From: Tenacibaculum skagerrakense
Lineage (GTDB): Bacteria; Bacteroidota; Bacteroidia; Flavobacteriales; Flavobacteriaceae
DNA length: 64,000 nucleotides
Assembly: GCF_004345825.1 (NCBI RefSeq)
Contig: NZ_SLXM01000001.1
Location: 744,001 to 808,000 of the forward strand
Reading direction: 5' to 3'
The position numbers and the translations under genes are program-made. Positions 1 through 64,000 of this stretch are shown here, in pieces (positions within the stretch are counted from its first letter, which is position 1; each line of letters begins with the position of its first letter). Below the pieces are notes generated by a model. That model saw only the letters and a program-made list of their open reading frames with translations, made no database searches and was not told the origin of the DNA.

Positions 1-1034
1 AGCAAAAAAGTTATGTTTCAATTGAAGAAGCTAGAGAGAATAAACTTTTAATTGATTGGGAAACAACTGAAATAGTTAGGCCTAACTTTTTAGGAACTCA
101 AATTATTGAGGATTTAGACTTAACTGTTCTATTAGACTATATCGATTGGAGTCCGTTCTTCAGATCGTGGGATTTACATGGGAAATTCCCAGATATTTTG
201 AATGATGAAATTGTTGGCAACCAAGCTTCGGAATTATACGAGGACGCAAAAGTTTTGTTGAAAGAAGTGGTTGATAAGAAACTCTTAAAAGCCAAAGCTG
301 TTTTCGGATTGTTTGAAGCAAACTCAGTAGAAGATGATATTGAAGTGACTTTAAACGAAAGTCATGCTGAACTTGTTTCAGCATCTCATCCTGTTAATAA
401 GAAAAAAAAGGATAGCATCAGAAAATTTAAGTTCCTAACACTTCGCCAACAGCTTAAGAAAAAAGAAGGAGTTCCAAATATTGCATTGTCAGATTTCATT
501 GCGCCTAAAGAAAGTGATAAGCAAGATTATATCGGGTGTTTTTGTGTATCTGCAGGTTTTGGCACTGCTGAACTCGCTGCTGAATACGAGAAGAATAATG
601 ATGATTATAATTCAATCATGATCAAAGCGATTGCCGATCGTTTAGCAGAGGCTTTTGCAGAATACCTTCACAAAGAAGTAAGAACTAGCTACTGGGGATA
701 TGCAGCTGCTGAAAACTTATCTAATGAAGAGTTAATCAAAGAGAGTTACAAAGGAATTCGCCCTGCACCTGGTTATCCTGCTTGCCCAGATCATTTAGAG
801 AAAAATACAATTTGGGAGATTTTACAAGTAAAAGAGAATATTGGGGTTGAACTTACAGAGAGTTTAGCCATGTGGCCAGCAGCGAGTGTTTCTGGATATT
901 ATTTCGGAAATGCTGAAGCGAAATATTTTGGACTAGGAAAAATTAAAGAAGATCAATTAGAAGATTATACAATACGAAGAGGTATAAGTAATGATTTAGC
1001 TAAAAAATGGCTAAGTCCAATTATAGCAGATTAA
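1..1034 (+). CDS. metH: Cobalamin-dependent methionine synthase, C-terminal part (truncated by window edge)
   Basis: The open frame is already running at base 3 and ends at TAA 1032-1034. The visible part is the activation (AdoMet-binding) domain that reductively remethylates the cobalamin of MetH. Recognisable blocks are DYIDWSPFFRSWDLHGKFP near the start, then DYIGCF, NSIMIKAIADRLAEAFAEYL, SYWGYA, GIRPAPGYPACPDH and MWPAASVSGYYFG, in the order found in E. coli MetH. The internal ATG at 198 is not the start. Between DDIEV and TLRQQ the domain is longer than E. coli MetH; this segment contains a DNA repeat encoding SHAELVSASH (see repeat at 361-386). The next genes, an unknown 80-residue protein and metF, follow closely, so a methionine-synthesis operon is likely. 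Family assignment is very secure; catalytic domains lie outside the window. Confidence 0.96.
   Translation, partial: QKSYVSIEEARENKLLIDWETTEIVRPNFLGTQIIEDLDLTVLLDYIDWSPFFRSWDLHGKFPDILNDEIVGNQASELYEDAKVLLKEVVDKKLLKAKAVFGLFEANSVEDDIEVTLNESHAELVSASHPVNKKKKDSIRKFKFLTLRQQLKKKEGVPNIALSDFIAPKESDKQDYIGCFCVSAGFGTAELAAEYEKNNDDYNSIMIKAIADRLAEAFAEYLHKEVRTSYWGYAAAENLSNEELIKESYKGIRPAPGYPACPDHLEKNTIWEILQVKENIGVELTESLAMWPAASVSGYYFGNAEAKYFGLGKIKEDQLEDYTIRRGISNDLAKKWLSPIIAD
361..386. repeat. Interspersed hairpin repeat inside metH
   Basis: An 8-bp perfect inverted repeat, ATGCTGAA (364-371) and TTCAGCAT (377-384) around the loop CTTGT, lies within metH. It reads in frame as SHAELVSASH. From memory, GTCATGCTGAACTTG-type sequences are a widespread intergenic repeat in Flavobacteriia, where spurious proteins carry HAELVSAS. 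Here the repeat has been accepted inside an essential coding frame, in a loop that is shorter in E. coli MetH. Confidence 0.7.
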
Positions 1035-1040
1035 AAAGAT

Positions 1041-1283
1041 ATGAGTAAAAAATTTATAGAACTAAAACTAGGAAGTCATCAAATAGTACATGCGTTTGAT
1101 GAACAAAATAAGGAAATAATAGAAGAGGTTACTGTTGATCAATTCAGTAAAAAACTTGTAAATCTATCTAGAATAAAATCTGTTAGTGAAAAATATATTT
1201 TAACTGATTATGCTCATGGAAGATGGATTTATTGGGAATATGAAGGAGATTTTGAAACAATTAAAAAGCTAGTGCTTCAATAA
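1041..1283 (+). CDS. Small conserved-looking protein of unknown function (80 aa)
   Basis: An 80-residue ORF starts 6 bases after the metH stop and ends 12 bases before metF, on the same strand, so it is probably co-transcribed with both. The protein is soluble and charged, with no signal peptide or membrane segment. It has a mixed alpha/beta look, with a C-terminal aromatic stretch DYAHGRWIYWEYEGDF. I do not recognise the family. Its position inside a methionine/one-carbon operon might suggest a link to that pathway, but that is inference only. The reading frame is supported by tight spacing on both sides and ordinary codon use. Confidence 0.7.
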   Translation: MSKKFIELKLGSHQIVHAFDEQNKEIIEEVTVDQFSKKLVNLSRIKSVSEKYILTDYAHGRWIYWEYEGDFETIKKLVLQ

Positions 1284-1295
1284 ATATAAAGCAAC

Positions 1296-2252
1296 ATGAA
1301 AGTAACTGAACATATAGAACAATCCAAAGGAAAAACAAGATTTTCTTTTGAAATTCTACCGCCTTTAAAAGGTCAAAATATAGATTCGATTTTTAATAAT
1401 ATAGATCCTTTAATGGAATTTAACCCTCCGTTTATAGATGTAACTTATCATAGAGAAGAATACGTTTACAAAGAATTAGAAAACGGATTACTACAAAAAC
1501 AGGTTGTAAAAAAAAGACCAGGAACTGTTGGTATTTGCGCGGCTATTCAAAATAAATATAATGTAGATGCAATACCACATGTGTTGTGTGGAGGTTTTAC
1601 GAAAGAGGACACCGAAAACTTTTTAATCGATTTAGATTTTCTTGGGATTGATAATGTAATGGCATTAAGAGGAGATGCTGTGAAAAGTGAGATTTATTTT
1701 AAACCAGAAAGAGAAGGGCATCAATATGCTAGCGATTTAGTTGATCAAATAGAATGTTTAAATCAAGGGAAATATTTAGATGAAGAATTACAAAATACAT
1801 CTCCAACTGATTTTTGTGTAGGAGTTGCAGGCTATCCTGAGAAACATATGGAAGCTCCAAGCTTAGATTCGGATATTCATTTTTTGAAGAAAAAAATTAA
1901 AAAAGGAGCCGATTATATCGTAACGCAAATGTTTTTCGATAATCAAAAGTATTTTGAATTTGTCGATAAATGTAGAGCAGAAGGAATTACAGTTCCTATT
2001 ATTCCAGGATTGAAACCGATTTCAACAAAAAAGCAGTTGAATTTAATTCCGCATCGTTTTAAAGTAGATTTACCCGACGAATTAATCATGGCAGTAGTTA
2101 AGTGTAAAGATAATAAGCAAGTTAGGGAAGTCGGAATAGAGTGGTGTATAAATCAAAGTAAGGAGCTGATTTCTAAAGGTGTTCCTTTTTTACATTACTA
2201 TTCAATGGGGAAATCTGATAACATCAAAGCTATAGCAAGTGAAATATTTTAG
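1296..2252 (+). CDS. metF: Methylenetetrahydrofolate reductase
   Basis: A 318-residue cytoplasmic flavoenzyme that reduces 5,10-methylene-THF to 5-methyl-THF, the methyl donor used by MetH just upstream. The TIM-barrel family signatures are clear: FSFEILPPLKG near the N-terminus, DVTYHRE around residue 50, the ALRGD block, and ADYIVTQMFFDN in the C-terminal half. Length is slightly above E. coli MetF (296). ATG 1296 is favoured because it gives the usual short lead-in before the FSFEILPP block. It is the last gene of the metH-metF group; the next gene is 82 bases away. Confident assignment. Confidence 0.96.
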   Translation: MKVTEHIEQSKGKTRFSFEILPPLKGQNIDSIFNNIDPLMEFNPPFIDVTYHREEYVYKELENGLLQKQVVKKRPGTVGICAAIQNKYNVDAIPHVLCGGFTKEDTENFLIDLDFLGIDNVMALRGDAVKSEIYFKPEREGHQYASDLVDQIECLNQGKYLDEELQNTSPTDFCVGVAGYPEKHMEAPSLDSDIHFLKKKIKKGADYIVTQMFFDNQKYFEFVDKCRAEGITVPIIPGLKPISTKKQLNLIPHRFKVDLPDELIMAVVKCKDNKQVREVGIEWCINQSKELISKGVPFLHYYSMGKSDNIKAIASEIF

Positions 2253-2334
2253 GTAAAAGAATGTTGTTTGTAACAATTTTGAATGAGGAAGTACTAATCT
2301 ATAAAGATTAACAATAACCTTAAGCAAAATTAAA

Positions 2335-4635
2335 ATGAAAACAAACAACAAACTATTAGCGATGTTATTTTTTGTAGTTAGTGTTTCTATAACAAATGCC
2401 CAGAAAATCGTGGGGAGTTGGAAGGGAACATTAAAAGTACAAGGAATGGAAATGCCATTAATATTTAATATTTCCGAAAAAGATGGGGCTTTCGCATCAA
2501 CAATGGATAGTCCTTCGCAAGGAGCAACGGACATTTCAATGGATGTTACGACTTTTAAAAACAATATATTAACTATTGAGTTTAAAAAAGCAGGGATCAC
2601 CTATTCAGGAGAATTAAGTGATAATTCAATCAAAGGAACTTTTAAACAAGGAGGAATGGAAATTCCATTAGTATTAAACAAAACAGAAAAGACAGTGCCG
2701 GGTAATCCTGAGTTAGTTTCTTCTGAAGATGAATTAAAGAAACTTTCTAGTTTAGAAAAAGGTAACTATAAATATTCGGTTGAAGATTATTTTGCAAACC
2801 CTAAAGGAGTATCGTTTCGTTTCTCTCCAGATGGTAACTATCTATCATATAAAGAAAGTGATGATAATGGAAAGCAACATGTATATGTAAAGAATATTCA
2901 AACAGGAGAGGCTAAGCGAGTTATTGAGCAAAAGAAAGAATTGATACGTGGATATGGTTGGCTAAATTCAAATCGTTTGTACTATACGATGGATAAAGGA
3001 GGAAATGAAAATTATCATATTTATGCTGTAAATTTAGATGGAAGCAACGATAAAGATTTAACACCTTTTGAAGGAGTGAGAGCAAATTTTGAGTCGTTAT
3101 TAAAAGAAGATAAAGATCATATTATTGTCCAGTTAAATAAGAATAATCCTCAAATTTTTGAACCATACAAATTAAATGTTGTTACTGGTGAAATTAAACA
3201 GTTATTTGAGAATAAAGACGCAAGTAACCCAATTGCAGGTTATCAATTCGATAAAGATGGAAACTTAAAAGGATATGCAAAACTGAAGGATGGTGTTAAT
3301 ATGAATTTGTATTATGAAGATGGAAATGGAGGATACAAATTATCAAGAGAATTAAGCTGGAAAGATAGTTTTAGTATTCTGTCTTTTGATTATTCGACAG
3401 ATTATCCGCATGATGCTTATGTGTTAAGTAATTTAGAAACAGATAAAGCAGAAATCATATTGTATGATCTTAAGAAAAAGAAAACAATCAAGAAGATTTT
3501 TTCTAATGATAAATATGATGTAGGTGGTATAGGATTATCTAAAAAGAACAATTATACTATAGATTATTTAACGTACGAAGGAGAGAAAAATATTCTAATT
3601 CCTGTAAGTAAAACATACAAGAAGTTAGATAAGGCGGTAAAGGAAAAGTTCCCAGGAATGCAGTATTATGTTACAGGTAAAACAGATGATGAAACTAAAT
3701 TTATGTTATACATTACAAGTGATAAGTTATATGGTATTTACTATGTGTATGATTTAAAGAAAAATGAATTAAAAGAAATATATAATACGATGCCGCAGCT
3801 TCGCCCTGAAGATATGGCGGAAATGAGACCAATTACATTTAAAAGTAGAGATGGTGTAACAATTCACGGCTATATTACTTTACCAAAAGAAGCTTTAAAT
3901 GGAGAAAAAGTACCTGTAATTGTAAATCCACATGGTGGTCCTCAAGGAATTAGAGACTCTTGGGGTTTCAATCCAGAAGCACAATTATTTGCAAGCAGAG
4001 GATATGCTACATTACAAGTGAATTTCAGAATTTCTGGAGGTTACGGCCGTAAATTTTTAGAGTCTGGATTTAAAGAAATAGGAAGAAAAGCAATGGATGA
4101 TGTAGAAGATGGATTAAAATATGTTGTAGACAAAGGTTGGGTTGATGGAGATAAAGCTGCAATTTATGGAGGAAGTCACGGAGGTTATGCTGTATTAAGA
4201 GGCTTAACTAAAACTCCAGATTTATATGCGTGTGGTGTTGATTATGTAGGAGTATCAAATTTATTCACTTTTATGAAAACAATTCCGCCGTATTGGAAAC
4301 CTTATTTAAAAATTATCAAAGAGATTTGGTACGATGAGGATATAGCGGAAGAGAAAGAAATCATGAATGAAGTCTCACCAGTATTTCATATTGATAAAAT
4401 CAATAAACCATTATTTGTTGTTCAAGGAGCAAACGACCCAAGAGTGAATATCGATGAGTCTGATCAAATTGTAGAAGGATTAAGAGCTAAAGGTGTTGAT
4501 GTTCCTTACATGGTAAGATATGATGAAGGTCATGGTTTTGGTAAAGAAGAGAATAGAATTGCATTGTATAAATCTATGATGGGATTCTATGCGAAACATT
4601 TAAAAGGAAAAACAAAAGAACCGATAAAGCATTAA
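2335..4635 (+). CDS. Secreted S9-family prolyl oligopeptidase-like peptidase with N-terminal barrel-like domain
   Basis: This 766-residue protein has a signal peptide (residues 1-22, ending TNAQ). A domain of about 95 residues follows, beginning IVGSWKGTLKVQG, with the look of a small beta-barrel. Residues ~130-500 form a beta-propeller-type region, and residues ~520-766 an alpha/beta-hydrolase catalytic domain. The nucleophile is Ser614 in GGSHGGYA; likely partners are Asp701 (GANDPR) and His733 (DEGHGFG). NPHGGP forms the oxyanion region. It probably trims peptides in the periplasm or outside the cell. It stands alone between metF and a strong terminator. Family level is sure; substrate specificity cannot be read from sequence. 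Confidence 0.92.
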   Translation: MKTNNKLLAMLFFVVSVSITNAQKIVGSWKGTLKVQGMEMPLIFNISEKDGAFASTMDSPSQGATDISMDVTTFKNNILTIEFKKAGITYSGELSDNSIKGTFKQGGMEIPLVLNKTEKTVPGNPELVSSEDELKKLSSLEKGNYKYSVEDYFANPKGVSFRFSPDGNYLSYKESDDNGKQHVYVKNIQTGEAKRVIEQKKELIRGYGWLNSNRLYYTMDKGGNENYHIYAVNLDGSNDKDLTPFEGVRANFESLLKEDKDHIIVQLNKNNPQIFEPYKLNVVTGEIKQLFENKDASNPIAGYQFDKDGNLKGYAKLKDGVNMNLYYEDGNGGYKLSRELSWKDSFSILSFDYSTDYPHDAYVLSNLETDKAEIILYDLKKKKTIKKIFSNDKYDVGGIGLSKKNNYTIDYLTYEGEKNILIPVSKTYKKLDKAVKEKFPGMQYYVTGKTDDETKFMLYITSDKLYGIYYVYDLKKNELKEIYNTMPQLRPEDMAEMRPITFKSRDGVTIHGYITLPKEALNGEKVPVIVNPHGGPQGIRDSWGFNPEAQLFASRGYATLQVNFRISGGYGRKFLESGFKEIGRKAMDDVEDGLKYVVDKGWVDGDKAAIYGGSHGGYAVLRGLTKTPDLYACGVDYVGVSNLFTFMKTIPPYWKPYLKIIKEIWYDEDIAEEKEIMNEVSPVFHIDKINKPLFVVQGANDPRVNIDESDQIVEGLRAKGVDVPYMVRYDEGHGFGKEENRIALYKSMMGFYAKHLKGKTKEPIKH

Positions 4636-4662
4636 TCGATATTTGTAAAATCTAATATATAG

Positions 4663-4693
4663 AAACCGAGATCTTAAGTCTCGGTTTTTTTTT
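4663..4693 (+). terminator. Rho-independent terminator after the S9 peptidase
   Basis: A perfect 9-bp stem, AAACCGAGA (4663-4671) and TCTCGGTTT (4679-4687), is followed by a run of T to 4693. It lies 28 bases after the S9 peptidase stop. Confidence 0.9.
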
Positions 4694-4750
4694 ATTTAAA
4701 ATAATCAAAAGTGATAAAGATTAATCTTTCGCTTTAAGTATTAAAATTAA

Positions 4751-4815
4751 AAAAGCCCTGAAAAATCAGGGCTTTTAAGTGGTACCTCCAGCCCCGAAGC
4801 TTCTGGGGAACCAGG
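4751..4815 (-). repeat. Damaged second copy of tRNA-Phe 3' end plus its terminator
   Basis: Read on the minus strand, this stretch starts directly after the stop codon of the GIY-YIG gene. It holds CCTGGTTC, a 15-base replacement containing a small hairpin (CCCAGAAGCTTCGGGG), then CTGGAGGTACCA and a terminator hairpin with arms AAAAGCCCTGA and TCAGGGCTTTT. The intact tRNA-Phe at 5140-5212 and its terminator have the same pieces in the same order. The terminator copies differ at one base of 26. It is therefore a partial duplication of the tRNA T-arm/acceptor end and terminator, flanking the GIY-YIG gene. Confidence 0.85.
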
Positions 4816-5094
4816 TTATCTTTTTTCTATGATATTATCTAGAATTCTAGTGTTATTAATTACTTTTTCGATAAACTTTTTACTTTTCATTTTTTTAATA
4901 AATTTCTCAAGATAAAGAGCTTCGTCCTTACTATATTCCATTTGAAGTTTATATTCCCAATCAAATGCAGCTTTGGTATAAGCTTTTGAATAACAATGTT
5001 GGTTGTGCTTTTCGATTCTTGATTTTAAATCATGAGTTACTCCAACATAATATTTATTAAGTGTTTTACTGTAAATAATATATAAGAAATACAT
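4816..5094 (-). CDS. Small GIY-YIG nuclease family protein (92 aa)
   Basis: A single-domain GIY-YIG protein. The two motifs are present in modified form: LYIIYS (GIY position) and YYVGVT (YIG position, 11 residues later). An Arg in the following helix (DLKSRIEKHN) and a downstream Glu in YLEKFIKKMKS match the catalytic layout of UvrC-N/YhbQ-like domains. Its cellular role is unknown; homologues are often multicopy in flavobacteria. It lies 13 bases after the T-tract of tRNA-Phe's terminator on the same strand, and its stop codon abuts a partial copy of the tRNA 3' end. That suggests the gene arrived or was copied together with the tRNA end. Domain call is firm; biological role is not. Confidence 0.88.
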   Translation of the reverse strand: MYFLYIIYSKTLNKYYVGVTHDLKSRIEKHNQHCYSKAYTKAAFDWEYKLQMEYSKDEALYLEKFIKKMKSKKFIEKVINNTRILDNIIEKR

Positions 5095-5103
5095 ATTTTG
5101 AAA

Positions 5104-5135
5104 AATAAAAAAAGCCCTGAATAATCAGGGCTTTT
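5104..5135 (-). terminator. Terminator of tRNA-Phe
   Basis: On the minus strand the arms AAAAGCCCTGA and TCAGGGCTTTT enclose TTAT and run into a T-rich tract. It starts 4 bases after the tRNA 3' end, and a near-identical copy lies at 4751-4776. Confidence 0.85.
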
Positions 5136-5139
5136 AAAG

Positions 5140-5212
5140 TGGTACCTCCAGGAATCGAACCAGGGACACAAGGATTTTCAGTCCTTTGCTCTACCAACTG
5201 AGCTAAGGTACC
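5140..5212 (-). tRNA. tRNA-Phe (GAA)
   Basis: A 73-base tRNA on the minus strand. The acceptor stem pairs GGTACCT with AGGTACC, with discriminator A. The D arm reads AGCTCAGTTGGTAGAGC, the anticodon stem AAGGA/TCCTT holds the loop CTGAAAA (anticodon GAA), and the T arm contains GGTTCGATTCC. CCA is not encoded, since the sequence continues CTTT, so it must be added enzymatically. A full consensus promoter lies upstream and a terminator just downstream. Confidence 0.97.
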
Positions 5213-5228
5213 AGCGCGTTAGCGGATG

Positions 5229-5261
5229 CAAATATAACACAGTTTTTTTAATACAACCAAA
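5229..5261 (-). promoter_or_regulatory. Bacteroidota-type promoter of tRNA-Phe
   Basis: On the minus strand a -33 TTTG (5258-5261) and a -7 TATATTTG (5229-5236) are separated by 21 bases. This matches the Bacteroidota consensus TTTG / TAnnTTTG with a 17-23 base spacer. Transcription would begin a few bases before the mature tRNA 5' end at 5212. Confidence 0.75.
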
Positions 5262-5283
5262 AAAAAATGTAAAAAATCTATTA

Positions 5284-5291
5284 TAAATTTG
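5284..5291 (+). promoter_or_regulatory. Probable -7 element of the coaX operon
   Basis: TAAATTTG matches TAnnTTTG exactly and lies 21 bases before the coaX ATG. No clear -33 TTTG is seen at the normal distance, so this is a partial match. Confidence 0.5.
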
Positions 5292-5312
5292 CTTCCCTCG
5301 TAATACAGAACA

Positions 5313-6041
5313 ATGGAACTAATAATTGATGTAGGTAATACCAGAGTGAAAGCTGCTGTTTTTGAAAAAGATAGCTTAAAAGAGTTGGTGGTTTTTCAAA
5401 AAGAAAAAATAATTTCTGAAGTAAAAAAAATTATTAAAAAACATAAAATTTCTAGCGGAATAATTTCTGCAGTAGCAACTTTATCTGAAGATAAGCTTAC
5501 TAAATTGCATGAAATTTTAAGTTTAATTGAATTAAATCATAGCACAAAAGTGCCTTTCGAAAATAAATACAAAACACCAAATACATTAGGTGTAGATAGA
5601 ATTGCTTTGGCGGCATATGCGGCTGTAAACTATTCTGACACTAATGTGTTATTAATAGATGCAGGAACTTGTATCACATTTGATTTTGTGAATAAGAAAG
5701 CATATTTAGGAGGAGCTATATCTCCAGGATTAGAGATGCGATATAAATCATTAAATAATTACACTTCAAAATTACCGTTATTAAAATCACAAGAGCCAGA
5801 GAATTTTATTGGAGATAGTACTAATAGCTGTATTCATTCGGGTGTTGTAAACGGAATTGTTAATGAAATAGATGGGGTAATCAATCAGTATAAAAGTAAA
5901 TATCAAGATTTAACAGTTGTTTTAACAGGAGGTGATACGAATTTTTTGGCTAAACAATTAAAAAATCACATATTTGCCAATCCAAATTTGGTTTTGGAGG
6001 GATTACACAAAATTTTGATTTATAATAGAGCGGATGATTAA
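5313..6041 (+). CDS. coaX: Type III pantothenate kinase
   Basis: A 242-residue cytoplasmic kinase for the first step of CoA synthesis (pantothenate to 4'-phosphopantothenate). It has the ASKHA fold. DVGNTRVK at residue 6 is the phosphate-1 loop, PNTLGVDRIALAAYA carries the pantothenate-site block, LLIDAGTCITFDFV the second phosphate loop, and GGAISPGLEMR follows. Type III enzymes need a monovalent cation and resist CoA feedback; that is family knowledge. Its last 8 bases overlap the following outer-membrane protein gene, so it heads a run of envelope genes reaching the CorC-type gene. This order is familiar from other flavobacteria. Confidence 0.95.
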   Translation: MELIIDVGNTRVKAAVFEKDSLKELVVFQKEKIISEVKKIIKKHKISSGIISAVATLSEDKLTKLHEILSLIELNHSTKVPFENKYKTPNTLGVDRIALAAYAAVNYSDTNVLLIDAGTCITFDFVNKKAYLGGAISPGLEMRYKSLNNYTSKLPLLKSQEPENFIGDSTNSCIHSGVVNGIVNEIDGVINQYKSKYQDLTVVLTGGDTNFLAKQLKNHIFANPNLVLEGLHKILIYNRADD

Positions 6042-7326
6042 GAGAATTCTTATTGTAGTTTTAGTAACAATATCAGCGTCTTTAGTAGCGCAAAGGAATA
6101 GTTCTTCACCTTATTCTTTTTTTGGTATCGGAGAAGATGTTAGTAGAACTACAGTTGAACAAGCCTCAATGGGAGGGATTGGTGTTGCATTAAAGGATGT
6201 TAATCACTTAAATTTTATTAACCCAGCAGCAAATGCAGATCTTAGATTCGCTACCTACGCGTTAGGAGGAGAAGTTTCATTATTGAATATTTCGAATGGT
6301 ACTTCTGAAGATTCAGGGAATACTACAAGTTTAAGGTACATTGCTTTAGGGTTTCCTATAGGAAAGAATGCAGGTTTTACAACAGGTTTACAACCAGTTT
6401 CTAATGTTGGATATGCATTACTAAATAGTACTAACGATACTAATGGAGATTTTTTAGAAGCTACGAGGTTTTCAGGAAACGGAGGTACTTCTAGGTTGTT
6501 TGGTGCTTTTGGTATTAATGTACTTAAAGATTTAGCTGTTGGTTTTGAAGCAGCATTTATTTTCGGAACAATTAATAACTCAATATCAAATCAAAGAGCT
6601 AATGTTAGTTTATTGACACGATATGAGAAAGATACTAGAGTTCGAGGAGGTCAATTTAAGCTAGGCGCACAGTACAAGAGAAAGCTTAATAATAATCTCG
6701 ATCTAAATGTTGGTTTGGCACTACAATTAGAAAGTGATTTGAGTGTTACAGGTTCTGAAATTCTATATTCATACAATTTTTCAGCTTTTTCAGGTTTAGA
6801 AGAACCAAGAGATACATTGTATAACCGTAGTGTAAATGGGAAATTAATAAATCCTGTTAAAACTATTATGGGAATAGGTATAGGAAAGGAAAATAAATGG
6901 TATGCAGGTATTGATTATGAATTTCAAGATGCTTTTGTAAATGAAGGTAACTTGGTTCAAGGATCAACATATAAATTTGAATCATCTAACAGATTATCCT
7001 TAGGAGGATATTATATTCCAAAAATAAATTCTATATCAAGTTACTGGGATAGAATCACTTATAGAGGAGGATTGCGTTTTCAGAAAACAGGTTTACTTGT
7101 TGACGGAACAAATTCTGGAACAAATTTTACCTCAATTGACGATTTTGGCATAAATCTTGGTTTTGGTTTACCAATGCCAAGACAATTATCTAGTTTGAAT
7201 CTAGGGTTTGAGTACGGACAGAAAGGTACAACCAACGATAATTTAATAAAGGAAAGCTACTTTAATGTAAGATTAAGCTTATCTTTGAACAGCACAAACT
7301 GGTTTAAGAAAAGGCAGATAGACTAA
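6034..7326 (+). CDS. Outer-membrane beta-barrel protein, FadL/PorV-like
   Basis: A 430-residue exported protein with a signal peptide (about residues 1-19, ending SLVAQ). The N-terminal YSFFGIGEDVSRTTVEQASMGGIGVALKD resembles the hatch segment of FadL-type barrels. Repeated amphipathic beta strands rich in aromatic and Gly residues follow, ending near LSLSLNSTNWF. It probably sits in the outer membrane, possibly in uptake of hydrophobic compounds or as a structural barrel. The start overlaps coaX by 8 bases, which means translational coupling. Exact function unknown; barrel location is well supported. Confidence 0.8.
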   Translation: MIKRILIVVLVTISASLVAQRNSSSPYSFFGIGEDVSRTTVEQASMGGIGVALKDVNHLNFINPAANADLRFATYALGGEVSLLNISNGTSEDSGNTTSLRYIALGFPIGKNAGFTTGLQPVSNVGYALLNSTNDTNGDFLEATRFSGNGGTSRLFGAFGINVLKDLAVGFEAAFIFGTINNSISNQRANVSLLTRYEKDTRVRGGQFKLGAQYKRKLNNNLDLNVGLALQLESDLSVTGSEILYSYNFSAFSGLEEPRDTLYNRSVNGKLINPVKTIMGIGIGKENKWYAGIDYEFQDAFVNEGNLVQGSTYKFESSNRLSLGGYYIPKINSISSYWDRITYRGGLRFQKTGLLVDGTNSGTNFTSIDDFGINLGFGLPMPRQLSSLNLGFEYGQKGTTNDNLIKESYFNVRLSLSLNSTNWFKKRQID

Positions 7327-7340
7327 TAAAAACTGAAATA

Positions 7341-8660
7341 ATGAAAAAAATAACAACGTATTTACTAACAGGTTTATTTTTGTTTGCGGCAGTAGGATTG
7401 AATGCTCAGGCAAGTCAAGATTGTACTATCAAGTATAACTTATTTAAAGGAGATGTTAATACAAAAAAATATGAGCAATCTAAGGAGAATTTGAATTACT
7501 TAATGACAAATTGCCCTAAATTATCAGTTAATATATATATATATGGAGCAAAAACTGCAGATAATTTGAAAGATGCTGCTCTGTATAAAAAAGTATACGA
7601 GACGCGTATAGCAAACTTCCCTGAAAAAGGAGTTGCTAAAGCACATAGTGATTATGCAACTTTTTTAGACGATAATAATTTAGGTTCTGAAGATGAAATC
7701 TTTAGTCTTCTTGAAAAAGCCTACAAAGCTGACCCTAAAGATATGGGAGTTAAGAATATTTTTAAATATTTTAAAGGTATTGTTAGCAGATATAAAGATA
7801 GCGACCCTCAAAAAGTATTTGATACTTATGATGATGTAATGGAATCTGTTGAAGAAAAATTAGATGATTACAACAAAAAGATCAGTAAGTTAATGGCAAA
7901 AGATTCTCTTGGTACTATAGATGCTAAAGGAAAGAGATTATTAAAAGCCTATACTACTAACTCTAAAGCATTAGGTTTAATTGAAGGAGGTTTAGATGCT
8001 GATATTTCTGAAATCGCTACTTGTGAAAGATTAATTCCAATTTTCTCTAGAGATTTTGAAGCAAACAAAACAAATGGAGTTTGGTTAAGAAGAGGGGTGT
8101 CTAGATTATATAACAAAGAGTGTGATACGGATCCTTTATTCGAAAAAATGGCTAAAGCTTATGCCGATGTAACTCAGTCTGCTGATGCATTCAACTTTAT
8201 TGCTGGTGTATTAGAAAGAAATGGAGATAAAAGTGGAGCAGCTTCAATGCGTAAGAAAGCTTTTGAATTAGAAACTGACCCTAATAAAAAAGCAAGACTT
8301 AAGTTAAGAGAAGCTCAAGGTACTAGAAATAGTAGTAGAGCAAGAGCATTAGCTTATGAAGCTTTAAAATACAATCCAAACATGGGTAAAGCATATTTAT
8401 TCATTGCAAGTTTATACGCTAAGAGTGCAAACTCTTGTGGAGATGATGAATTTGAAAAGAGAATGGTTTATGTTGCAGCTTTAAATAAAGCAGAAAAAGC
8501 GCAAAGAGTAGACCCAGGATGTGGAGCAGGAAGATATATTAGTAGCTACAGAGGTAATGTTCCTTCAAAAAAGTTAATCTTTACTAAAGGAGTTGCTGCA
8601 GGAAGTGCTCATAAAATTGGATGTTGGATTGGTGAAACAGTTCGCGTACCAAATAATTAA
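7341..8660 (+). CDS. Secreted tetratricopeptide-repeat protein
   Basis: A 439-residue protein with a signal peptide (residues 1-22, ending LNAQA), followed by helical repeats of TPR type. Examples are DNNLGSEDEIFSLLEKAYKA and, near the C-terminus, ALAYEALKYNPNMGKAYLF. Cysteines occur throughout (DCTIKYN, TNCPK, CERL, CDTD, NSCGDDE, DPGCGAG), which fits an oxidising periplasm. It starts 14 bases after the barrel gene and shares one base with lptC, so it belongs to the coaX-to-CorC operon. It is probably an envelope scaffold; I do not assign a specific function. A run of six AT units at 7531-7542 lies in the frame. Confidence 0.82.
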   Translation: MKKITTYLLTGLFLFAAVGLNAQASQDCTIKYNLFKGDVNTKKYEQSKENLNYLMTNCPKLSVNIYIYGAKTADNLKDAALYKKVYETRIANFPEKGVAKAHSDYATFLDDNNLGSEDEIFSLLEKAYKADPKDMGVKNIFKYFKGIVSRYKDSDPQKVFDTYDDVMESVEEKLDDYNKKISKLMAKDSLGTIDAKGKRLLKAYTTNSKALGLIEGGLDADISEIATCERLIPIFSRDFEANKTNGVWLRRGVSRLYNKECDTDPLFEKMAKAYADVTQSADAFNFIAGVLERNGDKSGAASMRKKAFELETDPNKKARLKLREAQGTRNSSRARALAYEALKYNPNMGKAYLFIASLYAKSANSCGDDEFEKRMVYVAALNKAEKAQRVDPGCGAGRYISSYRGNVPSKKLIFTKGVAAGSAHKIGCWIGETVRVPNN

Positions 8661-9232
8661 TGAAAATAAAAAACATACATATTTTAAAGAGCATTGCTGT
8701 CATTAGTTTGATAGCAATGCTTTTTTCATGTACAAATGATGCAAAAAAAGTAAGAGATTTACTAGCGGATAAGAACTTACCAATTGGTGTTGCTAAAAAT
8801 GCTTATCATGTTTATAAAGATTCAGGTAAAGTAACATCAAAACTTATTACCCCATTGCTAAAGGATTTTTCTAATAGAGATGAACATCCTTATAATGAAT
8901 TCCCAGAAGGAATTAAGATTGTTAGCTATGATAATGAAGGAAAAGATTCAACTACAATCACAGGGAATTATGCATTATCGTATGCTAAAACACAAGTTTC
9001 AGAAATTAAAGGAAATGTTGTAGTGTTTAACCATGCAGATAGTTTAAAATTAGAAACGAACCAACTTTTTTGGGACCAAAGAGAAAAGTATTTTTTTACA
9101 GAAGATGGTTTTCGATTAACCACTCCAAGTAGTGTTATTAATGGTTATGGTTTCGAGTCGAAACAAGATTTATCCGAATGGATTTTAAAAGATATTACGG
9201 GAGAAGTAGAAACTAAACAAGGAGATTTATAA
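8660..9232 (+). CDS. lptC: LPS export ABC transporter periplasmic protein LptC (lipoprotein form)
   Basis: A 190-residue protein matching the LptC fold used in the Lpt bridge that carries LPS from inner to outer membrane. The lipobox LFSC (Cys24) suggests a lipid anchor instead of the E. coli transmembrane anchor. The beta-jellyroll part shows paired strands such as VVVFNHADSLKLETNQLFWDQ and GFRLTTPSSVINGYGFES, typical of LptC/LptA. The start shares one base with the TPR gene stop, and the stop overlaps the next start by one base, so translation is coupled on both sides. Good confidence by domain pattern and by its flavobacterial neighbourhood. Confidence 0.87.
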   Translation: MKIKNIHILKSIAVISLIAMLFSCTNDAKKVRDLLADKNLPIGVAKNAYHVYKDSGKVTSKLITPLLKDFSNRDEHPYNEFPEGIKIVSYDNEGKDSTTITGNYALSYAKTQVSEIKGNVVVFNHADSLKLETNQLFWDQREKYFFTEDGFRLTTPSSVINGYGFESKQDLSEWILKDITGEVETKQGDL

Positions 9233-9426
9233 TGAATAAAATTTGGAGATATACACAATATGGATATTTAGTTGTAGCTGTTGTGCTTTTGATTGATGCT
9301 GCAACTAGATGGTCTGCCGATAGAAGTCAAGCCTATTTTAGTATAGCTTTTGCGATATTTATGTTGTTAATTTTTTTATTTAAACGTAACTTTAGAAAAA
9401 AAATAGAGCGACGAAATAATCAATAA
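9232..9426 (+). CDS. Small two-helix membrane protein
   Basis: A 64-residue ORF with two hydrophobic segments (about 12-24 and 36-51) and a strongly basic C-terminal tail (FKRNFRKKIERRNNQ), probably cytoplasmic. It overlaps lptC upstream and the CorC-type gene downstream by one base each, so it is a real coupled gene. No known domain is recognised. Its position between LPS export and a CorC protein suggests an envelope role, but this is inference. Confidence 0.75.
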   Translation: MNKIWRYTQYGYLVVAVVLLIDAATRWSADRSQAYFSIAFAIFMLLIFLFKRNFRKKIERRNNQ

Positions 9427-10718
9427 TGAGTTACGAGGTTGTAATTATATTCATTTCAATTCTTTTTTCAGCTTTTTTTTCAGGTATGGAAATTGCTTTC
9501 ATATCATCAAATAGATTATATCTAGAATTAGAAAAAAAGAAAGGAGATTTTATATCTAAAATATTAACCACTATAACTGAAAAATCATCTCGATTTATTA
9601 CTACAATGCTTGTGGGTAATAATATTTCATTAGTAGTGTATAGTTATTTTATGGGAGAGTTGTTAATGAATTGGTTTCATAACTTTCTTCCTTCCGAAAT
9701 AGCAATAGTAAATTACTTATTAGAAGATTTACAATTACTTACACAAACCTTAATTTCTACGGTAGTAATTCTTGTAACTGCTGAGTTTTTACCGAAAGCA
9801 CTTTTTAGGGTTTATGCTAACGAAGCAATTAAAATTTTCGCAATCCCAGCATACATTTTCTTTTACTTATTTTATTTTCTTTCAAGCTTTATTTCTGCGA
9901 TATCAGATTTTTTTCTTCGTGTAATTTTTAAAACAGAAGGAGATGAAATTCAAACTGAGTTTAGTAAAGAAGAACTAGGGAATTACATTACAGAACAACT
10001 AGAAACCAATAAGGAAGATGAAGAAGTAGATTCTGAAATTCAAATTTTTCAAAATGCTTTAGAATTTCATAAAGTAAAGGCTAGAGAAATTATGGTTCCT
10101 AGAATCGAAATAGTGGCAGTTGAGCTTCATGAAACAGTATCTAACTTAAAAAAAGCATTTATAGAAAGTGGTTATTCTAAAATTCTTGTTTACAATAATT
10201 CATTAGATGATGTAATTGGGTATGTAAATTCATATGAACTTTTCAAAAGGCCAAGAACTATAAAGTCGATTTTATTAGCTGTAGAGATTGTGCCTGAATC
10301 GATGATGATCAGTGATGTGTTGAATGTATTGATGAAAAAGCGAAAAAGTATCGCTTTAGTGGTAGATGAATACGGAGGAACATCAGGGATTATTACCGTT
10401 GAAGATATTGTTGAAGAATTGTTTGGTGAGATTGAAGATGAACACGATAGCTTAGATTTGTTAGAAGAAAAGATTAGTGAAACAGAATTTAATTTTTCTG
10501 CACGTTTAGAGGTAGATTATCTTAATGAAGAATACAATTTAAATATTCCTAAAGAAGAAGCCTACGAAACTTTAGGAGGATTTATAATTAATCATACAGA
10601 AAGTATTCCAGAGCAAGATGAAGAAATCCAAATCGATAATTTTAAGATTAGAATAAGTAAAGTAAGCTCTACAAAAATAGACTCAATTCATCTTGAAGTA
10701 CTTCCTACAGAAAGCTAG
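9426..10718 (+). CDS. CNNM/CorC (HlyC) family membrane protein with CBS domains
   Basis: A 430-residue inner-membrane protein. Residues ~1-190 form the DUF21 (CNNM) transmembrane domain, with FSGMEIAFISSNRL and GNNISLVVYS. Two CBS motifs follow (about 210-335, with AREIMVPRIEIV and VVDEYGGTSGIITVEDIVEELFGEI), then a C-terminal CorC/HlyC domain (~350-428, YETLGGFIINH). Family members are linked to Mg/Co transport or tolerance, and a relative (GldE) supports gliding in Flavobacterium. Nothing here identifies it specifically as GldE. It is the last gene of the coaX operon, 113 bases before the foldase gene. Confidence 0.9.
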   Translation: MSYEVVIIFISILFSAFFSGMEIAFISSNRLYLELEKKKGDFISKILTTITEKSSRFITTMLVGNNISLVVYSYFMGELLMNWFHNFLPSEIAIVNYLLEDLQLLTQTLISTVVILVTAEFLPKALFRVYANEAIKIFAIPAYIFFYLFYFLSSFISAISDFFLRVIFKTEGDEIQTEFSKEELGNYITEQLETNKEDEEVDSEIQIFQNALEFHKVKAREIMVPRIEIVAVELHETVSNLKKAFIESGYSKILVYNNSLDDVIGYVNSYELFKRPRTIKSILLAVEIVPESMMISDVLNVLMKKRKSIALVVDEYGGTSGIITVEDIVEELFGEIEDEHDSLDLLEEKISETEFNFSARLEVDYLNEEYNLNIPKEEAYETLGGFIINHTESIPEQDEEIQIDNFKIRISKVSSTKIDSIHLEVLPTES

Positions 10719-10772
10719 CTACATAGGCTTTTAAGTAATCAATAATTTATACCTAGTAAAACTTTCAAAAAC

Positions 10773-10804
10773 ATTGCATTATTAAATGCGAAATTGTATT
10801 TTCG
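10773..10804 (+). promoter_or_regulatory. Weak promoter match before the PpiD/SurA-like gene
   Basis: ATTG (10773-10776) and TATTTTCG (10797-10804) are 20 bases apart. Each differs by one base from the Bacteroidota -33 TTTG and -7 TAnnTTTG. The -7 element ends 27 bases before the ATG. Confidence 0.4.
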
Positions 10805-10831
10805 CACACTGTTAATAAAATAAATGTAGAA

Positions 10832-12970
10832 ATGGCAATTTTATCGAAAATTAGAGAACGCTCTTGGTTATTAATTCTTATAGTAGGTTTAGCTTTATTT
10901 TCTTTTGTATTAGATCCATCAACGTTATCAGATTTTTTTAATTCTACAAAGATGAACGAGGTAGGTGAGGTAAATGGAGAAACGATTACTCGTCAAGAAT
11001 TTGCAGAAGCATTAGATAATTATAAAAGACAAACTGGAAACCGTGTTTCAGAAATGCAAGCAGCCAAAACAGTTTGGAATAACTTATTACGTCAAAAAGT
11101 TTATGAAAGTCAGTTAGCTGAAGCTGGAATTACAGTTGGTGAAGCTGATATTTTAAAAGCATTATACGAAACAGAATTCATCAAAAATGATCCTAGATTT
11201 TCTACAACAGGTGTTTTTGATAAGGAAAAATTCAAAGAGTTTTTAGCTACTATTAAAGTTGAAAATGGAGAAGAATGGGCTAATTGGAGACAATATATGG
11301 CTTCTGTTAAGAGCAACCTTCAAAAAACTACATATGATAATTTAGTAGCTGCTGGTTTAGGTGCTTCTTTAAAAGAAGGAGAAAACGAGTATTTAACAGA
11401 AAATACTAAGATTAACGCAAATTTAGTTTTCTTATCATATACTTCTGTTCCGGATAGTTCCATAACTGTTACTAGAGGAGAAATTAAGAAGTATATTGAA
11501 AATCACCCTTCTGAATTTGAAGTAGAAGCTTCTAGAGACATTCGTTATGTAAAATTCAATATTAAAGCAACTCCAGAAGATGAAGCTGAAATTAAAGCGG
11601 GTGTTGCAAAATTAATTGAAGACTCAACAAATAAGCAAGGACAAATAGTTCCTGGTTTAAAATCTACAACTGATTATAAATTATTTTTTGAAGAAACAAA
11701 TTCTGATTTGCCTTTAAACGATAAAGTACAGTTCAAAGGACAAGTTCCTCAGATAATTGCTGAAGATTTATTTAATGGGAAAGCTGGAGATGTTTTCGGC
11801 CCATACAAAGATCAAGGTTTCTTTAAATTATCAAAAATTACAGAGGTTTTAAATGTGCCTGATTCTGTAAAGTCTAGTCACATATTAATCCCTTTTGTTG
11901 GAGGAATGAGAGCAGACGCTTCTGTTACTAGAACAGAAGAACAAGCTAAAAAAACAGCAGATAGTATTTATAATTTAGTTAAGAATAATTCAGCAAAGTT
12001 TAAGCAAGTAGCAGATGAAGTTAATACAGATGGAACTAAAGGTAAAGGCGGGGAAATAGGATGGACAACTTACAACGTAGGGTTCTCTCCTAATTTTGAT
12101 GAAGATTTTGCAAAATTTATTTTTAACAATAAGAAAGGAGATGTTCAGGTTGTGAAAACGAAATTTGGTTATCATATAATCAAGATTGACGACCAAAAGA
12201 AGGAGCAAAAAGCATTAAAGCTGGCTACGTTTGGACGTAAAATTGAAGCTTCTGAAATTACTGAAAATGCTATTTTCCAAGATGCTGAAACATTTGCATT
12301 AGAAATTTCTAAGGGAACAAGCATTGATGAGGCAGCTAAGCAAAAAGAATTAACAGCATTACCTGCAGTTGGTTTAAAAGCATTAGACGAGAATGTACCA
12401 GGTTTAGGAAATCAAAGAGAAATTATTACTTGGGCATTTGGAAAAGATGTTACAGAAGGAGATTATAAGCGTTTTGATGTAGAAGGTGGATATGTAGTAG
12501 CAACGTTAACAACTATTACTGAAAAAGGATTAGAGCCAGTTGATAAAGCAATTAACAAAGTACGTCCGATTTTATTAAACGAAAAGAAAGCTGAAATTTT
12601 AAAAGGTAAGTTTTCTACGGGTAGCACTTTAGAAGAGATTGCTTCTTCAAACAAACAAACTTTAAGATCTATTACAGATGTTAATTTAAGTTCTCCTACT
12701 ATCACTGGAATTGGTTTCGAGCCTAAGGTTGTTGGAGCTATGTTAAATGCTAAAGAGAACGAATTAGTTAAAGAGGTTGTTGGAGATAGAGGAGTATATG
12801 CTTTTGTAGTTACAGGGAAAGAATTACCAACAGCATTACCTAACTATGATACGTATCGTAAGAGGATAGCGAATCAAAGAAAAAACCAAACTTTCAACAT
12901 GTATGAAGCAATTAAAAAAGCTTCTGATATTGAAGATGGAGTTAGTTCTTTCTATGGAATTGATCAATAA
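10832..12970 (+). CDS. Membrane-anchored peptidyl-prolyl isomerase, PpiD/SurA type
   Basis: A 712-residue periplasmic foldase. A single N-terminal membrane anchor (WLLILIVGLALFSFVLD, residues ~11-27) follows AILSKIRERS, the classic PpiD N-terminus. A SurA_N-like chaperone region (~residues 40-200, with VNGETITRQEFAEALDNYK) follows. A parvulin domain spans ~345-455, with SSHILI, KGKGGEIGWT and VKTKFGYHIIKIDDQ. The remainder is a second, degenerate parvulin-like region. It probably assists folding of outer-membrane proteins, which fits its place after an envelope operon. Length is above E. coli PpiD (623). Assignment is firm. Confidence 0.93.
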   Translation: MAILSKIRERSWLLILIVGLALFSFVLDPSTLSDFFNSTKMNEVGEVNGETITRQEFAEALDNYKRQTGNRVSEMQAAKTVWNNLLRQKVYESQLAEAGITVGEADILKALYETEFIKNDPRFSTTGVFDKEKFKEFLATIKVENGEEWANWRQYMASVKSNLQKTTYDNLVAAGLGASLKEGENEYLTENTKINANLVFLSYTSVPDSSITVTRGEIKKYIENHPSEFEVEASRDIRYVKFNIKATPEDEAEIKAGVAKLIEDSTNKQGQIVPGLKSTTDYKLFFEETNSDLPLNDKVQFKGQVPQIIAEDLFNGKAGDVFGPYKDQGFFKLSKITEVLNVPDSVKSSHILIPFVGGMRADASVTRTEEQAKKTADSIYNLVKNNSAKFKQVADEVNTDGTKGKGGEIGWTTYNVGFSPNFDEDFAKFIFNNKKGDVQVVKTKFGYHIIKIDDQKKEQKALKLATFGRKIEASEITENAIFQDAETFALEISKGTSIDEAAKQKELTALPAVGLKALDENVPGLGNQREIITWAFGKDVTEGDYKRFDVEGGYVVATLTTITEKGLEPVDKAINKVRPILLNEKKAEILKGKFSTGSTLEEIASSNKQTLRSITDVNLSSPTITGIGFEPKVVGAMLNAKENELVKEVVGDRGVYAFVVTGKELPTALPNYDTYRKRIANQRKNQTFNMYEAIKKASDIEDGVSSFYGIDQ

Positions 12971-12992
12971 GAATCAATTTTAAAATATAGTT

Positions 12993-13021
12993 AAAGCCGA
13001 GTTTTGTACTCGGCTTTTTTT
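12993..13021 (+). terminator. Terminator of the PpiD/SurA-like gene
   Basis: A perfect 9-bp stem, AAAGCCGAG (12993-13001) and CTCGGCTTT (13009-13017), is followed by T residues, 23 bases after the stop codon. Confidence 0.9.
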
Positions 13022-13053
13022 ATTTGAATACGTTTTTGAAATTTAAGCTGAAT

Positions 13054-13084
13054 AAAAAAAGCAACCTCAATTGAGATTGCTTTT
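13054..13084 (-). terminator. Terminator of lpdA
   Basis: The arms AAAAGCAACCTCAA (13057-13070) and TTGAGATTGCTTTT (13071-13084) form a long hairpin. On the minus strand it runs into a T-tract. The same arm sequence is reused in the mdh terminator at 62199-62223. Confidence 0.85.
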
Positions 13085-13106
13085 GTATTATGTTTTTAAA
13101 TCTTTT

Positions 13107-14507
13107 TTAAGCGTTTAAAGGCTTTCCGTCCCAAGCAGCTTTAGCAGCTTCTTTAACAGCTTCTGAATACGTTGGGTGACCGTGACAAATACGAGCGATA
13201 TCTTCTGCTGATGCTCTAAATTCCATAGCAACTGCCATTTCCATTATTAAATCAGCAACACGCGCACCTACCATATGAACTCCTAAAACTTCATCAGTTT
13301 TTTTGTCAGCTAATACTTTAACAAATCCATCAATATCTCCACTAGCCCTTGATCTACCTAAAGCGCGCATTGAGAACTTTCCTGATTTATAATCTACATT
13401 AGCTTCTTTTAATTCGTCTTCTGTTTTACCAACAGCGGCAACTTCTGGCCAAGTATAAATAATACCAGGAATTAAGTTATAATCGATATGTGGTTTCTCT
13501 CCAGCTAAATATTCAGCAACAACAACTCCTTCTTCTTCCGCTTTGTGAGCTAACATTGCACCACGAACCACATCACCAATAGCATAAATATTAGAAACAT
13601 TTGTTTGTAAATGATCATTTACATCAATTTGTCCTCTTTCAGTAACTTTAACTCCAGCCTTATCTAACGCTAAACCATCAGTATAAGGTCTACGGCCCAC
13701 TGCTACTAAACAGTAATCACCAGTAAAAGTAATTTCTTCTCCTTTTTTATTGTTCGCTTTAACAGTTACTTCGTCTCCATTTCTTTCAACAGCAGTAACA
13801 CCATGACTAACATTAAACTTAACTCCTTGTTTCTTTAAAACTTTAGTTAATTCTTTAGAAACATCTTTATCCATTGTTGGAGTAATAGAAGGAGCATATT
13901 CAACTACAGTTACTTCTGCACCTAAACGCTTGTAAACCGATCCTAATTCTAAACCGATAACTCCACCTCCAATTACGATTAAATGTTTTGGAACTTCTTT
14001 TAATTTTAATGCTTCTGTAGAAGTAATGATACGTTCTTTATCTATAGAGATAAATGGTAAAGAAGAAGGTTTAGAACCTGTAGCAATAATAATATTTGTA
14101 CCTTCAATCACTTCAGAACTACCATCGTTCTTGCTAACTTTTACATGAGTAGCATCTTCAAAAGAACCTAGTCCTTCATAAACATCGATGTTGTTTTTAT
14201 CCATTAAATATTTGATACCACCGGTAGTTTGCTCAACAACTTTAGCTTTACGATCTACCATTTTTGCGAAATCGAACTTAGGATTTTCAACCGAAATACC
14301 ATGCTCTTCGAAATGATGAACAGCATCATAATAATGGTGTGATGAGTCTAATAAAGCTTTAGAAGGAATACATCCTACATTTAAACAGGTACCTCCTAAT
14401 GTTGAATATTTTTCTATGATGGCAACTTTCTTACCTAATTGAGAAGCTCTTACCGCAGCAATATATCCTCCTGGGCCAGAACCTATAACGATAATATCGT
14501 ATTTCAT
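13107..14507 (-). CDS. lpdA: Dihydrolipoyl dehydrogenase
   Basis: A 466-residue FAD/NAD flavoprotein, the E3 subunit of 2-oxoacid dehydrogenase complexes. It reoxidises dihydrolipoamide with NAD+. Seen in order: FAD-binding GSGPGGYIAA at residue 9, the redox disulfide GGTCLNVGC (Cys41, Cys46), NAD-binding VIGGGVIGLELGSVYKRLG, the second FAD motif YAIGDVVRGAMLAHKAEEEG, and the C-terminal catalytic CHGHPTYSEAVKEA with the His-Glu pair. Length is normal for the family. No E1/E2 genes are adjacent, so it is encoded apart from its complexes. It is divergent from the haem-binding protein gene. Confidence 0.97.
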   Translation of the reverse strand: MKYDIIVIGSGPGGYIAAVRASQLGKKVAIIEKYSTLGGTCLNVGCIPSKALLDSSHHYYDAVHHFEEHGISVENPKFDFAKMVDRKAKVVEQTTGGIKYLMDKNNIDVYEGLGSFEDATHVKVSKNDGSSEVIEGTNIIIATGSKPSSLPFISIDKERIITSTEALKLKEVPKHLIVIGGGVIGLELGSVYKRLGAEVTVVEYAPSITPTMDKDVSKELTKVLKKQGVKFNVSHGVTAVERNGDEVTVKANNKKGEEITFTGDYCLVAVGRRPYTDGLALDKAGVKVTERGQIDVNDHLQTNVSNIYAIGDVVRGAMLAHKAEEEGVVVAEYLAGEKPHIDYNLIPGIIYTWPEVAAVGKTEDELKEANVDYKSGKFSMRALGRSRASGDIDGFVKVLADKKTDEVLGVHMVGARVADLIMEMAVAMEFRASAEDIARICHGHPTYSEAVKEAAKAAWDGKPLNA

Positions 14508-14604
14508 GAGATGTTTTATTTTACTACAAAATTACAATTATTTACTCATAAAAACTGAGTATTCTGTATTATTGCTATTTTTAAACGAATATCTTAATTA
14601 TAGT

Positions 14605-15075
14605 ATGAAAATAGTAAAAAAAATAGGATGGGTAGCATTAGGATTATTGTTAATCATTCAGTTCATTCCAACAGAAAAGAATAATGGAGAATTAAGCTCT
14701 TTAGATGCTTTTGTGACTGAGACTAAACCTTCTCAAGAAGTTCAAAAAATTTTAAAAAATGCGTGTTATGACTGTCATAGTGATAAAACAAACTATCCTT
14801 GGTATCATTCAGTAGCTCCGATTAATTTTTGGATGAATCACCACGTAGAAGACGGAAAAAAACATTTAAACTTTTCTAAATGGGCAGCTTATTCTTTAAA
14901 GAGAAAAGAACACAAAATGGAAGAGTTTTGGGAAGAAGTTGAGGAAAAACACATGCCTTTAAATTCATATACTTGGACACACAGTGAAGCGAAATTAACG
15001 GATGAACAAATAACGGAAGTAGTAAACTGGGCAAAAACTGTTCAAGCTAATTACGAAGCTCAAATTCAAAAATAG
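14605..15075 (+). CDS. Haem-binding domain protein with CxxCH motif
   Basis: A 156-residue protein of the haem-binding-domain family common in Bacteroidota. ATG 14605 is chosen because it gives an N-terminal membrane anchor or signal (KIGWVALGLLLIIQFIPT). The in-frame ATG at 14506 would add 33 atypical residues and overlap the lpdA start. ACYDCHSDKTNYPWYH holds a c-type haem attachment motif (CYDCH), and MPLNSYTWTH could carry an axial Met or His. It faces the periplasm. Its stop codon abuts the TTG start of the following glycosyltransferase. Electron-transfer partner unknown. Confidence 0.85.
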   Translation: MKIVKKIGWVALGLLLIIQFIPTEKNNGELSSLDAFVTETKPSQEVQKILKNACYDCHSDKTNYPWYHSVAPINFWMNHHVEDGKKHLNFSKWAAYSLKRKEHKMEEFWEEVEEKHMPLNSYTWTHSEAKLTDEQITEVVNWAKTVQANYEAQIQK

Positions 15076-16320
15076 TTGCGTAAAAAAGTTCTAATTATCG
15101 GATATGTATGGGTTGAACCAAATTCTTCTGCGGCAGGTGGAAGAATGTTACAGCTCATTCAGTCTTTTATAAATACAAATTACCAAGTTGTTTTTGCAAG
15201 TCCTGCCCAAAAAGGAGATAAAGCAATTGAGTTGTCGAAACTAGGAGTAGAGGAAGTTCAAATAGAGCTGAATTCTTCCAGTTTTGACACCTATATTAAA
15301 GAACTTCAGCCAGAAATCGTACTGTTCGATCGATTTATGATGGAGGAACAGTTTGGTTGGCGAGTAGCTGAATTTTGTCCGAAAGCATTACGGATTTTAG
15401 ATACTGAAGATCTTCATTTTTTAAGAAAGGTAAGACATCAGCAGCTTAAAAAAGGAATTCCATTTTCTGAAGAAGCACTTTTAAAATCTATCGATGCTAA
15501 AAGAGAAGTTGCTTCAATTTTGCGTTGTGATTTGAGTTTGATTATTTCTTCTTATGAAGTTGAATTATTAACAACGACTTTCAAGATTGATCCATCTTTG
15601 TTATTGTATTTACCTTTTATGCTAGACTCAATTTCTAATGCTACAATCGACTCTTGGTTGCCATTTTCAGAAAGAGAGAACTTTGTGTTTATTGGGAATT
15701 ATTTTCATCAACCAAATATAGATGCCGTTTTAGAATTGAAGAAAATATGGCCGACAATTAGGAAGAAATTACCCCAAGCTGAAGTACATGTTTACGGGTC
15801 TTATGTCAATCAACAAATTCAACAATTACATAAACCTGAACAAGGATTTCTGGTGAAAGGTTTTGCAGAAAATGCAAACGAAGTTGTGTCTAAAGCAAAA
15901 GTGGTTTTAGCACCAATACGATTTGGAGCTGGCATAAAAGGTAAATTAACTGAAGCTATGCTTTGTGGAACTCCAAGTGTAACTACTATTATTGGAGCAG
16001 AAGGAATGCATGAAGATCTTCCATGGAATGGCTTTATAACCAATTCAGAAGATGATTTTACCGATAAAGCGGTTACTCTTTATACCGATGAGAATGTTTG
16101 GGAAACGGTTCAGGAAAACGGAATAGCTATAATAAATTCAATTTATAATAGGGAGCTTTTAGAAACTAGTTTTATAGATAGAATTAACGAGTTAATCTTG
16201 GATTTAGAAAATCATAGAACCAATAATTTCTTAGGTTCATTATTGCAACACCAAACACTTCAATCAACTAAATACATGAGTAAGTGGATTGAAGAGAAGA
16301 ATAAGAAAGAGACCGATTAA
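15076..16320 (+). CDS. Glycosyltransferase, GT4-like (TTG start)
   Basis: A 414-residue cytoplasmic GT-B glycosyltransferase. The N-terminal acceptor domain starts VLIIGYVWVEPNSSAAGGRMLQL. The C-terminal donor domain has FIGNYFHQPNIDAV, RFGAGIKGKLTEAMLCGTPSVTT (the E-x7-E-like nucleotide-sugar region) and IGAEGMHE. TTG at 15076, directly after the stop of the haem protein, is the only start that keeps the first beta strand, so translation is coupled. The stop overlaps the stop of the convergent cyclase gene by four bases. Sugar and acceptor are unknown. Confidence 0.83.
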   Translation: MRKKVLIIGYVWVEPNSSAAGGRMLQLIQSFINTNYQVVFASPAQKGDKAIELSKLGVEEVQIELNSSSFDTYIKELQPEIVLFDRFMMEEQFGWRVAEFCPKALRILDTEDLHFLRKVRHQQLKKGIPFSEEALLKSIDAKREVASILRCDLSLIISSYEVELLTTTFKIDPSLLLYLPFMLDSISNATIDSWLPFSERENFVFIGNYFHQPNIDAVLELKKIWPTIRKKLPQAEVHVYGSYVNQQIQQLHKPEQGFLVKGFAENANEVVSKAKVVLAPIRFGAGIKGKLTEAMLCGTPSVTTIIGAEGMHEDLPWNGFITNSEDDFTDKAVTLYTDENVWETVQENGIAIINSIYNRELLETSFIDRINELILDLENHRTNNFLGSLLQHQTLQSTKYMSKWIEEKNKKETD

Positions 16321-17078
16321 TCAATCATTGCTACAACTCTCGCAGGAGCAGCTGAGGCACCAATGATTTTTAAAGGAAACACAGCAACTTTAAACCCAGA
16401 GTAAGGTAATGCGTCTAAATTAACTAGTTGTTCCATGTGCCAGTATTCCTTGTCTTGTCCGACTAAATGAGCTTCCCAGAATAATTCAGAATTGTTTGTT
16501 TCTTTAGCTTTTTGAAGCATGTATGGAAGTGGTAAATCCCATCCCCAAGAATCAATTCCCATAACTTTTATTCCTTTATCAATAAGCCAAGAAGTAGCTT
16601 CTGCACTCATTCCTGTACCAATTTTATGGAAGTCTTTTGTACCATTGTATTTATCGCGACCTGTTTTTATCAATACAATCATTCCAGATTGAATTTCTAA
16701 ATTGTTTTCTAAAAGAAACTTTTCAATATCATTAACGGTAATTGGATCAAAATCAACCTTGTGTTTCATGTCGATTACAATTCCATCTGCGTAGCAAATA
16801 TCTAGTGGAATTTCATCAATAGTTTTAGATTTTTCTCCATTTGTTGTTGGTGAATAATGCCAAGGTGCATCTATATGTGTTGTAGAATGAACTCCCATCT
16901 TTTGAATAGTATCATCTGCCCATCCAGTAAAATTTTTAGGAAATAATTTAAAAGGTAAGCCTAAAAAGCGAATCAACCACTTTGCCTTTTTATGCGGTTT
17001 ATGTTTGATCTTTACTTTCATAAACCAAGGGTCGTTCTTATTGTATTGAATTGGCTTAGATAGGTCGATAATTTTCAT
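16317..17078 (-). CDS. Cyclase/kynurenine-formamidase-like metal hydrolase
   Basis: A 253-residue protein of the cyclase family (PF04199), which includes kynurenine formamidase and polyketide cyclases. The metal-binding signature HSTTHIDAPWHY matches HxxTHxDxPxH, and IIDLSKPI is the typical N-terminus. It continues with TGRDKYNG and VMGIDSWGWD, as in the family. It is probably cytoplasmic and Zn- or Mn-dependent. There is no tryptophan-degradation gene nearby, so a formamidase role is not supported by context. It lies on the minus strand, convergent with the glycosyltransferase. Confidence 0.88.
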   Translation of the reverse strand: MKIIDLSKPIQYNKNDPWFMKVKIKHKPHKKAKWLIRFLGLPFKLFPKNFTGWADDTIQKMGVHSTTHIDAPWHYSPTTNGEKSKTIDEIPLDICYADGIVIDMKHKVDFDPITVNDIEKFLLENNLEIQSGMIVLIKTGRDKYNGTKDFHKIGTGMSAEATSWLIDKGIKVMGIDSWGWDLPLPYMLQKAKETNNSELFWEAHLVGQDKEYWHMEQLVNLDALPYSGFKVAVFPLKIIGASAAPARVVAMID

Positions 17079-17117
17079 TTCGTAGGTAATTAGATTATTT
17101 GGAATGACTAAAATAGT

Positions 17118-18185
17118 TTATTCTTTTTTGGGTTGATAGTCGGTTGGTAGTAAATCGCCCATTTTTTCATAAGCCCAGTATTGTTCTGTAAAAATCCCCA
17201 ATGGGTTTACCAATTTACCAGAAGGTAAAATCTCAATAGGTTTTTCGAGCAATTGAATAGTAGATTCCTGTTGATTAAGTCTTTTGCCAAAACGTCTATA
17301 GTTTAATTCTTCTTTTTCTTTCTTGTATATTACTTCAAGCCAAAAATTAAAATTTAAAAAGGTTTTTCCTTTCATTCTAAACACCAAATCATCGTAGTTT
17401 AAATTTTGTTTTAAAGGAATATTTTTCGTTTTCTCACCATTCTTTAAGATGATTTTTTGCTTTTTAAATTGATTAATAACAAAACCTTCTTCTTGTACAT
17501 TTGCCATATACAAACTTCTAAAAAAGTGAAGTAACGATCCGTTATATGCTTTAAGGCGATTCTTTTCCCATCGTTTTTGCTGTCTTTTAGTTCCTTTTAA
17601 TGCAACATATCTTGCGTGTCCATAAAAGGAAGTAGCTTTAGCATCGGCAGTAAATTTTACCAAGTCGTAGTATATTTTATATCCTAATTTAGAGTTAAGA
17701 ATTTCAATGGGTTTTTTGGCTTTGACGGTTAATTTGTTAGTTCGTGAGTTTAAATAATATTTCAATACTTCAGGATTTAAAACTTCGCAGCCTTGAGCGA
17801 AATTTGTATTACCAATAAATGCCTGACGGAATCGTTTAAAATCCTTAAAATTATTTTTAGGATTGATGTCTAATGCTACCTCGTTTAATAATTCATTGTC
17901 TTCTTCAAGTTGAACAGTTACATATTCATCTTTTTCAAGAGTAATTGGTTTCTGAATTGTTTTAAATCCCATAAAATAAATAACCAAGGTGTAGTTATCA
18001 TTCGGTGCTCTTAATTCAAATTCTCCATTTTCATTTGAAATTGTACCGATGGTAGTATTATTCAAAAAAACAGAAGCACCCTCTAACGGATTATTATTGT
18101 TGTCAATAACTTTTCCTGTAATGGTTTTTTGTGCTAGTATTGAGAGGGTTAAAAAACAAAATAGTATTAAGGGTATCGCTTTCAT
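17118..18185 (-). CDS. Secreted carboxypeptidase-regulatory-like domain protein (paralogue 1)
   Basis: A 355-residue exported protein. It has a signal peptide (residues 1-18, ending ILAQ) and then a CarboxypepD_reg beta-sandwich (~19-105), with ITGKVIDNNNNPLEGASVFL and GEFELRAPNDNYTLVIYFMG. This fold often sits before TonB receptors in Bacteroidota. Residues ~110-355 are a second region of unknown fold, rich in basic residues and tyrosines. No barrel is present, so it is not a receptor. It is a tandem paralogue of the next gene, with matching domains end to end. Role unknown; probably periplasmic or surface. It has its own promoter just before the ATG. Confidence 0.82.
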   Translation of the reverse strand: MKAIPLILFCFLTLSILAQKTITGKVIDNNNNPLEGASVFLNNTTIGTISNENGEFELRAPNDNYTLVIYFMGFKTIQKPITLEKDEYVTVQLEEDNELLNEVALDINPKNNFKDFKRFRQAFIGNTNFAQGCEVLNPEVLKYYLNSRTNKLTVKAKKPIEILNSKLGYKIYYDLVKFTADAKATSFYGHARYVALKGTKRQQKRWEKNRLKAYNGSLLHFFRSLYMANVQEEGFVINQFKKQKIILKNGEKTKNIPLKQNLNYDDLVFRMKGKTFLNFNFWLEVIYKKEKEELNYRRFGKRLNQQESTIQLLEKPIEILPSGKLVNPLGIFTEQYWAYEKMGDLLPTDYQPKKE

Positions 18186-18189
18186 AATG

Positions 18190-18223
18190 CAAATTTGTAT
18201 TTAAAAATAAGCATTTTATCAAA
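18190..18223 (-). promoter_or_regulatory. Promoter placing the start at the ATG of the 17118-18185 gene
   Basis: On the minus strand, TTTG (18220-18223) and CAAATTTG (18190-18197, one mismatch to TAnnTTTG) are 22 bases apart. Only 4 bases separate the -7 element from the ATG at 18185, so the mRNA is probably leaderless or nearly so. Confidence 0.55.
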
Positions 18224-18243
18224 AGACTTTACAACCGATTGTT

Positions 18244-19464
18244 TTATTTGTTTTTGGATGGCTGATAATCCAAAGGAAGCATGGTTGCAAAAGCTTCAAA
18301 TCCCCAATATTCCTCTTGGTAAAAAGCACTTGGATCTAAAAGAATTCCTGATGGATCTATTTGCACTTTTCCGTTTGATAAAACTAAGTGAGAAGTTTGA
18401 ACGTTCAATGGTTTTCTTCTTCTACTCCAAAACACTCCTTTTATGAAATTTTCTTCTTCTGGTTCTTTTGTGTAAACTATTGATAAATAATCTTTAAAAT
18501 CTAAAAAAGGAACGTCTTTTTCAAAAGAAATCATTTCCTCATAAGGAACATTTTTTTTGTATAAATAATCTCGAAACTTTGGAAGCTCTCGTGCTTTTTT
18601 GAGTGTTAATCTTGTGCTATCAAGTTTAGTTTTTGGTGCTGTTACAGGAATGGAAAAGTCGATTACATTTCCATGTAATTTGATGTATTCTCTTGCAAAA
18701 TTAATTTCTTCTTCAGAAGGTCTTTCTTCATTTTTCACCCTTCTAAATTGATTCACTACAAATCCGTCTTGTTCAAATTCTTTGGCTAAAAGACTTCTTA
18801 AAAAATGCATTTGTGAACCATTATAAGCAGTTAACCTATTTTGTTTCCACTTAGTACGAATTGTTTTTCGAAGATTTTGATATTGAGCATAACCACTAAA
18901 AAACACTTTTTCACTATCTAATGTAAAATCAACCAAATCATACGTAATTAAATAACCTAAGCCAGTATGCTTAATTTTTAATGGCTTTTTAGCAAAAGCT
19001 GTTAATGTATTTGTTTTTCGATTGAAATCAAAATGCAAGTCTTTTTCATTTAATATTTTACATTCTTCAGCTAATTTTGTTCTTCCTAAAAAAGCTTTTT
19101 TAAAACTAGCTAAATTGTATTTCCATTCATCATCATATTTTGTGTTAGGAATCTCTACCACATTTAGCATCTCATTATCTTCCTCTAAGGAAATTGTGAG
19201 AAAAGAAGTATTACTTATGTCTAGTTGCTTTTGATATGTTTTATAGCCTAAATAAGAAACTACAAGCGTATAATTATTATTACTGGCATTCAACTCAAAT
19301 TCACCATTTACATCTGTTAAAGTACCAATAGTAGTATTGTTAAAATAAACTGAAGCACCTTCTAATGGAGTATTAGTTTTGTCAATAATTTTTCCTTTAA
19401 CGAGGTATTGAGCAAAAATAAATTGGCAGGTACCTAAAAGAAAAATGAAAAGTCCCTTTTTCAT
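18244..19464 (-). CDS. Secreted carboxypeptidase-regulatory-like domain protein (paralogue 2)
   Basis: A 406-residue paralogue of the 17118-18185 product. It has a signal peptide (ending FAQ, residue 18) and a CarboxypepD_reg domain (VKGKIIDKTNTPLEGASVYF, GEFELNASNNNYTLVVSYLG) at ~20-105. The same C-terminal region follows, ending with a YQEEYWGFEAFATMLPLDYQP block that mirrors EQYWAYEKMGDLLPTDYQP in paralogue 1. It carries about 50 extra residues in the middle. The pair looks like an old tandem duplication. An inverted repeat spans its start codon (see 19450-19495). Function unknown. Confidence 0.82.
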   Translation of the reverse strand: MKKGLFIFLLGTCQFIFAQYLVKGKIIDKTNTPLEGASVYFNNTTIGTLTDVNGEFELNASNNNYTLVVSYLGYKTYQKQLDISNTSFLTISLEEDNEMLNVVEIPNTKYDDEWKYNLASFKKAFLGRTKLAEECKILNEKDLHFDFNRKTNTLTAFAKKPLKIKHTGLGYLITYDLVDFTLDSEKVFFSGYAQYQNLRKTIRTKWKQNRLTAYNGSQMHFLRSLLAKEFEQDGFVVNQFRRVKNEERPSEEEINFAREYIKLHGNVIDFSIPVTAPKTKLDSTRLTLKKARELPKFRDYLYKKNVPYEEMISFEKDVPFLDFKDYLSIVYTKEPEEENFIKGVFWSRRRKPLNVQTSHLVLSNGKVQIDPSGILLDPSAFYQEEYWGFEAFATMLPLDYQPSKNK

Positions 19465-19495
19465 GAAAATAAATTTTGTCTAAAAATAGGGACTT
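19450..19495 (-). promoter_or_regulatory. Hairpin enclosing the start codon of the 18244-19464 gene
   Basis: The arms AAGTCCCTTTTT (19450-19461) and AAAAATAGGGACTT (19482-19495) pair except for one bulged base. The ATG at 19462-19464 lies at the edge of the loop. On the minus strand the hairpin is followed by a T-rich stretch, so it may be the terminator of the upstream MBL-fold gene and may also mask translation of this one. Confidence 0.5.
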
Positions 19496-19511
19496 CATAA
19501 AAATTAACTTC

Positions 19512-20276
19512 TTAAAAATGTATTAATTCTCCGTCTTCAGGAATATAAGTTTTTTGTAATAAGTTTCTTTCAAGAAGAATTTCACGTAGTTGCTTTCTAG
19601 TAGTGGGACAATGATTTACAGCTTCCATATGATTAGCTATAACTTTACTAGGTGCGTTTTCAATAAATTTTACGATGTCTTTTACTGTCATTAAAAGAGG
19701 TTTGAAAATATCAAACTGTGCAGCGCCAGCAGCTACAATACTAATAGCAGGTTTGTATTCTTTTAAAACTTTATCTACATGATTTGTATAAATGGTGTCA
19801 GAACTTATGTAAATAGAAGGTTCATTAGGAAGTTGAATGAAAAAACCCATGACATTTCCCATAGGTTTTGATACAAATCCGTAACCATGTTTCGCTGGGA
19901 TTCCTTCGATTTTTCCGCCTAAAAAAGAAGTTTCTTTCCAATATTGAATAGTACTTACTACGTTTAATCCTTTCTTACGGAACGTTTTTTCATCTAAAAC
20001 ACTACAACTAACAGGAATGTTATTTTTAATTAAAAATCGTTCTGCAGCCATATCGATATGATCTGGATGCGTATGTGTAATAAGACAATGCGTAACTTTT
20101 TCGAGAATAGCATTAGTCTGTTCTGGAAGTGGTACTGTAGGATTCTTTCTTGCTTTAAATCGTATAAATGAAAAAGGAGGAAGAATTCCTTTTTTTCCTA
20201 ACATTGGATCTACTAAAATTACTGCTTCATTGGTTTCAATAACCATAGTTGCATTTCTAATGTGATGAATTTTCAT
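19512..20276 (-). CDS. MBL-fold metal-dependent hydrolase
   Basis: A cytoplasmic metallo-beta-lactamase-fold protein of about 254 residues, close to the UlaG/YtnP-like L-ascorbate-type group. LITHTHPDHIDM supplies the HxHxDH metal motif, and EAVILVDPML, SIYISSDTIYT and VIANHMEAVNHC give the further metal-binding positions. ATG at 20276 (MKIHHIRNATMVIET) is preferred over the upstream start at 20294, because the first beta strand begins exactly there. A Crp/Fnr regulator lies directly upstream on the same strand, a pairing often seen where the regulator controls the hydrolase; this is inference. Confidence 0.87.
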   Translation of the reverse strand: MKIHHIRNATMVIETNEAVILVDPMLGKKGILPPFSFIRFKARKNPTVPLPEQTNAILEKVTHCLITHTHPDHIDMAAERFLIKNNIPVSCSVLDEKTFRKKGLNVVSTIQYWKETSFLGGKIEGIPAKHGYGFVSKPMGNVMGFFIQLPNEPSIYISSDTIYTNHVDKVLKEYKPAISIVAAGAAQFDIFKPLLMTVKDIVKFIENAPSKVIANHMEAVNHCPTTRKQLREILLERNLLQKTYIPEDGELIHF

Positions 20277-20331
20277 GGATATTATTTTTAACAAAGTAAC
20301 TCGTTAGTATAATCTTTCCCATTGATTCAAA

Positions 20332-20901
20332 TCAAGAAATACGTTTTCGAATTCTACTGAGAGTTTCAGGGGTAATATTTAAGTAGGAAGCAATATGATA
20401 TTGAGGAATTTTTTCTAACCAATGAGTTTTATAAATAAATAGTTCTTGGTACAATTCATCAGCAGACTTTGTAATCCTATTATATTCAAATAACTCTTTT
20501 TGTTTTAGCAATTTCTGAAAAGATAAATCAATAAAAGATTTACCACATTCATATTTCTCTAAGAGTTTTGTGAAAGGTTCTTTTTCTATAGTTAATAATT
20601 CTATGTCACTTAAAGCTTCTTGATTTTTATTTGTAGAACTATTATTACTGAAAGAAAATAAGTCGGAAACAAATTGAGGTTTCGTGTAAAAATTAATATT
20701 GGTTTCTTTTTCGGGAGTAGCATAAAACTCTCTTACAATTCCGGAATTTAAAAAACGCAGTTCTTTTTCAGAAGTATTAGCTTTTAACAGAATTTCACCT
20801 TTCTTAAACTCTTTTCTTTTGAACAACGATAAAAGTTCTTCAATTCCATGTTGGTTTAATGGATATTCTGTTTCAAAGAATTTAGAAATCTTATCGTACA
20901 T
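20332..20901 (-). CDS. Crp/Fnr family transcriptional regulator
   Basis: A 189-residue regulator. An N-terminal cyclic-nucleotide-binding-like beta-roll (~20-120) contains FKKGEILLKANTSEKELRFLNSGIVREFY. The C-terminal helix-turn-helix region includes IPQYHIASYLNITPETLSRIRKRI, the usual ending of this flavobacterial subgroup. The Arg/Ser residues that bind cAMP in E. coli Crp are not evident, so the ligand is unknown. It lies 55 bases upstream of the MBL-fold gene, same strand. Two further paralogues occur at 43063-43653 and 44506-45102. Confidence 0.88.
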   Translation of the reverse strand: MYDKISKFFETEYPLNQHGIEELLSLFKRKEFKKGEILLKANTSEKELRFLNSGIVREFYATPEKETNINFYTKPQFVSDLFSFSNNSSTNKNQEALSDIELLTIEKEPFTKLLEKYECGKSFIDLSFQKLLKQKELFEYNRITKSADELYQELFIYKTHWLEKIPQYHIASYLNITPETLSRIRKRIS

Positions 20902-20910
20902 ATGTTTAAA

Positions 20911-20949
20911 TTAAAAAGAGTTGCAAACAGTTTTTAGTGTTTGCAACTC
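20911..20949 (-). terminator. Terminator of the M3 peptidase gene
   Basis: A perfect 11-bp stem, GAGTTGCAAAC (20918-20928) and GTTTGCAACTC (20939-20949), runs into TTTTTAA on the minus strand, 12 bases after the M3 peptidase stop. Confidence 0.88.
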
Positions 20950-20960
20950 AAAAATATAGG

Positions 20961-22985
20961 TTAAGCTGTTAAAAGGCCAGCTCTTTTTAATAAAGCTTCT
21001 GGTTTTGGTTCTTGTCCACGAAATCTTTTGTATAATTCCATAGGTTTTTCAGTTCCTCCTTTAGATAATACATGCTCTTTAAATTTAGATGCAACAGTTT
21101 TGTTGAAAATACCTTTTTCTTTAAAATATTCAAAAGCATCGGCATCTAAAACTTCTGCCCATTTATACGAATAATATCCAGCAGAGTAACCTCCCTGAAA
21201 AATATGAGAGAAAGCAGTACTCATACAATTCTCAGCAACATCAGGATACAATTTTGTATTACTAAACGCTTCCAATTCAAATTCTTTAACAGAAGTTATA
21301 TCTTCTGGATTTCCTGAATGCCAACTCATATCTAATAAACCAAAACTTAATTGGCGTAAGGTTTGCATTCCCTCCTGGAACGTAGCAGACTCTTTTATTT
21401 TTTGAATAAATTCCATCGGAATGGTTTCTCCTGTTTCATAGTGCTTCGCAAAAAGTTCTAAAGCCTCTTTTTCGTAACACCAGTTTTCTAAAACCTGACT
21501 TGGTAATTCTACAAAATCCCAAGAAACAGAGGTTCCAGATAAACTTTTATAGGTAGTGTTTGCTAACATTCCATGTAGTGCATGACCAAATTCATGGAAT
21601 AAGGTAGTCACTTCATTAAAAGTTAGTAATGAAGGTTTAGTAGCTGTTGGTTTGGTAAAATTACAAACTATAGAAACCTGTGGTCGATCATTTACACTAT
21701 TTTTAATCTGTTGTGATTTATAAGATGTCATCCAAGCACCATTACGTTTTCCTGGTCTCGGATGAAAATCTGCATAAAGATGCGAAACAAAATTTCCTTT
21801 ACCATCGGTAACGTTGTATGTTTTTACATCTTCGTGGTATTTTTCTATTGAATCAATTTCTTCAAAATTTAAATCAAATAAACGATTAGAAACTTCAAAA
21901 ACACCGTTGATTACATTCTCTAGTTTAAAGTATGGTTTTAAGGCTTCTTGATCTAAATCGAATAACTCTTTCTTTAGTTTTTCTGAATAATACGCACTAT
22001 CCCATTTTTCAAGACGTTCTATATTATCAAGTTCTTTAGCATAATTTTCAAGATGCTTAAATTCGCGCTCTGCGGCAGGTTTTGCTTTTTCTAATAAATC
22101 ATTTAAGAACGAAAGAACTTTTTCAGGAGTTTCAGCCATACGTTCTTCTAAAACAAAATGTGAGTGAGAATTATACCCTAGAAGTTGGGCTCTTTTATAA
22201 CGAAGTTTTACAATTTGTAACACAATTTCCTCGTTGTTGTTATCATTATTTTGAAAACCTTTTTTGCCCATTGCAATAGACAATTTTTTTCGTAATTCTC
22301 TATTTTCAGCATAGGTCATAAAAGGAATATAACTTGGATAATCTAAGGTAATTAACCAGCCTTCTTTTTCTTTTTGCTCTGCCATTAACTTTGCAGCTTC
22401 TTTTGCTCCTTCTGGTAATCCTTTTAAATCTTCTTCATCCGTTAATAATAATTCAAATGCATTGGTGTCAGCTAATACATTTTCTCCAAACTGAAGCGAT
22501 AATCTCGAAAGTTCCGTGTCTAGTTTTCTCAGTTCAGATTTTTTCTCATCATTCAAATTCGCACCATTTCTTGAAAAGCCTTTATATTGTTTGTCAAGTA
22601 ACATATCTTCCTCAGGAGTTAATGTTAATGACGCTCTTTGATCGTATACTGCTTTAACTCTTTTGAATAAATCAGCGTTTAAAATCATATCGTTTTTAAA
22701 TTCACTTAACCAAGGAGAAATATCTTTCGCTATTTTCTGAATTTCTTCATTCGTTTCAGCAGAGTTTAAGTTGAAAAATATTGAAGTAATTCTATCTAAT
22801 TTCTCTCCTGTGTTATCTAGTGCTTCGGTGGTATTTTGAAAAGTAGGAGCGTCCGTGTTTTTAACAATTTGTTCAATTTCTTCTTTCGCCATTGCAATTG
22901 CTTCTTTGATGGCTGTTTTATAATGTTCTTCTTTTATTTGAGTAAAAGGAGGAGTATTGAAATCTTGTAATAATGGATTGTTCAT
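20961..22985 (-). CDS. M3-family oligopeptidase (Dcp/oligopeptidase A type)
   Basis: A 674-residue zinc peptidase. The catalytic motif HEFGHALHGM places zinc ligands His464 and His468 with Glu465; the third ligand lies in the conserved downstream ELPSQVLENW block. The N-terminus NNPLLQDFNTPPFTQI is typical of flavobacterial M3 dipeptidyl carboxypeptidases. No signal peptide is seen, so it is probably cytoplasmic and degrades short peptides, including cleaved signal peptides. It stands alone, with its own terminator. Choice between Dcp and PrlC subfamily is not possible by eye. Confidence 0.93.
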   Translation of the reverse strand: MNNPLLQDFNTPPFTQIKEEHYKTAIKEAIAMAKEEIEQIVKNTDAPTFQNTTEALDNTGEKLDRITSIFFNLNSAETNEEIQKIAKDISPWLSEFKNDMILNADLFKRVKAVYDQRASLTLTPEEDMLLDKQYKGFSRNGANLNDEKKSELRKLDTELSRLSLQFGENVLADTNAFELLLTDEEDLKGLPEGAKEAAKLMAEQKEKEGWLITLDYPSYIPFMTYAENRELRKKLSIAMGKKGFQNNDNNNEEIVLQIVKLRYKRAQLLGYNSHSHFVLEERMAETPEKVLSFLNDLLEKAKPAAEREFKHLENYAKELDNIERLEKWDSAYYSEKLKKELFDLDQEALKPYFKLENVINGVFEVSNRLFDLNFEEIDSIEKYHEDVKTYNVTDGKGNFVSHLYADFHPRPGKRNGAWMTSYKSQQIKNSVNDRPQVSIVCNFTKPTATKPSLLTFNEVTTLFHEFGHALHGMLANTTYKSLSGTSVSWDFVELPSQVLENWCYEKEALELFAKHYETGETIPMEFIQKIKESATFQEGMQTLRQLSFGLLDMSWHSGNPEDITSVKEFELEAFSNTKLYPDVAENCMSTAFSHIFQGGYSAGYYSYKWAEVLDADAFEYFKEKGIFNKTVASKFKEHVLSKGGTEKPMELYKRFRGQEPKPEALLKRAGLLTA

Positions 22986-23015
22986 TTTACTATTATATTT
23001 TGGTTCTAAATAGAC

Positions 23016-23049
23016 AAAACCTCATAAAAAAGTTGTTTTATGAGGTTTT
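23016..23049 (-). terminator. Terminator of the purK-purE operon
   Basis: A perfect 14-bp stem pairs AAAACCTCATAAAA (23016-23029) with TTTTATGAGGTTTT (23036-23049), 24 bases downstream of the purE stop. The stem itself ends in T residues on the minus strand. Confidence 0.82.
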
Positions 23050-23073
23050 ATGATATTCTTGTTACTAAGGTAC

Positions 23074-23553
23074 TTATTTTTTTACGCGTTCTGAAGCTTT
23101 TTCTACTTTTAATTTTAAGCCTTCTTTGTAAGCAATAATTTTATCTAAAACACATTTATCAGAAGCACCAATTATTTGAGCTGCTAAAATTCCAGCGTTT
23201 TTAGCTCCATCTAAAGCTACAGTGGCTACAGGAACACCTCCTGGCATTTGTAAAATGGATAAAACAGAATCCCACCCATCAATAGAGTTTCTACTTTTAA
23301 CAGGAACACCAATTACAGGTAGCGGACTCATACTTGCTACCATTCCTGGTAAATGCGCTGCTCCGCCAGCACCAGCAATAATTACTTGTATACCTCTTTT
23401 GTGAGCGTTGGTAGCGTAATCAAATAATTTTTCTGGAGTTCTATGAGCAGATACAATATCTACCTCAATTTGAATGTCCATACTTTCTAATACATCTATT
23501 GCTTCTTGCATAATTGGAAGATCTGAATCGCTTCCCATGATAATTCCTACCAT
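23074..23553 (-). CDS. purE: N5-carboxyaminoimidazole ribonucleotide mutase
   Basis: A 159-residue class I PurE, which converts N5-CAIR to CAIR in purine synthesis. The nucleotide-binding GSDSDLPIMQ is at residue 7, the catalytic SAHRTPE at ~40, and AGAGGAAHLPGMVA with PVIGVPV at ~60-80. It begins 6 bases after purK on the same strand, the usual PurK-PurE pairing in which PurK makes its unstable substrate. Confidence 0.97.
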   Translation of the reverse strand: MVGIIMGSDSDLPIMQEAIDVLESMDIQIEVDIVSAHRTPEKLFDYATNAHKRGIQVIIAGAGGAAHLPGMVASMSPLPVIGVPVKSRNSIDGWDSVLSILQMPGGVPVATVALDGAKNAGILAAQIIGASDKCVLDKIIAYKEGLKLKVEKASERVKK

Positions 23554-23559
23554 ATTCTT

Positions 23560-24717
23560 TTATTTTGAGATAACTTTTACAGTTTCTTTTACTATCTGTG
23601 CTAGTTCTCTAGCTTTATCAATATCTTTATTTACAATGGTTACATGTCCCATTTTGCGGAAAGGCTTAGTGTGGGTTTTACCATAGATATGAGGAGTAAC
23701 TCCTTCAATTTCTAAGATAGATTCCATGTTTTCATAAACAACCTCACCGGTATGGCCTTCAGCACCAACTAAGTTTACCATAATTCCAGCAACTTTACTA
23801 TCGGTATTTCCCAAAGGAAGGTTTAAAATACTTCTTATATGTTGTTCAAATTGACTCGTATAACTTGCTTCAATACTGTAATGTCCAGAATTGTGTGTTC
23901 TTGGAGCTGCTTCATTTACTAAAATTTCATCATTTTGAGTTTGAAACATCTCGACAGCTAAAAGTCCAATAAAATCAAATTTATCAGCAACTTTTAAGGC
24001 AATTTCTCTAGCTTTATTTGCAACATTATTATCTATTCTCGCTGGACAAATTACATATTCTACTTGGTTTGCTTCAGGGTGAAATTCCATTTCAACAACC
24101 GGATAGGTTTTAATTTCTCCTTTCAGGTTTCTAGCTACAATTACAGCTAATTCGTTCTTAAAAGGCACCAATTTTTCAGCGATACATTCACCTTCAGGTA
24201 AAGATTGTAAATCAGTATAATTTTTAACCACTTTTACGCCATTACCATCATAGCCAAATCGAGCAGATTTCCATACAAAAGGAAATTGGATGATTCCGTT
24301 TTCATAAGAATGTTTTAATTCTTCTAAGTAAGCGAAATGAGTAAAATCGGCAGTAGGGATATTATGTTGGGTGTAGAATTTCTTTTGTTGTGCTTTGTTC
24401 TGAATAATCCTTAGATTCTTCGGCTTTGGATAGATTGGTAACCCTTCTTTTTCCAATTGTTCTAATGCATCAATATTTACATTTTCAATTTCAATTGTTA
24501 GTAGGTCTACCTTTTTTCCGAAGTTATAAACGGTATCAAAATCAAGTAAATCTCCTTGGTGGAATTCGTTACATATTTGTGCACAAGGAGCATCTTTAGA
24601 TTTGTCTAAAATAGCCGTATAAATATCCAATTTTTGAGTTTCTGCAAGTAGCATTCTTCCTAATTGTCCTCCACCTAATACGCCTAATTTAAAATCAGAA
24701 GAGAAATAGTGTTTCAC
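23560..24717 (-). CDS. purK: N5-carboxyaminoimidazole ribonucleotide synthase
   Basis: An ATP-grasp enzyme that carboxylates AIR with bicarbonate and ATP. YFSSDFKLGVLGGGQLGRML is the typical N-terminus, and KSARFGYDGNGVKVV and NEAAPRTHNSGHYSIEAS are family signatures. The frame also has a GTG at 24744, but a -7 promoter element (TACTTTTG, minus strand, 24746-24753) lies right beside that codon. The GTG at 24717 therefore gives a proper leader and the standard N-terminus, and is chosen, giving 385 residues. It is followed by purE. Confidence 0.94.
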   Translation of the reverse strand: MKHYFSSDFKLGVLGGGQLGRMLLAETQKLDIYTAILDKSKDAPCAQICNEFHQGDLLDFDTVYNFGKKVDLLTIEIENVNIDALEQLEKEGLPIYPKPKNLRIIQNKAQQKKFYTQHNIPTADFTHFAYLEELKHSYENGIIQFPFVWKSARFGYDGNGVKVVKNYTDLQSLPEGECIAEKLVPFKNELAVIVARNLKGEIKTYPVVEMEFHPEANQVEYVICPARIDNNVANKAREIALKVADKFDFIGLLAVEMFQTQNDEILVNEAAPRTHNSGHYSIEASYTSQFEQHIRSILNLPLGNTDSKVAGIMVNLVGAEGHTGEVVYENMESILEIEGVTPHIYGKTHTKPFRKMGHVTIVNKDIDKARELAQIVKETVKVISK

Positions 24718-24745
24718 TTTAATAAATAAATTTGTGTTGTGCACA

Positions 24746-24753
24746 CAAAAGTA
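24746..24753 (-). promoter_or_regulatory. -7 promoter element of purK-purE
   Basis: The minus strand reads TACTTTTG, an exact match to TAnnTTTG, 28 bases before the GTG at 24717. No clear -33 TTTG is visible. This element decides against the upstream GTG at 24744. Confidence 0.5.
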
Positions 24754-24781
24754 ATAATCTTAATTGGTGTTAAAGAATTAT

Positions 24782-25189
24782 TTAACGGCTAATTTGCAGC
24801 GCAGTACTACTAATTTGTTGCACGGTATATTCTAAAGCAAAACAACCTTGCCCATTAATAGGTGAACCATTAAGAGAATTGTATTCTTTTTGACTACAAG
24901 GACAAATCATTTTTAGTCCGTCAAAAGTCATTGAAGAAGAGCAATCTCTTTCAGGACACTCTAAATCGTAAGCTTTAAATGCAGATGAAGTTCTTCTGAT
25001 GATTAACACATTTCTTCCTCCTAAAACAACTGAAGTATGTCCTCCAGGAACTTGAATATCTATGAATTGAGGGTTGGATAAATTTATGGTTTCGTTAAGC
25101 GTAATACCAAAAAAGCAATTGTTTGTATTGGTGTCATTAGTACAACTAATCATAAGTAAACCAGTAAGTAAAATCAGAATCTTTTTCAT
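24782..25189 (-). CDS. Rieske-like lipoprotein with altered cluster ligands
   Basis: A 135-residue exported lipoprotein (lipobox MISC, Cys16). The core looks like a Rieske domain: LECPERDCSSSMTFDG followed by LKMICPCSQKEYNSLNG. These align with box 1 CPHxxC and box 2 CPCHGxxF. The cysteines are kept, but the two histidine ligands are replaced by Glu and Ser, so a normal 2Fe-2S Rieske cluster is unlikely. It may be a structural relative stabilised by disulfides. It is divergent from greA. Function unknown. Confidence 0.72.
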   Translation of the reverse strand: MKKILILLTGLLMISCTNDTNTNNCFFGITLNETINLSNPQFIDIQVPGGHTSVVLGGRNVLIIRRTSSAFKAYDLECPERDCSSSMTFDGLKMICPCSQKEYNSLNGSPINGQGCFALEYTVQQISSTALQISR

Positions 25190-25240
25190 TTTAAGAAAGC
25201 TTTATCTATCCTTTAGAAGCGCTAATTTACAAATATTTTG

Positions 25241-25248
25241 TACATTTG
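25241..25248 (+). promoter_or_regulatory. Probable -7 promoter element of greA
   Basis: TACATTTG matches TAnnTTTG exactly and points toward greA, leaving a leader of about 130 bases. No convincing -33 element is seen at the usual distance. Confidence 0.45.
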
Positions 25249-25255
25249 TAAGAAG

Positions 25256-25316
25256 ATCTCATTCCTAACGGACTGGGATTTTTAAATTTTATAACCCCCG
25301 ATATCGATGGTTATAA
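25256..25316 (+). promoter_or_regulatory. Structured greA leader with terminator-like hairpin
   Basis: Just after the likely start of transcription, ATCTCATTCC (25256-25265) and GGACTGGGAT (25270-25279) form a 10-pair stem with one mismatch and one G-U pair. A run of T follows at 25279-25283, so it looks like an early attenuator. A second perfect 8-bp stem, TTATAACC (25289-25296) and GGTTATAA (25309-25316), has a 12-base loop containing the palindrome CGATATCG. Both lie before the greA start at 25387. Confidence 0.45.
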
Positions 25317-25386
25317 TTTGGCGCTTAGTGAAATTATATCACTCAAAACGCTAAGGAATCAAATTAATTATTTAAACCTAGAACAA

Positions 25387-25860
25387 ATGAGTCAAGTATC
25401 ATATTATACAGAGGAAGGACTAAAGAAGCTAAAAGATGAATTAGCTCATTTAGAACAAGTTGAGCGTCCTAGAGTTTCACAGGAAATTGCAGACGCAAGA
25501 GATAAAGGAGATTTAAGTGAGAATGCTGAATATCATGCAGCTAAAGAAGAGCAATCGTTGCTAGAAACTAAAATAGCAAAGCTTAAAAATGTGGTTGCAA
25601 ATGCAAGAATCATTGATGAAAGTCAACTAGATAATTCTAAAATTTTAATACATTCAATCGTAAAGTTAAAGAACTCAACGAATGGAATGGAGTTTACCTA
25701 TACGTTAGTTGCAGATAGTGAAAGTGATGTAAGAAATGGAAAGTTGTCTGTTAATTCACCAATTGGTAAAGGATTACTAGGGAAAACAGTTGGAGATGTC
25801 GCTGAAATCCAAGTTCCAAACGGTCTTATGAAATTTGAGGTTTTAGAAATCTCAAGATAA
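25387..25860 (+). CDS. greA: Transcription elongation factor GreA
   Basis: A 157-residue factor that enters the RNA polymerase secondary channel and stimulates cleavage of backtracked RNA. The N-terminal coiled coil starts VSYYTEEGLKKLKDEL, and its tip carries RDKGDLSENAEYHAAKEEQ with the catalytic acidic residues. The C-terminal FKBP-like domain contains SPIGKGLLGKTVGDVAEIQVP. ATG 25387 gives the normal family length (157-158). The frame extends upstream to 25318, but those residues are atypical. Confidence 0.97.
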   Translation: MSQVSYYTEEGLKKLKDELAHLEQVERPRVSQEIADARDKGDLSENAEYHAAKEEQSLLETKIAKLKNVVANARIIDESQLDNSKILIHSIVKLKNSTNGMEFTYTLVADSESDVRNGKLSVNSPIGKGLLGKTVGDVAEIQVPNGLMKFEVLEISR

Positions 25861-25868
25861 AAAAATTT

Positions 25869-25895
25869 ACGCGTTGTTTTTACAACGCGTTTTTT
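25869..25895 (+). terminator. Terminator of greA
   Basis: A perfect 9-bp stem, ACGCGTTGT (25869-25877) and ACAACGCGT (25882-25890), is followed by five T, 8 bases after the greA stop. Confidence 0.9.
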
Positions 25896-25918
25896 AACAC
25901 CTAAACTTAAAATATAAA

Positions 25919-26311
25919 ATGGCCAGTATTTTTACTAAAATAGTTAGCGGAGAAATTCCTTCTTATAAGATTGCTGAAGATGAAAATTTTTACGCTTTTT
26001 TAGATATCAACCCAAATGCAATAGGGCATACATTGGTAATTCCTAAGAAAGAAGAAAACAAGATTTTTGATTTATCTAAAGATACATTCCTAGGTTTGAT
26101 GGATTTTAGTTATCGTGTTGCTAAAGCCTTAGAAAAAACGATTTCTTGTGAAAGAATAGGTATGAGTGTAATTGGATTAGAAGTACCACATGTACACGTA
26201 CATTTAATACCAATAAATACGATGACAGACATGCAATTTGTAAAGAAAGAAAAATTATCTAATGAGGATTTCATAGCCATAGCTGATAAAGTTTCGAATG
26301 CTTTTGAATAA
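25919..26311 (+). CDS. HIT-family nucleotide-binding protein
   Basis: A 130-residue Hint/HIT protein that hydrolyses nucleoside phosphoramidates or related nucleotides. The N-terminus SIFTKIVSGEIPSYKI, AFLDINPNAIGHTLVIPK and the histidine triad PHVHVHLIP are diagnostic. It is separated from greA by a terminator, and its stop codon directly abuts the start of a small membrane protein gene, so these two are co-transcribed. Physiological substrate unknown. Confidence 0.95.
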   Translation: MASIFTKIVSGEIPSYKIAEDENFYAFLDINPNAIGHTLVIPKKEENKIFDLSKDTFLGLMDFSYRVAKALEKTISCERIGMSVIGLEVPHVHVHLIPINTMTDMQFVKKEKLSNEDFIAIADKVSNAFE

Positions 26312-26494
26312 ATGAAGAAGTGGTTGAAAGCAGGACTTGTTTGGGGTATGATGATGTTTGTAATTATGACATTCATTTACCCTTATTTTAATAATGAAGA
26401 AATTACAACTAAAAGTATTGTTATAGGCTTTATATTATGGACAATTGGTGGGGTTCTATTTGGTAGAACATTAAAAAACAATTATAAGGAATAG
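26312..26494 (+). CDS. Small two-helix membrane protein (60 aa)
   Basis: A 60-residue protein with two hydrophobic segments (about 6-26 and 34-51) and short charged ends. TAA of the HIT gene is immediately followed by this ATG, which supports translation by coupling. No domain is recognised. Context does not indicate a role. Confidence 0.68.
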   Translation: MKKWLKAGLVWGMMMFVIMTFIYPYFNNEEITTKSIVIGFILWTIGGVLFGRTLKNNYKE

Positions 26495-26502
26495 TTCTTT
26501 TA

Positions 26503-27651
26503 TTATACTTTATATAATTGTATTTCAAAGGTAGTTCCTTTGTTTAACTCAGATTTTTTTACAAATATTCTACCTTTATGATAGTCTTCAATAATTCGTT
26601 TTGATAAAGATAATCCTAATCCCCAACCTCTTTTTTTAGTAGTAAATCCTGGTTTAAAAATTTGATTAAATTTCGATTTTGGAATTCCTTTTCCGGTATC
26701 TGAAACATACACAAATATTCGCTGGTCATCCTCGCTTATATCAATAGAAACAGCTCCTTTTCCCTGCATTGCATCAATGGCATTTTTAATTAAATTCTCA
26801 ATTACCCAACCATAAAGTTCCTTGTTAATCTTTGTATACATTTCATTGTTAGAGGTTTGAAATGAAAAATCAACTTGTTTAGAACTTCTAGATTCTAAAT
26901 AACTAAAAATGTTATGTGTTATTTCAATAATGTTATTTCTTTCAAGATTAGGAGAAGAACCAATTTTAGAAAAACGATTCGCAATAATATTCAGTCTATC
27001 AACATCTTTTTCAATTTCCGCGACATATTCTTGATTGATGTTTTCTGTTTTTAAAATAGTAACCCAGCCTAATAAAGAGGAAAGAGGCGTACCTATTTGA
27101 TGTGCAGTTTCTTTCGCCATTCCAGTCCAAAGCTTATTTTGATCGGCAATTTTGCTAGAATTAAAGAATAAATAAATGACACCTAAGAAAAGACCAAGTA
27201 TAAGAATTAATGCAATCGGATAATAGGTTAGCTTTTGTAATAAATCAGAATCTCGATAGTAGATGTATTCTTTTCTTCCTAAGTAGTTAATTTCTATAGG
27301 CTTGTTTTGTCTTTTCATTTTTGCCAATTGATCTTGTAAATAAAAAGGATCATGAGTTCTGTTTTCATCCAAATTATGAACTTCACCTATACTACCATTA
27401 ACACTTGTTAAAATACACGGAATTTCGTTGTTTTCGAGAACCTTTAACTCTAAATTCATATCTGCATCCAAGTTAGGAGTATTTCCAACTCTTTCTAAAG
27501 CATAGGCAAACTGCTCCATTTTTTCTCTTTCCTCTTGTTTAAATTTTTTAAAAAACACGTATGTATTCCATAAAATCAATGAAACAATAATAAAAGAGAT
27601 TAGAATGATTAATCTTTTCCCTGAAAATAATTTCTTAAAAGAGTTCAACAT
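26503..27651 (-). CDS. Orphan membrane sensor histidine kinase
   Basis: A 382-residue inner-membrane kinase. One membrane helix is at ~14-31, a short periplasmic region at ~35-130 and a second helix at ~138-160. The dimerisation H-box ETAHQIGTPLSSLLGW follows with phospho-acceptor His184. The ATPase domain has NLIKNAIDAM (N box), DTGKGIPKSKFNQIF (G1) and RGWGLGLSLSKRIIE (G2). No response regulator gene is adjacent, so the partner is unknown. A -7 element, TATATTTG (27656-27663, minus strand), ends 4 bases before the ATG, so the mRNA may be leaderless. It is divergent from a flavin reductase gene. Confidence 0.92.
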   Translation of the reverse strand: MLNSFKKLFSGKRLIILISFIIVSLILWNTYVFFKKFKQEEREKMEQFAYALERVGNTPNLDADMNLELKVLENNEIPCILTSVNGSIGEVHNLDENRTHDPFYLQDQLAKMKRQNKPIEINYLGRKEYIYYRDSDLLQKLTYYPIALILILGLFLGVIYLFFNSSKIADQNKLWTGMAKETAHQIGTPLSSLLGWVTILKTENINQEYVAEIEKDVDRLNIIANRFSKIGSSPNLERNNIIEITHNIFSYLESRSSKQVDFSFQTSNNEMYTKINKELYGWVIENLIKNAIDAMQGKGAVSIDISEDDQRIFVYVSDTGKGIPKSKFNQIFKPGFTTKKRGWGLGLSLSKRIIEDYHKGRIFVKKSELNKGTTFEIQLYKV

Positions 27652-27655
27652 GTTT

Positions 27656-27663
27656 CAAATATA
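27656..27663 (-). promoter_or_regulatory. -7 promoter element at the histidine kinase start codon
   Basis: The minus strand reads TATATTTG, an exact consensus match, with only 4 bases between it and the ATG at 27651. No -33 TTTG is seen at the standard spacing. Confidence 0.45.
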
Positions 27664-27737
27664 AACTATTCTTAAAGTATAACTTTTTTGTTAAATCCAT
27701 AGTATATTTACACTAAATAAAATCTAAACAACAACAC

Positions 27738-28598
27738 ATGTTAACAATTGATCCTAAAGAAATATCTACAGGAAAATTACATCAATATTTATTGGGAGCC
27801 ATTGCGCCTAGACCTATTGCTTTTGCAAGTACAATTGACGAAGATGGTAATCCAAATTTATCACCTTTTAGTTTTTTTAATGTATTCGGAGCGAATCCTC
27901 CAATCATGATATTTTCACCTGCAAGAAGTGTTAGAAATAATACAACTAAACACACATTAGATAATGCAGAAGTTGTAAAAGAAGTGGTTATTAATGTTGT
28001 AAATTATGATATTGTTCAACAAATGTCATTAAGTAGTACAATGTATCCTAAAGGAGTTAATGAATTTGAAAAAGCAGGGTTAACAATGCTTCCTTCAGAT
28101 ATAGTTAAACCTTTTAGAGTTGCAGAATCTCCAGTTCAATTTGAGTGTAAAGTAATTGATATTATTTATACAGGAAAAGAAGGCGGAGCAGGAAATTTAA
28201 TAGTTTGTGAAGTGGTTAAAGTACACATTAAAGAGGAGGTATTAGACGAAGAAGGATTAATTGATCAGCATAAAATTGATTTGGTAGCTAGAGCAGGAGG
28301 GAACTACTATTCAAGAGCAAGAGATGGTTTTTTTGAAATCCCAAAGCCTTTATCAACTTTAGGAATCGGTGTCGATCAAATTCCTGCATCTATAAGAAAT
28401 AGTCATATACTTACTGGAAATAATTTAGGTGTTTTAGGAAATGTAGAAGCATTACCAAGTCAGGATGTTGTTGATAACTTTGCTAAAGAACATCCTGAGT
28501 ATGTTGGAGTATCAGAAGAAAAAAAGCATACATTTGCACAAGAATATTTATTAAAAAATGACGTTGAAAGTGCATGGAAAGTACTTTTAATTAAATAA
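27738..28598 (+). CDS. Flavin reductase family protein (FMN-binding split barrel)
   Basis: A 286-residue cytoplasmic protein of the flavin-reductase-like/flavoredoxin family. The start LLGAIAPRPIAFASTIDEDG and NLSPFSFFNVFGANPPIMIFS are the classic FMN-binding motifs of the split barrel (residues ~15-190). The last ~90 residues are an extension seen in Bacteroidota homologues. It would reduce flavins or an unknown acceptor with NAD(P)H. It starts divergently from the histidine kinase and is followed 7 bases later by the DUF3127 gene. Confidence 0.9.
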   Translation: MLTIDPKEISTGKLHQYLLGAIAPRPIAFASTIDEDGNPNLSPFSFFNVFGANPPIMIFSPARSVRNNTTKHTLDNAEVVKEVVINVVNYDIVQQMSLSSTMYPKGVNEFEKAGLTMLPSDIVKPFRVAESPVQFECKVIDIIYTGKEGGAGNLIVCEVVKVHIKEEVLDEEGLIDQHKIDLVARAGGNYYSRARDGFFEIPKPLSTLGIGVDQIPASIRNSHILTGNNLGVLGNVEALPSQDVVDNFAKEHPEYVGVSEEKKHTFAQEYLLKNDVESAWKVLLIK

Positions 28599-28605
28599 GA
28601 AGATT

Positions 28606-28974
28606 ATGGAAGTTATAGGGAAGATTAAAATTATTAACGATACACAAACTTTTGGAAGTAACGGTTTTAGAAAAAGAGAGTTAGTGTTAACTACTGATGA
28701 GCAATATCCTCAAATGTTAATGATAGAATTTGTTCAGGATAAATGTGATTTATTAAACAGTTTCCAAGTTGGTCAAGACGTTAAAGTTTCAATTAACTTA
28801 CGAGGAAGAGAATGGATTAACCCTGAAGGAAAAGCTATGTATTTTAATTCAATCCAAGGATGGAGAATCGAAAACTTACAGCAAGCTGCCGCTCCTCAAA
28901 ACATGCCACCAGTAGATCAATTTCAACCAGCTCCAGATTTATCTGATAACGAGCCAGACGATTTACCATTCTAA
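28606..28974 (+). CDS. DUF3127 protein with SSB-like acidic tail
   Basis: A 122-residue protein. Residues 1-85 form an OB-fold-like domain (VIGKIKIINDTQTFGSNGF, RKRELVLTTDEQYPQML, VSINLRGREWINPEGKAM, YFNSIQGWRIE) as in DUF3127. A flexible Pro/Gln/Asp-rich linker follows and ends in EPDDLPF. This closely resembles the conserved C-terminal tip of bacterial SSB (DDDIPF), which docks repair and replication proteins. A nucleic-acid-binding, SSB-related role is therefore plausible. It is co-directional with the flavin reductase, and a strong terminator follows. Confidence 0.86.
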   Translation: MEVIGKIKIINDTQTFGSNGFRKRELVLTTDEQYPQMLMIEFVQDKCDLLNSFQVGQDVKVSINLRGREWINPEGKAMYFNSIQGWRIENLQQAAAPQNMPPVDQFQPAPDLSDNEPDDLPF

Positions 28975-29000
28975 ACAGAAAAATATTATAGAAAATAAAA

Positions 29001-29030
29001 AAAGAGTACTTTATTAGTACTCTTTTTTAT
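29001..29030. terminator. Bidirectional terminator between DUF3127 and DUF1456 genes
   Basis: A perfect 10-bp stem, AAAGAGTACT (29001-29010) and AGTACTCTTT (29016-29025), has T residues after it on both strands. It serves the two convergent genes. Confidence 0.88.
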
Positions 29031-29272
29031 TTTTTAGGCTCCTTTGGAGGCATTGGACCTCTCAGATGAATTATTAAGCCGTTTAAGAAATTTCGTAAAA
29101 TTTGATCCCCACATTCCATGTACTTAGGATGATCTTCTTTTCTAAAGAAAGCTCCAAGTTCAGCTTTGGAAACTTTAAAGTCTACTAGTTCACAAATCTC
29201 TATAATATCTGTGTCTCTCAATTTATGAGCTACACGAAGCTTTTTGAAAATATCATTGTTTGTTAATGCCAT
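29027..29272 (-). CDS. DUF1456 (YehS-like) protein
   Basis: An 81-residue soluble protein matching the DUF1456 unit found twice in E. coli YehS: LTNNDIFKKLRVAHKLRD, then VDFKVSKAELGAFFRKEDHPKYMECGDQILRNFLNGL. Only one unit is present here. ATG 29272 is chosen because the family starts with MxNNDI; the longer frame from 29314 would overlap the end of the upstream VTT gene. The Pro-rich C-terminus (RGPMPPKEPKK) is outside the domain. Function unknown. Confidence 0.84.
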   Translation of the reverse strand: MALTNNDIFKKLRVAHKLRDTDIIEICELVDFKVSKAELGAFFRKEDHPKYMECGDQILRNFLNGLIIHLRGPMPPKEPKK

Positions 29273-29286
29273 ACTGTAAAGATAGG

Positions 29287-29910
29287 TTAATTTACTACTG
29301 AAAAAATTGCCCAAGCATAGATTGCGAAACGTATAAATCTGAAAAGGCCAAAAACAATTACATTTTTAACAGGGTATTTTATCATACCAGCAGTTAAACA
29401 GCTAATAGCAAATGGCAAAGGTAATAATGCACCTACTAAGATTAAAAAACTACCCCATTTTTTGGTGTTCTTTAAATGCTTCGCCATTTTCACTTCAAGA
29501 TACTCGCTAACCGCATCTATCTTTAGAGAGGCTTTACCTATATAATACGCAGTAATACCACCCAAATAAGATAAAGTTGCTAGAATAGATAAATTAAATA
29601 TTGGTTCTTGAGTTTTTTTAGACCAAGCAATAAAAATTTCTGGTGGTACTAAACCTAGTATAGTTTCAGAGATAAAGAAAGTAATAAATAAGCTCGTTCT
29701 AGAAAAAGTCTCTGTCATTTTTTGAAGCCCGTCATTAATATTATAGACGTACTTATTAAATAACAAAAGTGCTACAATAATTAAAACTAAGGGTAAAAAG
29801 GCTTTCTTTAAACTTTCCCATATAAACATATAAAAACCTGTACGTTGATAGTAGTTATGCAGGCGTTTTACATGTGCGTCTTTGTTCTTTTTTTTAGGTT
29901 TTTTTGTCAT
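29287..29910 (-). CDS. DedA/VTT-domain (SNARE-associated) membrane protein
   Basis: A 207-residue inner-membrane protein. After a very basic cytoplasmic start (TKKPKKKNKD), several membrane segments carry VTT-domain marks: ETILGLVPPEIFIAWSKK, GGITAYYIGK and LILVGALLPLPFAISCLTAG. Relatives are lipid flippases, for example for undecaprenyl phosphate or phosphatidylethanolamine; the substrate here is unknown. ATG 29910 is chosen over the in-frame ATG at 29940 because a GGAG sequence sits about 8 bases before it. The DUF1456 gene follows 14 bases downstream. Confidence 0.88.
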   Translation of the reverse strand: MTKKPKKKNKDAHVKRLHNYYQRTGFYMFIWESLKKAFLPLVLIIVALLLFNKYVYNINDGLQKMTETFSRTSLFITFFISETILGLVPPEIFIAWSKKTQEPIFNLSILATLSYLGGITAYYIGKASLKIDAVSEYLEVKMAKHLKNTKKWGSFLILVGALLPLPFAISCLTAGMIKYPVKNVIVFGLFRFIRFAIYAWAIFSVVN

Positions 29911-30005
29911 TATCGTCTCCGTCAAACAATTAGCGTGCAAAAATAGGCAGGTTTTTAGTTTTACAAAAGTTAAATCTTATTATTTTTAGAGCTAATTTCG
30001 TTATT

Positions 30006-31388
30006 ATGAAGATTACAAAAATCATTGAGAATCTTTTCAAAAAATACATTCCATCACCTTTTACAATTGCAGTTTTATTAACATTGTTAACGATTGTACT
30101 TGCGTTGGTTTTTACACTGCCTAAAAATGAGTCTGTAATAGGTTATTCAGCACAAGTGTTAGGTTTTTGGGAAGAAGGAATTTGGAATAATAGCTTACTT
30201 GTTTTTGCATATCAAATGATGCTGATTTTAGTGTTAGGACATGTGTTGGTACTAAGTAAACCAATGAGTAATCTTATTTTAAAGCTAACTAAATATTGCA
30301 CAAATACTGCAAATAGTGCTATGCTTGTGAGTACAACAACTATGTTTGTTGCTTTTTTTAATTGGGGTTTAGGGTTAATTTTTGGTGCTTTGTTGGCTAG
30401 AAAAGTTGCAGAAGACGCCCAGCGAAGGGGAATAAAAATTAATTACCCAATTATTGGAGCCGCAGGTTATGTAGGTTTAATGGTGTGGCATGGTGGTATT
30501 TCAGGTTCCGCTCCTATTAAAATTAATGAAAAAGGACATATCAAGTCTATTATGGAAGCAGTTTCTTCTGATATGAACTTATCTAAAATACCAGATATTA
30601 TAGATTACAGCCAAACTGTTTTTAGTTGGTGGAATTTACTGATTTTTATATCGGTTGTTTTATCAGTTGCGGCTACGTTTTATTTTATAGGAAGAAAGGC
30701 TGAGTCAACTCCAATTGATTTACCAGAGTATAAATTTGATAACGATAGTAATCAACCTGTAGAGAAATCAGAAAAATTAGATCGCTCTAAAGTTTTAGGA
30801 TTTGTGTTAGGTTTTATTATTTTGATAACTTTTTTTATCAGATATTATAAAGATTTAGGAGCTTTAAAAATTACGCCTAATCTCATTAATTTATTTATGC
30901 TAGGTTTAGCAATTCTATTGCATAAAAATTTCAAGAGTTTTACCAATGCAATTGGAGAAGCAATCTCTGATGTTTCTGGAATTCTAATCCAGTTTCCACT
31001 CTATTTTGGAATTATGGGAATCATGAAATCAACAGGAATGGTTACGTTAATATCAAACTTTTTTGTTTCAATATCTTCAGCTACCACCTTACCTATTTTT
31101 ACTTTTTTTAGTGCTGGTCTAGTCAATATTTTTGTGCCAAGTGGAGGAGGGCAATGGGTTATTCAAGGACCTGTAGTAATAGAATCGGCTTTGCAATTAG
31201 GAGTGCCGTTGCCAAAAGCTATCATGGCATTGGCTTATGGTGATCAAATAACAAATATGTTACAACCATTTTGGGCGTTACCGCTTTTAGGAATTACGAA
31301 GCTAAAGGCTAAAGAAATTTTACCATATACGCTAATAGCAATGTTTGTAGGAAGTATAATTTACATAATAGGTTTACTTGTTTTTTAA
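30006..31388 (+). CDS. Short-chain fatty acid transporter, AtoE family
   Basis: A 460-residue membrane protein with about 12 hydrophobic segments. Family-specific blocks are FKKYIPSPFTIAVLLT at the N-terminus, FFNWGLGLIFGALLARKVA, GAAGYVGLMVWHGGISGSAPI and FVPSGGGQWVIQGPVV. AtoE-type proteins import short-chain fatty acids such as acetoacetate or butyrate. No ketone-body degradation gene lies beside it. Its stop codon overlaps the start of aat by one base, so the two are coupled although functionally unrelated. Confidence 0.92.
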   Translation: MKITKIIENLFKKYIPSPFTIAVLLTLLTIVLALVFTLPKNESVIGYSAQVLGFWEEGIWNNSLLVFAYQMMLILVLGHVLVLSKPMSNLILKLTKYCTNTANSAMLVSTTTMFVAFFNWGLGLIFGALLARKVAEDAQRRGIKINYPIIGAAGYVGLMVWHGGISGSAPIKINEKGHIKSIMEAVSSDMNLSKIPDIIDYSQTVFSWWNLLIFISVVLSVAATFYFIGRKAESTPIDLPEYKFDNDSNQPVEKSEKLDRSKVLGFVLGFIILITFFIRYYKDLGALKITPNLINLFMLGLAILLHKNFKSFTNAIGEAISDVSGILIQFPLYFGIMGIMKSTGMVTLISNFFVSISSATTLPIFTFFSAGLVNIFVPSGGGQWVIQGPVVIESALQLGVPLPKAIMALAYGDQITNMLQPFWALPLLGITKLKAKEILPYTLIAMFVGSIIYIIGLLVF

Positions 31389-32017
31389 TGTATTATTGGT
31401 TAGGAAAACATATTGAATTCCCGCCTCATGAAGTAGCTTCTGAAGAGGGTATAATTGCTTTAGGAGGTGATTTATCTACTGAAAGATTAATTTATGCTTA
31501 CAAAAATGGAATTTTTCCTTGGTTTAATGAAGGAGAGCCTATAGTTTGGTATTCTCCAGTCGAAAGAATGGTCTTATTTCCAGAAGAGTTAAAGGTATCT
31601 AAGTCAATGAGGCAAGTGCTTCGAAAAAATGATTTTACGATTACAGAAAATAAGGCTTTTAAAGATGTGATCTTAGCGTGTAAAAAAATAGAAAGGAAAG
31701 ATCAAGATGGCACATGGATTACAGATGATATGCTAGCTGCTTATACAAAATTACATGATATAGGAATTGCTAAATCTATAGAAGTATGGAATAAGGATGA
31801 ATTAGTTGGTGGTTTATACGGTGTAGATTTACACAATGGTGTTTTCTGTGGAGAAAGTATGTTTAGTAACGTAAGCAATATGAGTAAAGTTGCGTTCATT
31901 TATTTAGCACAACAAATGAGTTATAAATTAATTGACTGTCAGGTTTATAATAATCATTTAGCAAGTCTTGGAGCAAGAGAAATTGATAGAAAAAACTTCC
32001 TAGAATATTTAAAATAA
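31388..32017 (+). CDS. aat: Leucyl/phenylalanyl-tRNA-protein transferase
   Basis: A 209-residue enzyme that adds Leu or Phe from aminoacyl-tRNA to N-terminal Lys/Arg, marking proteins for ClpAP/ClpS (N-end rule). Signatures are FPPHEVASEEGIIALGGDLS, YKNGIFPWFNEGEPIVWYSP, GTWITDDMLAAYTKLH, VGGLYGVDLHNGVFCGESMF and the C-terminal LASLGAREIDRKNF. Length is normal. It overlaps the AtoE-type gene by one base. Confidence 0.96.
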   Translation: MYYWLGKHIEFPPHEVASEEGIIALGGDLSTERLIYAYKNGIFPWFNEGEPIVWYSPVERMVLFPEELKVSKSMRQVLRKNDFTITENKAFKDVILACKKIERKDQDGTWITDDMLAAYTKLHDIGIAKSIEVWNKDELVGGLYGVDLHNGVFCGESMFSNVSNMSKVAFIYLAQQMSYKLIDCQVYNNHLASLGAREIDRKNFLEYLK

Positions 32018-32021
32018 AAAA

Positions 32022-32048
32022 GTGTCTTGTTTTACTAAAACAAGACAC
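32022..32048 (-). terminator. 12-bp hairpin next to aat, terminator-like on the minus strand
   Basis: GTGTCTTGTTTT (32022-32033) and AAAACAAGACAC (32037-32048) pair perfectly around ACT. On the minus strand it is followed by TTTTTTATTTT; on the plus strand there is no T-run. It may still end aat transcripts by position, 4 bases after the aat stop. Confidence 0.6.
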
Positions 32049-32107
32049 CATATAATCCCCATAATGCTTCACCTTATCAAGTTGAAATACACTAAGACTT
32101 TGTTTCT

Positions 32108-32137
32108 AGAAAAAAGGTGTCTAATTAAAGACACCTT
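32108..32137 (-). terminator. Minus-strand terminator of the candidate mini-gene
   Basis: AAGGTGTCT (32114-32122) and AGACACCTT (32129-32137) form a 9-bp stem. On the minus strand it runs into TTTTTT. It lies 21 bases after the stop of the 21-codon ORF. Confidence 0.6.
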
Positions 32138-32158
32138 AGATACTTCATTCACTTTGGT

Positions 32159-32224
32159 TTAAACATATTTAGATGAAAACTCAAAAAGCCCTTGCTGCCA
32201 AGAAATTCTCCCAATACCTGGCAT
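32159..32224 (-). CDS. Candidate 21-residue peptide ORF
   Basis: A short ORF on the minus strand starts with MPGIGRISWQQG and ends with EFSSKYV. It is preceded by a possible promoter (32252-32286, leader about 20-25 bases) and followed by a terminator. It is divergent from the hybrid sensor gene that starts at 32439. There is no known family. It may instead be part of a non-coding small RNA. Low confidence as a protein, moderate as a transcription unit. Confidence 0.3.
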   Translation of the reverse strand: MPGIGRISWQQGLFEFSSKYV

Positions 32225-32251
32225 AATAATTTGTGAATGAATGTAATAGAA

Positions 32252-32286
32252 CACATATAAATTTGAGAGGTTATGTTGAAAACAAA
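32252..32286 (-). promoter_or_regulatory. Possible promoter of the candidate mini-gene
   Basis: The minus strand has TTTG (32283-32286), a 23-base spacer and TATATGTG (32252-32259, one mismatch to TAnnTTTG), with the ORF ATG at 32224. Confidence 0.4.
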
Positions 32287-32438
32287 TTTCTTTTAAAAAG
32301 ATAAGTTCGAGGTTCTTTTTTTTAACTTATAGGAGTTTTTTTAAGAATAAAAGTGTTCTTTTTTTACCTTTTTGTTCTTTTTTTTTTACTTAGAGTAGGA
32401 AAGATAAATTAATATTAAATTTTGTCGATATTTGTGAT

Positions 32439-35252
32439 ATGTCTAAAAAGCTACTATTACTTATCATTTTAATGATGAGTAACCCCCTAAAATCTCAAGT
32501 AAAAGAGTTACCTAATCAACCAACCATAGAAACTCTTTGCGACCAAATGCTTAGTGATTCGAATTCTGTAAGTTTCGCTAAAACGTATGAGAGAGCCCAT
32601 AAATTGCTTACTTCAATTAAAAAAGAAAAAGAGTTTCTTCATCAAGAGGTAGTAGATAAGGTAAAAAGTAAATCGTATTTAAGCATCATGAGTTATCATG
32701 TGTTAAATCACAATGTAGACTCTGTTAATCACTATCAAAATTTAATTAAAAATATAAGCCATAATTTTTCTGTTTTAGGAAAAAGTGAAATGTACATAGC
32801 AAAGGCACACATTCAACAGGAAGATTACTACAAAGCGCTTAAAAGTTTTTATAAAGCAATAGAACTGTTTAAAAAGAATAATGATATCGAAAGCCAGATA
32901 GAGAGCTATGTAGCTATTGGGAGGTTTTATAGAAAAATAAATAGTATTGATTTATCAACAGAAATAGATTCGGTTTTAATGAATACTTATTTACATAAAT
33001 CGAATGATAATTATTACGATAAAAAAATATATATAAATCACGCATCTCATCTTGCGTCTCTAGGGTTAGAAAGACAAGCTGTTGGGGTTCTTCAAACTAT
33101 TAATCCAGAGTCATTAAAAAGCAATGCTGAAAGAAGGTACTATTACAAAGAACTGTACCCAATATTTACAAGAAATGATCAATTAGATTCCGCTAGGAAA
33201 TACATTAATAAAGCTTATGAGGATCCGATTTTTAAATTACCATGTGATGATGTAAATAAAAATATAGGTTTATCATTTCTGTCTTTTAAACAAAAAAAAT
33301 ACCAAGAAGCTCTACAATACATAGATGTTATTAAAGAAAGTAAGTTTTTGGATAGAGTTGAAGGATATACAAAGCTTAAAATGTATCGAGTAGAATATCA
33401 ATCACATAAAATACTCGGAAATTATAAAAAATCGCTTTCGGCTTATGAAAATTACTTTAAAGTAATGAATGCTCTTAAGAGTTTTCATATCAATGCCAGA
33501 GCATCTATTTTGAATTTTAAGTTACATTATGATGATAAAATAATGGAACTCAAAGAAATTAATAGAGTAAATGATTTGTTCCTGCAACAGCGTAAGAAGT
33601 TCTATATTTTATATACTTTTTTAATTACGTTTTCAGTGTTGGCATTCTTGTTTTTTATTTTTCATTCTAAAAGAAAGAAAGAACGTTTACTGCTATTTTA
33701 TGAATATGAAAAAATAAAAGCAGTAACAGATTATAAAAATAGATTTATTGAAAATCTTTCTCATGAAATTAGTACACCAATTACCATAATTATTGGATAT
33801 CTGAGACTTATTGGTAATAATCCAATGGATTATTCAAAAGTATTAAAGTACACCAACTTAGCTAAGAGAAGTACAGAAAATATAGCTAATTCCTTGACAA
33901 ATTTCTTAACGCTTTCTAAGTTAGAAAAAGAACATTTAAATCATAAAACATTAGCATTACCATTAGGAAAGTTTATCGAAGAATGTGTAATGTCATTTCA
34001 AGGCGTAGCTGAAATAAAAAACATCTCTTTGTTTTACAAATCTAATATTAATTTGATAGAGGAACTGGATTATGATTATGATAGCTTGAAGAAAATTATA
34101 AACAATTTGGTTTCAAATGCAATTAAATACACACCGCCACAAAAAACTATTTATTTTACAGCAGAACTTTTAGAAAATGAGCTGAAAGTAACGGTACAAG
34201 ATGAAGGTATTGGGATTGACAAAAAAGAGCAAGAACTTATTTTTGATCGATTTTATCAATCAAAGCAAAATCAAATTTACGGGGGGGTTGGTATTGGTCT
34301 GTCACTTGTTAATGAGTTAATTTCTAAGCTAAACGGTGCTATTTCCTTACAAAGCGAAAAAGGAGAAGGAAGCGTGTTTAAAGTTCAATTGCCAGTTGAA
34401 TTAAATGAGTATTCTAAGTATCTACATCAAAACGATTTTACATTTAAAAACATTACAAATCAAACTCAAATAAATGTTGAAGAACCTGATGATGCGCCAT
34501 CAATTTTAGTAGTTGATGATAACATTGAAATTATTAATTATATCAATGAGTTATTATCGCCAAACTTTAATTGCACATTTGCTTTTGATGGAGTGGAAGC
34601 CTTGAATAAAATTCTTGAGTTGCATTTTGATATTATTTTATGTGATTTAAGAATCCCGATTTTAAATGGTTATGAACTTAAAGCAGAGCTGAATAAAAAT
34701 GAGAGAACTCGAAATATTCCTTATTTACTAATGACAACCTCTATGAAAGAGTTTGCTGAAGGAAAACAAAGCGCTTTAGGTATTAAAGATTATTTAGTTA
34801 AGCCTTTTAAAGATACTGAGTTACTAACCCGAATTAACTTTTTAATAGAAAAAGAACAATACCAAAAGCAATTACAAACGATAAACAATAGTGCTATTAA
34901 TTATCACGGAGCCTATGCAGATTTAATGAAGAAAGTAAATGCAATTGTTATTGAAAATATTAATGATAAAGATTTTAGTGTTAATAAGCTTGCACAACTT
35001 TGTGGGTATAGTCACAAACAATTCTCTCAAATTATAAAAGAAAAATCTGGATTATCTCCTGTAAAACTTATTCTCGAAATACGATTATTAATGGCGTATG
35101 ATTTAGTTATTAATAATACATATCAATCCATTAACGAGGTAATTTTTGCGGTCGGATTGAACAGCAGATCTTATTTCAACAAAGTTTTCACCAATAGATT
35201 TGGAGTGAAACCAGGAAAACTAGCTAAGAAAATTAAAGTTGATGAGTTGTAA
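32439..35252 (+). CDS. Hybrid two-component sensor/regulator with AraC output domain
   Basis: A 937-residue one-protein signalling system. It has a signal peptide (~1-19), a periplasmic helical TPR-like sensor region (~30-380) and one membrane helix (~387-408). The histidine kinase has H-box ENLSHEISTPITIIIGYLRL (His442), N box NNLVSNAIKYTP and G boxes DEGIGIDKKEQ and GGVGIGLSLV. The receiver domain (~688-805) has phospho-acceptor Asp736 in LCDLRIP and Lys in LVKPF. An AraC-type DNA-binding domain occupies ~835-935 (FSVNKLAQLCGYSHKQFSQ). It resembles polysaccharide-responsive HTCS regulators, but has TPRs instead of a propeller and no adjacent SusCD locus. Seven consecutive G lie in the ATP-binding region. 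Confidence 0.93.
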   Translation: MSKKLLLLIILMMSNPLKSQVKELPNQPTIETLCDQMLSDSNSVSFAKTYERAHKLLTSIKKEKEFLHQEVVDKVKSKSYLSIMSYHVLNHNVDSVNHYQNLIKNISHNFSVLGKSEMYIAKAHIQQEDYYKALKSFYKAIELFKKNNDIESQIESYVAIGRFYRKINSIDLSTEIDSVLMNTYLHKSNDNYYDKKIYINHASHLASLGLERQAVGVLQTINPESLKSNAERRYYYKELYPIFTRNDQLDSARKYINKAYEDPIFKLPCDDVNKNIGLSFLSFKQKKYQEALQYIDVIKESKFLDRVEGYTKLKMYRVEYQSHKILGNYKKSLSAYENYFKVMNALKSFHINARASILNFKLHYDDKIMELKEINRVNDLFLQQRKKFYILYTFLITFSVLAFLFFIFHSKRKKERLLLFYEYEKIKAVTDYKNRFIENLSHEISTPITIIIGYLRLIGNNPMDYSKVLKYTNLAKRSTENIANSLTNFLTLSKLEKEHLNHKTLALPLGKFIEECVMSFQGVAEIKNISLFYKSNINLIEELDYDYDSLKKIINNLVSNAIKYTPPQKTIYFTAELLENELKVTVQDEGIGIDKKEQELIFDRFYQSKQNQIYGGVGIGLSLVNELISKLNGAISLQSEKGEGSVFKVQLPVELNEYSKYLHQNDFTFKNITNQTQINVEEPDDAPSILVVDDNIEIINYINELLSPNFNCTFAFDGVEALNKILELHFDIILCDLRIPILNGYELKAELNKNERTRNIPYLLMTTSMKEFAEGKQSALGIKDYLVKPFKDTELLTRINFLIEKEQYQKQLQTINNSAINYHGAYADLMKKVNAIVIENINDKDFSVNKLAQLCGYSHKQFSQIIKEKSGLSPVKLILEIRLLMAYDLVINNTYQSINEVIFAVGLNSRSYFNKVFTNRFGVKPGKLAKKIKVDEL

Positions 35253-35271
35253 TGGTTTAACTTTTATGTTT

Positions 35272-35814
35272 TTAAGAGAAAAAAATTAGAAATAGTATTG
35301 GAATAATCATCCCTAAAACGGCTAGTTTCCAACCTCTTGCTTTAAATCCTTTTTTACCCATTGGAATCATTACTCCAGTAATGGCAATTACTAACATTGC
35401 AACTCCAAAAATATCTGAATACCAAACCCAAAAGTTATTAGTGGATTTATGTAGGTACATCGAATGTCCTATAATAGGAACTTTTCTCTTAAATTCGATG
35501 ATTCCTTTTCCAGTAGTAGCATCAGCATCAAAAATAGCATTGCCTTTAAAGTAAACTCTTAATTTTCCTTCTCTAACTCGATGCCCGTCGTATTTTCCAA
35601 CGTCTTCAGTTTTACTAATAATATATTCTTTTGTAAGTTCTTTTGTGTCTTCTGGAATTTGAAGTTCAAAAGGTTTACTATCGTAAACATAATTCATTGG
35701 ATACCAATCTTGTCTATGGTTTAATATAATTCCAGAAAAGGAAAAAGCAATTATAAGCCCTAAGTAAAAGTAAGCAATGTCTCTGTGTAATCCTCTGTTG
35801 GTTAATTTCTTCAT
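35272..35814 (-). CDS. PepSY-associated transmembrane protein
   Basis: A 180-residue inner-membrane protein of the PepSY-TM type. N-terminal helix DIAYFYLGLIIAFSFSGIILNHR (~9-31), a periplasmic PepSY-like region (~40-115, ending in GKGIIEFKRKVPIIGHSMYLHKS), and two more helices (~128-150, 162-178). Such proteins are commonly linked to siderophore or haem iron reduction and uptake. The promoter contains a perfect palindromic operator (35840-35856), which fits metal-regulated expression. It stands alone. Confidence 0.85.
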   Translation of the reverse strand: MKKLTNRGLHRDIAYFYLGLIIAFSFSGIILNHRQDWYPMNYVYDSKPFELQIPEDTKELTKEYIISKTEDVGKYDGHRVREGKLRVYFKGNAIFDADATTGKGIIEFKRKVPIIGHSMYLHKSTNNFWVWYSDIFGVAMLVIAITGVMIPMGKKGFKARGWKLAVLGMIIPILFLIFFS

Positions 35815-35835
35815 CTAAATTAAGTTTACAGGAAA

Positions 35836-35865
35836 CAAATTTAGAATTATTCTAAATAAATCAAA
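35836..35865 (-). promoter_or_regulatory. PepSY promoter with palindromic operator in the spacer
   Basis: On the minus strand the -33 TTTG (35862-35865) and the -7 TAAATTTG (35836-35843) are both exact and 18 bases apart. A perfect inverted repeat, TTTAGAAT (35840-35847) and ATTCTAAA (35849-35856) around one base, fills the spacer and overlaps the -7 element. A bound repressor would block RNA polymerase. Confidence 0.7.
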
Positions 35866-35965
35866 GGTTAATTATGATTTAATTATTTAGGTTAGAAAAC
35901 TTTGTTTTTAATAGTTTGTTAATCAGTTTATAAGGGTTTTGTTTCTTTTCAGATTAAACGATACT

Positions 35966-35999
35966 ATAAAAAAAGAGGCCTAAAACTAAGACCTCTTTT
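35966..35999 (-). terminator. Terminator of the large zinc protease gene
   Basis: The arms AAAAGAGG (35971-35978) and CCTCTTTT (35992-35999) pair, and on the minus strand run into a T-tract, 24 bases after the protease stop. Confidence 0.82.
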
Positions 36000-36023
36000 G
36001 ATGTTTTAACCGTAAAGTTACTT

Positions 36024-38537
36024 TTATTTAGGATCTAATATGTCATCAATTCTATCTATTGCATCTTGAAAATGATAACGAGTAATTGTATTTCTAGCTG
36101 CAGCAATGTTTCTCTGAAGATCTCTCTTTAAGCGTTTTAATTCACCTCTCACAACTGGTTTAATATCCGATTGACTAAGGTTTACAGCTGTTTGCTTAAA
36201 ATAACCACCATTATTAGTTCCGCGTTGATCTTTCGCTTTGTTTAATAAGAAATCCATACGGTCTAAATAAGCTCTTTGTAAATTTCTTTTATACGTATCT
36301 ACAGATTTATTTGACGTGTATAATTCTTCCCAAACGCCTCTTCGTAAATCGTTCATCATCTCTAACAACGTATACGCTTTATTTCCATTTAAAGTTTCGT
36401 TTTCTACCAAACGAACCATTCTTCCAGGTTTTAAAATACGATTTAACGTACGAACTTGTAGGCCACGAATTCTTTCAGCAAAACCAGAAAACTGAGTTTT
36501 ATCAAAAATGTTTTTGTCGATTAACCAATTCGGCGTTGAAAACAATTCTTTATTCACAAAACGTAAGGCATTTTTCTGATGTGATTTAGAAACAGGAGTA
36601 TACACTGCGCCATCTTGTCCAGCTGCTTTGTAATATTCGTAAACACCACCAATGTTTGAGCTAACATGTCCCATATATCTATTGAACTGTCCTAAAAGTT
36701 GCTCGTACATCGTATTCAATTCTTCATAAGATTCACCTTCTTCAGAAGTCCACTCTTCTAGTCTTGGTAAAATGCGTTTCAGGTTTTTAATACCATAATC
36801 ACTTGCTTTAATTGCATCATCACCTAAATCCTCAGTTTGAGAACTTGGATCAATAATATTTCCTGCTTGTTGATGTCCAAATCGATACATTGGATCACCC
36901 GCTTTATCCGTAATCCATTTATTTAAAACTGGCTTTTCTTCCTTTGCATCTTTATCTAGTATCGGTCTGTAACCCCAGTTTATTGCGTACTTGTCATACG
37001 GACCAATATTTGGCATTAAAGCAACACCTTGATCTTGAGGTTGAGCAACATAGTTGAAACGAGCATAATCCATAATAGAAGGTGCCGTTCCAAATTTTTT
37101 AGTAAATGTTGCAGAGCGTAATGAATCTACAGGATAAGCAACAGAACTTCCCATGTTATGTGGTAATCCTAATGTATGACCAACTTCATGAGCAGAAACA
37201 AAACGAATTAAGCGTCCCATAATTTCATCCTTGAATTGATTTGAACGAGCTTCTGGATTGATAGCCGCTGTTTGGATGAAATACCAGTTGTGTAACAATG
37301 TCATTACGTTGTGATACCAGTTGATATCTGATTCTAAAATTTCACCAGACCTAGGATCACTTACGTGAGGTCCGTTAGCATTTGGAATCGGTGAAGCTAA
37401 ATATCTAACTACAGAATATCTTACATCTTCAGGACTCCAATCTGGATCTTCTTCCTTAGTAGGCGGATCTTTAGCTAAAATAGCGTTCTTAAAACCAGCT
37501 GCTTCAAAGGCAACTTGCCAGTCTTCTATTCCTTGTTTTATGTACTTACGCCATACTTCAGGAGTCGCTCTGTCGATATAGTAAACAATTGGTTTTTTAG
37601 GTTCAACTAATTCTCCACGTTTAAATTTTTCAATGTCTTCATCTTTAACTTCTAATCTCCAACGATCTAAATATGTTAACGATTTACTTTTTTGAGCATC
37701 TAAGCCATAATCGGTTTGAGACCTAGCAAACCAACCTACACGTTGATCAAAATACCTACGCTTCATTGGCTTTTCAGGTAATAAAATCATTGAGTTGCTT
37801 AACTCTAAAGAAATAGACCCAACACTTCTGTTTGAAGGCGGCTCGTTTGATAAATATGTTTTTACATGACGAATTTCAATGTTCTTTGGGTAACTACTAA
37901 TACGCTCAATATAAGAACGGTCTTTATCCATTCTAGTAACTTTATATTGTTTTCTTCTGAATTGAGGAAAGCCAATCGCTTGTACATCTTTGTCAAATAA
38001 AGGAGTAGCATCTATTACTGTTGCTGTAGAATCTTTACTAAAAGCTTTTATAGGAAAAGAAAATAAAATTGGCTCAAAGTTAGAATTTACCACAGCTTCA
38101 TGTACTGGTAATATACTATCCGCTACAACAGAATGAGAAACGACACGTAACAAAATTTGCTTATGTTTCTTTTGCCATCTTAATACTTGTGTGTTTTGTT
38201 TACCTCCACCAAAACCAATACCGTTAGCTGTTTTAGCGATTCTAGTAACCATTAGCATTTCTTTTCCAAGCAATGAGTCTGGAATTTCAAAAAGATAATT
38301 TTGATCTTTTGAATGTACTTTAAAAAGACCTTCGTCGGTAGTGTGCTTTTTGGTAACTACTTTTTCATAAGGTTGTATAGCACCTTTTTCAGGTTTTTCT
38401 TTTGGTTTTTTAGCAGTAGCTTCTTTACTGCTTTTTGCGTCCTTTTTGCTTCTTTTTTTTCTTTGAGCATCAATAGTTGATGATGTTCCAAAAACTAAAA
38501 TAAGAACAAAAATCTTAGTAATTAGTCTAATATTCAT
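36024..38537 (-). CDS. Secreted zinc metalloprotease, DUF5117/DUF5118 type
   Basis: An 837-residue exported protein with a signal peptide (ending IDAQ, ~25) and then a Lys-rich linker. The N-terminal part (~55-330) includes the DUF5118/DUF5117 region (LLGKEMLMVTRIAKTANGIG, YYIDRATPEVWRKYIKQGIE). The catalytic motif HEVGHTLGLPHNMG is a metzincin-like HExxHxxGxxH, and SIMDYARFNY downstream fits the Met-turn. The C-terminal ~250 residues are helical. This family is abundant in Bacteroidota and probably acts at or outside the outer membrane; substrates are unknown. It stands alone with its own terminator. Confidence 0.92.
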   Translation of the reverse strand: MNIRLITKIFVLILVFGTSSTIDAQRKKRSKKDAKSSKEATAKKPKEKPEKGAIQPYEKVVTKKHTTDEGLFKVHSKDQNYLFEIPDSLLGKEMLMVTRIAKTANGIGFGGGKQNTQVLRWQKKHKQILLRVVSHSVVADSILPVHEAVVNSNFEPILFSFPIKAFSKDSTATVIDATPLFDKDVQAIGFPQFRRKQYKVTRMDKDRSYIERISSYPKNIEIRHVKTYLSNEPPSNRSVGSISLELSNSMILLPEKPMKRRYFDQRVGWFARSQTDYGLDAQKSKSLTYLDRWRLEVKDEDIEKFKRGELVEPKKPIVYYIDRATPEVWRKYIKQGIEDWQVAFEAAGFKNAILAKDPPTKEEDPDWSPEDVRYSVVRYLASPIPNANGPHVSDPRSGEILESDINWYHNVMTLLHNWYFIQTAAINPEARSNQFKDEIMGRLIRFVSAHEVGHTLGLPHNMGSSVAYPVDSLRSATFTKKFGTAPSIMDYARFNYVAQPQDQGVALMPNIGPYDKYAINWGYRPILDKDAKEEKPVLNKWITDKAGDPMYRFGHQQAGNIIDPSSQTEDLGDDAIKASDYGIKNLKRILPRLEEWTSEEGESYEELNTMYEQLLGQFNRYMGHVSSNIGGVYEYYKAAGQDGAVYTPVSKSHQKNALRFVNKELFSTPNWLIDKNIFDKTQFSGFAERIRGLQVRTLNRILKPGRMVRLVENETLNGNKAYTLLEMMNDLRRGVWEELYTSNKSVDTYKRNLQRAYLDRMDFLLNKAKDQRGTNNGGYFKQTAVNLSQSDIKPVVRGELKRLKRDLQRNIAAARNTITRYHFQDAIDRIDDILDPK

Positions 38538-38682
38538 TGTTAATTTCTTGAAAAATTTAATCGAAATTAATAAACGATAAATGATAAAATCTTAATTTAT
38601 TGTTAAAGCGATTGCATTATTGTTAATTAAAACAGAACAAAAAAGATTTTTTATTTTTAAACAATTATAAAGCCTCCGTTAG

Positions 38683-39435
38683 ATGAAAAAATATTTCTTG
38701 TTATCAGCAATAGTCATATGTTTGGGTTGTTTAGCTACAATTTCAGAAAAAGAAAAAGAAGAGACTACTACTCAAAGTCTAAAAGAAAAAGAATTCCCGC
38801 TGTTAAAACCGAATCGTTATAATGTTGCTTTTCTAATAATGGATGGTACTTACAATACAGAACTAACAGCTCCTTTTGATATTTTTCAGCACACTATTTT
38901 TAGAGAAGGAATAAAAGCTATGAACGTTTTTACAGTAGCTGATACTGATAAACCCATTACAACTTTTGAAGGAATGAGAATACTTCCTGATTTTAATTAT
39001 ACAAAAGACAGTTTGCCAAAGATTGACATTTTAGTGGTTCCTAGTGCAGAACATCATTTAGATTCCGATTTAGAGGACAAAGAATTAATTCAGTTTGTTC
39101 AAAGAGTAGATAAAGAAGCTCAATATGTAACCTCGCATTGTGATGGGGCATTTGTATTGGCAAAAGCGGGTGTTTTAAAAGGGATAGTTTCTACTACTTT
39201 TCCTTCCGATATTGATAAAATGCGAATAATGTTTCCTGAGTTAGATATTAGAAAGGAAGTAATATTTGTTCATGATGAAAAATACATAACTTCTGCTGGT
39301 GGAGCAAAATCTTTTGAAGCTGCACTTTACCTGTGTGAGTATTTATATGGAAAGGAAATCGCGCAATCTATAGCCGGAGGGCTAGTTATTGATTGGAATA
39401 AAGACAATGTTCCGCATTTAGTTGTACAAAAATAA
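38683..39435 (+). CDS. DJ-1/PfpI family lipoprotein
   Basis: A 250-residue protein with lipobox VICLGC (Cys16), so it is exported and lipid-anchored, unusual for a DJ-1/PfpI (class I glutamine amidotransferase-like) fold. Residues ~45-240 hold the domain. AFLIMDGTYNTELTAPFDIFQH begins the first strand, and the nucleophile-elbow cysteine is Cys153 in VTSHCDGAFVLAKAG. ITSAGGAKSFEAALYLCEYL matches the end of AraC-associated DJ-1 domains. The role is unknown; a periplasmic stress or sensing function is possible. It is convergent with the DUF3667 gene. Confidence 0.86.
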   Translation: MKKYFLLSAIVICLGCLATISEKEKEETTTQSLKEKEFPLLKPNRYNVAFLIMDGTYNTELTAPFDIFQHTIFREGIKAMNVFTVADTDKPITTFEGMRILPDFNYTKDSLPKIDILVVPSAEHHLDSDLEDKELIQFVQRVDKEAQYVTSHCDGAFVLAKAGVLKGIVSTTFPSDIDKMRIMFPELDIRKEVIFVHDEKYITSAGGAKSFEAALYLCEYLYGKEIAQSIAGGLVIDWNKDNVPHLVVQK

Positions 39436-39447
39436 TTCTTTAAGTGC

Positions 39448-40299
39448 TTAAGGATTAGTATACCCCGTTATTATTCCAATAATTAAAGAAAATAAACTAA
39501 TTACGATAACAATTACTGTGAATAATAGTGCCGAAATGATACAAAAACGTAAAAATTTCAGAATAATTTGTTTGGCATTAAGTTGGTATAGTTTTCCAAA
39601 AGCATATAAATAGAACATAATGAATGCGAGTGTACTAAACGGATATAATTTAGGAGTAGTAATCATTCCTAGAATAAAAAATATAATAGAAATATACATT
39701 GTAGTTCCTTGTAAATAAGAGTTGATAACTATGTGTTCACCGTAATTATTAGGCTTTCTAAATGTTAATTTACTAATCAGTGCATAAAAAGGAATAAACA
39801 AGAAAGAGATGATATTAAAATAGTTCACAAAAAATTTAAAATAAGTATCTCCGAATTTTAGAGCAATTTGAGCTTGCTTCTGTTCTCTTTTTAAATTTTC
39901 TAGTTCTTTTTCTGAAATATCTGTAAGTTTCGATAAATCTGCTGTTGCTTTTTCTTGAAGAGCTTCGTTTTGAGATTTGTTAAAACTATTGTTAGCTTCA
40001 ATAAACTCTTTAGAGAAAAAATTAAATATAATTAATGATAAAGCTGCACCTACAGCCAAATATGCAAATGGATTAACATACTTTTTTCGAGCTCCATTAA
40101 GATATCCTTTCAATACTTCATGAGGTTGTGTAAACATCTTTTTTAATGTGTTTACATACAAACTGTCCCATCCAAAGCTAGCTAAAAGCTCTTGAATCAG
40201 TATTCTAGTTGTTATTCTATCTTTAATAACCTTAGCACCACATTTTTCGCAGAATGAAGTGCGTTCTTCAAGAATGTTTCCGCAATTTTTACAAGTCAC
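39448..40299 (-). CDS. DUF3667 membrane protein with N-terminal zinc ribbon (GTG start)
   Basis: A 283-residue protein. Residues 1-25 form a zinc ribbon with two CxxC pairs (CKNCGN and CEKCGA). The DUF3667 signature AYLAVGAALSLIIFNFF follows, after PHEVLKGYLNGARKKYVNP. A charged coiled-coil stretch (~110-145) and four more hydrophobic helices complete it. The start is GTG 40299, because the first CxxC begins at residue 3 and no ATG is available upstream in frame. An exact -7 element, TATATTTG (40328-40335, minus strand), lies upstream. Function unknown. Confidence 0.82.
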   Translation of the reverse strand: MTCKNCGNILEERTSFCEKCGAKVIKDRITTRILIQELLASFGWDSLYVNTLKKMFTQPHEVLKGYLNGARKKYVNPFAYLAVGAALSLIIFNFFSKEFIEANNSFNKSQNEALQEKATADLSKLTDISEKELENLKREQKQAQIALKFGDTYFKFFVNYFNIISFLFIPFYALISKLTFRKPNNYGEHIVINSYLQGTTMYISIIFFILGMITTPKLYPFSTLAFIMFYLYAFGKLYQLNAKQIILKFLRFCIISALLFTVIVIVISLFSLIIGIITGYTNP

Positions 40300-40327
40300 T
40301 TTAAATAGAATTTTGGTTAATCTATTT

Positions 40328-40366
40328 CAAATATATATGAATTAGTTAATATTTGCTGTATTTTTG
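40328..40366. promoter_or_regulatory. Divergent -7 elements between the DUF3667 and YgiQ genes
   Basis: The minus strand has TATATTTG (40328-40335) toward DUF3667. The plus strand has TATTTTTG (40359-40366) toward ygiQ. Both match TAnnTTTG exactly. The second ends 6 bases before the ygiQ ATG at 40373, so that mRNA is probably leaderless. Confidence 0.55.
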
Positions 40367-40372
40367 CAGCAT

Positions 40373-42322
40373 ATGAGAATAAGACGATTATCTGATTGGT
40401 TACCAACTACTAATAAGGAAGTTAAGTTAAGAGGTTGGGAAGAACTAGATGTAATTTTGTTTAGTGGAGATGCTTATGTTGATCATCCATCGTTTGGGCC
40501 TGCAGTAATTGGTCGTATATTGGAAAGTTATGGTTTACGAGTTGCTATCGTACCACAACCTAATGTTAACGATAATTTACAAGATTTTACGAAACTTGGA
40601 ACACCTAAGTTGTTCTTTGCGGTTACTGGAGGATGTATGGATCCGATGGTAAGTAATTATACGGCAAGTAAACGAAAAAGAGATAAAGATGCGTACACAC
40701 CTAATGGAGATATTGGGTTTAGACCAGATTATGCTACATCTGTATACTCTAAAATTTTAAAAGAAAAGTTTCCTGATGTTCCTGTATTAATTGGAGGAAT
40801 TGAAGCTTCACTTCGAAGAGTCACGCACTACGATTATTGGTCGGACAAATTATTACCAACAATTTTAGAAACGTCTAAAGCAGATATGTTGGTGTACGGA
40901 ATGGGAGAACAACCACTTCGTGAAATTGTAGAATTGTTACAAAAAGGAGTTCCGTTTTCAAGTTTAAGAACCATAAAACAAACCGCTTTTTTGGTTGAAG
41001 AAGAAGAGAAAACGCCTAAAAACAAGAATTGGGAAGATGTTGAAATAGCATCACATGAAGATTGTTTAGCCGATAAAAAGACGTTCGCATCTAATTTTAA
41101 AGTTATCGAACAAGAGTCTAACAAGTTAATAGCTCGACGTATTTTTCAGAAAGTAGGAGAGAGGCAATTGGTAATTAACCCGCCTTTTCCAACAATGACT
41201 GAAGAGGAAATTGATGCTTCTTTTGATTTACCTTACACACGATTACCACATCCTAAATACAATAAGCGGGGACCAATTCCTGCTTTCGAAATGATTAAAT
41301 TTTCAATAAACATTCATAGAGGTTGTTTTGGAGGATGTAGTTTTTGTACAATTTCTGCACACCAAGGAAAGTTTATTGCAAGTAGAAGTCAGGAATCTGT
41401 ATTGAAAGAGGTAGATCAAGTTGCACAAATGGACGATTTCAAAGGATATTTATCTGATATTGGAGGTCCTTCTGCGAACATGTATAAAATGAAAGGTAAA
41501 ATTCAATCGATATGTGACAAGTGTGTTGCTCCGTCGTGTATTTCACCTGTAATTTGTAGTAATTTAGATACTTCTCATAAGCCTTTAACAGAATTATATA
41601 AAGCTGTTGATGCACATCCTAAAGTAAAAAAATCATTTATTGGAAGTGGAATTCGTCATGATATGTTGGTTCCAGAATTCAATAAAAATGCAGACCCTCA
41701 AGAGCTTGATGCTTACACTGAAGAAGTAATGACAAATCATGTTTCTGGAAGACTAAAAGTAGCACCAGAGCATACTTCAGATCCAGTATTGAAATTAATG
41801 CGTAAGCCATCGTTTACCTATTTCCATAAGTTCAAAGATCGTTTTGATAGAATCAATAAAAAGAAGAAATTAAACTTACAATTAATCCCTTATTTTATTT
41901 CTAGTCACCCTGCTTGTGAACCTGAAGATATGGCAAATTTAGCAGCGGAAACGAAAGATATGGGATTTCAGTTGGAGCAAGTACAAGGATTTACTCCAAC
42001 TCCAATGACAGTAGCTACTGTAATTTATTACAGTGGTTACCATCCGTATACATTAAAACCGGTTAAGACGGCTAAAACAAGAGAAGAGAAATTAGATCAG
42101 CATAAGTTTTTCTTTTGGTATAAGAAAGAAAACAGGAAGTGGATTAAAGATACCTTGAGTAAAGTTGGGAGAAATGATTTAATTCAAAAGTTATTACCTA
42201 ACGATAGTTCTTGGAGAAAGAATAAACCAGGAAAAGCAAAGAATACCTTTGATGATACAGTAACTTCAGTTAAAGAGTCTCGAAGAAAAAACAAAGGTTT
42301 TAAAAAGAAACGTAGAAGATAG
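40373..42322 (+). CDS. ygiQ: YgiQ family radical SAM protein
   Basis: A 649-residue protein with the YgiQ arrangement. The N-terminal domain starts RRLSDWLPTTNKEVKLRGW. The radical SAM domain has the 4Fe-4S motif GCFGGCSFC (Cys318, Cys322, Cys325). Conserved KVAPEHTSDPVLKLMRKPS and QGFTPTPMTVATVIYYSG follow, with a basic C-terminal tail. The reaction is unknown for the whole family. ATG 40373 is chosen; a TTG three codons earlier lies inside the -7 promoter element and can be excluded. Confidence 0.95.
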   Translation: MRIRRLSDWLPTTNKEVKLRGWEELDVILFSGDAYVDHPSFGPAVIGRILESYGLRVAIVPQPNVNDNLQDFTKLGTPKLFFAVTGGCMDPMVSNYTASKRKRDKDAYTPNGDIGFRPDYATSVYSKILKEKFPDVPVLIGGIEASLRRVTHYDYWSDKLLPTILETSKADMLVYGMGEQPLREIVELLQKGVPFSSLRTIKQTAFLVEEEEKTPKNKNWEDVEIASHEDCLADKKTFASNFKVIEQESNKLIARRIFQKVGERQLVINPPFPTMTEEEIDASFDLPYTRLPHPKYNKRGPIPAFEMIKFSINIHRGCFGGCSFCTISAHQGKFIASRSQESVLKEVDQVAQMDDFKGYLSDIGGPSANMYKMKGKIQSICDKCVAPSCISPVICSNLDTSHKPLTELYKAVDAHPKVKKSFIGSGIRHDMLVPEFNKNADPQELDAYTEEVMTNHVSGRLKVAPEHTSDPVLKLMRKPSFTYFHKFKDRFDRINKKKKLNLQLIPYFISSHPACEPEDMANLAAETKDMGFQLEQVQGFTPTPMTVATVIYYSGYHPYTLKPVKTAKTREEKLDQHKFFFWYKKENRKWIKDTLSKVGRNDLIQKLLPNDSSWRKNKPGKAKNTFDDTVTSVKESRRKNKGFKKKRRR

Positions 42323-42342
42323 TATCAGTTTATAAAACAACA

Positions 42343-42369
42343 AAAGGCGTACTTTTTTAGTACGCCTTT
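42343..42369. terminator. Bidirectional terminator between ygiQ and the YceI gene
   Basis: A perfect 11-bp stem, AAAGGCGTACT (42343-42353) and AGTACGCCTTT (42359-42369), lies between two convergent genes. T-rich sequence follows on each strand. Confidence 0.82.
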
Positions 42370-42389
42370 ATATTTATCATTGGTATATA

Positions 42390-42971
42390 TTAGTTCAATT
42401 GTAAATCTGCAACTAAGTCAAATTCATCATAAATAGCTTTGTCTTTTAAGTTGTCAAAGAAACTAGAAGAACCATATTTAATATCAAATTTAGTTCTATC
42501 TACTTTTAAATTGGCTGTAGCTTTACTTCCGTAAATAGAAATTGAAAATTGAACCTTTTTTGTGATTCCTTTTATAGTAAGGTTAGCAGTTACTTCGTAG
42601 GCGTTTTTACCAGTAGTTTTCACTTTAGTAAAATTAAGAGATGAGGTCTCGTATGTTTCTACACCAAAAAAGTCTTTAGACTTTAAATGTCCATCTAGCT
42701 TGTTTTTATACTCACCAGTTAAGTCAGTAGTATTAATAGTTGTCATGTCTATTGTAATTGATCCTCCTGATAATTTATTATCATCAAAAGTTAAATAACC
42801 TGACTTAATACTTACAGTTCCATTGTGAGATCCAGTTACTTTATAAGCTTTCCATTCTACATTACTTTTACTTGTGTCAATTTGTTTAGTTTCTCTTTTT
42901 ATGGTTGTAAAAGAAACAGTAAACAAAGCAATTAATGCAATACCTAATCCTTTTTGTATTAAATTTTTCAT
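42390..42971 (-). CDS. YceI family periplasmic lipid-binding protein
   Basis: A 193-residue exported protein with signal peptide (~1-23). The YceI lipocalin-like barrel covers ~27-192. Recognised blocks are IDTSKSNVEWKAYKVTGSHNG, GSITIDMTTINTTD, GHLKSKDFFGVETY and FDIKYGSSSFFDNL. Family members bind isoprenoid or amide lipids in the periplasm and are often stress-induced. It stands at the end of a minus-strand block that includes two Crp/Fnr regulators. Function beyond the fold is inferred only. Confidence 0.9.
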   Translation of the reverse strand: MKNLIQKGLGIALIALFTVSFTTIKRETKQIDTSKSNVEWKAYKVTGSHNGTVSIKSGYLTFDDNKLSGGSITIDMTTINTTDLTGEYKNKLDGHLKSKDFFGVETYETSSLNFTKVKTTGKNAYEVTANLTIKGITKKVQFSISIYGSKATANLKVDRTKFDIKYGSSSFFDNLKDKAIYDEFDLVADLQLN

Positions 42972-43062
42972 CGTATTTATTGTATTTAAAATTATACGAC
43001 AAAGTTCAAGAAGAAAGATGATTTGAAAAATGATCTATTATATGAAATAATAGTAAACTAGT

Positions 43063-43653
43063 TTAACTTTTGTCTCCTTTGGCAATTTGACTTTTAATTC
43101 TGCTTAGAAATTCTTTGGTAATCCCCAAATAAGAGGCTAACATATATTGAGGTATTCTAGCCTCTATAGCAGGGAAGTTTTCTTTAAAAAATAGATATCT
43201 TTCTTTTGCAGTTTTACTAAAGTTTCTGATAATTCTTTTTTGTGAAGCAACTAATGAACGCTCGGTAATTTTTCTAAAGCAACGTTCAAGTTTAGGTATT
43301 TTGATGTATAGTTCTTCTAAATCCGTATAGTTTAATTGAAGCAGCTCTGTTTTTTCAATACATTGAACATTATAATCAGCAGGAGTTTGTGTAATAAAAC
43401 TTCCCATATCTGAAGCCCACCAATCTTCTATAGCAAACATTAAAATGTGTTCTAAACCATCTGGACTAGCATAAAATAGCTTTACACAACCTTTAACAAT
43501 AAAGTTAATATGTTTACAAACATCTCCTTGTTGTACTAAATATTGATCTTTTAAATATCTTCTATAAGTAATTTTTTCGCGAATCATTTCTTCTTCAGCA
43601 GGCGTAAGAGAAACAATTCGATTAAAATAATCAATTAAAGGAGTAATAGTCAT
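43063..43653 (-). CDS. Crp/Fnr family transcriptional regulator
   Basis: A 196-residue regulator. The cNMP-binding-like beta-roll (~20-120) contains YLKDQYLVQQGDVCKHINFIVKGCVKLFY. The C-terminal DNA-binding part includes ARIPQYMLASYLGITKEFLSRIKSQI. It is clearly paralogous to the 44506-45102 protein in every segment, and the pair flanks a DJ-1/PfpI gene. No cAMP-contact Arg/Ser signature and no Fnr-type cysteine cluster is seen, so the signal is unknown. Confidence 0.88.
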   Translation of the reverse strand: MTITPLIDYFNRIVSLTPAEEEMIREKITYRRYLKDQYLVQQGDVCKHINFIVKGCVKLFYASPDGLEHILMFAIEDWWASDMGSFITQTPADYNVQCIEKTELLQLNYTDLEELYIKIPKLERCFRKITERSLVASQKRIIRNFSKTAKERYLFFKENFPAIEARIPQYMLASYLGITKEFLSRIKSQIAKGDKS

Positions 43654-43680
43654 AGTTTTTAAATAATAACTTGAGGGTTA

Positions 43681-43719
43681 AATATAAAAAGAAACCTTCT
43701 TTTCAAAAAAAAGAAGGTT
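43681..43719 (-). terminator. Terminator of the DJ-1/PfpI gene at 43762
   Basis: A perfect 11-bp stem, AACCTTCTTTT (43693-43703) and AAAAGAAGGTT (43709-43719), is followed on the minus strand by a T-rich tract, 42 bases after the gene's stop. Confidence 0.82.
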
Positions 43720-43761
43720 GTGTAAAAAGATGAAAATTATTTTAAAAGAAATCGGTACTAT

Positions 43762-44439
43762 TTATGATAGTTGATTGTATAATAAGTCAGCAACTAATTC
43801 AGAAGAGGCAGGGTTTTGACCTGTAATTAAATGTCCGTCTTCAATTGCATAAGGATGCCAATCCTCACTTTTACTATAGTTTCCTCCGTTTTCTTGTAGC
43901 ATATTTTCTACTAAAAAAGGAACTACATCAGTTAATTGAACAGCCTCTTCTTCAGTATTACTAAATCCAGTTACATTCTTGTCTTTTACTAATGGTTCTC
44001 CATTAATTTTTGTGTTTTTAAATATAGCTGGAGCATGACAAACGGCACCAACAGGTTTCTTGTTGTTGTAGAAAGACTCAATCAATTCAATAGACTTTTT
44101 ATCTTCAGCTAAATCCCATAAAGGTCCGTGACCACCAGGATAAAAAACAGCATCAAAGTCACTTTCTTTTACTTCAGACAACGTAACTGTGTTTGCTATT
44201 TTATTTTGTAAATCAGTGTCTTTATAATATCTTTCTGTAGCAGGAGTTTGAAAATCTGGTAACTCACTTTTAGGATCTATTGGTGGTTGTCCTCCTTTTG
44301 GAGAAGCGATGGTAATTTCTACATTTTTATCAGCTAAATGGTAGTATGGACTAGCAAATTCTTCTACCCAAAAACCAGTTTTTTCTCCTGTGTTTCCAAG
44401 TTGATCGTGACTAGTAACTACAAATAATACTTTTTTCAT
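43762..44439 (-). CDS. DJ-1/PfpI (Hsp31-like) glutamine-amidotransferase-fold protein
   Basis: A 225-residue cytoplasmic protein of the HchA/Hsp31-like group. KKVLFVVTSHDQLGNTGEKTGFWVEEFASPYY is the standard N-terminus (it begins at residue 2). The nucleophile elbow GAVCHAPAI gives Cys134 followed by His135, and FYPGGHGPLWDL is the preceding block. Members act as glyoxalase III, protein deglycase or chaperone. It lies between two Crp/Fnr regulators on the same strand, suggesting stress-dependent control. Specific activity cannot be told from sequence. Confidence 0.9.
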   Translation of the reverse strand: MKKVLFVVTSHDQLGNTGEKTGFWVEEFASPYYHLADKNVEITIASPKGGQPPIDPKSELPDFQTPATERYYKDTDLQNKIANTVTLSEVKESDFDAVFYPGGHGPLWDLAEDKKSIELIESFYNNKKPVGAVCHAPAIFKNTKINGEPLVKDKNVTGFSNTEEEAVQLTDVVPFLVENMLQENGGNYSKSEDWHPYAIEDGHLITGQNPASSELVADLLYNQLS

Positions 44440-44505
44440 AAGTGTTGATTTTTATTTTACACAAAATTAAAACCTACGTTACTCATAAAAATTGATGTAT
44501 GGTAA

Positions 44506-45102
44506 TTAATTGTCAGAAGCAATTTCTTTTCTAATTCTACTCAAACTTTCTGTAGTAATGCCCAAATATGAAGCGATGTGGTAATTTTTTATATTTTTCT
44601 CTATGACAGGATATTTTTTTAGAAAAGCTACATATCGTTCTTTGGCAGAATTCGTTAAATTGGCCAAGATTCTTTTTTCATTTCTAACCAAGGCTTTCTC
44701 TAATTTTTGTCTAAAAAGCTCTTCAATTTTTGGGCTAAATTTATAAATAGCCTCAAAGTTTTCTTTTGAAATTTTAAAGAGTTCAGCATCTTTAATACAT
44801 TCAACAAAAAGCACCGCTTTTTTGTCACCAAAATAAGCGATATAATCACTTATCCACCAGTGCTTAATGGCAAATTGTAAGGTGTGTTCTTTACCTTGTT
44901 CATCGATATGATAGGTGCGTAAACAACCATCATAAACGTAATATTGATAGTCAATATAATCTCCTTGTCTGAATAGAATTTCATCCTTTGTTACAGCAAT
45001 AGGTTCTATTCTTTGTTGAATAAAATCTTTTTCCTCATTAGATAAATTAATGTCATGAAAAATTTCATCGAAAGGAATGGAGATAGATGGTTTTGTTTTC
45101 AA
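44506..45102 (-). CDS. Crp/Fnr family transcriptional regulator
   Basis: A 198-residue paralogue of the 43063-43653 regulator. The beta-roll region contains TKDEILFRQGDYIDYQYYVYDGCLRTYH. The DNA-binding end has NIKNYHIASYLGITTESLSRIRKEI. It starts 4 bases after the sigZ stop codon on the same strand, so the two are probably one operon, and the DJ-1/PfpI gene follows. The effector is unknown. Confidence 0.88.
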   Translation of the reverse strand: MKTKPSISIPFDEIFHDINLSNEEKDFIQQRIEPIAVTKDEILFRQGDYIDYQYYVYDGCLRTYHIDEQGKEHTLQFAIKHWWISDYIAYFGDKKAVLFVECIKDAELFKISKENFEAIYKFSPKIEELFRQKLEKALVRNEKRILANLTNSAKERYVAFLKKYPVIEKNIKNYHIASYLGITTESLSRIRKEIASDN

Positions 45103-45106
45103 TAGT

Positions 45107-45649
45107 TTATTCGTTACAAATTTTACAATCTTCTTTTTCTTGAATTTCTCCCACTAGTTTTCCTTCATCATTTAATGTTAATCCACAGCAATCCATAAAT
45201 CCTTGAACAATCATTTTACGTGCTCTTTGAATTTGGGATTTTATAGTAGGTAAAGGTAAATCTAATTGTGTTGCTATTTCTTGTTGTTTCATACCTTTTA
45301 TATCAGCTAAAAATAAAGGTGTTCTATATTTTTTAGGAAGATTTGTAATAATACCACGTAAGCAATCTTTTTCGGTATGAATATGCTCTTCAAGTTCAAC
45401 AGGTATTTCAGGAGTTTCAAAAGTGATTGTTTTACCAGTAGATTTAAAATGATCATAAATAGCATTTCTTGTAATTGTGAAAATCCACGATTTCAATTTT
45501 GATACATCTCTTAACGTAGAAAGTTTATTGTGAATTCTTATAAAAGCGTCTTGTAAAATATCGTCAGCAATGATTTCGTCTTTAGTTTTACTTACTATAA
45601 AACGCTTTAAATCTGTGTGGTATGTAGTCCAAATTTCTCGGGTTGTCAT
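45107..45649 (-). CDS. sigZ: ECF RNA polymerase sigma factor, SigZ type
   Basis: A 180-residue sigma factor. Region 2 (~8-80) has ADDILQDAFIRIHNKLSTL and KLKSWIFTITRNAIYDHFK. Region 4 (~105-160) has RGIITNLPKKYRTPLFLADIKGMKQQEIATQLDLPLPTIKSQIQRARK. The C-terminus is cysteine-rich: MDCCGLTL and EDCKICN. The SigZ subgroup typically ends this way, and no anti-sigma gene is adjacent. The cysteines could bind metal or sense redox state. Directly upstream lies an 11-cysteine mini-protein gene, and a Crp/Fnr gene follows 4 bases downstream. Confidence 0.9.
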   Translation of the reverse strand: MTTREIWTTYHTDLKRFIVSKTKDEIIADDILQDAFIRIHNKLSTLRDVSKLKSWIFTITRNAIYDHFKSTGKTITFETPEIPVELEEHIHTEKDCLRGIITNLPKKYRTPLFLADIKGMKQQEIATQLDLPLPTIKSQIQRARKMIVQGFMDCCGLTLNDEGKLVGEIQEKEDCKICNE

Positions 45650-45672
45650 CTTATAAATTTACGAAATAGTTT

Positions 45673-45735
45673 ATGTCATTCCGAAGGAAGAAACCAAAAT
45701 TTTATAGCACTTCTTCCTTTCAGAACAACAAGTTT
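45673..45735. repeat. Probable degenerate interspersed repeat
   Basis: GTCATTCCGAAGGAAGAA starts at 45675, and TTCTTCCTTTC (45711-45721) forms an imperfect inverted repeat with it. Sequences beginning GTCATTCCGAAG are a familiar intergenic repeat type in Flavobacteriia. It lies between sigZ and the cysteine-rich gene. Confidence 0.4.
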
Positions 45736-45743
45736 AAGGTGTA

Positions 45744-45848
45744 TTAACAATTACAGTTTGTACAGGTGCAGTTTTCGCATGTGCAATTTTTACAGTCATC
45801 TGTAGTGCAACTTGTGCAGGTGCAAGTACATTCGTTTTTGTAATTCAT
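45744..45848 (-). CDS. Cysteine-rich mini-protein (34 aa, metallothionein-like)
   Basis: A 34-residue ORF too short for most gene finders. It has 11 cysteines, at 7, 9, 11, 14, 19, 22, 24, 27, 29, 32 and 34, arranged as CxCxC, CxxC and repeated CxxCxC. The spacers are Thr, Asn, Asp, Glu and Lys; there is one Tyr and no long hydrophobic run. This arrangement is that of a small metallothionein that could bind several Zn, Cu or Cd ions. An 8-bp inverted repeat lies immediately upstream of its ATG (45849-45878), and sigZ follows on the same strand. I know no named family for it. Existence is supported by composition and position. Confidence 0.65.
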   Translation of the reverse strand: MNYKNECTCTCTSCTTDDCKNCTCENCTCTNCNC

Positions 45849-45878
45849 GTCTATTATTTTAAAGTTCACTTAATAGAC
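45849..45878 (-). promoter_or_regulatory. Inverted repeat before the cysteine-rich gene
   Basis: GTCTATTA (45849-45856) and TAATAGAC (45871-45878) pair perfectly across 14 bases and end directly at the ATG. It could be an operator or a 5' UTR hairpin controlling translation. Confidence 0.5.
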
Positions 45879-45905
45879 CAAAAAAGGCTAAAAAAGATGC
45901 AAACT

Positions 45906-46244
45906 TTAAAAGAATTTTTCTAATTCTTTTCGTAAGGGTATTGATTTTATAGCCGAGATATTAGCTCCTCCACTGTTTCCTGTAGGAACCCAAAAAGGAG
46001 TAATAATAATGGAAGCAATAATTCTAATAATTTGTCCTGAAATCTCTTTAAGATTTTGTGTTTTTAAACCAACTACTAACATCCAGAAGTGAGATAAAGT
46101 ATGTCTGTATGTGTTTTTTTGACCTAGAATATGTGCGTTTTCAAAATGATAGAAAGCTAATTTAAATTCTTTCTTTTTTAATAGATGTTTTCCTTGTGCA
46201 AGTTGGTTGTAAAATTCTTTTTTGCGATACTGCTTTTTAATCAT
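45906..46244 (-). CDS. DUF3703-like protein
   Basis: A 112-residue protein. KHLLKKKEFKLAFYHFENAHILGQKNTYRHTLSHFWMLVVGL and the C-terminal PFWVPTGNSGGANISA fit DUF3703. One hydrophobic segment (~75-90, RIIASIIITPFW) is present. ATG 46244 (MIKKQYRKK) is preferred to an extended frame from 46280. It lies upstream of the cysteine-rich gene on the same strand. Function unknown; its neighbourhood here is a possible stress or metal cluster. Confidence 0.72.
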   Translation of the reverse strand: MIKKQYRKKEFYNQLAQGKHLLKKKEFKLAFYHFENAHILGQKNTYRHTLSHFWMLVVGLKTQNLKEISGQIIRIIASIIITPFWVPTGNSGGANISAIKSIPLRKELEKFF

Positions 46245-46311
46245 ATTTTCTATCTGTTTTAAAAATAGACTGAAAAACAACTTTAAAGATGCATCTGAAT
46301 TTTCTAGGAAA

Positions 46312-46788
46312 TTATTTTACAGGTTGTAATATGTCTTCAAAGTATTTTTCCCACGAACCATTTTTTAAATTTTCTCCGTATTCATGGAAATAGCCTTCTT
46401 TAGTTAGAGTGAATGTAATTCTACGCTCTTTAGTGAAGTAGACTCTAAAAACGTTGTCTTCAAAGTTTCCTTTGTATTTATCCCTTAGCCCGGCTTTTGA
46501 AAAAGGATGATAATAATAACATTGTTCTTTACTATTGTAAGTTATTATGGTGTGCAGTTCAATCCAAGAAGATTTTACATCTAAAACTAATAAACTACCA
46601 TTCATTTTATAAGTAACATCTTCTGTAACTTCGGTAGTTTTTGTTTCTTTTTCAGAAAAGGAAAACGAAGTTCCTTTCCAGTTACCAATCATGAAAGACA
46701 ACTTATCTAAAGCTTCTTTTTCAGCCTGAGCTTGTGATGAAAAAGAAGCCATAAAGAAGTATAGAAGTAAGCTGTAAATTAGTTTCAT
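46312..46788 (-). CDS. Secreted lipocalin-like protein of unknown function
   Basis: A 158-residue protein with signal peptide (~1-20, ending SQAQA). MIGNWKGTSFSFSEKE at residue ~32 recalls the GxWxG start of small barrel (FABP/nitrobindin-like) proteins. Alternating beta strands follow to a C-terminal GSWEKYFEDIL. No haem ligand can be pointed to. It starts 2 bases after the amidohydrolase stop, so it is the last gene of an operon with M28 peptidase, DoxX and amidohydrolase. Confidence 0.72.
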   Translation of the reverse strand: MKLIYSLLLYFFMASFSSQAQAEKEALDKLSFMIGNWKGTSFSFSEKETKTTEVTEDVTYKMNGSLLVLDVKSSWIELHTIITYNSKEQCYYYHPFSKAGLRDKYKGNFEDNVFRVYFTKERRITFTLTKEGYFHEYGENLKNGSWEKYFEDILQPVK

Positions 46789-46790
46789 GT

Positions 46791-48404
46791 TTAGTGAACT
46801 TTTTCTCCGTTTACATAAGTGGCAGTAACTTTTGAAGTTGGAACTTTATGAATATCAACATTCATTATATCCTGATTTAGGATTATAAAGTCAGCCATTT
46901 TACCAACTTCAATACTTCCTTTTTCGTTTTCTTCAAAGTTTGCATACGCATTCCAAATAGTCATTCCTTTTAGCGTTTCCTCTCTAGTTAGCGCATTTTC
47001 CATTTGATAGCCATTTTCAGGATAATTATTCAAATCTTTTCTAGCTACAGCGGCATAAAATGTTAAAAAAGGACTTACTTTTTCTACAGGATAATCAGTA
47101 CCTAAAGCTACTTTACCATACACATTTAGTAATTTCTTAAAAGCATATCCACCTTTAATACGCTCTTTTCCAACTCTGTCTTCAGCCCAATACATATCAG
47201 AAGTAGCATGAGTTGGTTGAATAGAAGGAATTACGTTTTTAAACAGATCAAAATCAGGTTGGTCAACAATTTGTGCATGTTCAATTCTCCAACGTCTGTC
47301 TGTTTGTCCATTTAAAACATCTTGATAAGTTTTTAACATTAAATAATTAGCTGAATCTCCAATGGCATGTGTGTTCATTTGGTATTCAGAATCAGCAATT
47401 TGCTTAGCGATTTCTTTATAGCGTTCTGGTGAAAAAATTAAGGCGCCGAAGTGATTATCTCGATCACTGTAAGGTTTTTTCATGGCTGCACCTCTTGAGC
47501 CTAAAGCTCCATCACCATATACTTTAAAAGAGCGAACATTTAAACGATCTGTTTTTATGATGCCTTTTTTGATGTAATAATCTAAATTTGGTTGAGTAGC
47601 AGAAACCATTGCGTACACTCTAATTTTTATTTCTCCAGCCTGTTGTAAACTGTCAATTAATTCAATAGTTTCTTTATCTAAACCAGCATCTACAACAGTA
47701 GTTAATCCGTATGAGAAATTAATTTTTTCTGCTTCTTTTAAAGCTTGAATTTGTTCCTTTTTAGATGGAGTAGGAGTTTTGATAAAATCCATAGCATTAT
47801 CAATTAATACACCTGTTAGTTTTCCATTTTCTTTGATAAACTCACCACCTTCTACTGTAGAAGTCTCAGTAATTCCAGCAATATCCATAGCCTTTTGATT
47901 TACTAACATTGCATGACCATCAACACGCGTAATAGCTACAGGAATATTTGGGAAAATACTATCTAGTTTTTCCTTAGTAGGAAATTCTTTTACTTCCCAA
48001 TCATTCTGATCCCAACCACGACCTGTGATGAAAGAGACATTTTTTTCTTTTTGGAAATCAACTAGTTTTTGTAAAACTTCTTCGTAGCTAGAAGTACCAG
48101 TAACATCTACTTTTTGAAGTTGTAATCCAAATCTATAAAAGTGACAATGCCCATCTATAAAACCAGGATATACTGCATCTCCTTTTGCATCTACAATATT
48201 GGTTGCGTTGTATTTTTGTTCAATTTCTTCAGTAGTACCAACAGCTAAAAATTTCCCATCTTTGATGGCAAAACTTTCTACTGAAGCGAAGTCATTATTT
48301 ACGGTGTAAACTTTTGCGTTTTTTACAATAATATCAGCCTCTTGTTTTTGGTTACAAGAGAATAAAGTTACACTTAAAAGTGTCAATGTGATTAGTTTTT
48401 TCAT
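46791..48404 (-). CDS. Amidohydrolase lipoprotein (YtcJ-like)
   Basis: A 537-residue exported metal-dependent hydrolase, lipobox LFSC (Cys17). The amidohydrolase TIM barrel has the metal motif GFIDGHCHFYRFG, then VDAGLDKETI, RSFKVYGDGALGSRGAAM, MNTHAIGDSANYLML, WRIEHAQIVDQPDFD and VALGTDYPVEKVSP, in YtcJ/AepA order. ADFIILNQDIMNVD closes the composite domain. Substrate unknown. Its ATG directly follows the stop of the DoxX gene. Confidence 0.92.
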   Translation of the reverse strand: MKKLITLTLLSVTLFSCNQKQEADIIVKNAKVYTVNNDFASVESFAIKDGKFLAVGTTEEIEQKYNATNIVDAKGDAVYPGFIDGHCHFYRFGLQLQKVDVTGTSSYEEVLQKLVDFQKEKNVSFITGRGWDQNDWEVKEFPTKEKLDSIFPNIPVAITRVDGHAMLVNQKAMDIAGITETSTVEGGEFIKENGKLTGVLIDNAMDFIKTPTPSKKEQIQALKEAEKINFSYGLTTVVDAGLDKETIELIDSLQQAGEIKIRVYAMVSATQPNLDYYIKKGIIKTDRLNVRSFKVYGDGALGSRGAAMKKPYSDRDNHFGALIFSPERYKEIAKQIADSEYQMNTHAIGDSANYLMLKTYQDVLNGQTDRRWRIEHAQIVDQPDFDLFKNVIPSIQPTHATSDMYWAEDRVGKERIKGGYAFKKLLNVYGKVALGTDYPVEKVSPFLTFYAAVARKDLNNYPENGYQMENALTREETLKGMTIWNAYANFEENEKGSIEVGKMADFIILNQDIMNVDIHKVPTSKVTATYVNGEKVH

Positions 48405-48773
48405 TTAGGTTAAATCGTTTTGATATAGATACCAAGCCCAAGCAATAAGTAGGAATTGGATTAAAATTCTGATGTATGCGATTTTTTTAGTTTTCATTGC
48501 TGGTTTTTCTCTTGTTGCATCCCAAATATGAATGGGTAAAAAAACGAGCATAAGGATAAATATTCCGTAGGCTGAAATACTTTCATAACCTTTTATAAAA
48601 AGTCCGATTCCTAACATCAATTCAACCAAACCAGAAACATAGGTTACTGCAAGTTTTGGTAAAAAATTAGGAATGATAGGATTATAGAATTTTGGTTTGT
48701 AAAAATGATAAAAGCCAGCAAATAGTAACATTGCCGACATTAAAATTTTCAGTCCTAAGGATACATATTCCAT
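48405..48773 (-). CDS. DoxX family membrane protein
   Basis: A 122-residue protein with four hydrophobic helices. LKILMSAMLLFAGFYHFYKPKFYNPIIPNFLP and YVSGLVELMLGIGLFI match DoxX-like proteins. The exact role is unknown; relatives are connected with redox balance at the membrane. It lies 9 bases after the M28 peptidase and abuts the amidohydrolase, so it is transcribed with them. Confidence 0.85.
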   Translation of the reverse strand: MEYVSLGLKILMSAMLLFAGFYHFYKPKFYNPIIPNFLPKLAVTYVSGLVELMLGIGLFIKGYESISAYGIFILMLVFLPIHIWDATREKPAMKTKKIAYIRILIQFLLIAWAWYLYQNDLT

Positions 48774-48782
48774 GTTAAATTA

Positions 48783-50219
48783 TTAAGGTTTTACTTTATC
48801 TTCCGTATATAAATATTTATCCATAAGATAAACTAAGCTAGCCATAGAAGCACTTCCAAGTTCTAACTCACGTTTATTTACTTTGTCAAACGTATCAATA
48901 CTTGTATGGTGATAGTCAAAGTAACGTTGACTGTCAGGTCGATATCCAACTAAGGTAATTTCATCATTTTTAAGCGGGCCAATATCTGCTCCACTTCCAC
49001 CTTTTATTAAATCATGTAATCCATATGGAGCAAGTAATTTTTTCCAGCTTTTAACTAACTGAGTATTCTTCCCATTAGCATCGATAGAAAAACCTCTAGG
49101 AGTATGTCCACCAGCATCACTTTCTAGTCCCGCTACATGAATTTCGTTATTTTGTTTGGCTTGTTCTGCATATTCTTTTGCACCACGAGTTCCATTTTCT
49201 TCATTCATAAAGAATACAATTCTAATGGTGTTTTTTGGCTTGATACTATTTTTTTTGAATAAGTATGCAACTTCCAAAGATTGAACTACACCAGTTCCGT
49301 CATCATGAGCACCTTCACCCAAATCCCAAGAATCTAAATGACCACCAACGACAATAATTTTTTCAGGGTTTTCAGTTCCTTTAATTTCACCAATAACATT
49401 ATGAGAAGGAGCATCTGGAAGCGTTTCGCAACTTTGTTTAAAATAAAATTCTAAGTTTGGATTCGTTTTTAAGTCGTTACTCAATAGCTCGGCAGCTCTA
49501 GAGCTAATTGCGGCAGCAGGAATATATTGTTCTTTAGGAATGTCTCCATAACCCATTGTTCCTGTATGAGGATAATCATCAATTCCATTAGTCATTGAAC
49601 GAACAATTACACCTTTCGCACCAAATTCGCTACAGACTCTAGCGCCTGAAAAGCGTTGACCTACGCAACCTCCGTAGGCTTGAAATGTATTGATAAGTGT
49701 ATTATCAAAAGCACCGTTAAAGAAAACAATTTTTCCTTTTAATTTATCGCCCATTTCTTTAGCTTCATCCAAACTTTTCACTTCAACCACTTCGCCTGTA
49801 AGTCCATTTGAAGGTGTAGCAATAGAAAAACCTAATGCACAAATAGGAACATTTTTCTTTTCACCATTAATAGTATAATATGCTTCTTCTTTTTCTCCAC
49901 GAACCCAATGAGGAACCATAACAGGTTGTAACCAAACTGAGTCCAAACCAACATTTTTCATTAATTCTTTACTCCATAAAACTGCTTTTTCGGCTTCAGG
50001 AGAACCTGATAAACGACCTCCGATATTTTGAGTTAAATCACGTAGCCATTCATACGATTTTCCTTTGGTTAAAGCTGTATTAAAGAGCTGCTTAATATTA
50101 GTGCTGTCTATTTTCTCTTCTGAAGAAAGAGTATTAGAAGCAACTTCAGGTTTTTTAGTTTCTGTAGTACATGCAATAAATAAGCTAGAAGCTAATGCCC
50201 ATAAAGTGATTTTTTTCAT
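48783..50219 (-). CDS. Secreted M28-family zinc peptidase
   Basis: A 478-residue lipoprotein (lipobox LFIAC, Cys17). A PA-like insert (~130-250) precedes the catalytic domain. Zinc ligands are evident in VVGGHLDSWDLGEGAHDDGTG (His, Asp), MNEENGTRGAKEY (catalytic Glu-Glu), ESDAGGHTPRGF (Asp) and YHHTSIDTFD (His). This fits the carboxypeptidase Q/M28 group, an aminopeptidase or dipeptidase outside the cytoplasm. It is first in an operon with DoxX, amidohydrolase and a small barrel protein. Confidence 0.93.
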   Translation of the reverse strand: MKKITLWALASSLFIACTTETKKPEVASNTLSSEEKIDSTNIKQLFNTALTKGKSYEWLRDLTQNIGGRLSGSPEAEKAVLWSKELMKNVGLDSVWLQPVMVPHWVRGEKEEAYYTINGEKKNVPICALGFSIATPSNGLTGEVVEVKSLDEAKEMGDKLKGKIVFFNGAFDNTLINTFQAYGGCVGQRFSGARVCSEFGAKGVIVRSMTNGIDDYPHTGTMGYGDIPKEQYIPAAAISSRAAELLSNDLKTNPNLEFYFKQSCETLPDAPSHNVIGEIKGTENPEKIIVVGGHLDSWDLGEGAHDDGTGVVQSLEVAYLFKKNSIKPKNTIRIVFFMNEENGTRGAKEYAEQAKQNNEIHVAGLESDAGGHTPRGFSIDANGKNTQLVKSWKKLLAPYGLHDLIKGGSGADIGPLKNDEITLVGYRPDSQRYFDYHHTSIDTFDKVNKRELELGSASMASLVYLMDKYLYTEDKVKP

Positions 50220-50261
50220 TGTAATTAGGTTGATTAAAAACCTAAAACTACAAAAAGTTTA

Positions 50262-52037
50262 CTAGAACAATGCGTCAAACTTATAAATAATACCACCTAT
50301 TACCTGAATACCTTGTGCATTAAAGTTATTGAATAATTGATAGTTACTATTCGTTATGTTGTTTGCTCTAAGAAAAACCGAAAACAAATCATTAATGTGA
50401 TATCCTCCGTCTAAATTTAAATCGATGTAAGCATCTAAATCAACAACATTAGGAGTTCCAGAAATGTATGTTAAGCCTTTTCTGCCTCCAACAAAATATA
50501 AGTTAGCACTAGCGTACCATTTTTTCTCTTTGTAAGTAGCAAAAATATCGCTTTTAAGTTGTGGTAAATTCCAAGCTTCTGTTTGTGTGCTTACATCATA
50601 CGTGTTAAACTCTAAGTTCATTCCTAAGTTTAAATGTCTTGAATAATCATATGTAATCCCACCAGCAAAATAAACTGTGTTTACATCATCATAAGCAACA
50701 TTAAAAGAGTTACCGTAATCATACCCCTTAAAGAAAATTCCACCTGGAAAGCTAGTATTTATACCATTTGAGTTAGAAGGATTAGCAACAAATAATGCTT
50801 TGCTTTCTTCTCTTTTAAAACCTGCTTTTACATCATAATTAATATTACCACCTAAAATACCTCTAAAACCACCATAAAAGTTTAATGCTTCGCTACTTTG
50901 GGTAATATTTAATGTTGGAGAAACATAAGGGTTTTGAGATGTTAAACTCTGAAATGAGTTTACAGTTAAATCACCAGTAACTCCAGAATAAATATTAGCA
51001 TACCTTTTTATGATTGGATAGTTGACTTCAACATCAGGGTAGGCGAAGAATTTTCCTTCAGTATTTTCTAAATCAAAAGAATAATATGCTTTTGCGCCTA
51101 ATTTTACATCAAATTTTTTATACGAAAAAGAATAACTAGGGTTGATTCCTGCTGTAGCAAAGCTATAACTAATTTCAGTTAAAGGATCCGAATAACTTCT
51201 TGCAAATCCACCATTTATAAAATTAATAGAAGTACCTAATTTCAAATCGTCTAAGTTTAATCCAAATCGACCAAAAGGAAATGCAAATTGCGCATCTATA
51301 TCAGCATGAAGTTCATCTGTTTCATAAGCATCTGCAAAATAAGCTACAGAACCTCTCACTTCTTGTAAATCTCTATCTGGAAAATGAATAGAACCAAAAA
51401 TATTATAGTATTTATGAGTTTGTGCCGGATCAATACTGTTTACAGTAGGATCTAGAAAAGTTATATTTGACGGTAATCCGTAATAATTATACTTATTTCG
51501 ATACGCATTGAAACCAGCGGTCCAATCATAATAACGCATTTCTTGTTTTAAGAATAAATCAACACTAGCATTATAATAACTACTGTTTAGACGAGTATCG
51601 GCTACGGGATCAGAAGAGGCAATAAAATTAATTTTACCACCATATTCGTATTCAAAAGCACTGTTGTTATGGAAATATCCTTCTACAAAAGGAGTGGTAT
51701 TGTTACCAAAACCTAAGGAAACATAATTGTTAAATAAACGTTCACGATCTCCAACATCAATGCCTTTTAAAACACCACTTTTAGGAATATAAGTAGAAAT
51801 TACAGGAACTGACTTTATTTTATAATCTAAAGGTTTTCTCTGTACCTTTTTTGATAATTCTATTACAGGCTTTCGTTTAAGTTTAAAAGCATCTGTTACT
51901 TTAGGAGCATAGGAAGTAACTACTTCTACAACTTCTGTTTTAACAGTGTCTTTAGCTTTTTCAGTGTTGGGTTTGGTTTGAGCAAAAACAACACCATAAG
52001 CCAAAGTACATATTGTTGTAACTATATATCTTTTCAT
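50262..52037 (-). CDS. Outer-membrane beta-barrel protein, TonB-receptor-like
   Basis: A 591-residue exported protein with signal peptide (~1-20, GVVFAQ). A short periplasmic N-terminal part has VVTSYAPKVTDAFKLKRKPVIEL. A large barrel of aromatic strands follows and ends with IIYKFDALF, carrying the terminal Phe needed for BAM assembly. C-terminal segments such as FSVFLRANNITNSNYQLFN are typical of TonB-dependent receptor barrels, but no plug domain is visible. It starts 6 bases after the large TPR gene, so the two probably work together. Confidence 0.82.
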   Translation of the reverse strand: MKRYIVTTICTLAYGVVFAQTKPNTEKAKDTVKTEVVEVVTSYAPKVTDAFKLKRKPVIELSKKVQRKPLDYKIKSVPVISTYIPKSGVLKGIDVGDRERLFNNYVSLGFGNNTTPFVEGYFHNNSAFEYEYGGKINFIASSDPVADTRLNSSYYNASVDLFLKQEMRYYDWTAGFNAYRNKYNYYGLPSNITFLDPTVNSIDPAQTHKYYNIFGSIHFPDRDLQEVRGSVAYFADAYETDELHADIDAQFAFPFGRFGLNLDDLKLGTSINFINGGFARSYSDPLTEISYSFATAGINPSYSFSYKKFDVKLGAKAYYSFDLENTEGKFFAYPDVEVNYPIIKRYANIYSGVTGDLTVNSFQSLTSQNPYVSPTLNITQSSEALNFYGGFRGILGGNINYDVKAGFKREESKALFVANPSNSNGINTSFPGGIFFKGYDYGNSFNVAYDDVNTVYFAGGITYDYSRHLNLGMNLEFNTYDVSTQTEAWNLPQLKSDIFATYKEKKWYASANLYFVGGRKGLTYISGTPNVVDLDAYIDLNLDGGYHINDLFSVFLRANNITNSNYQLFNNFNAQGIQVIGGIIYKFDALF

Positions 52038-52043
52038 GAATTT

Positions 52044-55043
52044 TTAATTTTGGGAATTGATAGATTCGTTAGTTTTTGCTTCTTTACTTTTAATCTTGCT
52101 TAATTCGTTTTTAGCTTCTTCTACTAAATCTTTAAACTGGGTGAAATTCTTGATAATATTATCTAAAATATACGTTGCCTGATATGCGTCTTTCAGTTCG
52201 TAATAATTTTTTGCCATTACGATATAACTTTTCACTCCCCAATATTTATAAGTGGAATAATTTGCAATTAAATTTTGCACTTCTGTATTTGAATCTTCAT
52301 ACGCTTTAGCCTCATTTAAAAAGAACGCTTTGTAGTATAGTGCTTCTGCTTTTAATTCTCCAGTTGCCGTTTCATTTAAAACAGAATAATACTCTTCCGC
52401 TGTAACATAATCACCAGTTTCAATAGCAGATCGCGCAATGAAAATTCGAGCATCTTCAGCAACAATTTGATCAATTTTACCATTACTCAATACTTTTTCA
52501 GCGTATTGGACTGTTTTTGCATACTCTTTTTTATTGTAGTACCCTTTCATTAAGTTACTTTGAGCAAAAATGATATTCTGATTGGTATTTGCTTCTTTCT
52601 CTAATCGTTCTAACAGAGGAATAGCTTTGTCCCATTGTTCTTTTTCTAAATACAATAAACTAAGTTTCGATAAAGCCTCTTCAGAGAATTCGTTTTTAGC
52701 TTGTTTAGTTACATATTGATAATTTACAATTGCTTCATCCTTTCTTTTGTTATTAAATAATAACTGTCCTAGATAAAAATTAGCTTTTAAAGCATGAATT
52801 CCATTTGGGAAATCTCTAAGATATGTTTGAAATCCTTCAATTGCTCTAGAAACATTATTTTGTAAAAACTTATTTTCAGCGGCTTCATAAGTAGTATTAT
52901 CAATGTCGCTGTTGGTTACATTTATAAAGTCAATATTCTTAACCCATTTAGCATATTCATCTACTTTTCCTAAGTCTACATACACATTTCGAGCATTAGA
53001 AACTGCCTGTCTAGCTTCTCCAGAATTAGGATATTTAGCAACTACTTCCTTAAATTTTGTTAGCGCATTGCTATTACTACCTTCATTGTAAAATAATAAT
53101 CCTTGACGTAATAAAACACTTGGAGCATAACTACTATTCGGATGATCGGTTAGAATTTTATCATACGTGCTTTTTGCTTGACGCGATTTTCCTTTGGAAG
53201 TATAAATAGTGGCTAATTGAAATAAAGCATCGTCTTTTAAGTTAGAATCACTAAAGTCTTTGATAAGTTTATTTAACGCATCTATTTTTCCATTAGCATC
53301 TCCAGCTAAACCAATACTCATTGCTTTTTGATATTGAGCATAATCTGATCCAGTGCCTCCTTCATTGATAACTTTGTCATATGCTTTAATAGCATCAGAA
53401 TATCTTTTTGAAGCATAAAAAGAGTCTCCTAATCTGTTGGAAGCATCATCATTTAAGTCATTATCATTTATTTCTTGACTTAAAAAGCTTTGAAAATACT
53501 TAGCAGAGTTCTCATAATCTTTTAATTTGAAATGAGTATATCCAATATTATAGTTTAATGTTTTTGAATCTTTAAACTCATAATTATTGATAGAGTTGAA
53601 AGTCTTTAGTGCTTTATCATAATTACCCAGTTGGTAATTTGTTTCTCCTAACCAGTATTTAGCTTTATTACTGATAGTGTCATTTTTAGCACTAGTAGCA
53701 ACATCAAATTTTGGTAAAGCTTCTCTTAATTTTTGCTCGTTAAATAATTGAATACCTCTATAAAGTGAAACTTCATTTGCTAAATCATTATTTTTTGAAT
53801 TTTTATTGCTATTTAAATAATTAATAGCACCCTGATAATCTTGTTGGTGTAAATAGGAAGTAACTAGTAAACTTTCAATCTCTTGACGGTGTTCTGATTC
53901 TGGATATTTTAAAATAAAAGCTTTTAGAACTTCAGGTACACTTTGATATGGATTTCCTTCTTCATAACTCAATTTAGCATAATTTAAATCGGCGTCTGTA
54001 GCAATGATAGGATCAAAATCCATTTCACTTGCATTTTTAAAAGCGTTTAAGGCTTCATTTTTTTTATCAGCTTTTAGATAGCAAACTCCTAAATGATAAT
54101 AGGCGTTTTGTGCTACGCTATTCTGACCGCCAATAATTTTATTAAATTGCCCAATTGCGCTTTCATAATCTTCAAGTTTATAATAAGAGTATCCTAAATA
54201 GTAATAATCGGTGTTGGTCCATTTGCCATTTTTTCCTTCATACTGATTTAAATAAGGAACGGCTTGTTCATATTTCTCAAGATTAAAATAACTTTCACCT
54301 ATAATTTTACAGATATCTGATTTTTGCTTTTTCTCGGCAGTAGGTAATATTTTCTCTCCAATTTGAACAGCTTTTTCAAATTTACCGCCTTTAAAAGCCA
54401 TGTCTAATAAGTAGTAATTAGCTTTCGATTTGTAGGTTTCGTTATCGGCAAGCTGACTTAAATTGTCTTCTGCTTCTCCAAAGTTTTGTTGTTTGTAAGA
54501 AATATAACCATAGAAATAACGTGCGTCAGTTCCATATCTTGGATCTCCTAGAAGTGGTGCAAATCGTTCCTTAGCATCTTTTAAGTAATTAGAAACTAAA
54601 AGAGCATATCCCATTTTATAATTCAGTTCCTTCTGTTCCTCTTTGTTTAATAGTTTTTCATCAACTTTTTGATACCACTTAAGAGAATGTGAAGCTTTTC
54701 TGTTCGCGAAATAGTAATTACCAACGTTTAAAAAAGCCTTTTCTTTTTTACTGCTGTAAGGATGTTTTCGAACAAATTCTAATACTTGATCGTCTGCATC
54801 TGTCTGATTTAACTTAATTGCACACATGGCGTCGTAAAAATCGGAATCTGTTTTTACATTAACTTTCGAGGTAGTTGCCGAAACTTCTTTAAAAATTCTT
54901 TGAGCTCCAGAATAGGCCTTATTGTTATATAAGGTCATAGCTCTGTGAAACTGGGCATCTGTATTGGTTTGGAATTCAGTTTTCTGTGCTTCTGTATTTA
55001 AAATACCTATGAAGCAGCAAAATAAAATGAATATATATTTCAT
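52044..55043 (-). CDS. Large periplasmic TPR-repeat protein
   Basis: A 999-residue protein with a signal peptide (~1-19, ILNTEAQ) and about 25 tetratricopeptide-type repeats over its whole length. Clear units are YFLG-like KWTNTDYYYLGYSYYKLEDYESAIGQFNKII (shown in part) and DHPNSSYAPSVLLRQG. It should form a long superhelical scaffold in the periplasm. It is followed by an outer-membrane barrel gene 6 bases later, a pairing I have seen in other flavobacteria. Its promoter ends 4 bases before the ATG. Confidence 0.88.
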   Translation of the reverse strand: MKYIFILFCCFIGILNTEAQKTEFQTNTDAQFHRAMTLYNNKAYSGAQRIFKEVSATTSKVNVKTDSDFYDAMCAIKLNQTDADDQVLEFVRKHPYSSKKEKAFLNVGNYYFANRKASHSLKWYQKVDEKLLNKEEQKELNYKMGYALLVSNYLKDAKERFAPLLGDPRYGTDARYFYGYISYKQQNFGEAEDNLSQLADNETYKSKANYYLLDMAFKGGKFEKAVQIGEKILPTAEKKQKSDICKIIGESYFNLEKYEQAVPYLNQYEGKNGKWTNTDYYYLGYSYYKLEDYESAIGQFNKIIGGQNSVAQNAYYHLGVCYLKADKKNEALNAFKNASEMDFDPIIATDADLNYAKLSYEEGNPYQSVPEVLKAFILKYPESEHRQEIESLLVTSYLHQQDYQGAINYLNSNKNSKNNDLANEVSLYRGIQLFNEQKLREALPKFDVATSAKNDTISNKAKYWLGETNYQLGNYDKALKTFNSINNYEFKDSKTLNYNIGYTHFKLKDYENSAKYFQSFLSQEINDNDLNDDASNRLGDSFYASKRYSDAIKAYDKVINEGGTGSDYAQYQKAMSIGLAGDANGKIDALNKLIKDFSDSNLKDDALFQLATIYTSKGKSRQAKSTYDKILTDHPNSSYAPSVLLRQGLLFYNEGSNSNALTKFKEVVAKYPNSGEARQAVSNARNVYVDLGKVDEYAKWVKNIDFINVTNSDIDNTTYEAAENKFLQNNVSRAIEGFQTYLRDFPNGIHALKANFYLGQLLFNNKRKDEAIVNYQYVTKQAKNEFSEEALSKLSLLYLEKEQWDKAIPLLERLEKEANTNQNIIFAQSNLMKGYYNKKEYAKTVQYAEKVLSNGKIDQIVAEDARIFIARSAIETGDYVTAEEYYSVLNETATGELKAEALYYKAFFLNEAKAYEDSNTEVQNLIANYSTYKYWGVKSYIVMAKNYYELKDAYQATYILDNIIKNFTQFKDLVEEAKNELSKIKSKEAKTNESINSQN

Positions 55044-55047
55044 ACGT

Positions 55048-55076
55048 TAAATTTACCTTTATTCGTTGTTCCCAAA
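55048..55076 (-). promoter_or_regulatory. Promoter of the large TPR gene, leaderless type
   Basis: The minus strand has TTTG (55073-55076), a 17-base spacer and TAAATTTA (55048-55055, one mismatch). Only 4 bases separate it from the ATG at 55043. Confidence 0.55.
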
Positions 55077-55157
55077 AGAAATAACGTTGTTTTTTTTGTT
55101 TTGTTTGATAATTAAAGTTCAAAAATAAAAAAAGTGGCTAAAATGAATAATAAATAA

Positions 55158-55165
55158 TAGATTTG
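55158..55165 (+). promoter_or_regulatory. -7 promoter element of ftsE
   Basis: TAGATTTG matches TAnnTTTG exactly, 16 bases before the ftsE ATG. No -33 element is visible at the normal distance. Confidence 0.5.
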
Positions 55166-55181
55166 TAAAAACGTACTTTTT

Positions 55182-55883
55182 ATGAAGCAACCTATACTGC
55201 ATCTTGAAAATGCAGATATTTATCAAAGAGACATTTTAGTATTATCAAAGATAAACTTTACACTGCGAAAAGGAGAATTTTACTATTTAATTGGTAAAAC
55301 AGGAAGTGGAAAAAGTAGTTTGCTAAAAACACTTTATGGAGATTTAAGACTTCAGAGAGGTTTGGGAAGTATTGTAGGTTTCGATTTAAAAAAAATGAAA
55401 GAGAAAGACATTCCTTTTTTAAGAAGAAAAATAGGAATTGTATTTCAGGATTTTAAGCTGTTAAATGATAGAAACGTTTTTGAAAACCTAGAGTTTGTAT
55501 TAAAAGCAACAGGTTGGAAAGATAAGCATGAACGTAAAGATAAAATTTACGAAGTGCTAGATAAGGTTGGTATGAAAGAAAAATACTACAAAAAAACTTT
55601 TGAACTTTCTGGAGGAGAACAGCAAAGAGTTGCTATAGCTCGAGCGTTATTGAATGATCCGGAGTTAATTCTAGCAGATGAACCTACAGGAAATTTGGAT
55701 CCAAGAACTTCATTGGAGGTAATGGAACTGTTAAATGAAATTCATCAAAGCGGAAAAACAATTCTTATGGCCACACACGATTATCAGTTAATTGTTAAGT
55801 TCAAACAAAAGACGGTGAAGTGTGAAGGAGGGAATTTGTTTGAAGTTGTACAACAACAACCACAGCCAAACCAAAACTCTTAG
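55182..55883 (+). CDS. ftsE: Cell-division ATP-binding protein FtsE
   Basis: A 233-residue ABC ATPase that pairs with FtsX to control peptidoglycan hydrolases at the septum. Walker [10 protein letters not shown] (~residue 38), Q-loop IVFQDFKLL, signature [16 protein letters not shown], Walker [10 protein letters not shown] and the switch His in ATHDYQ are all intact. [11 protein letters not shown]-type and [15 protein letters not shown] contexts resemble FtsE more than LolD. FtsX is not adjacent in the window, as is usual in many Bacteroidota. Glycosyltransferase genes follow on the same strand. Confidence 0.92.
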
Positions 55884-55886
55884 AAC

Positions 55887-56993
55887 TTGACAAAAAAGAA
55901 ACGTGTTTTTGTTGCAGTAACTAATGATGTTTCTACAGATCAGAGAGTACATAAAGTATGTACTTATTTAATTACAAAAGGATTTGAAGTTCTTGTGTAC
56001 GGTAGAGTATTACCTAACACTATTAGTGTAGAAAGAAATTATAAAATTCATAGAACAAAACATTGGTTCAATGAAAACTTTCTTTTTTATGCAGAGTACA
56101 ATATTCGATTGTTTTTCTATTTGTTATTCAGGAAGCATGACTATATTCTCTCAAATGATTTAGATACATTAACAGCTTGTTTTTTTGCTAGTAAACTGAA
56201 AAGAAATACAACATTGGTTTATGATAGTCATGAACTATTTTCAGAAGGTCCAGAGTTACAAGGAAGAAATTTTGTTAAAAGTTTTTGGAAGAAGCTAGAG
56301 GATATTTTTCTTCCCAGGATTAAAAAATCATATACAGTAAGTCAGTCAATTGTTGATTTTTATAATGATCGCTATAAAAACAATATGGGCTTAATTCGAA
56401 ATTTACCATTACATAAAAGAAATATTATTTCAGAAGAAGTAAGTTTTCCAACAAAGAATAAAGTTGTTTTATATCAAGGGGTTCTTAATCCGGGAAGAGG
56501 TTTGAAGCCAATGATAAAGGCTTTACATTTTTTAGAAGAAGTAGATTTGGTAATTATTGGTTATGGGAAAGTTGAAGAAGATTTAAAAACTTTTGTTATT
56601 AAGGAAAAAATGCAGAGTAGAGTTCATTTTTTAGGAAGAGTACCGCATGAAGTTTTACCAAATTACACAACAAAAGCTGATATAGGAATTGTATTAGAAG
56701 AACCTTTGGGAAAGAGTTTTGAGTTTTCACTTCCAAATAAATTATTTGATTACATTCATGCAGAATTACCTATAGTCTCGGGGAATTTGGTCGAAATAAA
56801 TACAATAGTAAAAGAATTTGGAGTTGGTATAACTGTTGGGAATTATGATCCAAAAGAAATAGCGGAAGCTATAAAACACTTGCTGAATGATGAACATTTA
56901 AGAAGTGAAATCAGGAAGAATCAAAGGAAAGCTAAACAAATATTGTGTTGGGAAAAAGAAGAGCAGAAATTAAATCAATATTTTAAAAATTAG
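55887..56993 (+). CDS. Glycosyltransferase family 4 protein (TTG start)
   Basis: A 368-residue GT-B enzyme. The N-terminal domain begins RVFVAVTNDVSTDQRVHKVCTYL, a form common in Bacteroidota GT4. The donor domain has VVLYQGVLNPGRGLKPMIKAL, VHFLGRVPHEVLP and the ELPIVSGNLVEI region. TTG 55887, 3 bases after the ftsE stop, is the start that keeps the first strand. It ends at TAG 56991-56993, and the next gene continues in the same reading frame. Substrates unknown. Confidence 0.88.
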   Translation: MTKKKRVFVAVTNDVSTDQRVHKVCTYLITKGFEVLVYGRVLPNTISVERNYKIHRTKHWFNENFLFYAEYNIRLFFYLLFRKHDYILSNDLDTLTACFFASKLKRNTTLVYDSHELFSEGPELQGRNFVKSFWKKLEDIFLPRIKKSYTVSQSIVDFYNDRYKNNMGLIRNLPLHKRNIISEEVSFPTKNKVVLYQGVLNPGRGLKPMIKALHFLEEVDLVIIGYGKVEEDLKTFVIKEKMQSRVHFLGRVPHEVLPNYTTKADIGIVLEEPLGKSFEFSLPNKLFDYIHAELPIVSGNLVEINTIVKEFGVGITVGNYDPKEIAEAIKHLLNDEHLRSEIRKNQRKAKQILCWEKEEQKLNQYFKN

Positions 56994-56999
56994 AAAAGT

Positions 57000-57755
57000 A
57001 TTACACCAAAAGTTTCCATAATAATTCCATCATACAATAACTTACAAAAGTTAAAGCAATGTGTTTTAAGTATAAAATCTCAGGTATTTGATAATTATGA
57101 GGTTTGGATTATTGATGGTGCTTCATCAGATGGAACACAAGAATATTTAAAAACATTAGGAACTCCCTTTTACTATATTTCGGAGAAAGACTTTGGGATT
57201 TATGATGCCATGAATAAGGGAATTGAAAAGTCAACAGGAGAGTGGTTGTATTTTTTAGGTGCTGATGATAAGTTTTTTGATAGCTATGTATTGGATAGTT
57301 TATCAAAGTTTTTTCTGATAGATTCATTAGACCTTATTTTTGGGAGAGTTTTATATGAGTTTGATGGTGATTATCCATTTATTTACAGTAAAAAGAAGAA
57401 AGTAAAGGAACCTAGTTGGAATTTAACCATCTGGCTAAGGAATCCTGTACATCATCAAGGTACTTTTTTTAGAAGAGGGTTGTTCGAGTCGTTAAATTAT
57501 GATAGTAGATTTGATATATTGGCTGATTATCATTTAAACTTAAAACTATACAAAGAAAAAGTTTCTGTTATCATTTATGATGGATTTATAGCGAAATGCC
57601 TTTCTTCAGGAGTTTCAAAAAAGGGGTTTTGGAAAATGTACAAGGAAGAGGCGATTTTAAAAACAGAACTAAGTAGGAAAATTTTATTTGTTCTTTTTTA
57701 TGGATTATCATTTTTAAAATACATATTAGCATGGAATATAAGAGGCAAGAAATAA
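57000..57755 (+). CDS. Glycosyltransferase family 2 protein with non-standard (ATT) start
   Basis: The coding frame clearly reaches back to the GT4 stop. After TAG it reads KSITPKVSIIIPSYNN, then EVWIIDGASSDGT and EKDFGIYDAMNKGIE, the standard GT2 (GT-A) N-terminus with the nucleotide-binding Asp. No ATG, GTG or TTG occurs in frame between 56994 and 57209. Homologues begin at xTPKVSII, so ATT 57000 is the likely initiator. The ATG at 57210 would remove the nucleotide-binding strand. The product would be 251 residues. The frame is the same as that of GT4 upstream, so stop readthrough is an alternative. The end overlaps the oxygenase gene by 25 bases. Confidence 0.75.
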   Translation: MTPKVSIIIPSYNNLQKLKQCVLSIKSQVFDNYEVWIIDGASSDGTQEYLKTLGTPFYYISEKDFGIYDAMNKGIEKSTGEWLYFLGADDKFFDSYVLDSLSKFFLIDSLDLIFGRVLYEFDGDYPFIYSKKKKVKEPSWNLTIWLRNPVHHQGTFFRRGLFESLNYDSRFDILADYHLNLKLYKEKVSVIIYDGFIAKCLSSGVSKKGFWKMYKEEAILKTELSRKILFVLFYGLSFLKYILAWNIRGKK

Positions 57756-58567
57756 GTAAGCTCATATATGATAAGATTTTATCTGAAAGGATTTCATTAA
57801 CTCAACAATTTTATCATAGTAAAGATAAAATAGGATATTTTTTTATAGATGATTTATTGCCTCAAGCTATTGTCGAGGAGATTTATCGTGTTTTTCCTTC
57901 GGTAACTGAGGTAGAGTGTAAAAATGATATTCGAGAGAAGAAATATGTAGCTTATCAAATGAATAATTATAATGAGTTGCTTGAGGAAGTCATTTATGCA
58001 TTTCAAAGCTTACAGGTTGTTAAATTAATAGGTGAAATTTGCCAGTTAAACAATATTTATCCAGACGAATCTCTTTACGCTGGTGGTTTGTCGATAATGA
58101 ATTATGGTAGCTTTTTAAATCCTCATCTCGACAATTCTCATGATAAAGATCGAAATATGTGGCGTGTTCTTAATTTACTATATTATGTAACGCCTGATTG
58201 GTTAATAGATTATGGAGGTAATTTAGAATTATGGACCGATGGATTAAAAGAAAATCAGGTAACAATTCATAGTAAATATAATAGATTGGTTGTTATGGTT
58301 ACACATCAAAACTCTTGGCATTCGGTAAGTAAAGTTATTGTTGATAAAGAAAGATGTTGCATTTCTAATTATTATTTTTCTGATTTTCCAGTGCTATTAT
58401 CTGATACTTTTCATGTAACATCTTTTAGAGGAAGACCAGGGGAGATTTTTAAGGATACTTTATTAAGAATTGATAGTAGTTTTCGTGGGATTCTACGTAA
58501 AATTTTCAAAAAGGGGATTCGAGAAAATCCTCATCACTACAAAAAAAAGAAACCCGCTTCAAGATGA
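57731..58567 (+). CDS. 2-oxoglutarate/Fe(II) oxygenase (prolyl-hydroxylase-like)
   Basis: A 278-residue protein with a double-stranded beta-helix oxygenase domain. Iron ligands are His132 and Asp134 (LNPHLDNSHD) and His197 (NSWHSVSK), with the 2-oxoglutarate-binding Arg208 (RCCISNYYFSD) eleven residues after the distal His. FFIDDLLPQAIVEEIYRVFP is the typical N-terminal helix region. The C-terminal tail is very basic (KKKKPASR). It overlaps the GT2 gene by 25 bases, so it probably acts with the glycosyltransferases, for example on a polysaccharide or protein substrate. Confidence 0.87.
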   Translation: MEYKRQEISKLIYDKILSERISLTQQFYHSKDKIGYFFIDDLLPQAIVEEIYRVFPSVTEVECKNDIREKKYVAYQMNNYNELLEEVIYAFQSLQVVKLIGEICQLNNIYPDESLYAGGLSIMNYGSFLNPHLDNSHDKDRNMWRVLNLLYYVTPDWLIDYGGNLELWTDGLKENQVTIHSKYNRLVVMVTHQNSWHSVSKVIVDKERCCISNYYFSDFPVLLSDTFHVTSFRGRPGEIFKDTLLRIDSSFRGILRKIFKKGIRENPHHYKKKKPASR

Positions 58568-58573
58568 AGCGGG
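58541..58573 (-). terminator. Strong GC-rich terminator read on the minus strand
   Basis: CCCGCTTC (58553-58560) and GAAGCGGG (58566-58573) pair perfectly. On the minus strand it is followed by TTTCTTTTTTTT (58541-58552). The plus strand has no T-run. It overlaps the stop codon of the oxygenase gene, and no minus-strand protein gene precedes it. Confidence 0.7.
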
Positions 58574-58665
58574 AAATTGCTATGAAAAACTATGAAAAAG
58601 AAACTTTAAATACGTCTCTTTATCTATAGACGAGCAATATCCCGAAGACTTACACTAGTTAAGAA
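58553..58665 (-). ncRNA. Candidate minus-strand small RNA
   Basis: The terminator at 58541-58573 needs a transcript, and none is explained by an annotated gene. The minus strand upstream holds no ORF above about 20 codons. It includes a short stem, CGTCT/AGACG (58628-58632 and 58613-58617). The 5' end is not defined by a clear promoter. The RNA would be antisense to the end of the oxygenase gene. Identity with a known RNA family (for example 6S) cannot be shown by eye. Confidence 0.3.
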
Positions 58666-58679
58666 TATTTTAACATTTT

Positions 58680-58710
58680 CTTGCAAAATTTTAAGAAAGT
58701 GTTATTTTTG
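58680..58710 (+). promoter_or_regulatory. Promoter of the M48 peptidase gene, leaderless type
   Basis: CTTG (58680-58683, one mismatch to TTTG) and TATTTTTG (58703-58710, exact) are 19 bases apart. The -7 element ends 6 bases before ATG 58717. Confidence 0.55.
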
Positions 58711-58716
58711 CAGCCT

Positions 58717-60048
58717 ATGAAAAAAAGATTGTCGTTAAAAATTGCTTTAGGTTTCTTTACTGCTTTTCAATGTTCTTTTGCTCAAGTGTTTATTCCTGAA
58801 AATAAACAGCAAATACTTGAAAAAATTGATGTTAATTATGATTTTCAAGTAGATTTACTAGAAGGTAAATACAAGTCAAAAATTAAAAAAGAGTATAAGA
58901 AAAGAAAAGAGTTAATAGTTGAAGCTTTTTTAGATAGCACATTTATTTTTGATAATAAGTATAGCAACTTTATCACCTCAATTGTTGGTGAGGTAAAGGT
59001 TAAAAATCCTACGATAAATCAAACAGAGGATTTGATTTTTATGAATAGACATTTAGATCCTAATGCCTCATGTTTTGGGAACAATACTTTCATGTTTAAT
59101 TTAGGTTTATTTCATTTTTTAGAGAATGAAGACGAGTTTGCTTTTATTGTTTGTCATGAATTAGCACATCAGTACTTAAATCATGTTAATGAAAGTGTAA
59201 AAATAAGGGTAGAGAAGCTTAATTCTAAAGAATATAAAAGAAAGATTAGAGATGCTCGACTTACCATTTATGGAAGAAATAAAGCAGGGATGAAGCTTTT
59301 AAAAGAGTTGAGTTATGGGTTTTTGAAAAACTCAAGAGTGAAAGAATACGAAGCAGATTCATTAGGATTAATTTTCTTTCAAAAGACAAAGTACAATGCA
59401 AGTGCATCATATAAAGCTTTAAGCAGGCTTAAAACGTTTGATGATGGTATTTTTAATACCAACATAAAAATTGATAGTATTTTTAATTTTAATGAGTATA
59501 AATTCAAGAACTATTGGCTTGAAGAGGAAGAAACACTATTTGATATTGAAGAAAAAGTAGATGATTTAAAATGGTGGGAAAAAGACTCAATAAAAACTCA
59601 TCCAGATATTGAAAATAGGATTAAGAAATTAAAAAGTAGTGTTTCTAAGGCATCGAATAATTCAGTTTCTTTTGAAGATTTAAAAGCGTATGCATTCAAA
59701 GATCAAATTAATACGTTGCTCTATTTTAATCAGTTAGATTTAGCGTTTTACTTATTGCTAGAAAAAATTCAACAAGGAAATACTTCCGATTTTTTAATTA
59801 CCAAGTTAGCACAAGCTTTACAGAAAACGTATATCACAAAATCTGAACATATTTTTGGTGAAAGAATACCACAATCAAGTCCTTTTGCAACAGAGAAAAA
59901 TTTAAATGCACTAAGAACATTTTTACACAATTTAGAAATTAAAGATGTTCGAAAAATAGGCTTTTATTTCTGTCAAGAATATGCCAATAAAATTAAGAGT
60001 GAAGAGTTCACTCAAATCAACCAATTTTTCACTAAACTAAATCAATAA
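58717..60048 (+). CDS. Secreted M48-family zinc metallopeptidase
   Basis: A 443-residue exported protease. Signal peptide ~1-23 (ending CSFAQ). The catalytic motif HELAH gives zinc ligands His147 and His151; the third ligand is in KEYEADSLG about 70 residues later, as in M48/BepA proteins. The C-terminal 150 residues are helical. The start is ATG 58717, because the frame's earlier start at 58681 overlaps the promoter. It probably performs outer-membrane or periplasmic protein quality control. An uncharacterised secreted protein gene follows 5 bases later. Confidence 0.92.
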   Translation: MKKRLSLKIALGFFTAFQCSFAQVFIPENKQQILEKIDVNYDFQVDLLEGKYKSKIKKEYKKRKELIVEAFLDSTFIFDNKYSNFITSIVGEVKVKNPTINQTEDLIFMNRHLDPNASCFGNNTFMFNLGLFHFLENEDEFAFIVCHELAHQYLNHVNESVKIRVEKLNSKEYKRKIRDARLTIYGRNKAGMKLLKELSYGFLKNSRVKEYEADSLGLIFFQKTKYNASASYKALSRLKTFDDGIFNTNIKIDSIFNFNEYKFKNYWLEEEETLFDIEEKVDDLKWWEKDSIKTHPDIENRIKKLKSSVSKASNNSVSFEDLKAYAFKDQINTLLYFNQLDLAFYLLLEKIQQGNTSDFLITKLAQALQKTYITKSEHIFGERIPQSSPFATEKNLNALRTFLHNLEIKDVRKIGFYFCQEYANKIKSEEFTQINQFFTKLNQ

Positions 60049-60053
60049 AAACG

Positions 60054-61622
60054 ATGAGAAAGTTACTTTACGTACTATTATTTGTTGGGACTTATGTAGT
60101 TTCGGCGCAAACTAAAACCATAGAAAATATGGTTGAATTTAAGGTTAAAAATACTGGAGCATTCCTTGATGATGCAAACGATGTGGATGGATATTATTTC
60201 TTTTATGAAGTAGATAAGCTAAAAAAAGGAATGAGAGAATTTGCAGTAAATATCTTGGATAAAAATCTAAATGATGTAGCAATAAAGAAGTTTGAAGCTT
60301 CTAAAAAAATTGTTTTAGCAGATAATGCATTCAATAATGAGGCTATAATGTTTGCGCTTTTTAATAATAAGGAGAAAACATTAACACTTAAAGGTTTTGA
60401 TAGAAAAGCAAACCCTAAAGATGATATAGTTATTACCTTAGATAAAAAAGTTGCAAGACTTTTTAATAATGGACTTAGAGCAGGTACTTTAAGTTCAGTA
60501 TTACATCCTGTAAAGAACAAAGGATTTATTTTAATTACGCCAAATTTTGATGGAAAAGGAACAGGGTATGTTTTAGATTTTTATCCTTCAAATGAGAATG
60601 TAAGTCCATGGAAATATGAATTCATTCCTTCAGAAAGAGGATTTCATTCTGTTACACCAGTAGCATTAAATGATAAATTTGTTGTATTAGTAGATGTTAG
60701 AACAAAAGGAATGTCTGCTAAGAGAGAGTTTACAACAATTGTGTTAAATTCTCAGACAGGTGAAAAACTATTTGAAAAAGTTTATGATAAAAATGATCCA
60801 AAATTAATTACAAACTCTTTTATCTCAGAAGACGGTAAGATTTCGGTAATGGGACAATATTATGAACCAAACGCTAAAATTGCAAAAGCACAAAGTTTAG
60901 GGCTGTATACAGAGCAATATGATGAAAAAGGTGAAGTTGTTTTTTCTAAAAGAATTTCATGGCAAGAAGATGTTAGTAAGTTTTTACCTGTAAAAAAGAA
61001 TAACAAGCTAAAAGATATAGGATATATTTTCTTTCATGATATTATTAAAACTCAATCGGGTGAGTATTACGGAATTGGTGAGCAGTATAAAAAAACAGTA
61101 AGTGCATTAGGAGTTGCTTCTGGGATTTTAGCAGCTGCTGGGGGCGGAATTCAAGCTGGAGGATATACACAGTTAACAATAAAAGATGTGTATATATTTA
61201 AATTTGATAAAGATTTTAATTTAGCGGATGTTCAAGTTTTTGAAAAAGGGAAATCAAGAATTCAAAATTTAACAGATTTTGGAAGTCCGCAATTAAGTGC
61301 TTACATGATCAAAGCATTAGGAGGTTTTGATTTTGTATATTCTCAAAGAGACGTGAAAAGAGATCGTTTTTATGCTAATTTTATTGATTACGAAAGAGCA
61401 TCAGATAAAAAAGAGAAAAAAGGAGAGAAAAGAAAAGCAGGATTTGTTTTTAAAACTATTATTCAAGACGGAGGTGAATTAACTGTAGATAATATTGAAT
61501 TATCAAAAGAGTCTAAAAACTTTAGAGTTTTACCAGCTAAGGTAGGTTATATTTTATTATTAGAATATAGCAGAAAGAAGAAGTCTTCATCTTTACGTCT
61601 AGAAAAACTAAATATTAAGTAG
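60054..61622 (+). CDS. Secreted protein of unknown function (522 aa)
   Basis: An exported protein with signal peptide (~1-19, VVSAQ). The body has repeated strand-rich blocks, such as YYFFYEVDKLKKGMREFAVN, TGYVLDFYPSNENVSPW and EYYGIGEQYKKTV, that suggest a beta-propeller-like fold. A short glycine/alanine-rich stretch (GVASGILAAAGGGIQAGGYT) interrupts at ~residue 350, possibly membrane-interacting. A basic patch DKKEKKGEKRKAG lies near residue 450. It is co-transcribed with the M48 protease, and a terminator follows. I do not recognise the family. Confidence 0.78.
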   Translation: MRKLLYVLLFVGTYVVSAQTKTIENMVEFKVKNTGAFLDDANDVDGYYFFYEVDKLKKGMREFAVNILDKNLNDVAIKKFEASKKIVLADNAFNNEAIMFALFNNKEKTLTLKGFDRKANPKDDIVITLDKKVARLFNNGLRAGTLSSVLHPVKNKGFILITPNFDGKGTGYVLDFYPSNENVSPWKYEFIPSERGFHSVTPVALNDKFVVLVDVRTKGMSAKREFTTIVLNSQTGEKLFEKVYDKNDPKLITNSFISEDGKISVMGQYYEPNAKIAKAQSLGLYTEQYDEKGEVVFSKRISWQEDVSKFLPVKKNNKLKDIGYIFFHDIIKTQSGEYYGIGEQYKKTVSALGVASGILAAAGGGIQAGGYTQLTIKDVYIFKFDKDFNLADVQVFEKGKSRIQNLTDFGSPQLSAYMIKALGGFDFVYSQRDVKRDRFYANFIDYERASDKKEKKGEKRKAGFVFKTIIQDGGELTVDNIELSKESKNFRVLPAKVGYILLLEYSRKKKSSSLRLEKLNIK

Positions 61623-61644
61623 TTGAATTGTTGACTAAAATATT

Positions 61645-61674
61645 AAGCTCGAGATATATCTCGAGCTTTTTTAT
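61645..61674 (+). terminator. Terminator after the 60054-61622 gene
   Basis: A perfect 24-base palindrome, AAGCTCGAGATA (61645-61656) and TATCTCGAGCTT (61657-61668), is followed by T residues, 22 bases after the stop. Confidence 0.88.
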
Positions 61675-61683
61675 TCAAATATG

Positions 61684-62166
61684 TTAGAGTTCTTTTAGCA
61701 TCCAAATATTACAGCTTGAGTGACCTGAATTACCGAGTTGTTTTTCAATAATTTTAAAGCCTGATTCCTCGTACATAGAAATGGCTTTAGAAAAATGAGG
61801 TAAGCTTTCAAGATAGATATGTGTAAAATTCATTTCTTTAGCGGAAGCGATACTTTTTACCATTAATTCTTTTCCGATGCCTTTTCCACGAACGGAACTT
61901 GAAATATAAAATTTAACTAATTCACAATATCCTTTTTCCAATCCTTCTGTAGGAAAGATACCACAACACCCAATTGCTTCTCCATTGTATTCTGCAACCC
62001 ATAAAACAGCTTTTGGTTCTTGAAATAATTCAAAAAGAGTATCTGTTGAAGCGTCAGAATACACGGTTCCTGTTCTTGGAGCATTAAATTCTTCAATTAC
62101 ACCTCTAATCATTTTGGCTAAAAGAGGGTTGTCTTGCTGTTGTACTTTTCTATACTTAATTTCCAC
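61684..62166 (-). CDS. GNAT family N-acetyltransferase (GTG start)
   Basis: A 160-residue acetyltransferase. EIKYRKVQQQDNPLLAKMIR is the family N-terminus. VAEYNGEAIGCCGIFP forms beta 4, and the acetyl-CoA loop is VRGKGIGKELM. The GTG at 62166 (VEIKYRK, read as Met) is chosen. An in-frame TTG at 62196 lies inside the T-tract of the mdh terminator and is unlikely to be used. Substrate unknown. It is downstream of mdh on the same strand but separated by that terminator. Confidence 0.88.
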   Translation of the reverse strand: MEIKYRKVQQQDNPLLAKMIRGVIEEFNAPRTGTVYSDASTDTLFELFQEPKAVLWVAEYNGEAIGCCGIFPTEGLEKGYCELVKFYISSSVRGKGIGKELMVKSIASAKEMNFTHIYLESLPHFSKAISMYEESGFKIIEKQLGNSGHSSCNIWMLKEL

Positions 62167-62189
62167 TAGAAAGATTTTAAACGAATATA

Positions 62190-62223
62190 AAAACAAAAAA
62201 GCAACCTCAAAATGAGATTGCTT
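62190..62223 (-). terminator. Terminator of mdh
   Basis: The arms AAGCAACCTCA (62199-62209) and TGAGATTGCTT (62213-62223) pair with one G-T/mismatch position. On the minus strand they run into TTTTTTGTTTTT. Nearly the same sequence forms the lpdA terminator at 13054-13084. Confidence 0.85.
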
Positions 62224-62247
62224 AATAATTTTTAGGCTTAAAGTTTT

Positions 62248-63174
62248 TTAGAACTCTAAACTTGTATTGTTGTTCTTAACAGCTTCAGCAGAAGAAACTA
62301 AAGCAGCTTTTTCGGCTTCACTTAAGTTGATTTCAACGATCTTTTCGATACCATTTCTACCTAAAACAACAGGAACACCGATACATAAGTCAGATAATCC
62401 GTATTCACCTTCTACTAAAGCAGAACATGGGTAGATTTTCTTTTGGTCGCAAGCAATAGCTTGAACTAATCCAGATACAGCAGCTCCAGGAGCGTACCAA
62501 GCAGAAGTTCCTAATAAACCAGTTAATGTAGCTCCACCTACTTTAGTGTCTTCTTTAACTTGCTCTAATCTATCTTCTGATAAAAATTCAGAAACTGGAA
62601 CAGAATTACGAGTAGCTAAACGCGTTAAAGGAACCATACCTTTATCAGAGTGACCACCGATAACCATTCCGTCAACATCAGAAATTGGCGCTTCTAATGC
62701 TTCTGCTAATCTGTATTTAAAACGAGCAGAATCTAATGCACCACCCATTCCAATAATTCTATTTTTAGGTAAACCAGTTGTTTTGTGAACTAAATAGGTC
62801 ATTGTATCCATAGGATTAGATACTACAATGATAATTGTGTTTGGAGAATGCTCAATTAAACTTGAAGAAACTGCTTTTACAATACCAGCATTAATTCCTA
62901 ATAACTCATCACGAGACATTCCTGGTTTACGAGCAATTCCAGAAGTAATTACACAAATATCAGAACCAGCAGTTTTGCTATAATCTCCAGTAGTTCCTAC
63001 AATTTTAGTATCGAAACCATTTAAAGAAGCAGTTTGCATTAAATCCATAGCTTTACCTTCTGCAAAACCTTCTTTAATATCTACTAAAACAACTTCTGAA
63101 GCGAAATTTTTAATAGCAATGTACTCGGCACAACTTGCGCCTACAGCACCTGCTCCTACAACTGTTACTTTCAT
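62248..63174 (-). CDS. mdh: Malate dehydrogenase
   Basis: A 308-residue NAD-dependent enzyme of the lactate-dehydrogenase-like MDH group (TCA cycle, malate to oxaloacetate). The Rossmann motif GAGAVGASCAEYIA is at residue 7, and IVVSNPMDTMTYL at ~117. The substrate loop has TSGIARKPGMSRDELL, where Arg residues select for malate. The catalytic His is in VIGGHSDKGMVPL. Length is normal. It has its own terminator. Confidence 0.96.
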   Translation of the reverse strand: MKVTVVGAGAVGASCAEYIAIKNFASEVVLVDIKEGFAEGKAMDLMQTASLNGFDTKIVGTTGDYSKTAGSDICVITSGIARKPGMSRDELLGINAGIVKAVSSSLIEHSPNTIIIVVSNPMDTMTYLVHKTTGLPKNRIIGMGGALDSARFKYRLAEALEAPISDVDGMVIGGHSDKGMVPLTRLATRNSVPVSEFLSEDRLEQVKEDTKVGGATLTGLLGTSAWYAPGAAVSGLVQAIACDQKKIYPCSALVEGEYGLSDLCIGVPVVLGRNGIEKIVEINLSEAEKAALVSSAEAVKNNNTSLEF

Positions 63175-63239
63175 TTTATATATATTTTATTGAAAATTAT
63201 TAATAAGATGCACAAAAATAGCTATTTGCCTAGTCATAA

Positions 63240-63273
63240 AAAAGTAAAAGCACTTGGAAATTTCCAAGTGCTT
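63240..63273 (-). terminator. Terminator of the partial outer-membrane protein gene
   Basis: A perfect 26-base palindrome, AAGCACTTGGAAA (63248-63260) and TTTCCAAGTGCTT (63261-63273), is followed by a T-rich tract on the minus strand, 26 bases after the gene's stop. Confidence 0.87.
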
Positions 63274-63298
63274 GCGTTTATTTTTAAAAAGTTTGTTT

Positions 63299-64000
63299 TT
63301 ATCTAAAACTAAAAGCTATTCCCACATTAACCGCATTATATTCTTGAATAGTATAGTCTCCAAATATTTTAAAGAAGCCTAGGCTTAATCTAGCTCCAAT
63401 AGTGCTTCTAAATCCACTAGCATCAAAATCAAGATTCAATGGGTCAGTTAATGTTCTTTGGTTTAAAGAAGTATTGTATGAAACAGTATAAGTTCCTAGC
63501 ATATCTAATGTAGAGCTTCCGCCTGTATAACCAATACCTCCATATACGTTAATTACGGGAAAGTTTAATGAAGCAATTGCCTGAACTGTATAAGAATTCA
63601 AATTAAAATCAACCTTACCATTTTGGATATCAATATTATCACTTGGGTTGTCATCGACTATTGTGTAATCAACCCCCATGTTAGTATAGGTAGCTAATAA
63701 AGAAAGATGCAGAGGTGTTTTATCCATAGGTCCAAACCAATCTGTGATTTCTTTTTTTAAACCAAAACCAAACATATTACCTTTTACGTCATCAGAACCT
63801 ACTTTTGGAACAAATCTAACCATAACATCAGTTTTAAAAGGTAAACCTAAACTAGCTTGAACAAAAGGTGCAGGAACAGCATTAAAAGGAAGATCTTCTT
63901 TAATTCCTCCAGGCATTTCAAAAGTTCCAGTATAGGTTGTGTTTACACCTCCAACATTTTCTTGAAAAGTTACAGAAGCTAATGTTCCATCATTTTCAGA
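63299..64000 (-). CDS. Outer-membrane barrel protein, DUF6588-like (N-terminus beyond window)
   Basis: The frame is open through the window edge at 64000, so only the C-terminal 233 residues are seen; the ATG at 63916 is internal. Strands such as FVQASLGLPFKTDVMVRFVPKVG, MFGFGLKKEITDWFGPM and VYGGIGYTGGSSTLDM alternate, and the protein ends AVNVGIAFSFR. This closely resembles the DUF6588 family of flavobacterial outer-membrane proteins. Function unknown. It is upstream of mdh on the same strand but separated by a strong terminator. Confidence 0.8.
   Translation of the reverse strand, partial: SENDGTLASVTFQENVGGVNTTYTGTFEMPGGIKEDLPFNAVPAPFVQASLGLPFKTDVMVRFVPKVGSDDVKGNMFGFGLKKEITDWFGPMDKTPLHLSLLATYTNMGVDYTIVDDNPSDNIDIQNGKVDFNLNSYTVQAIASLNFPVINVYGGIGYTGGSSTLDMLGTYTVSYNTSLNQRTLTDPLNLDFDASGFRSTIGARLSLGFFKIFGDYTIQEYNAVNVGIAFSFR

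Follow-up and report, generated by a model that had tools for sequence, protein, structure and literature searches.

The window analysed here is a stretch of 64,000 nucleotides of the Tenacibaculum skagerrakense genome. The locus of interest within it (Table 1) consists of a gene for a short cysteine-rich peptide, a gene for a SigZ-like ECF sigma factor that follows on the same strand 94 bp downstream, a hairpin between the two, a promoter in front of the peptide and, further upstream, a gene for a DUF3703 protein. A preliminary description of this DNA had placed a 34-residue, 11-cysteine reading frame here, sharing strand and neighbourhood with SigZ; the spacing and orientation agree with this, and the translation of the frame, MNYKNECTCTCTSCTTDDCKNCTCENCTCTNCNC, confirms it together with its stop codon. 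It had also pointed out that one third of the residues are cysteine, arranged in CxC and CxxC arrays. This holds as well, as the cysteine fraction of 0.32 is the highest among the ORFs of 25-70 residues with an ATG start in the window (the runner-up has 0.14) and lies above the maximum of 0.23 reached by ATG frames of the same lengths in 100 copies of the window generated by a second-order Markov model.

Table 1. Positions of the features at the peptide-sigZ locus, numbered within the window.
Feature	Position	Strand	Basis or remark
Cys-rich peptide gene, metallothionein-like	45744..45848 (including stop)	minus	34 aa, 11 Cys; homologues, conserved Cys, pN/pS
sigZ-like ECF sigma factor gene	45107..45649	minus	180 aa; Sigma70_r2 and r4_2; SigZ models give the top NCBIfam scores
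Codons of the SigZ C-terminal Cys tail (C154 C155 ... C175 C178)	45116..45190	minus	invariant in 25/25
Codon of SigZ linker C96, between sigma2 and sigma4	45362..45364	minus	invariant in 25/25
Hairpin, likely attenuator or mRNA stabiliser	45674..45730	minus	between peptide stop and sigZ start; MFE -24.9, z -3.7
ECF-type promoter, TGCATCTTTTT-N12-GTCTA	45874..45901	minus	25 bp before the ATG; the genome has no other exact match
DUF3703 protein gene, second likely regulon member	45906..46244	minus	112 aa; PF12487, 1.7e-33
Promoter-like site before DUF3703	46266..46292	minus	2 mismatches to the motif; exact copies before DUF3703 in relatives

The 34-residue ORF is a conserved gene. A search of 59 genomes, 36 of them from the genus including the own genome, found peptide homologues in 24 further genomes of the genus, giving 25 in total at E <=1.4e-4; two weak matches, one in G039 (E 0.175) and a second one in G025 (E 0.342), were left uncounted. 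The preliminary description had held that a frame broken in close strains would speak against a gene. The frame is conserved among the relatives, and in an alignment of 24 of the 25 genus peptides (one of two identical ones was omitted) 10 of the 11 cysteines are invariant and conservation extends from end to end. The pN/pS ratio is 0.16 (28 codons; 14 of the 24 aligned sequences) at a pS of 0.80, a value that places the synonymous sites near saturation. A frame of only 34 codons in an A+T-rich intergenic stretch might be suspected of having arisen by chance, but the kept frame, the invariant cysteines, the low pN/pS ratio and the fixed distance to the promoter contradict this, and its probability is negligible. 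With an alternative GTG start, which lies 21 bp upstream and begins 4 bp past the GTCTA of the promoter, the product would have 41 residues; the peptides of the relatives align from the ATG.

The peptide shares with metallothioneins its short length and a very high content of cysteine in CxC and CxxC arrays, and it matches no described metallothionein family in the three collections searched: Pfam gave no match for 24 members of the peptide family, NCBIfam gave none for the window peptide, and PDB gave none for either the profile of these peptides (clade 1) or that of a second family described below (clade 2). HMMER has little power with sequences so short and biased. Metallothioneins are a functional class and not one homologous family, so the mismatch limits membership in a named family and not function.

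The peptide and the sigma factor are found together across the relatives, which are non-independent samples in all of the pairing and motif counts that follow. Within the genus, exactly the 25 of 36 genomes that have the peptide also have a SigZ orthologue downstream of it on the same strand (E below 1e-65, 58-68% identity), and the other 11 have neither. Among 397 genomes of the family, 68 have a peptide match and 52 have SigZ at E<=3.7e-50, and in all 52 of these the peptide lies 6-252 bp upstream (median 79.5). In named genomes the peptide is beside sigZ in 80 of 80 loci taken from the best 80 of 172 relatives, at 2-126 bp upstream in all except one, where the distance is 702 bp; these include Tenacibaculum, Polaribacter, Winogradskyella, Lutibacter, Bizionia, Lacinutrix and Tamlana. 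The search for short Cys-rich ORFs upstream of sigZ elsewhere, which the preliminary description had suggested as a check, thus came out positive in all three sets. Its other proposed neighbours did not hold up as parts of the module, as a Crp-type gene lies directly 3' of sigZ in only 5 of the 63 loci that have a downstream ORF and a DJ-1 gene is not conserved beside sigZ. Downstream of the operon no gene is conserved at all, the largest cluster or Pfam family being present in 10 of the 63 loci.

Of the 68 family genomes in which the peptide was matched, 16 gave no SigZ at E<=1e-35; their peptide matches are weaker and several of these genomes are incomplete. The promoter motif described below is absent in 15 of the 16, so SigZ is not always the regulator of the peptide. 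Inspection by eye revealed no common neighbour of the peptide in these 16 genomes except in three of them (L191, L198 and L200), where it directly follows, with no ECF motif, a metallo-hydrolase gene that we take to be PqqB-like and whose product has a Cys-rich stretch near its N-terminus. Short Cys-rich precursors of natural products exist, and the position after a PqqB-like gene in these three genomes would suit a ribosomally made peptide that is modified and exported. This reading is very improbable: a family found in at most 10 of 63 loci leaves no constant partner downstream of the operon, and the cysteines are conserved along the whole peptide.

The operon is preceded by an ECF-type promoter. 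Among 81 loci, made up of the window and those from the best 80 of 172 relatives, 76 have TGCATC-17-GTCT exactly, and in these 76 GTCT ends 25-30 bp before the peptide ATG. With a base or two changed the promoter is present in four more (L079, L095, L122 and L134), bringing the total to 80 of 81; it is missing at L121, which is close to a contig end. A weight matrix recovers 79 of the 80 sites on which it was itself trained, and finds only six others in 798 kb, all of them at the start of DUF3703 genes, ~400 bp ahead of the peptide. The exact motif occurs in 40 of the 397 family genomes. Of the 52 SigZ-positive ones, 34 have it ahead of the peptide, one of these 34 also has it ahead of DUF3703, and one further SigZ carrier has it ahead of a CDF gene. 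Only 5 of the 345 family genomes lacking SigZ have any exact motif, and the three that were read head no clear gene. Two loci from genomes lacking this SigZ (L393 and L403) have in common a TGCAACTTTT...GTCTA site 27-29 bp before genes for similar secreted or outer-membrane-like proteins; a different ECF sigma factor may use this site as its promoter.

The promoter of the operon is most likely recognised by SigZ itself, and SigZ would therefore activate its own operon. The preliminary description had left open whether the peptide is controlled by the sigma factor or controls it. The direction can be refined, in that control most likely runs from the sigma factor to the peptide.

The best-scoring NCBIfam models for the sigma factor are those of SigZ, with 152.0 bits for TIGR02959 (cut-off 168.65) and 168.1 for NF007215 (cut-off 212), so that both scores lie below the curated cut-offs. 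Its C-terminus carries the CC and CxxC that had been described, and C154, C155, C175 and C178 are invariant in 25 of 25 orthologues. In an AlphaFold2 model (mean pLDDT 79.6, pTM 0.42) C154-C155 close the last helix and are followed by a small hairpin and then the CxxC, with block pLDDT values of 73, 69 and 59 from residue 151. The modelled tail is compatible with a four-thiolate site and is not proof of one. At locus L030 the C-terminal part of SigZ is encoded a second time, at 7759-7980, ~1 kb downstream of the intact sigZ. An anti-sigma gene was considered as a downstream partner and dropped, as no conserved one was seen in 63 scanned downstream ORFs, where the 25 commonest of 52 Pfam families include none.

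The arrangement of cysteines invites comparison with CorE and CorE2 of Myxococcus xanthus (ECF238, formerly ECF44), which respond to Cu and to Cd and Zn, respectively, and are governed by their C-terminal extension (PMC8999054). CorE drives a copper ATPase gene (PMC10141476). Like these factors, the window SigZ is an ECF sigma factor with a C-terminal Cys region, which is the Cys-rich extension expected of a CorE-like protein, and with cysteine in the linker (PMC8999054). It differs from them in being nearest to SigZ models, in having a CC...CxxC tail and in having a Cys-rich peptide gene in its operon; the likeness is one of described features alone. The linker CxC, kept only by former ECF44 members (PMC8999054), is absent between sigma2 and sigma4, where clade 1 has the single C96 and clade 2 has CC, and for this reason the window SigZ is not filed as a CorE member. 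OrbS from Burkholderia cenocepacia is likewise an ECF sigma factor with C-terminal cysteines that act as an on-board metal sensor; unlike what is proposed for the window SigZ, it is inhibited by iron and serves siderophore genes (PMC9023288).

Between the peptide and sigZ a hairpin is steadily present with little conservation of sequence. Its z score is below -2 in 67 of the 69 clade-1 gaps and 17 of the 18 clade-2 gaps tested against mononucleotide shuffles (of 81 and 21 gaps, the rest being too short or too long). It may allow more peptide than sigma factor to be made.

Two groups of genes outside the operon carry the motif, namely DUF3703 and metal exporters, and we infer their membership in a SigZ regulon from this common promoter. 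In 31 of the same 81 loci the gene immediately upstream of the peptide is that of DUF3703, and it has the motif in at least 22 of these 31, a count that rests on a narrow pattern and to which the weight matrix adds three; at L104 it follows sigZ instead. Plasmid records with a DUF3703 match numbered 30, and in four of the five that were read the gene is near CadR, CDF, CzcA or P-type ATPase genes; in the fifth its neighbours are lspA and a transposase. One plasmid, from Pseudoalteromonas (L491), has genes for a CDF protein, DUF3703 and a TonB receptor in a cluster. A search of the open-access literature found no paper on DUF3703. Within the own genome 25 sites have at most two mismatches (the reversed control pattern has 17 matches), and among the 23 classified (all but L203 and L223) promoter positions are occupied only at peptide-sigZ and DUF3703, and no exporter has the motif; the two CDF genes of this genome have no site with at most four mismatches in the stretches read.

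Exporters with the motif are found in the relatives. Beyond the sites already described, 67 with no more than one mismatch were read in 57 SigZ-positive genomes, and 23 of these have an ORF of at least 100 codons within 60 bp. The 57 were drawn from 75 known SigZ carriers, and the 31 outside the genus were picked for having the motif, so the presence of the motif in 57 of 57 is biased by this choice. Seventeen of the 23 ORFs are metal-related: 12 CDF exporters, all confirmed by Pfam; one heavy-metal P-type ATPase, which passes the cut-offs of TIGR01525 and TIGR01512; one RND pump of the CusA/CzcA type, which passes that of TIGR00914; and three TonB receptors that by their coordinates directly precede a CDF gene. 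The other six (L327, L336, L348, L357, L358 and L373) encode unrelated products. At L342, L350 and the G029 locus (L360) a TonB-dependent receptor lies directly before a CDF gene with motifs before both, that of the CDF gene in G029 having two mismatches. Within the genus a CDF exporter is present in 14 of 25 SigZ-positive vs 0 of 11 SigZ-negative genomes (five of the 11 are <90% complete), and among the 14 the motif is present in 13, at no more than two mismatches. Control genomes without this SigZ, also 57, have no exact site and 52 one-mismatch sites, and none of the 30 of these that were read heads an efflux gene.

These genes also bear on whether the module answers thiol or oxidative stress, with the peptide as a sacrificial store of thiols and the SigZ cysteines as a redox switch. 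Cysteine motifs alone cannot separate metal from redox sensing, and a link between metallothioneins and oxidative stress has been reported as well (PMC11237414). The motif-headed genes argue against a redox role, as 17 of 23 are metal-related and no catalase, thioredoxin or peroxiredoxin was seen among them (with certainty for the Pfam-scanned ones only), and DUF3703 travels with metal-resistance genes; we consider it quite unlikely. As for the metal that would be answered, CDF exporters and a Cd-type ATPase point to Zn or Cd.

One of the control sites (L405) heads another peptide-sigZ pair, with a peptide of 37-39 residues and 15 cysteines upstream of a diverged SigZ, and five of the 57 control genomes (G089, G111, G119, G121 and G134) carry such a pair. 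In this clade 2 (L405 and L410-L440) the peptide cysteines are invariant, a sister promoter GTATC-17-[GA]TC[TA] precedes all 21 peptides, and a terminator-like hairpin mostly lies between the peptide and SigZ; NCBIfam gave no match for 20 of the peptides. The SigZ proteins keep the tail except at L410 and have the CC in the linker. Across 43 loci of SigZ paralogues, the CC...CxxC tail and the peptide occur together in 20 and neither occurs in 21, with two discordant loci (L410 and L414); 21 of the 22 paralogues without the tail have no Cys-rich peptide.

A survey of the phylum (395 genomes) gave a SigZ match in 39. The 29 loci read, out of 40 matches, covered 900 bp upstream and 1200 bp downstream, and several of the genomes repeat earlier sets. 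The peptide is upstream in 10 (own and genus genomes included), a different short Cys-rich peptide is downstream in four, and no Cys-rich peptide is near sigZ in 15, several of which have other Cys tails. At L449 the SigZ tail lies outside the reading frame used, and an upstream match at L469 (Trp-rich, unlike the others) was scored as chance. In the four loci with reversed order (L460, L461, L463 and L464) sigZ comes first and a peptide of 26-43 residues follows 72-91 bp downstream, with TGC[AG]TC...CGTCTT before both.

The peptide could instead be chiefly a regulator of SigZ, a small Cys-rich anti-sigma factor or metal donor that would bind the SigZ tail and let go of it upon exposure to metal or oxidant. 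Every clade-1 SigZ that was read has an adjoining peptide, both partners are rich in cysteine, and the operon has no conserved anti-sigma gene downstream, all of which would fit such a role. However, dissimilar peptides (with 11 cysteines, with 15 cysteines, and the short downstream types) serve different SigZ clades, which would suit chelation better than a specific interface, and 16 genomes keep the peptide with no SigZ found. A chiefly regulatory peptide is thus unlikely.

The preferred reading is that the peptide is probably a short metallothionein that belongs to the operon and the regulon of a CorE-like, metal-sensing SigZ. The frame, the pairing, the promoter and the motif-bearing genes can be read from the sequences directly; recognition of this promoter by SigZ, metal binding, sensing, attenuation and feedback are what we infer from them. 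The peptide and sigZ would form one transcription unit read from the ECF promoter. Binding of a thiophilic metal (Zn, Cd or Cu) to the CC...CxxC tail and the linker cysteine would switch SigZ on, as in CorE and CorE2. Active SigZ would then give strong transcription of the peptide and, through the intergenic hairpin, weak transcription of sigZ, and would also turn on DUF3703 and, in many relatives, the CDF, P-type and RND metal exporters. As the peptide soaks up metal, the free metal would fall and SigZ would be switched off. The core idea of the preliminary description, that a peptide which buffers metal is coupled to an ECF sigma factor, gains comparative support from the pairing, from the ECF-type promoter and from the exporters with the same promoter in relatives. 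A bolder proposal, for and against which we hold the balance even, is that this is a self-contained metallostat. In it an ECF sigma factor would sense metal directly through a C-terminal Cys knot, its gene would lie downstream of that for the metallothionein under its control, and the metallothionein would in turn strip the factor of its metal. Across Bacteroidota the arrangement would have been retained or formed anew with three or more dissimilar Cys-rich peptides, so that selection would on this proposal keep the pair and not the peptide sequence.

To our knowledge few metallothioneins have been described in Bacteroidota. The peptide resembles SmtA, NmtA, PmtA and MymT in being small, Cys-rich and linked to metal, a likeness by published descriptions and not by sequence. 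MymT belongs to a copper regulon with RicR as its regulator (PMC10141476), and AzuR regulates NmtA (PMC8790569). Neither regulator is a sigma factor in the same operon, unlike the pair in the window. In Mycobacterium tuberculosis, artificial induction of sigC was followed by a higher mymT transcript, and the authors tied this late rise to copper accumulation; the available text describes no shared operon for SigC and mymT, which sets them apart from the window pair (PMC7924339). The open-access literature yielded no paper joining three of the terms metallothionein, flavobacteria, sigma factor and SigZ, and the accessible parts of papers on both metallothioneins and ECF sigma factors describe no operon shared by the two.

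If this reading is right, Cys-tailed SigZ-like sigma factors would gain a testable signal, a promoter and a regulon, and a function would be assigned to proteins that are too short for most gene callers. DUF3703, an unknown domain near metal-resistance genes in records from Bacteroidota and Pseudomonadota, would gain a context. The circuit would resemble that of CorE and CorE2 with a metallothionein added in the same operon, and the joint encoding of a sigma factor and a metal buffer of its own would provide feedback in a compact form.
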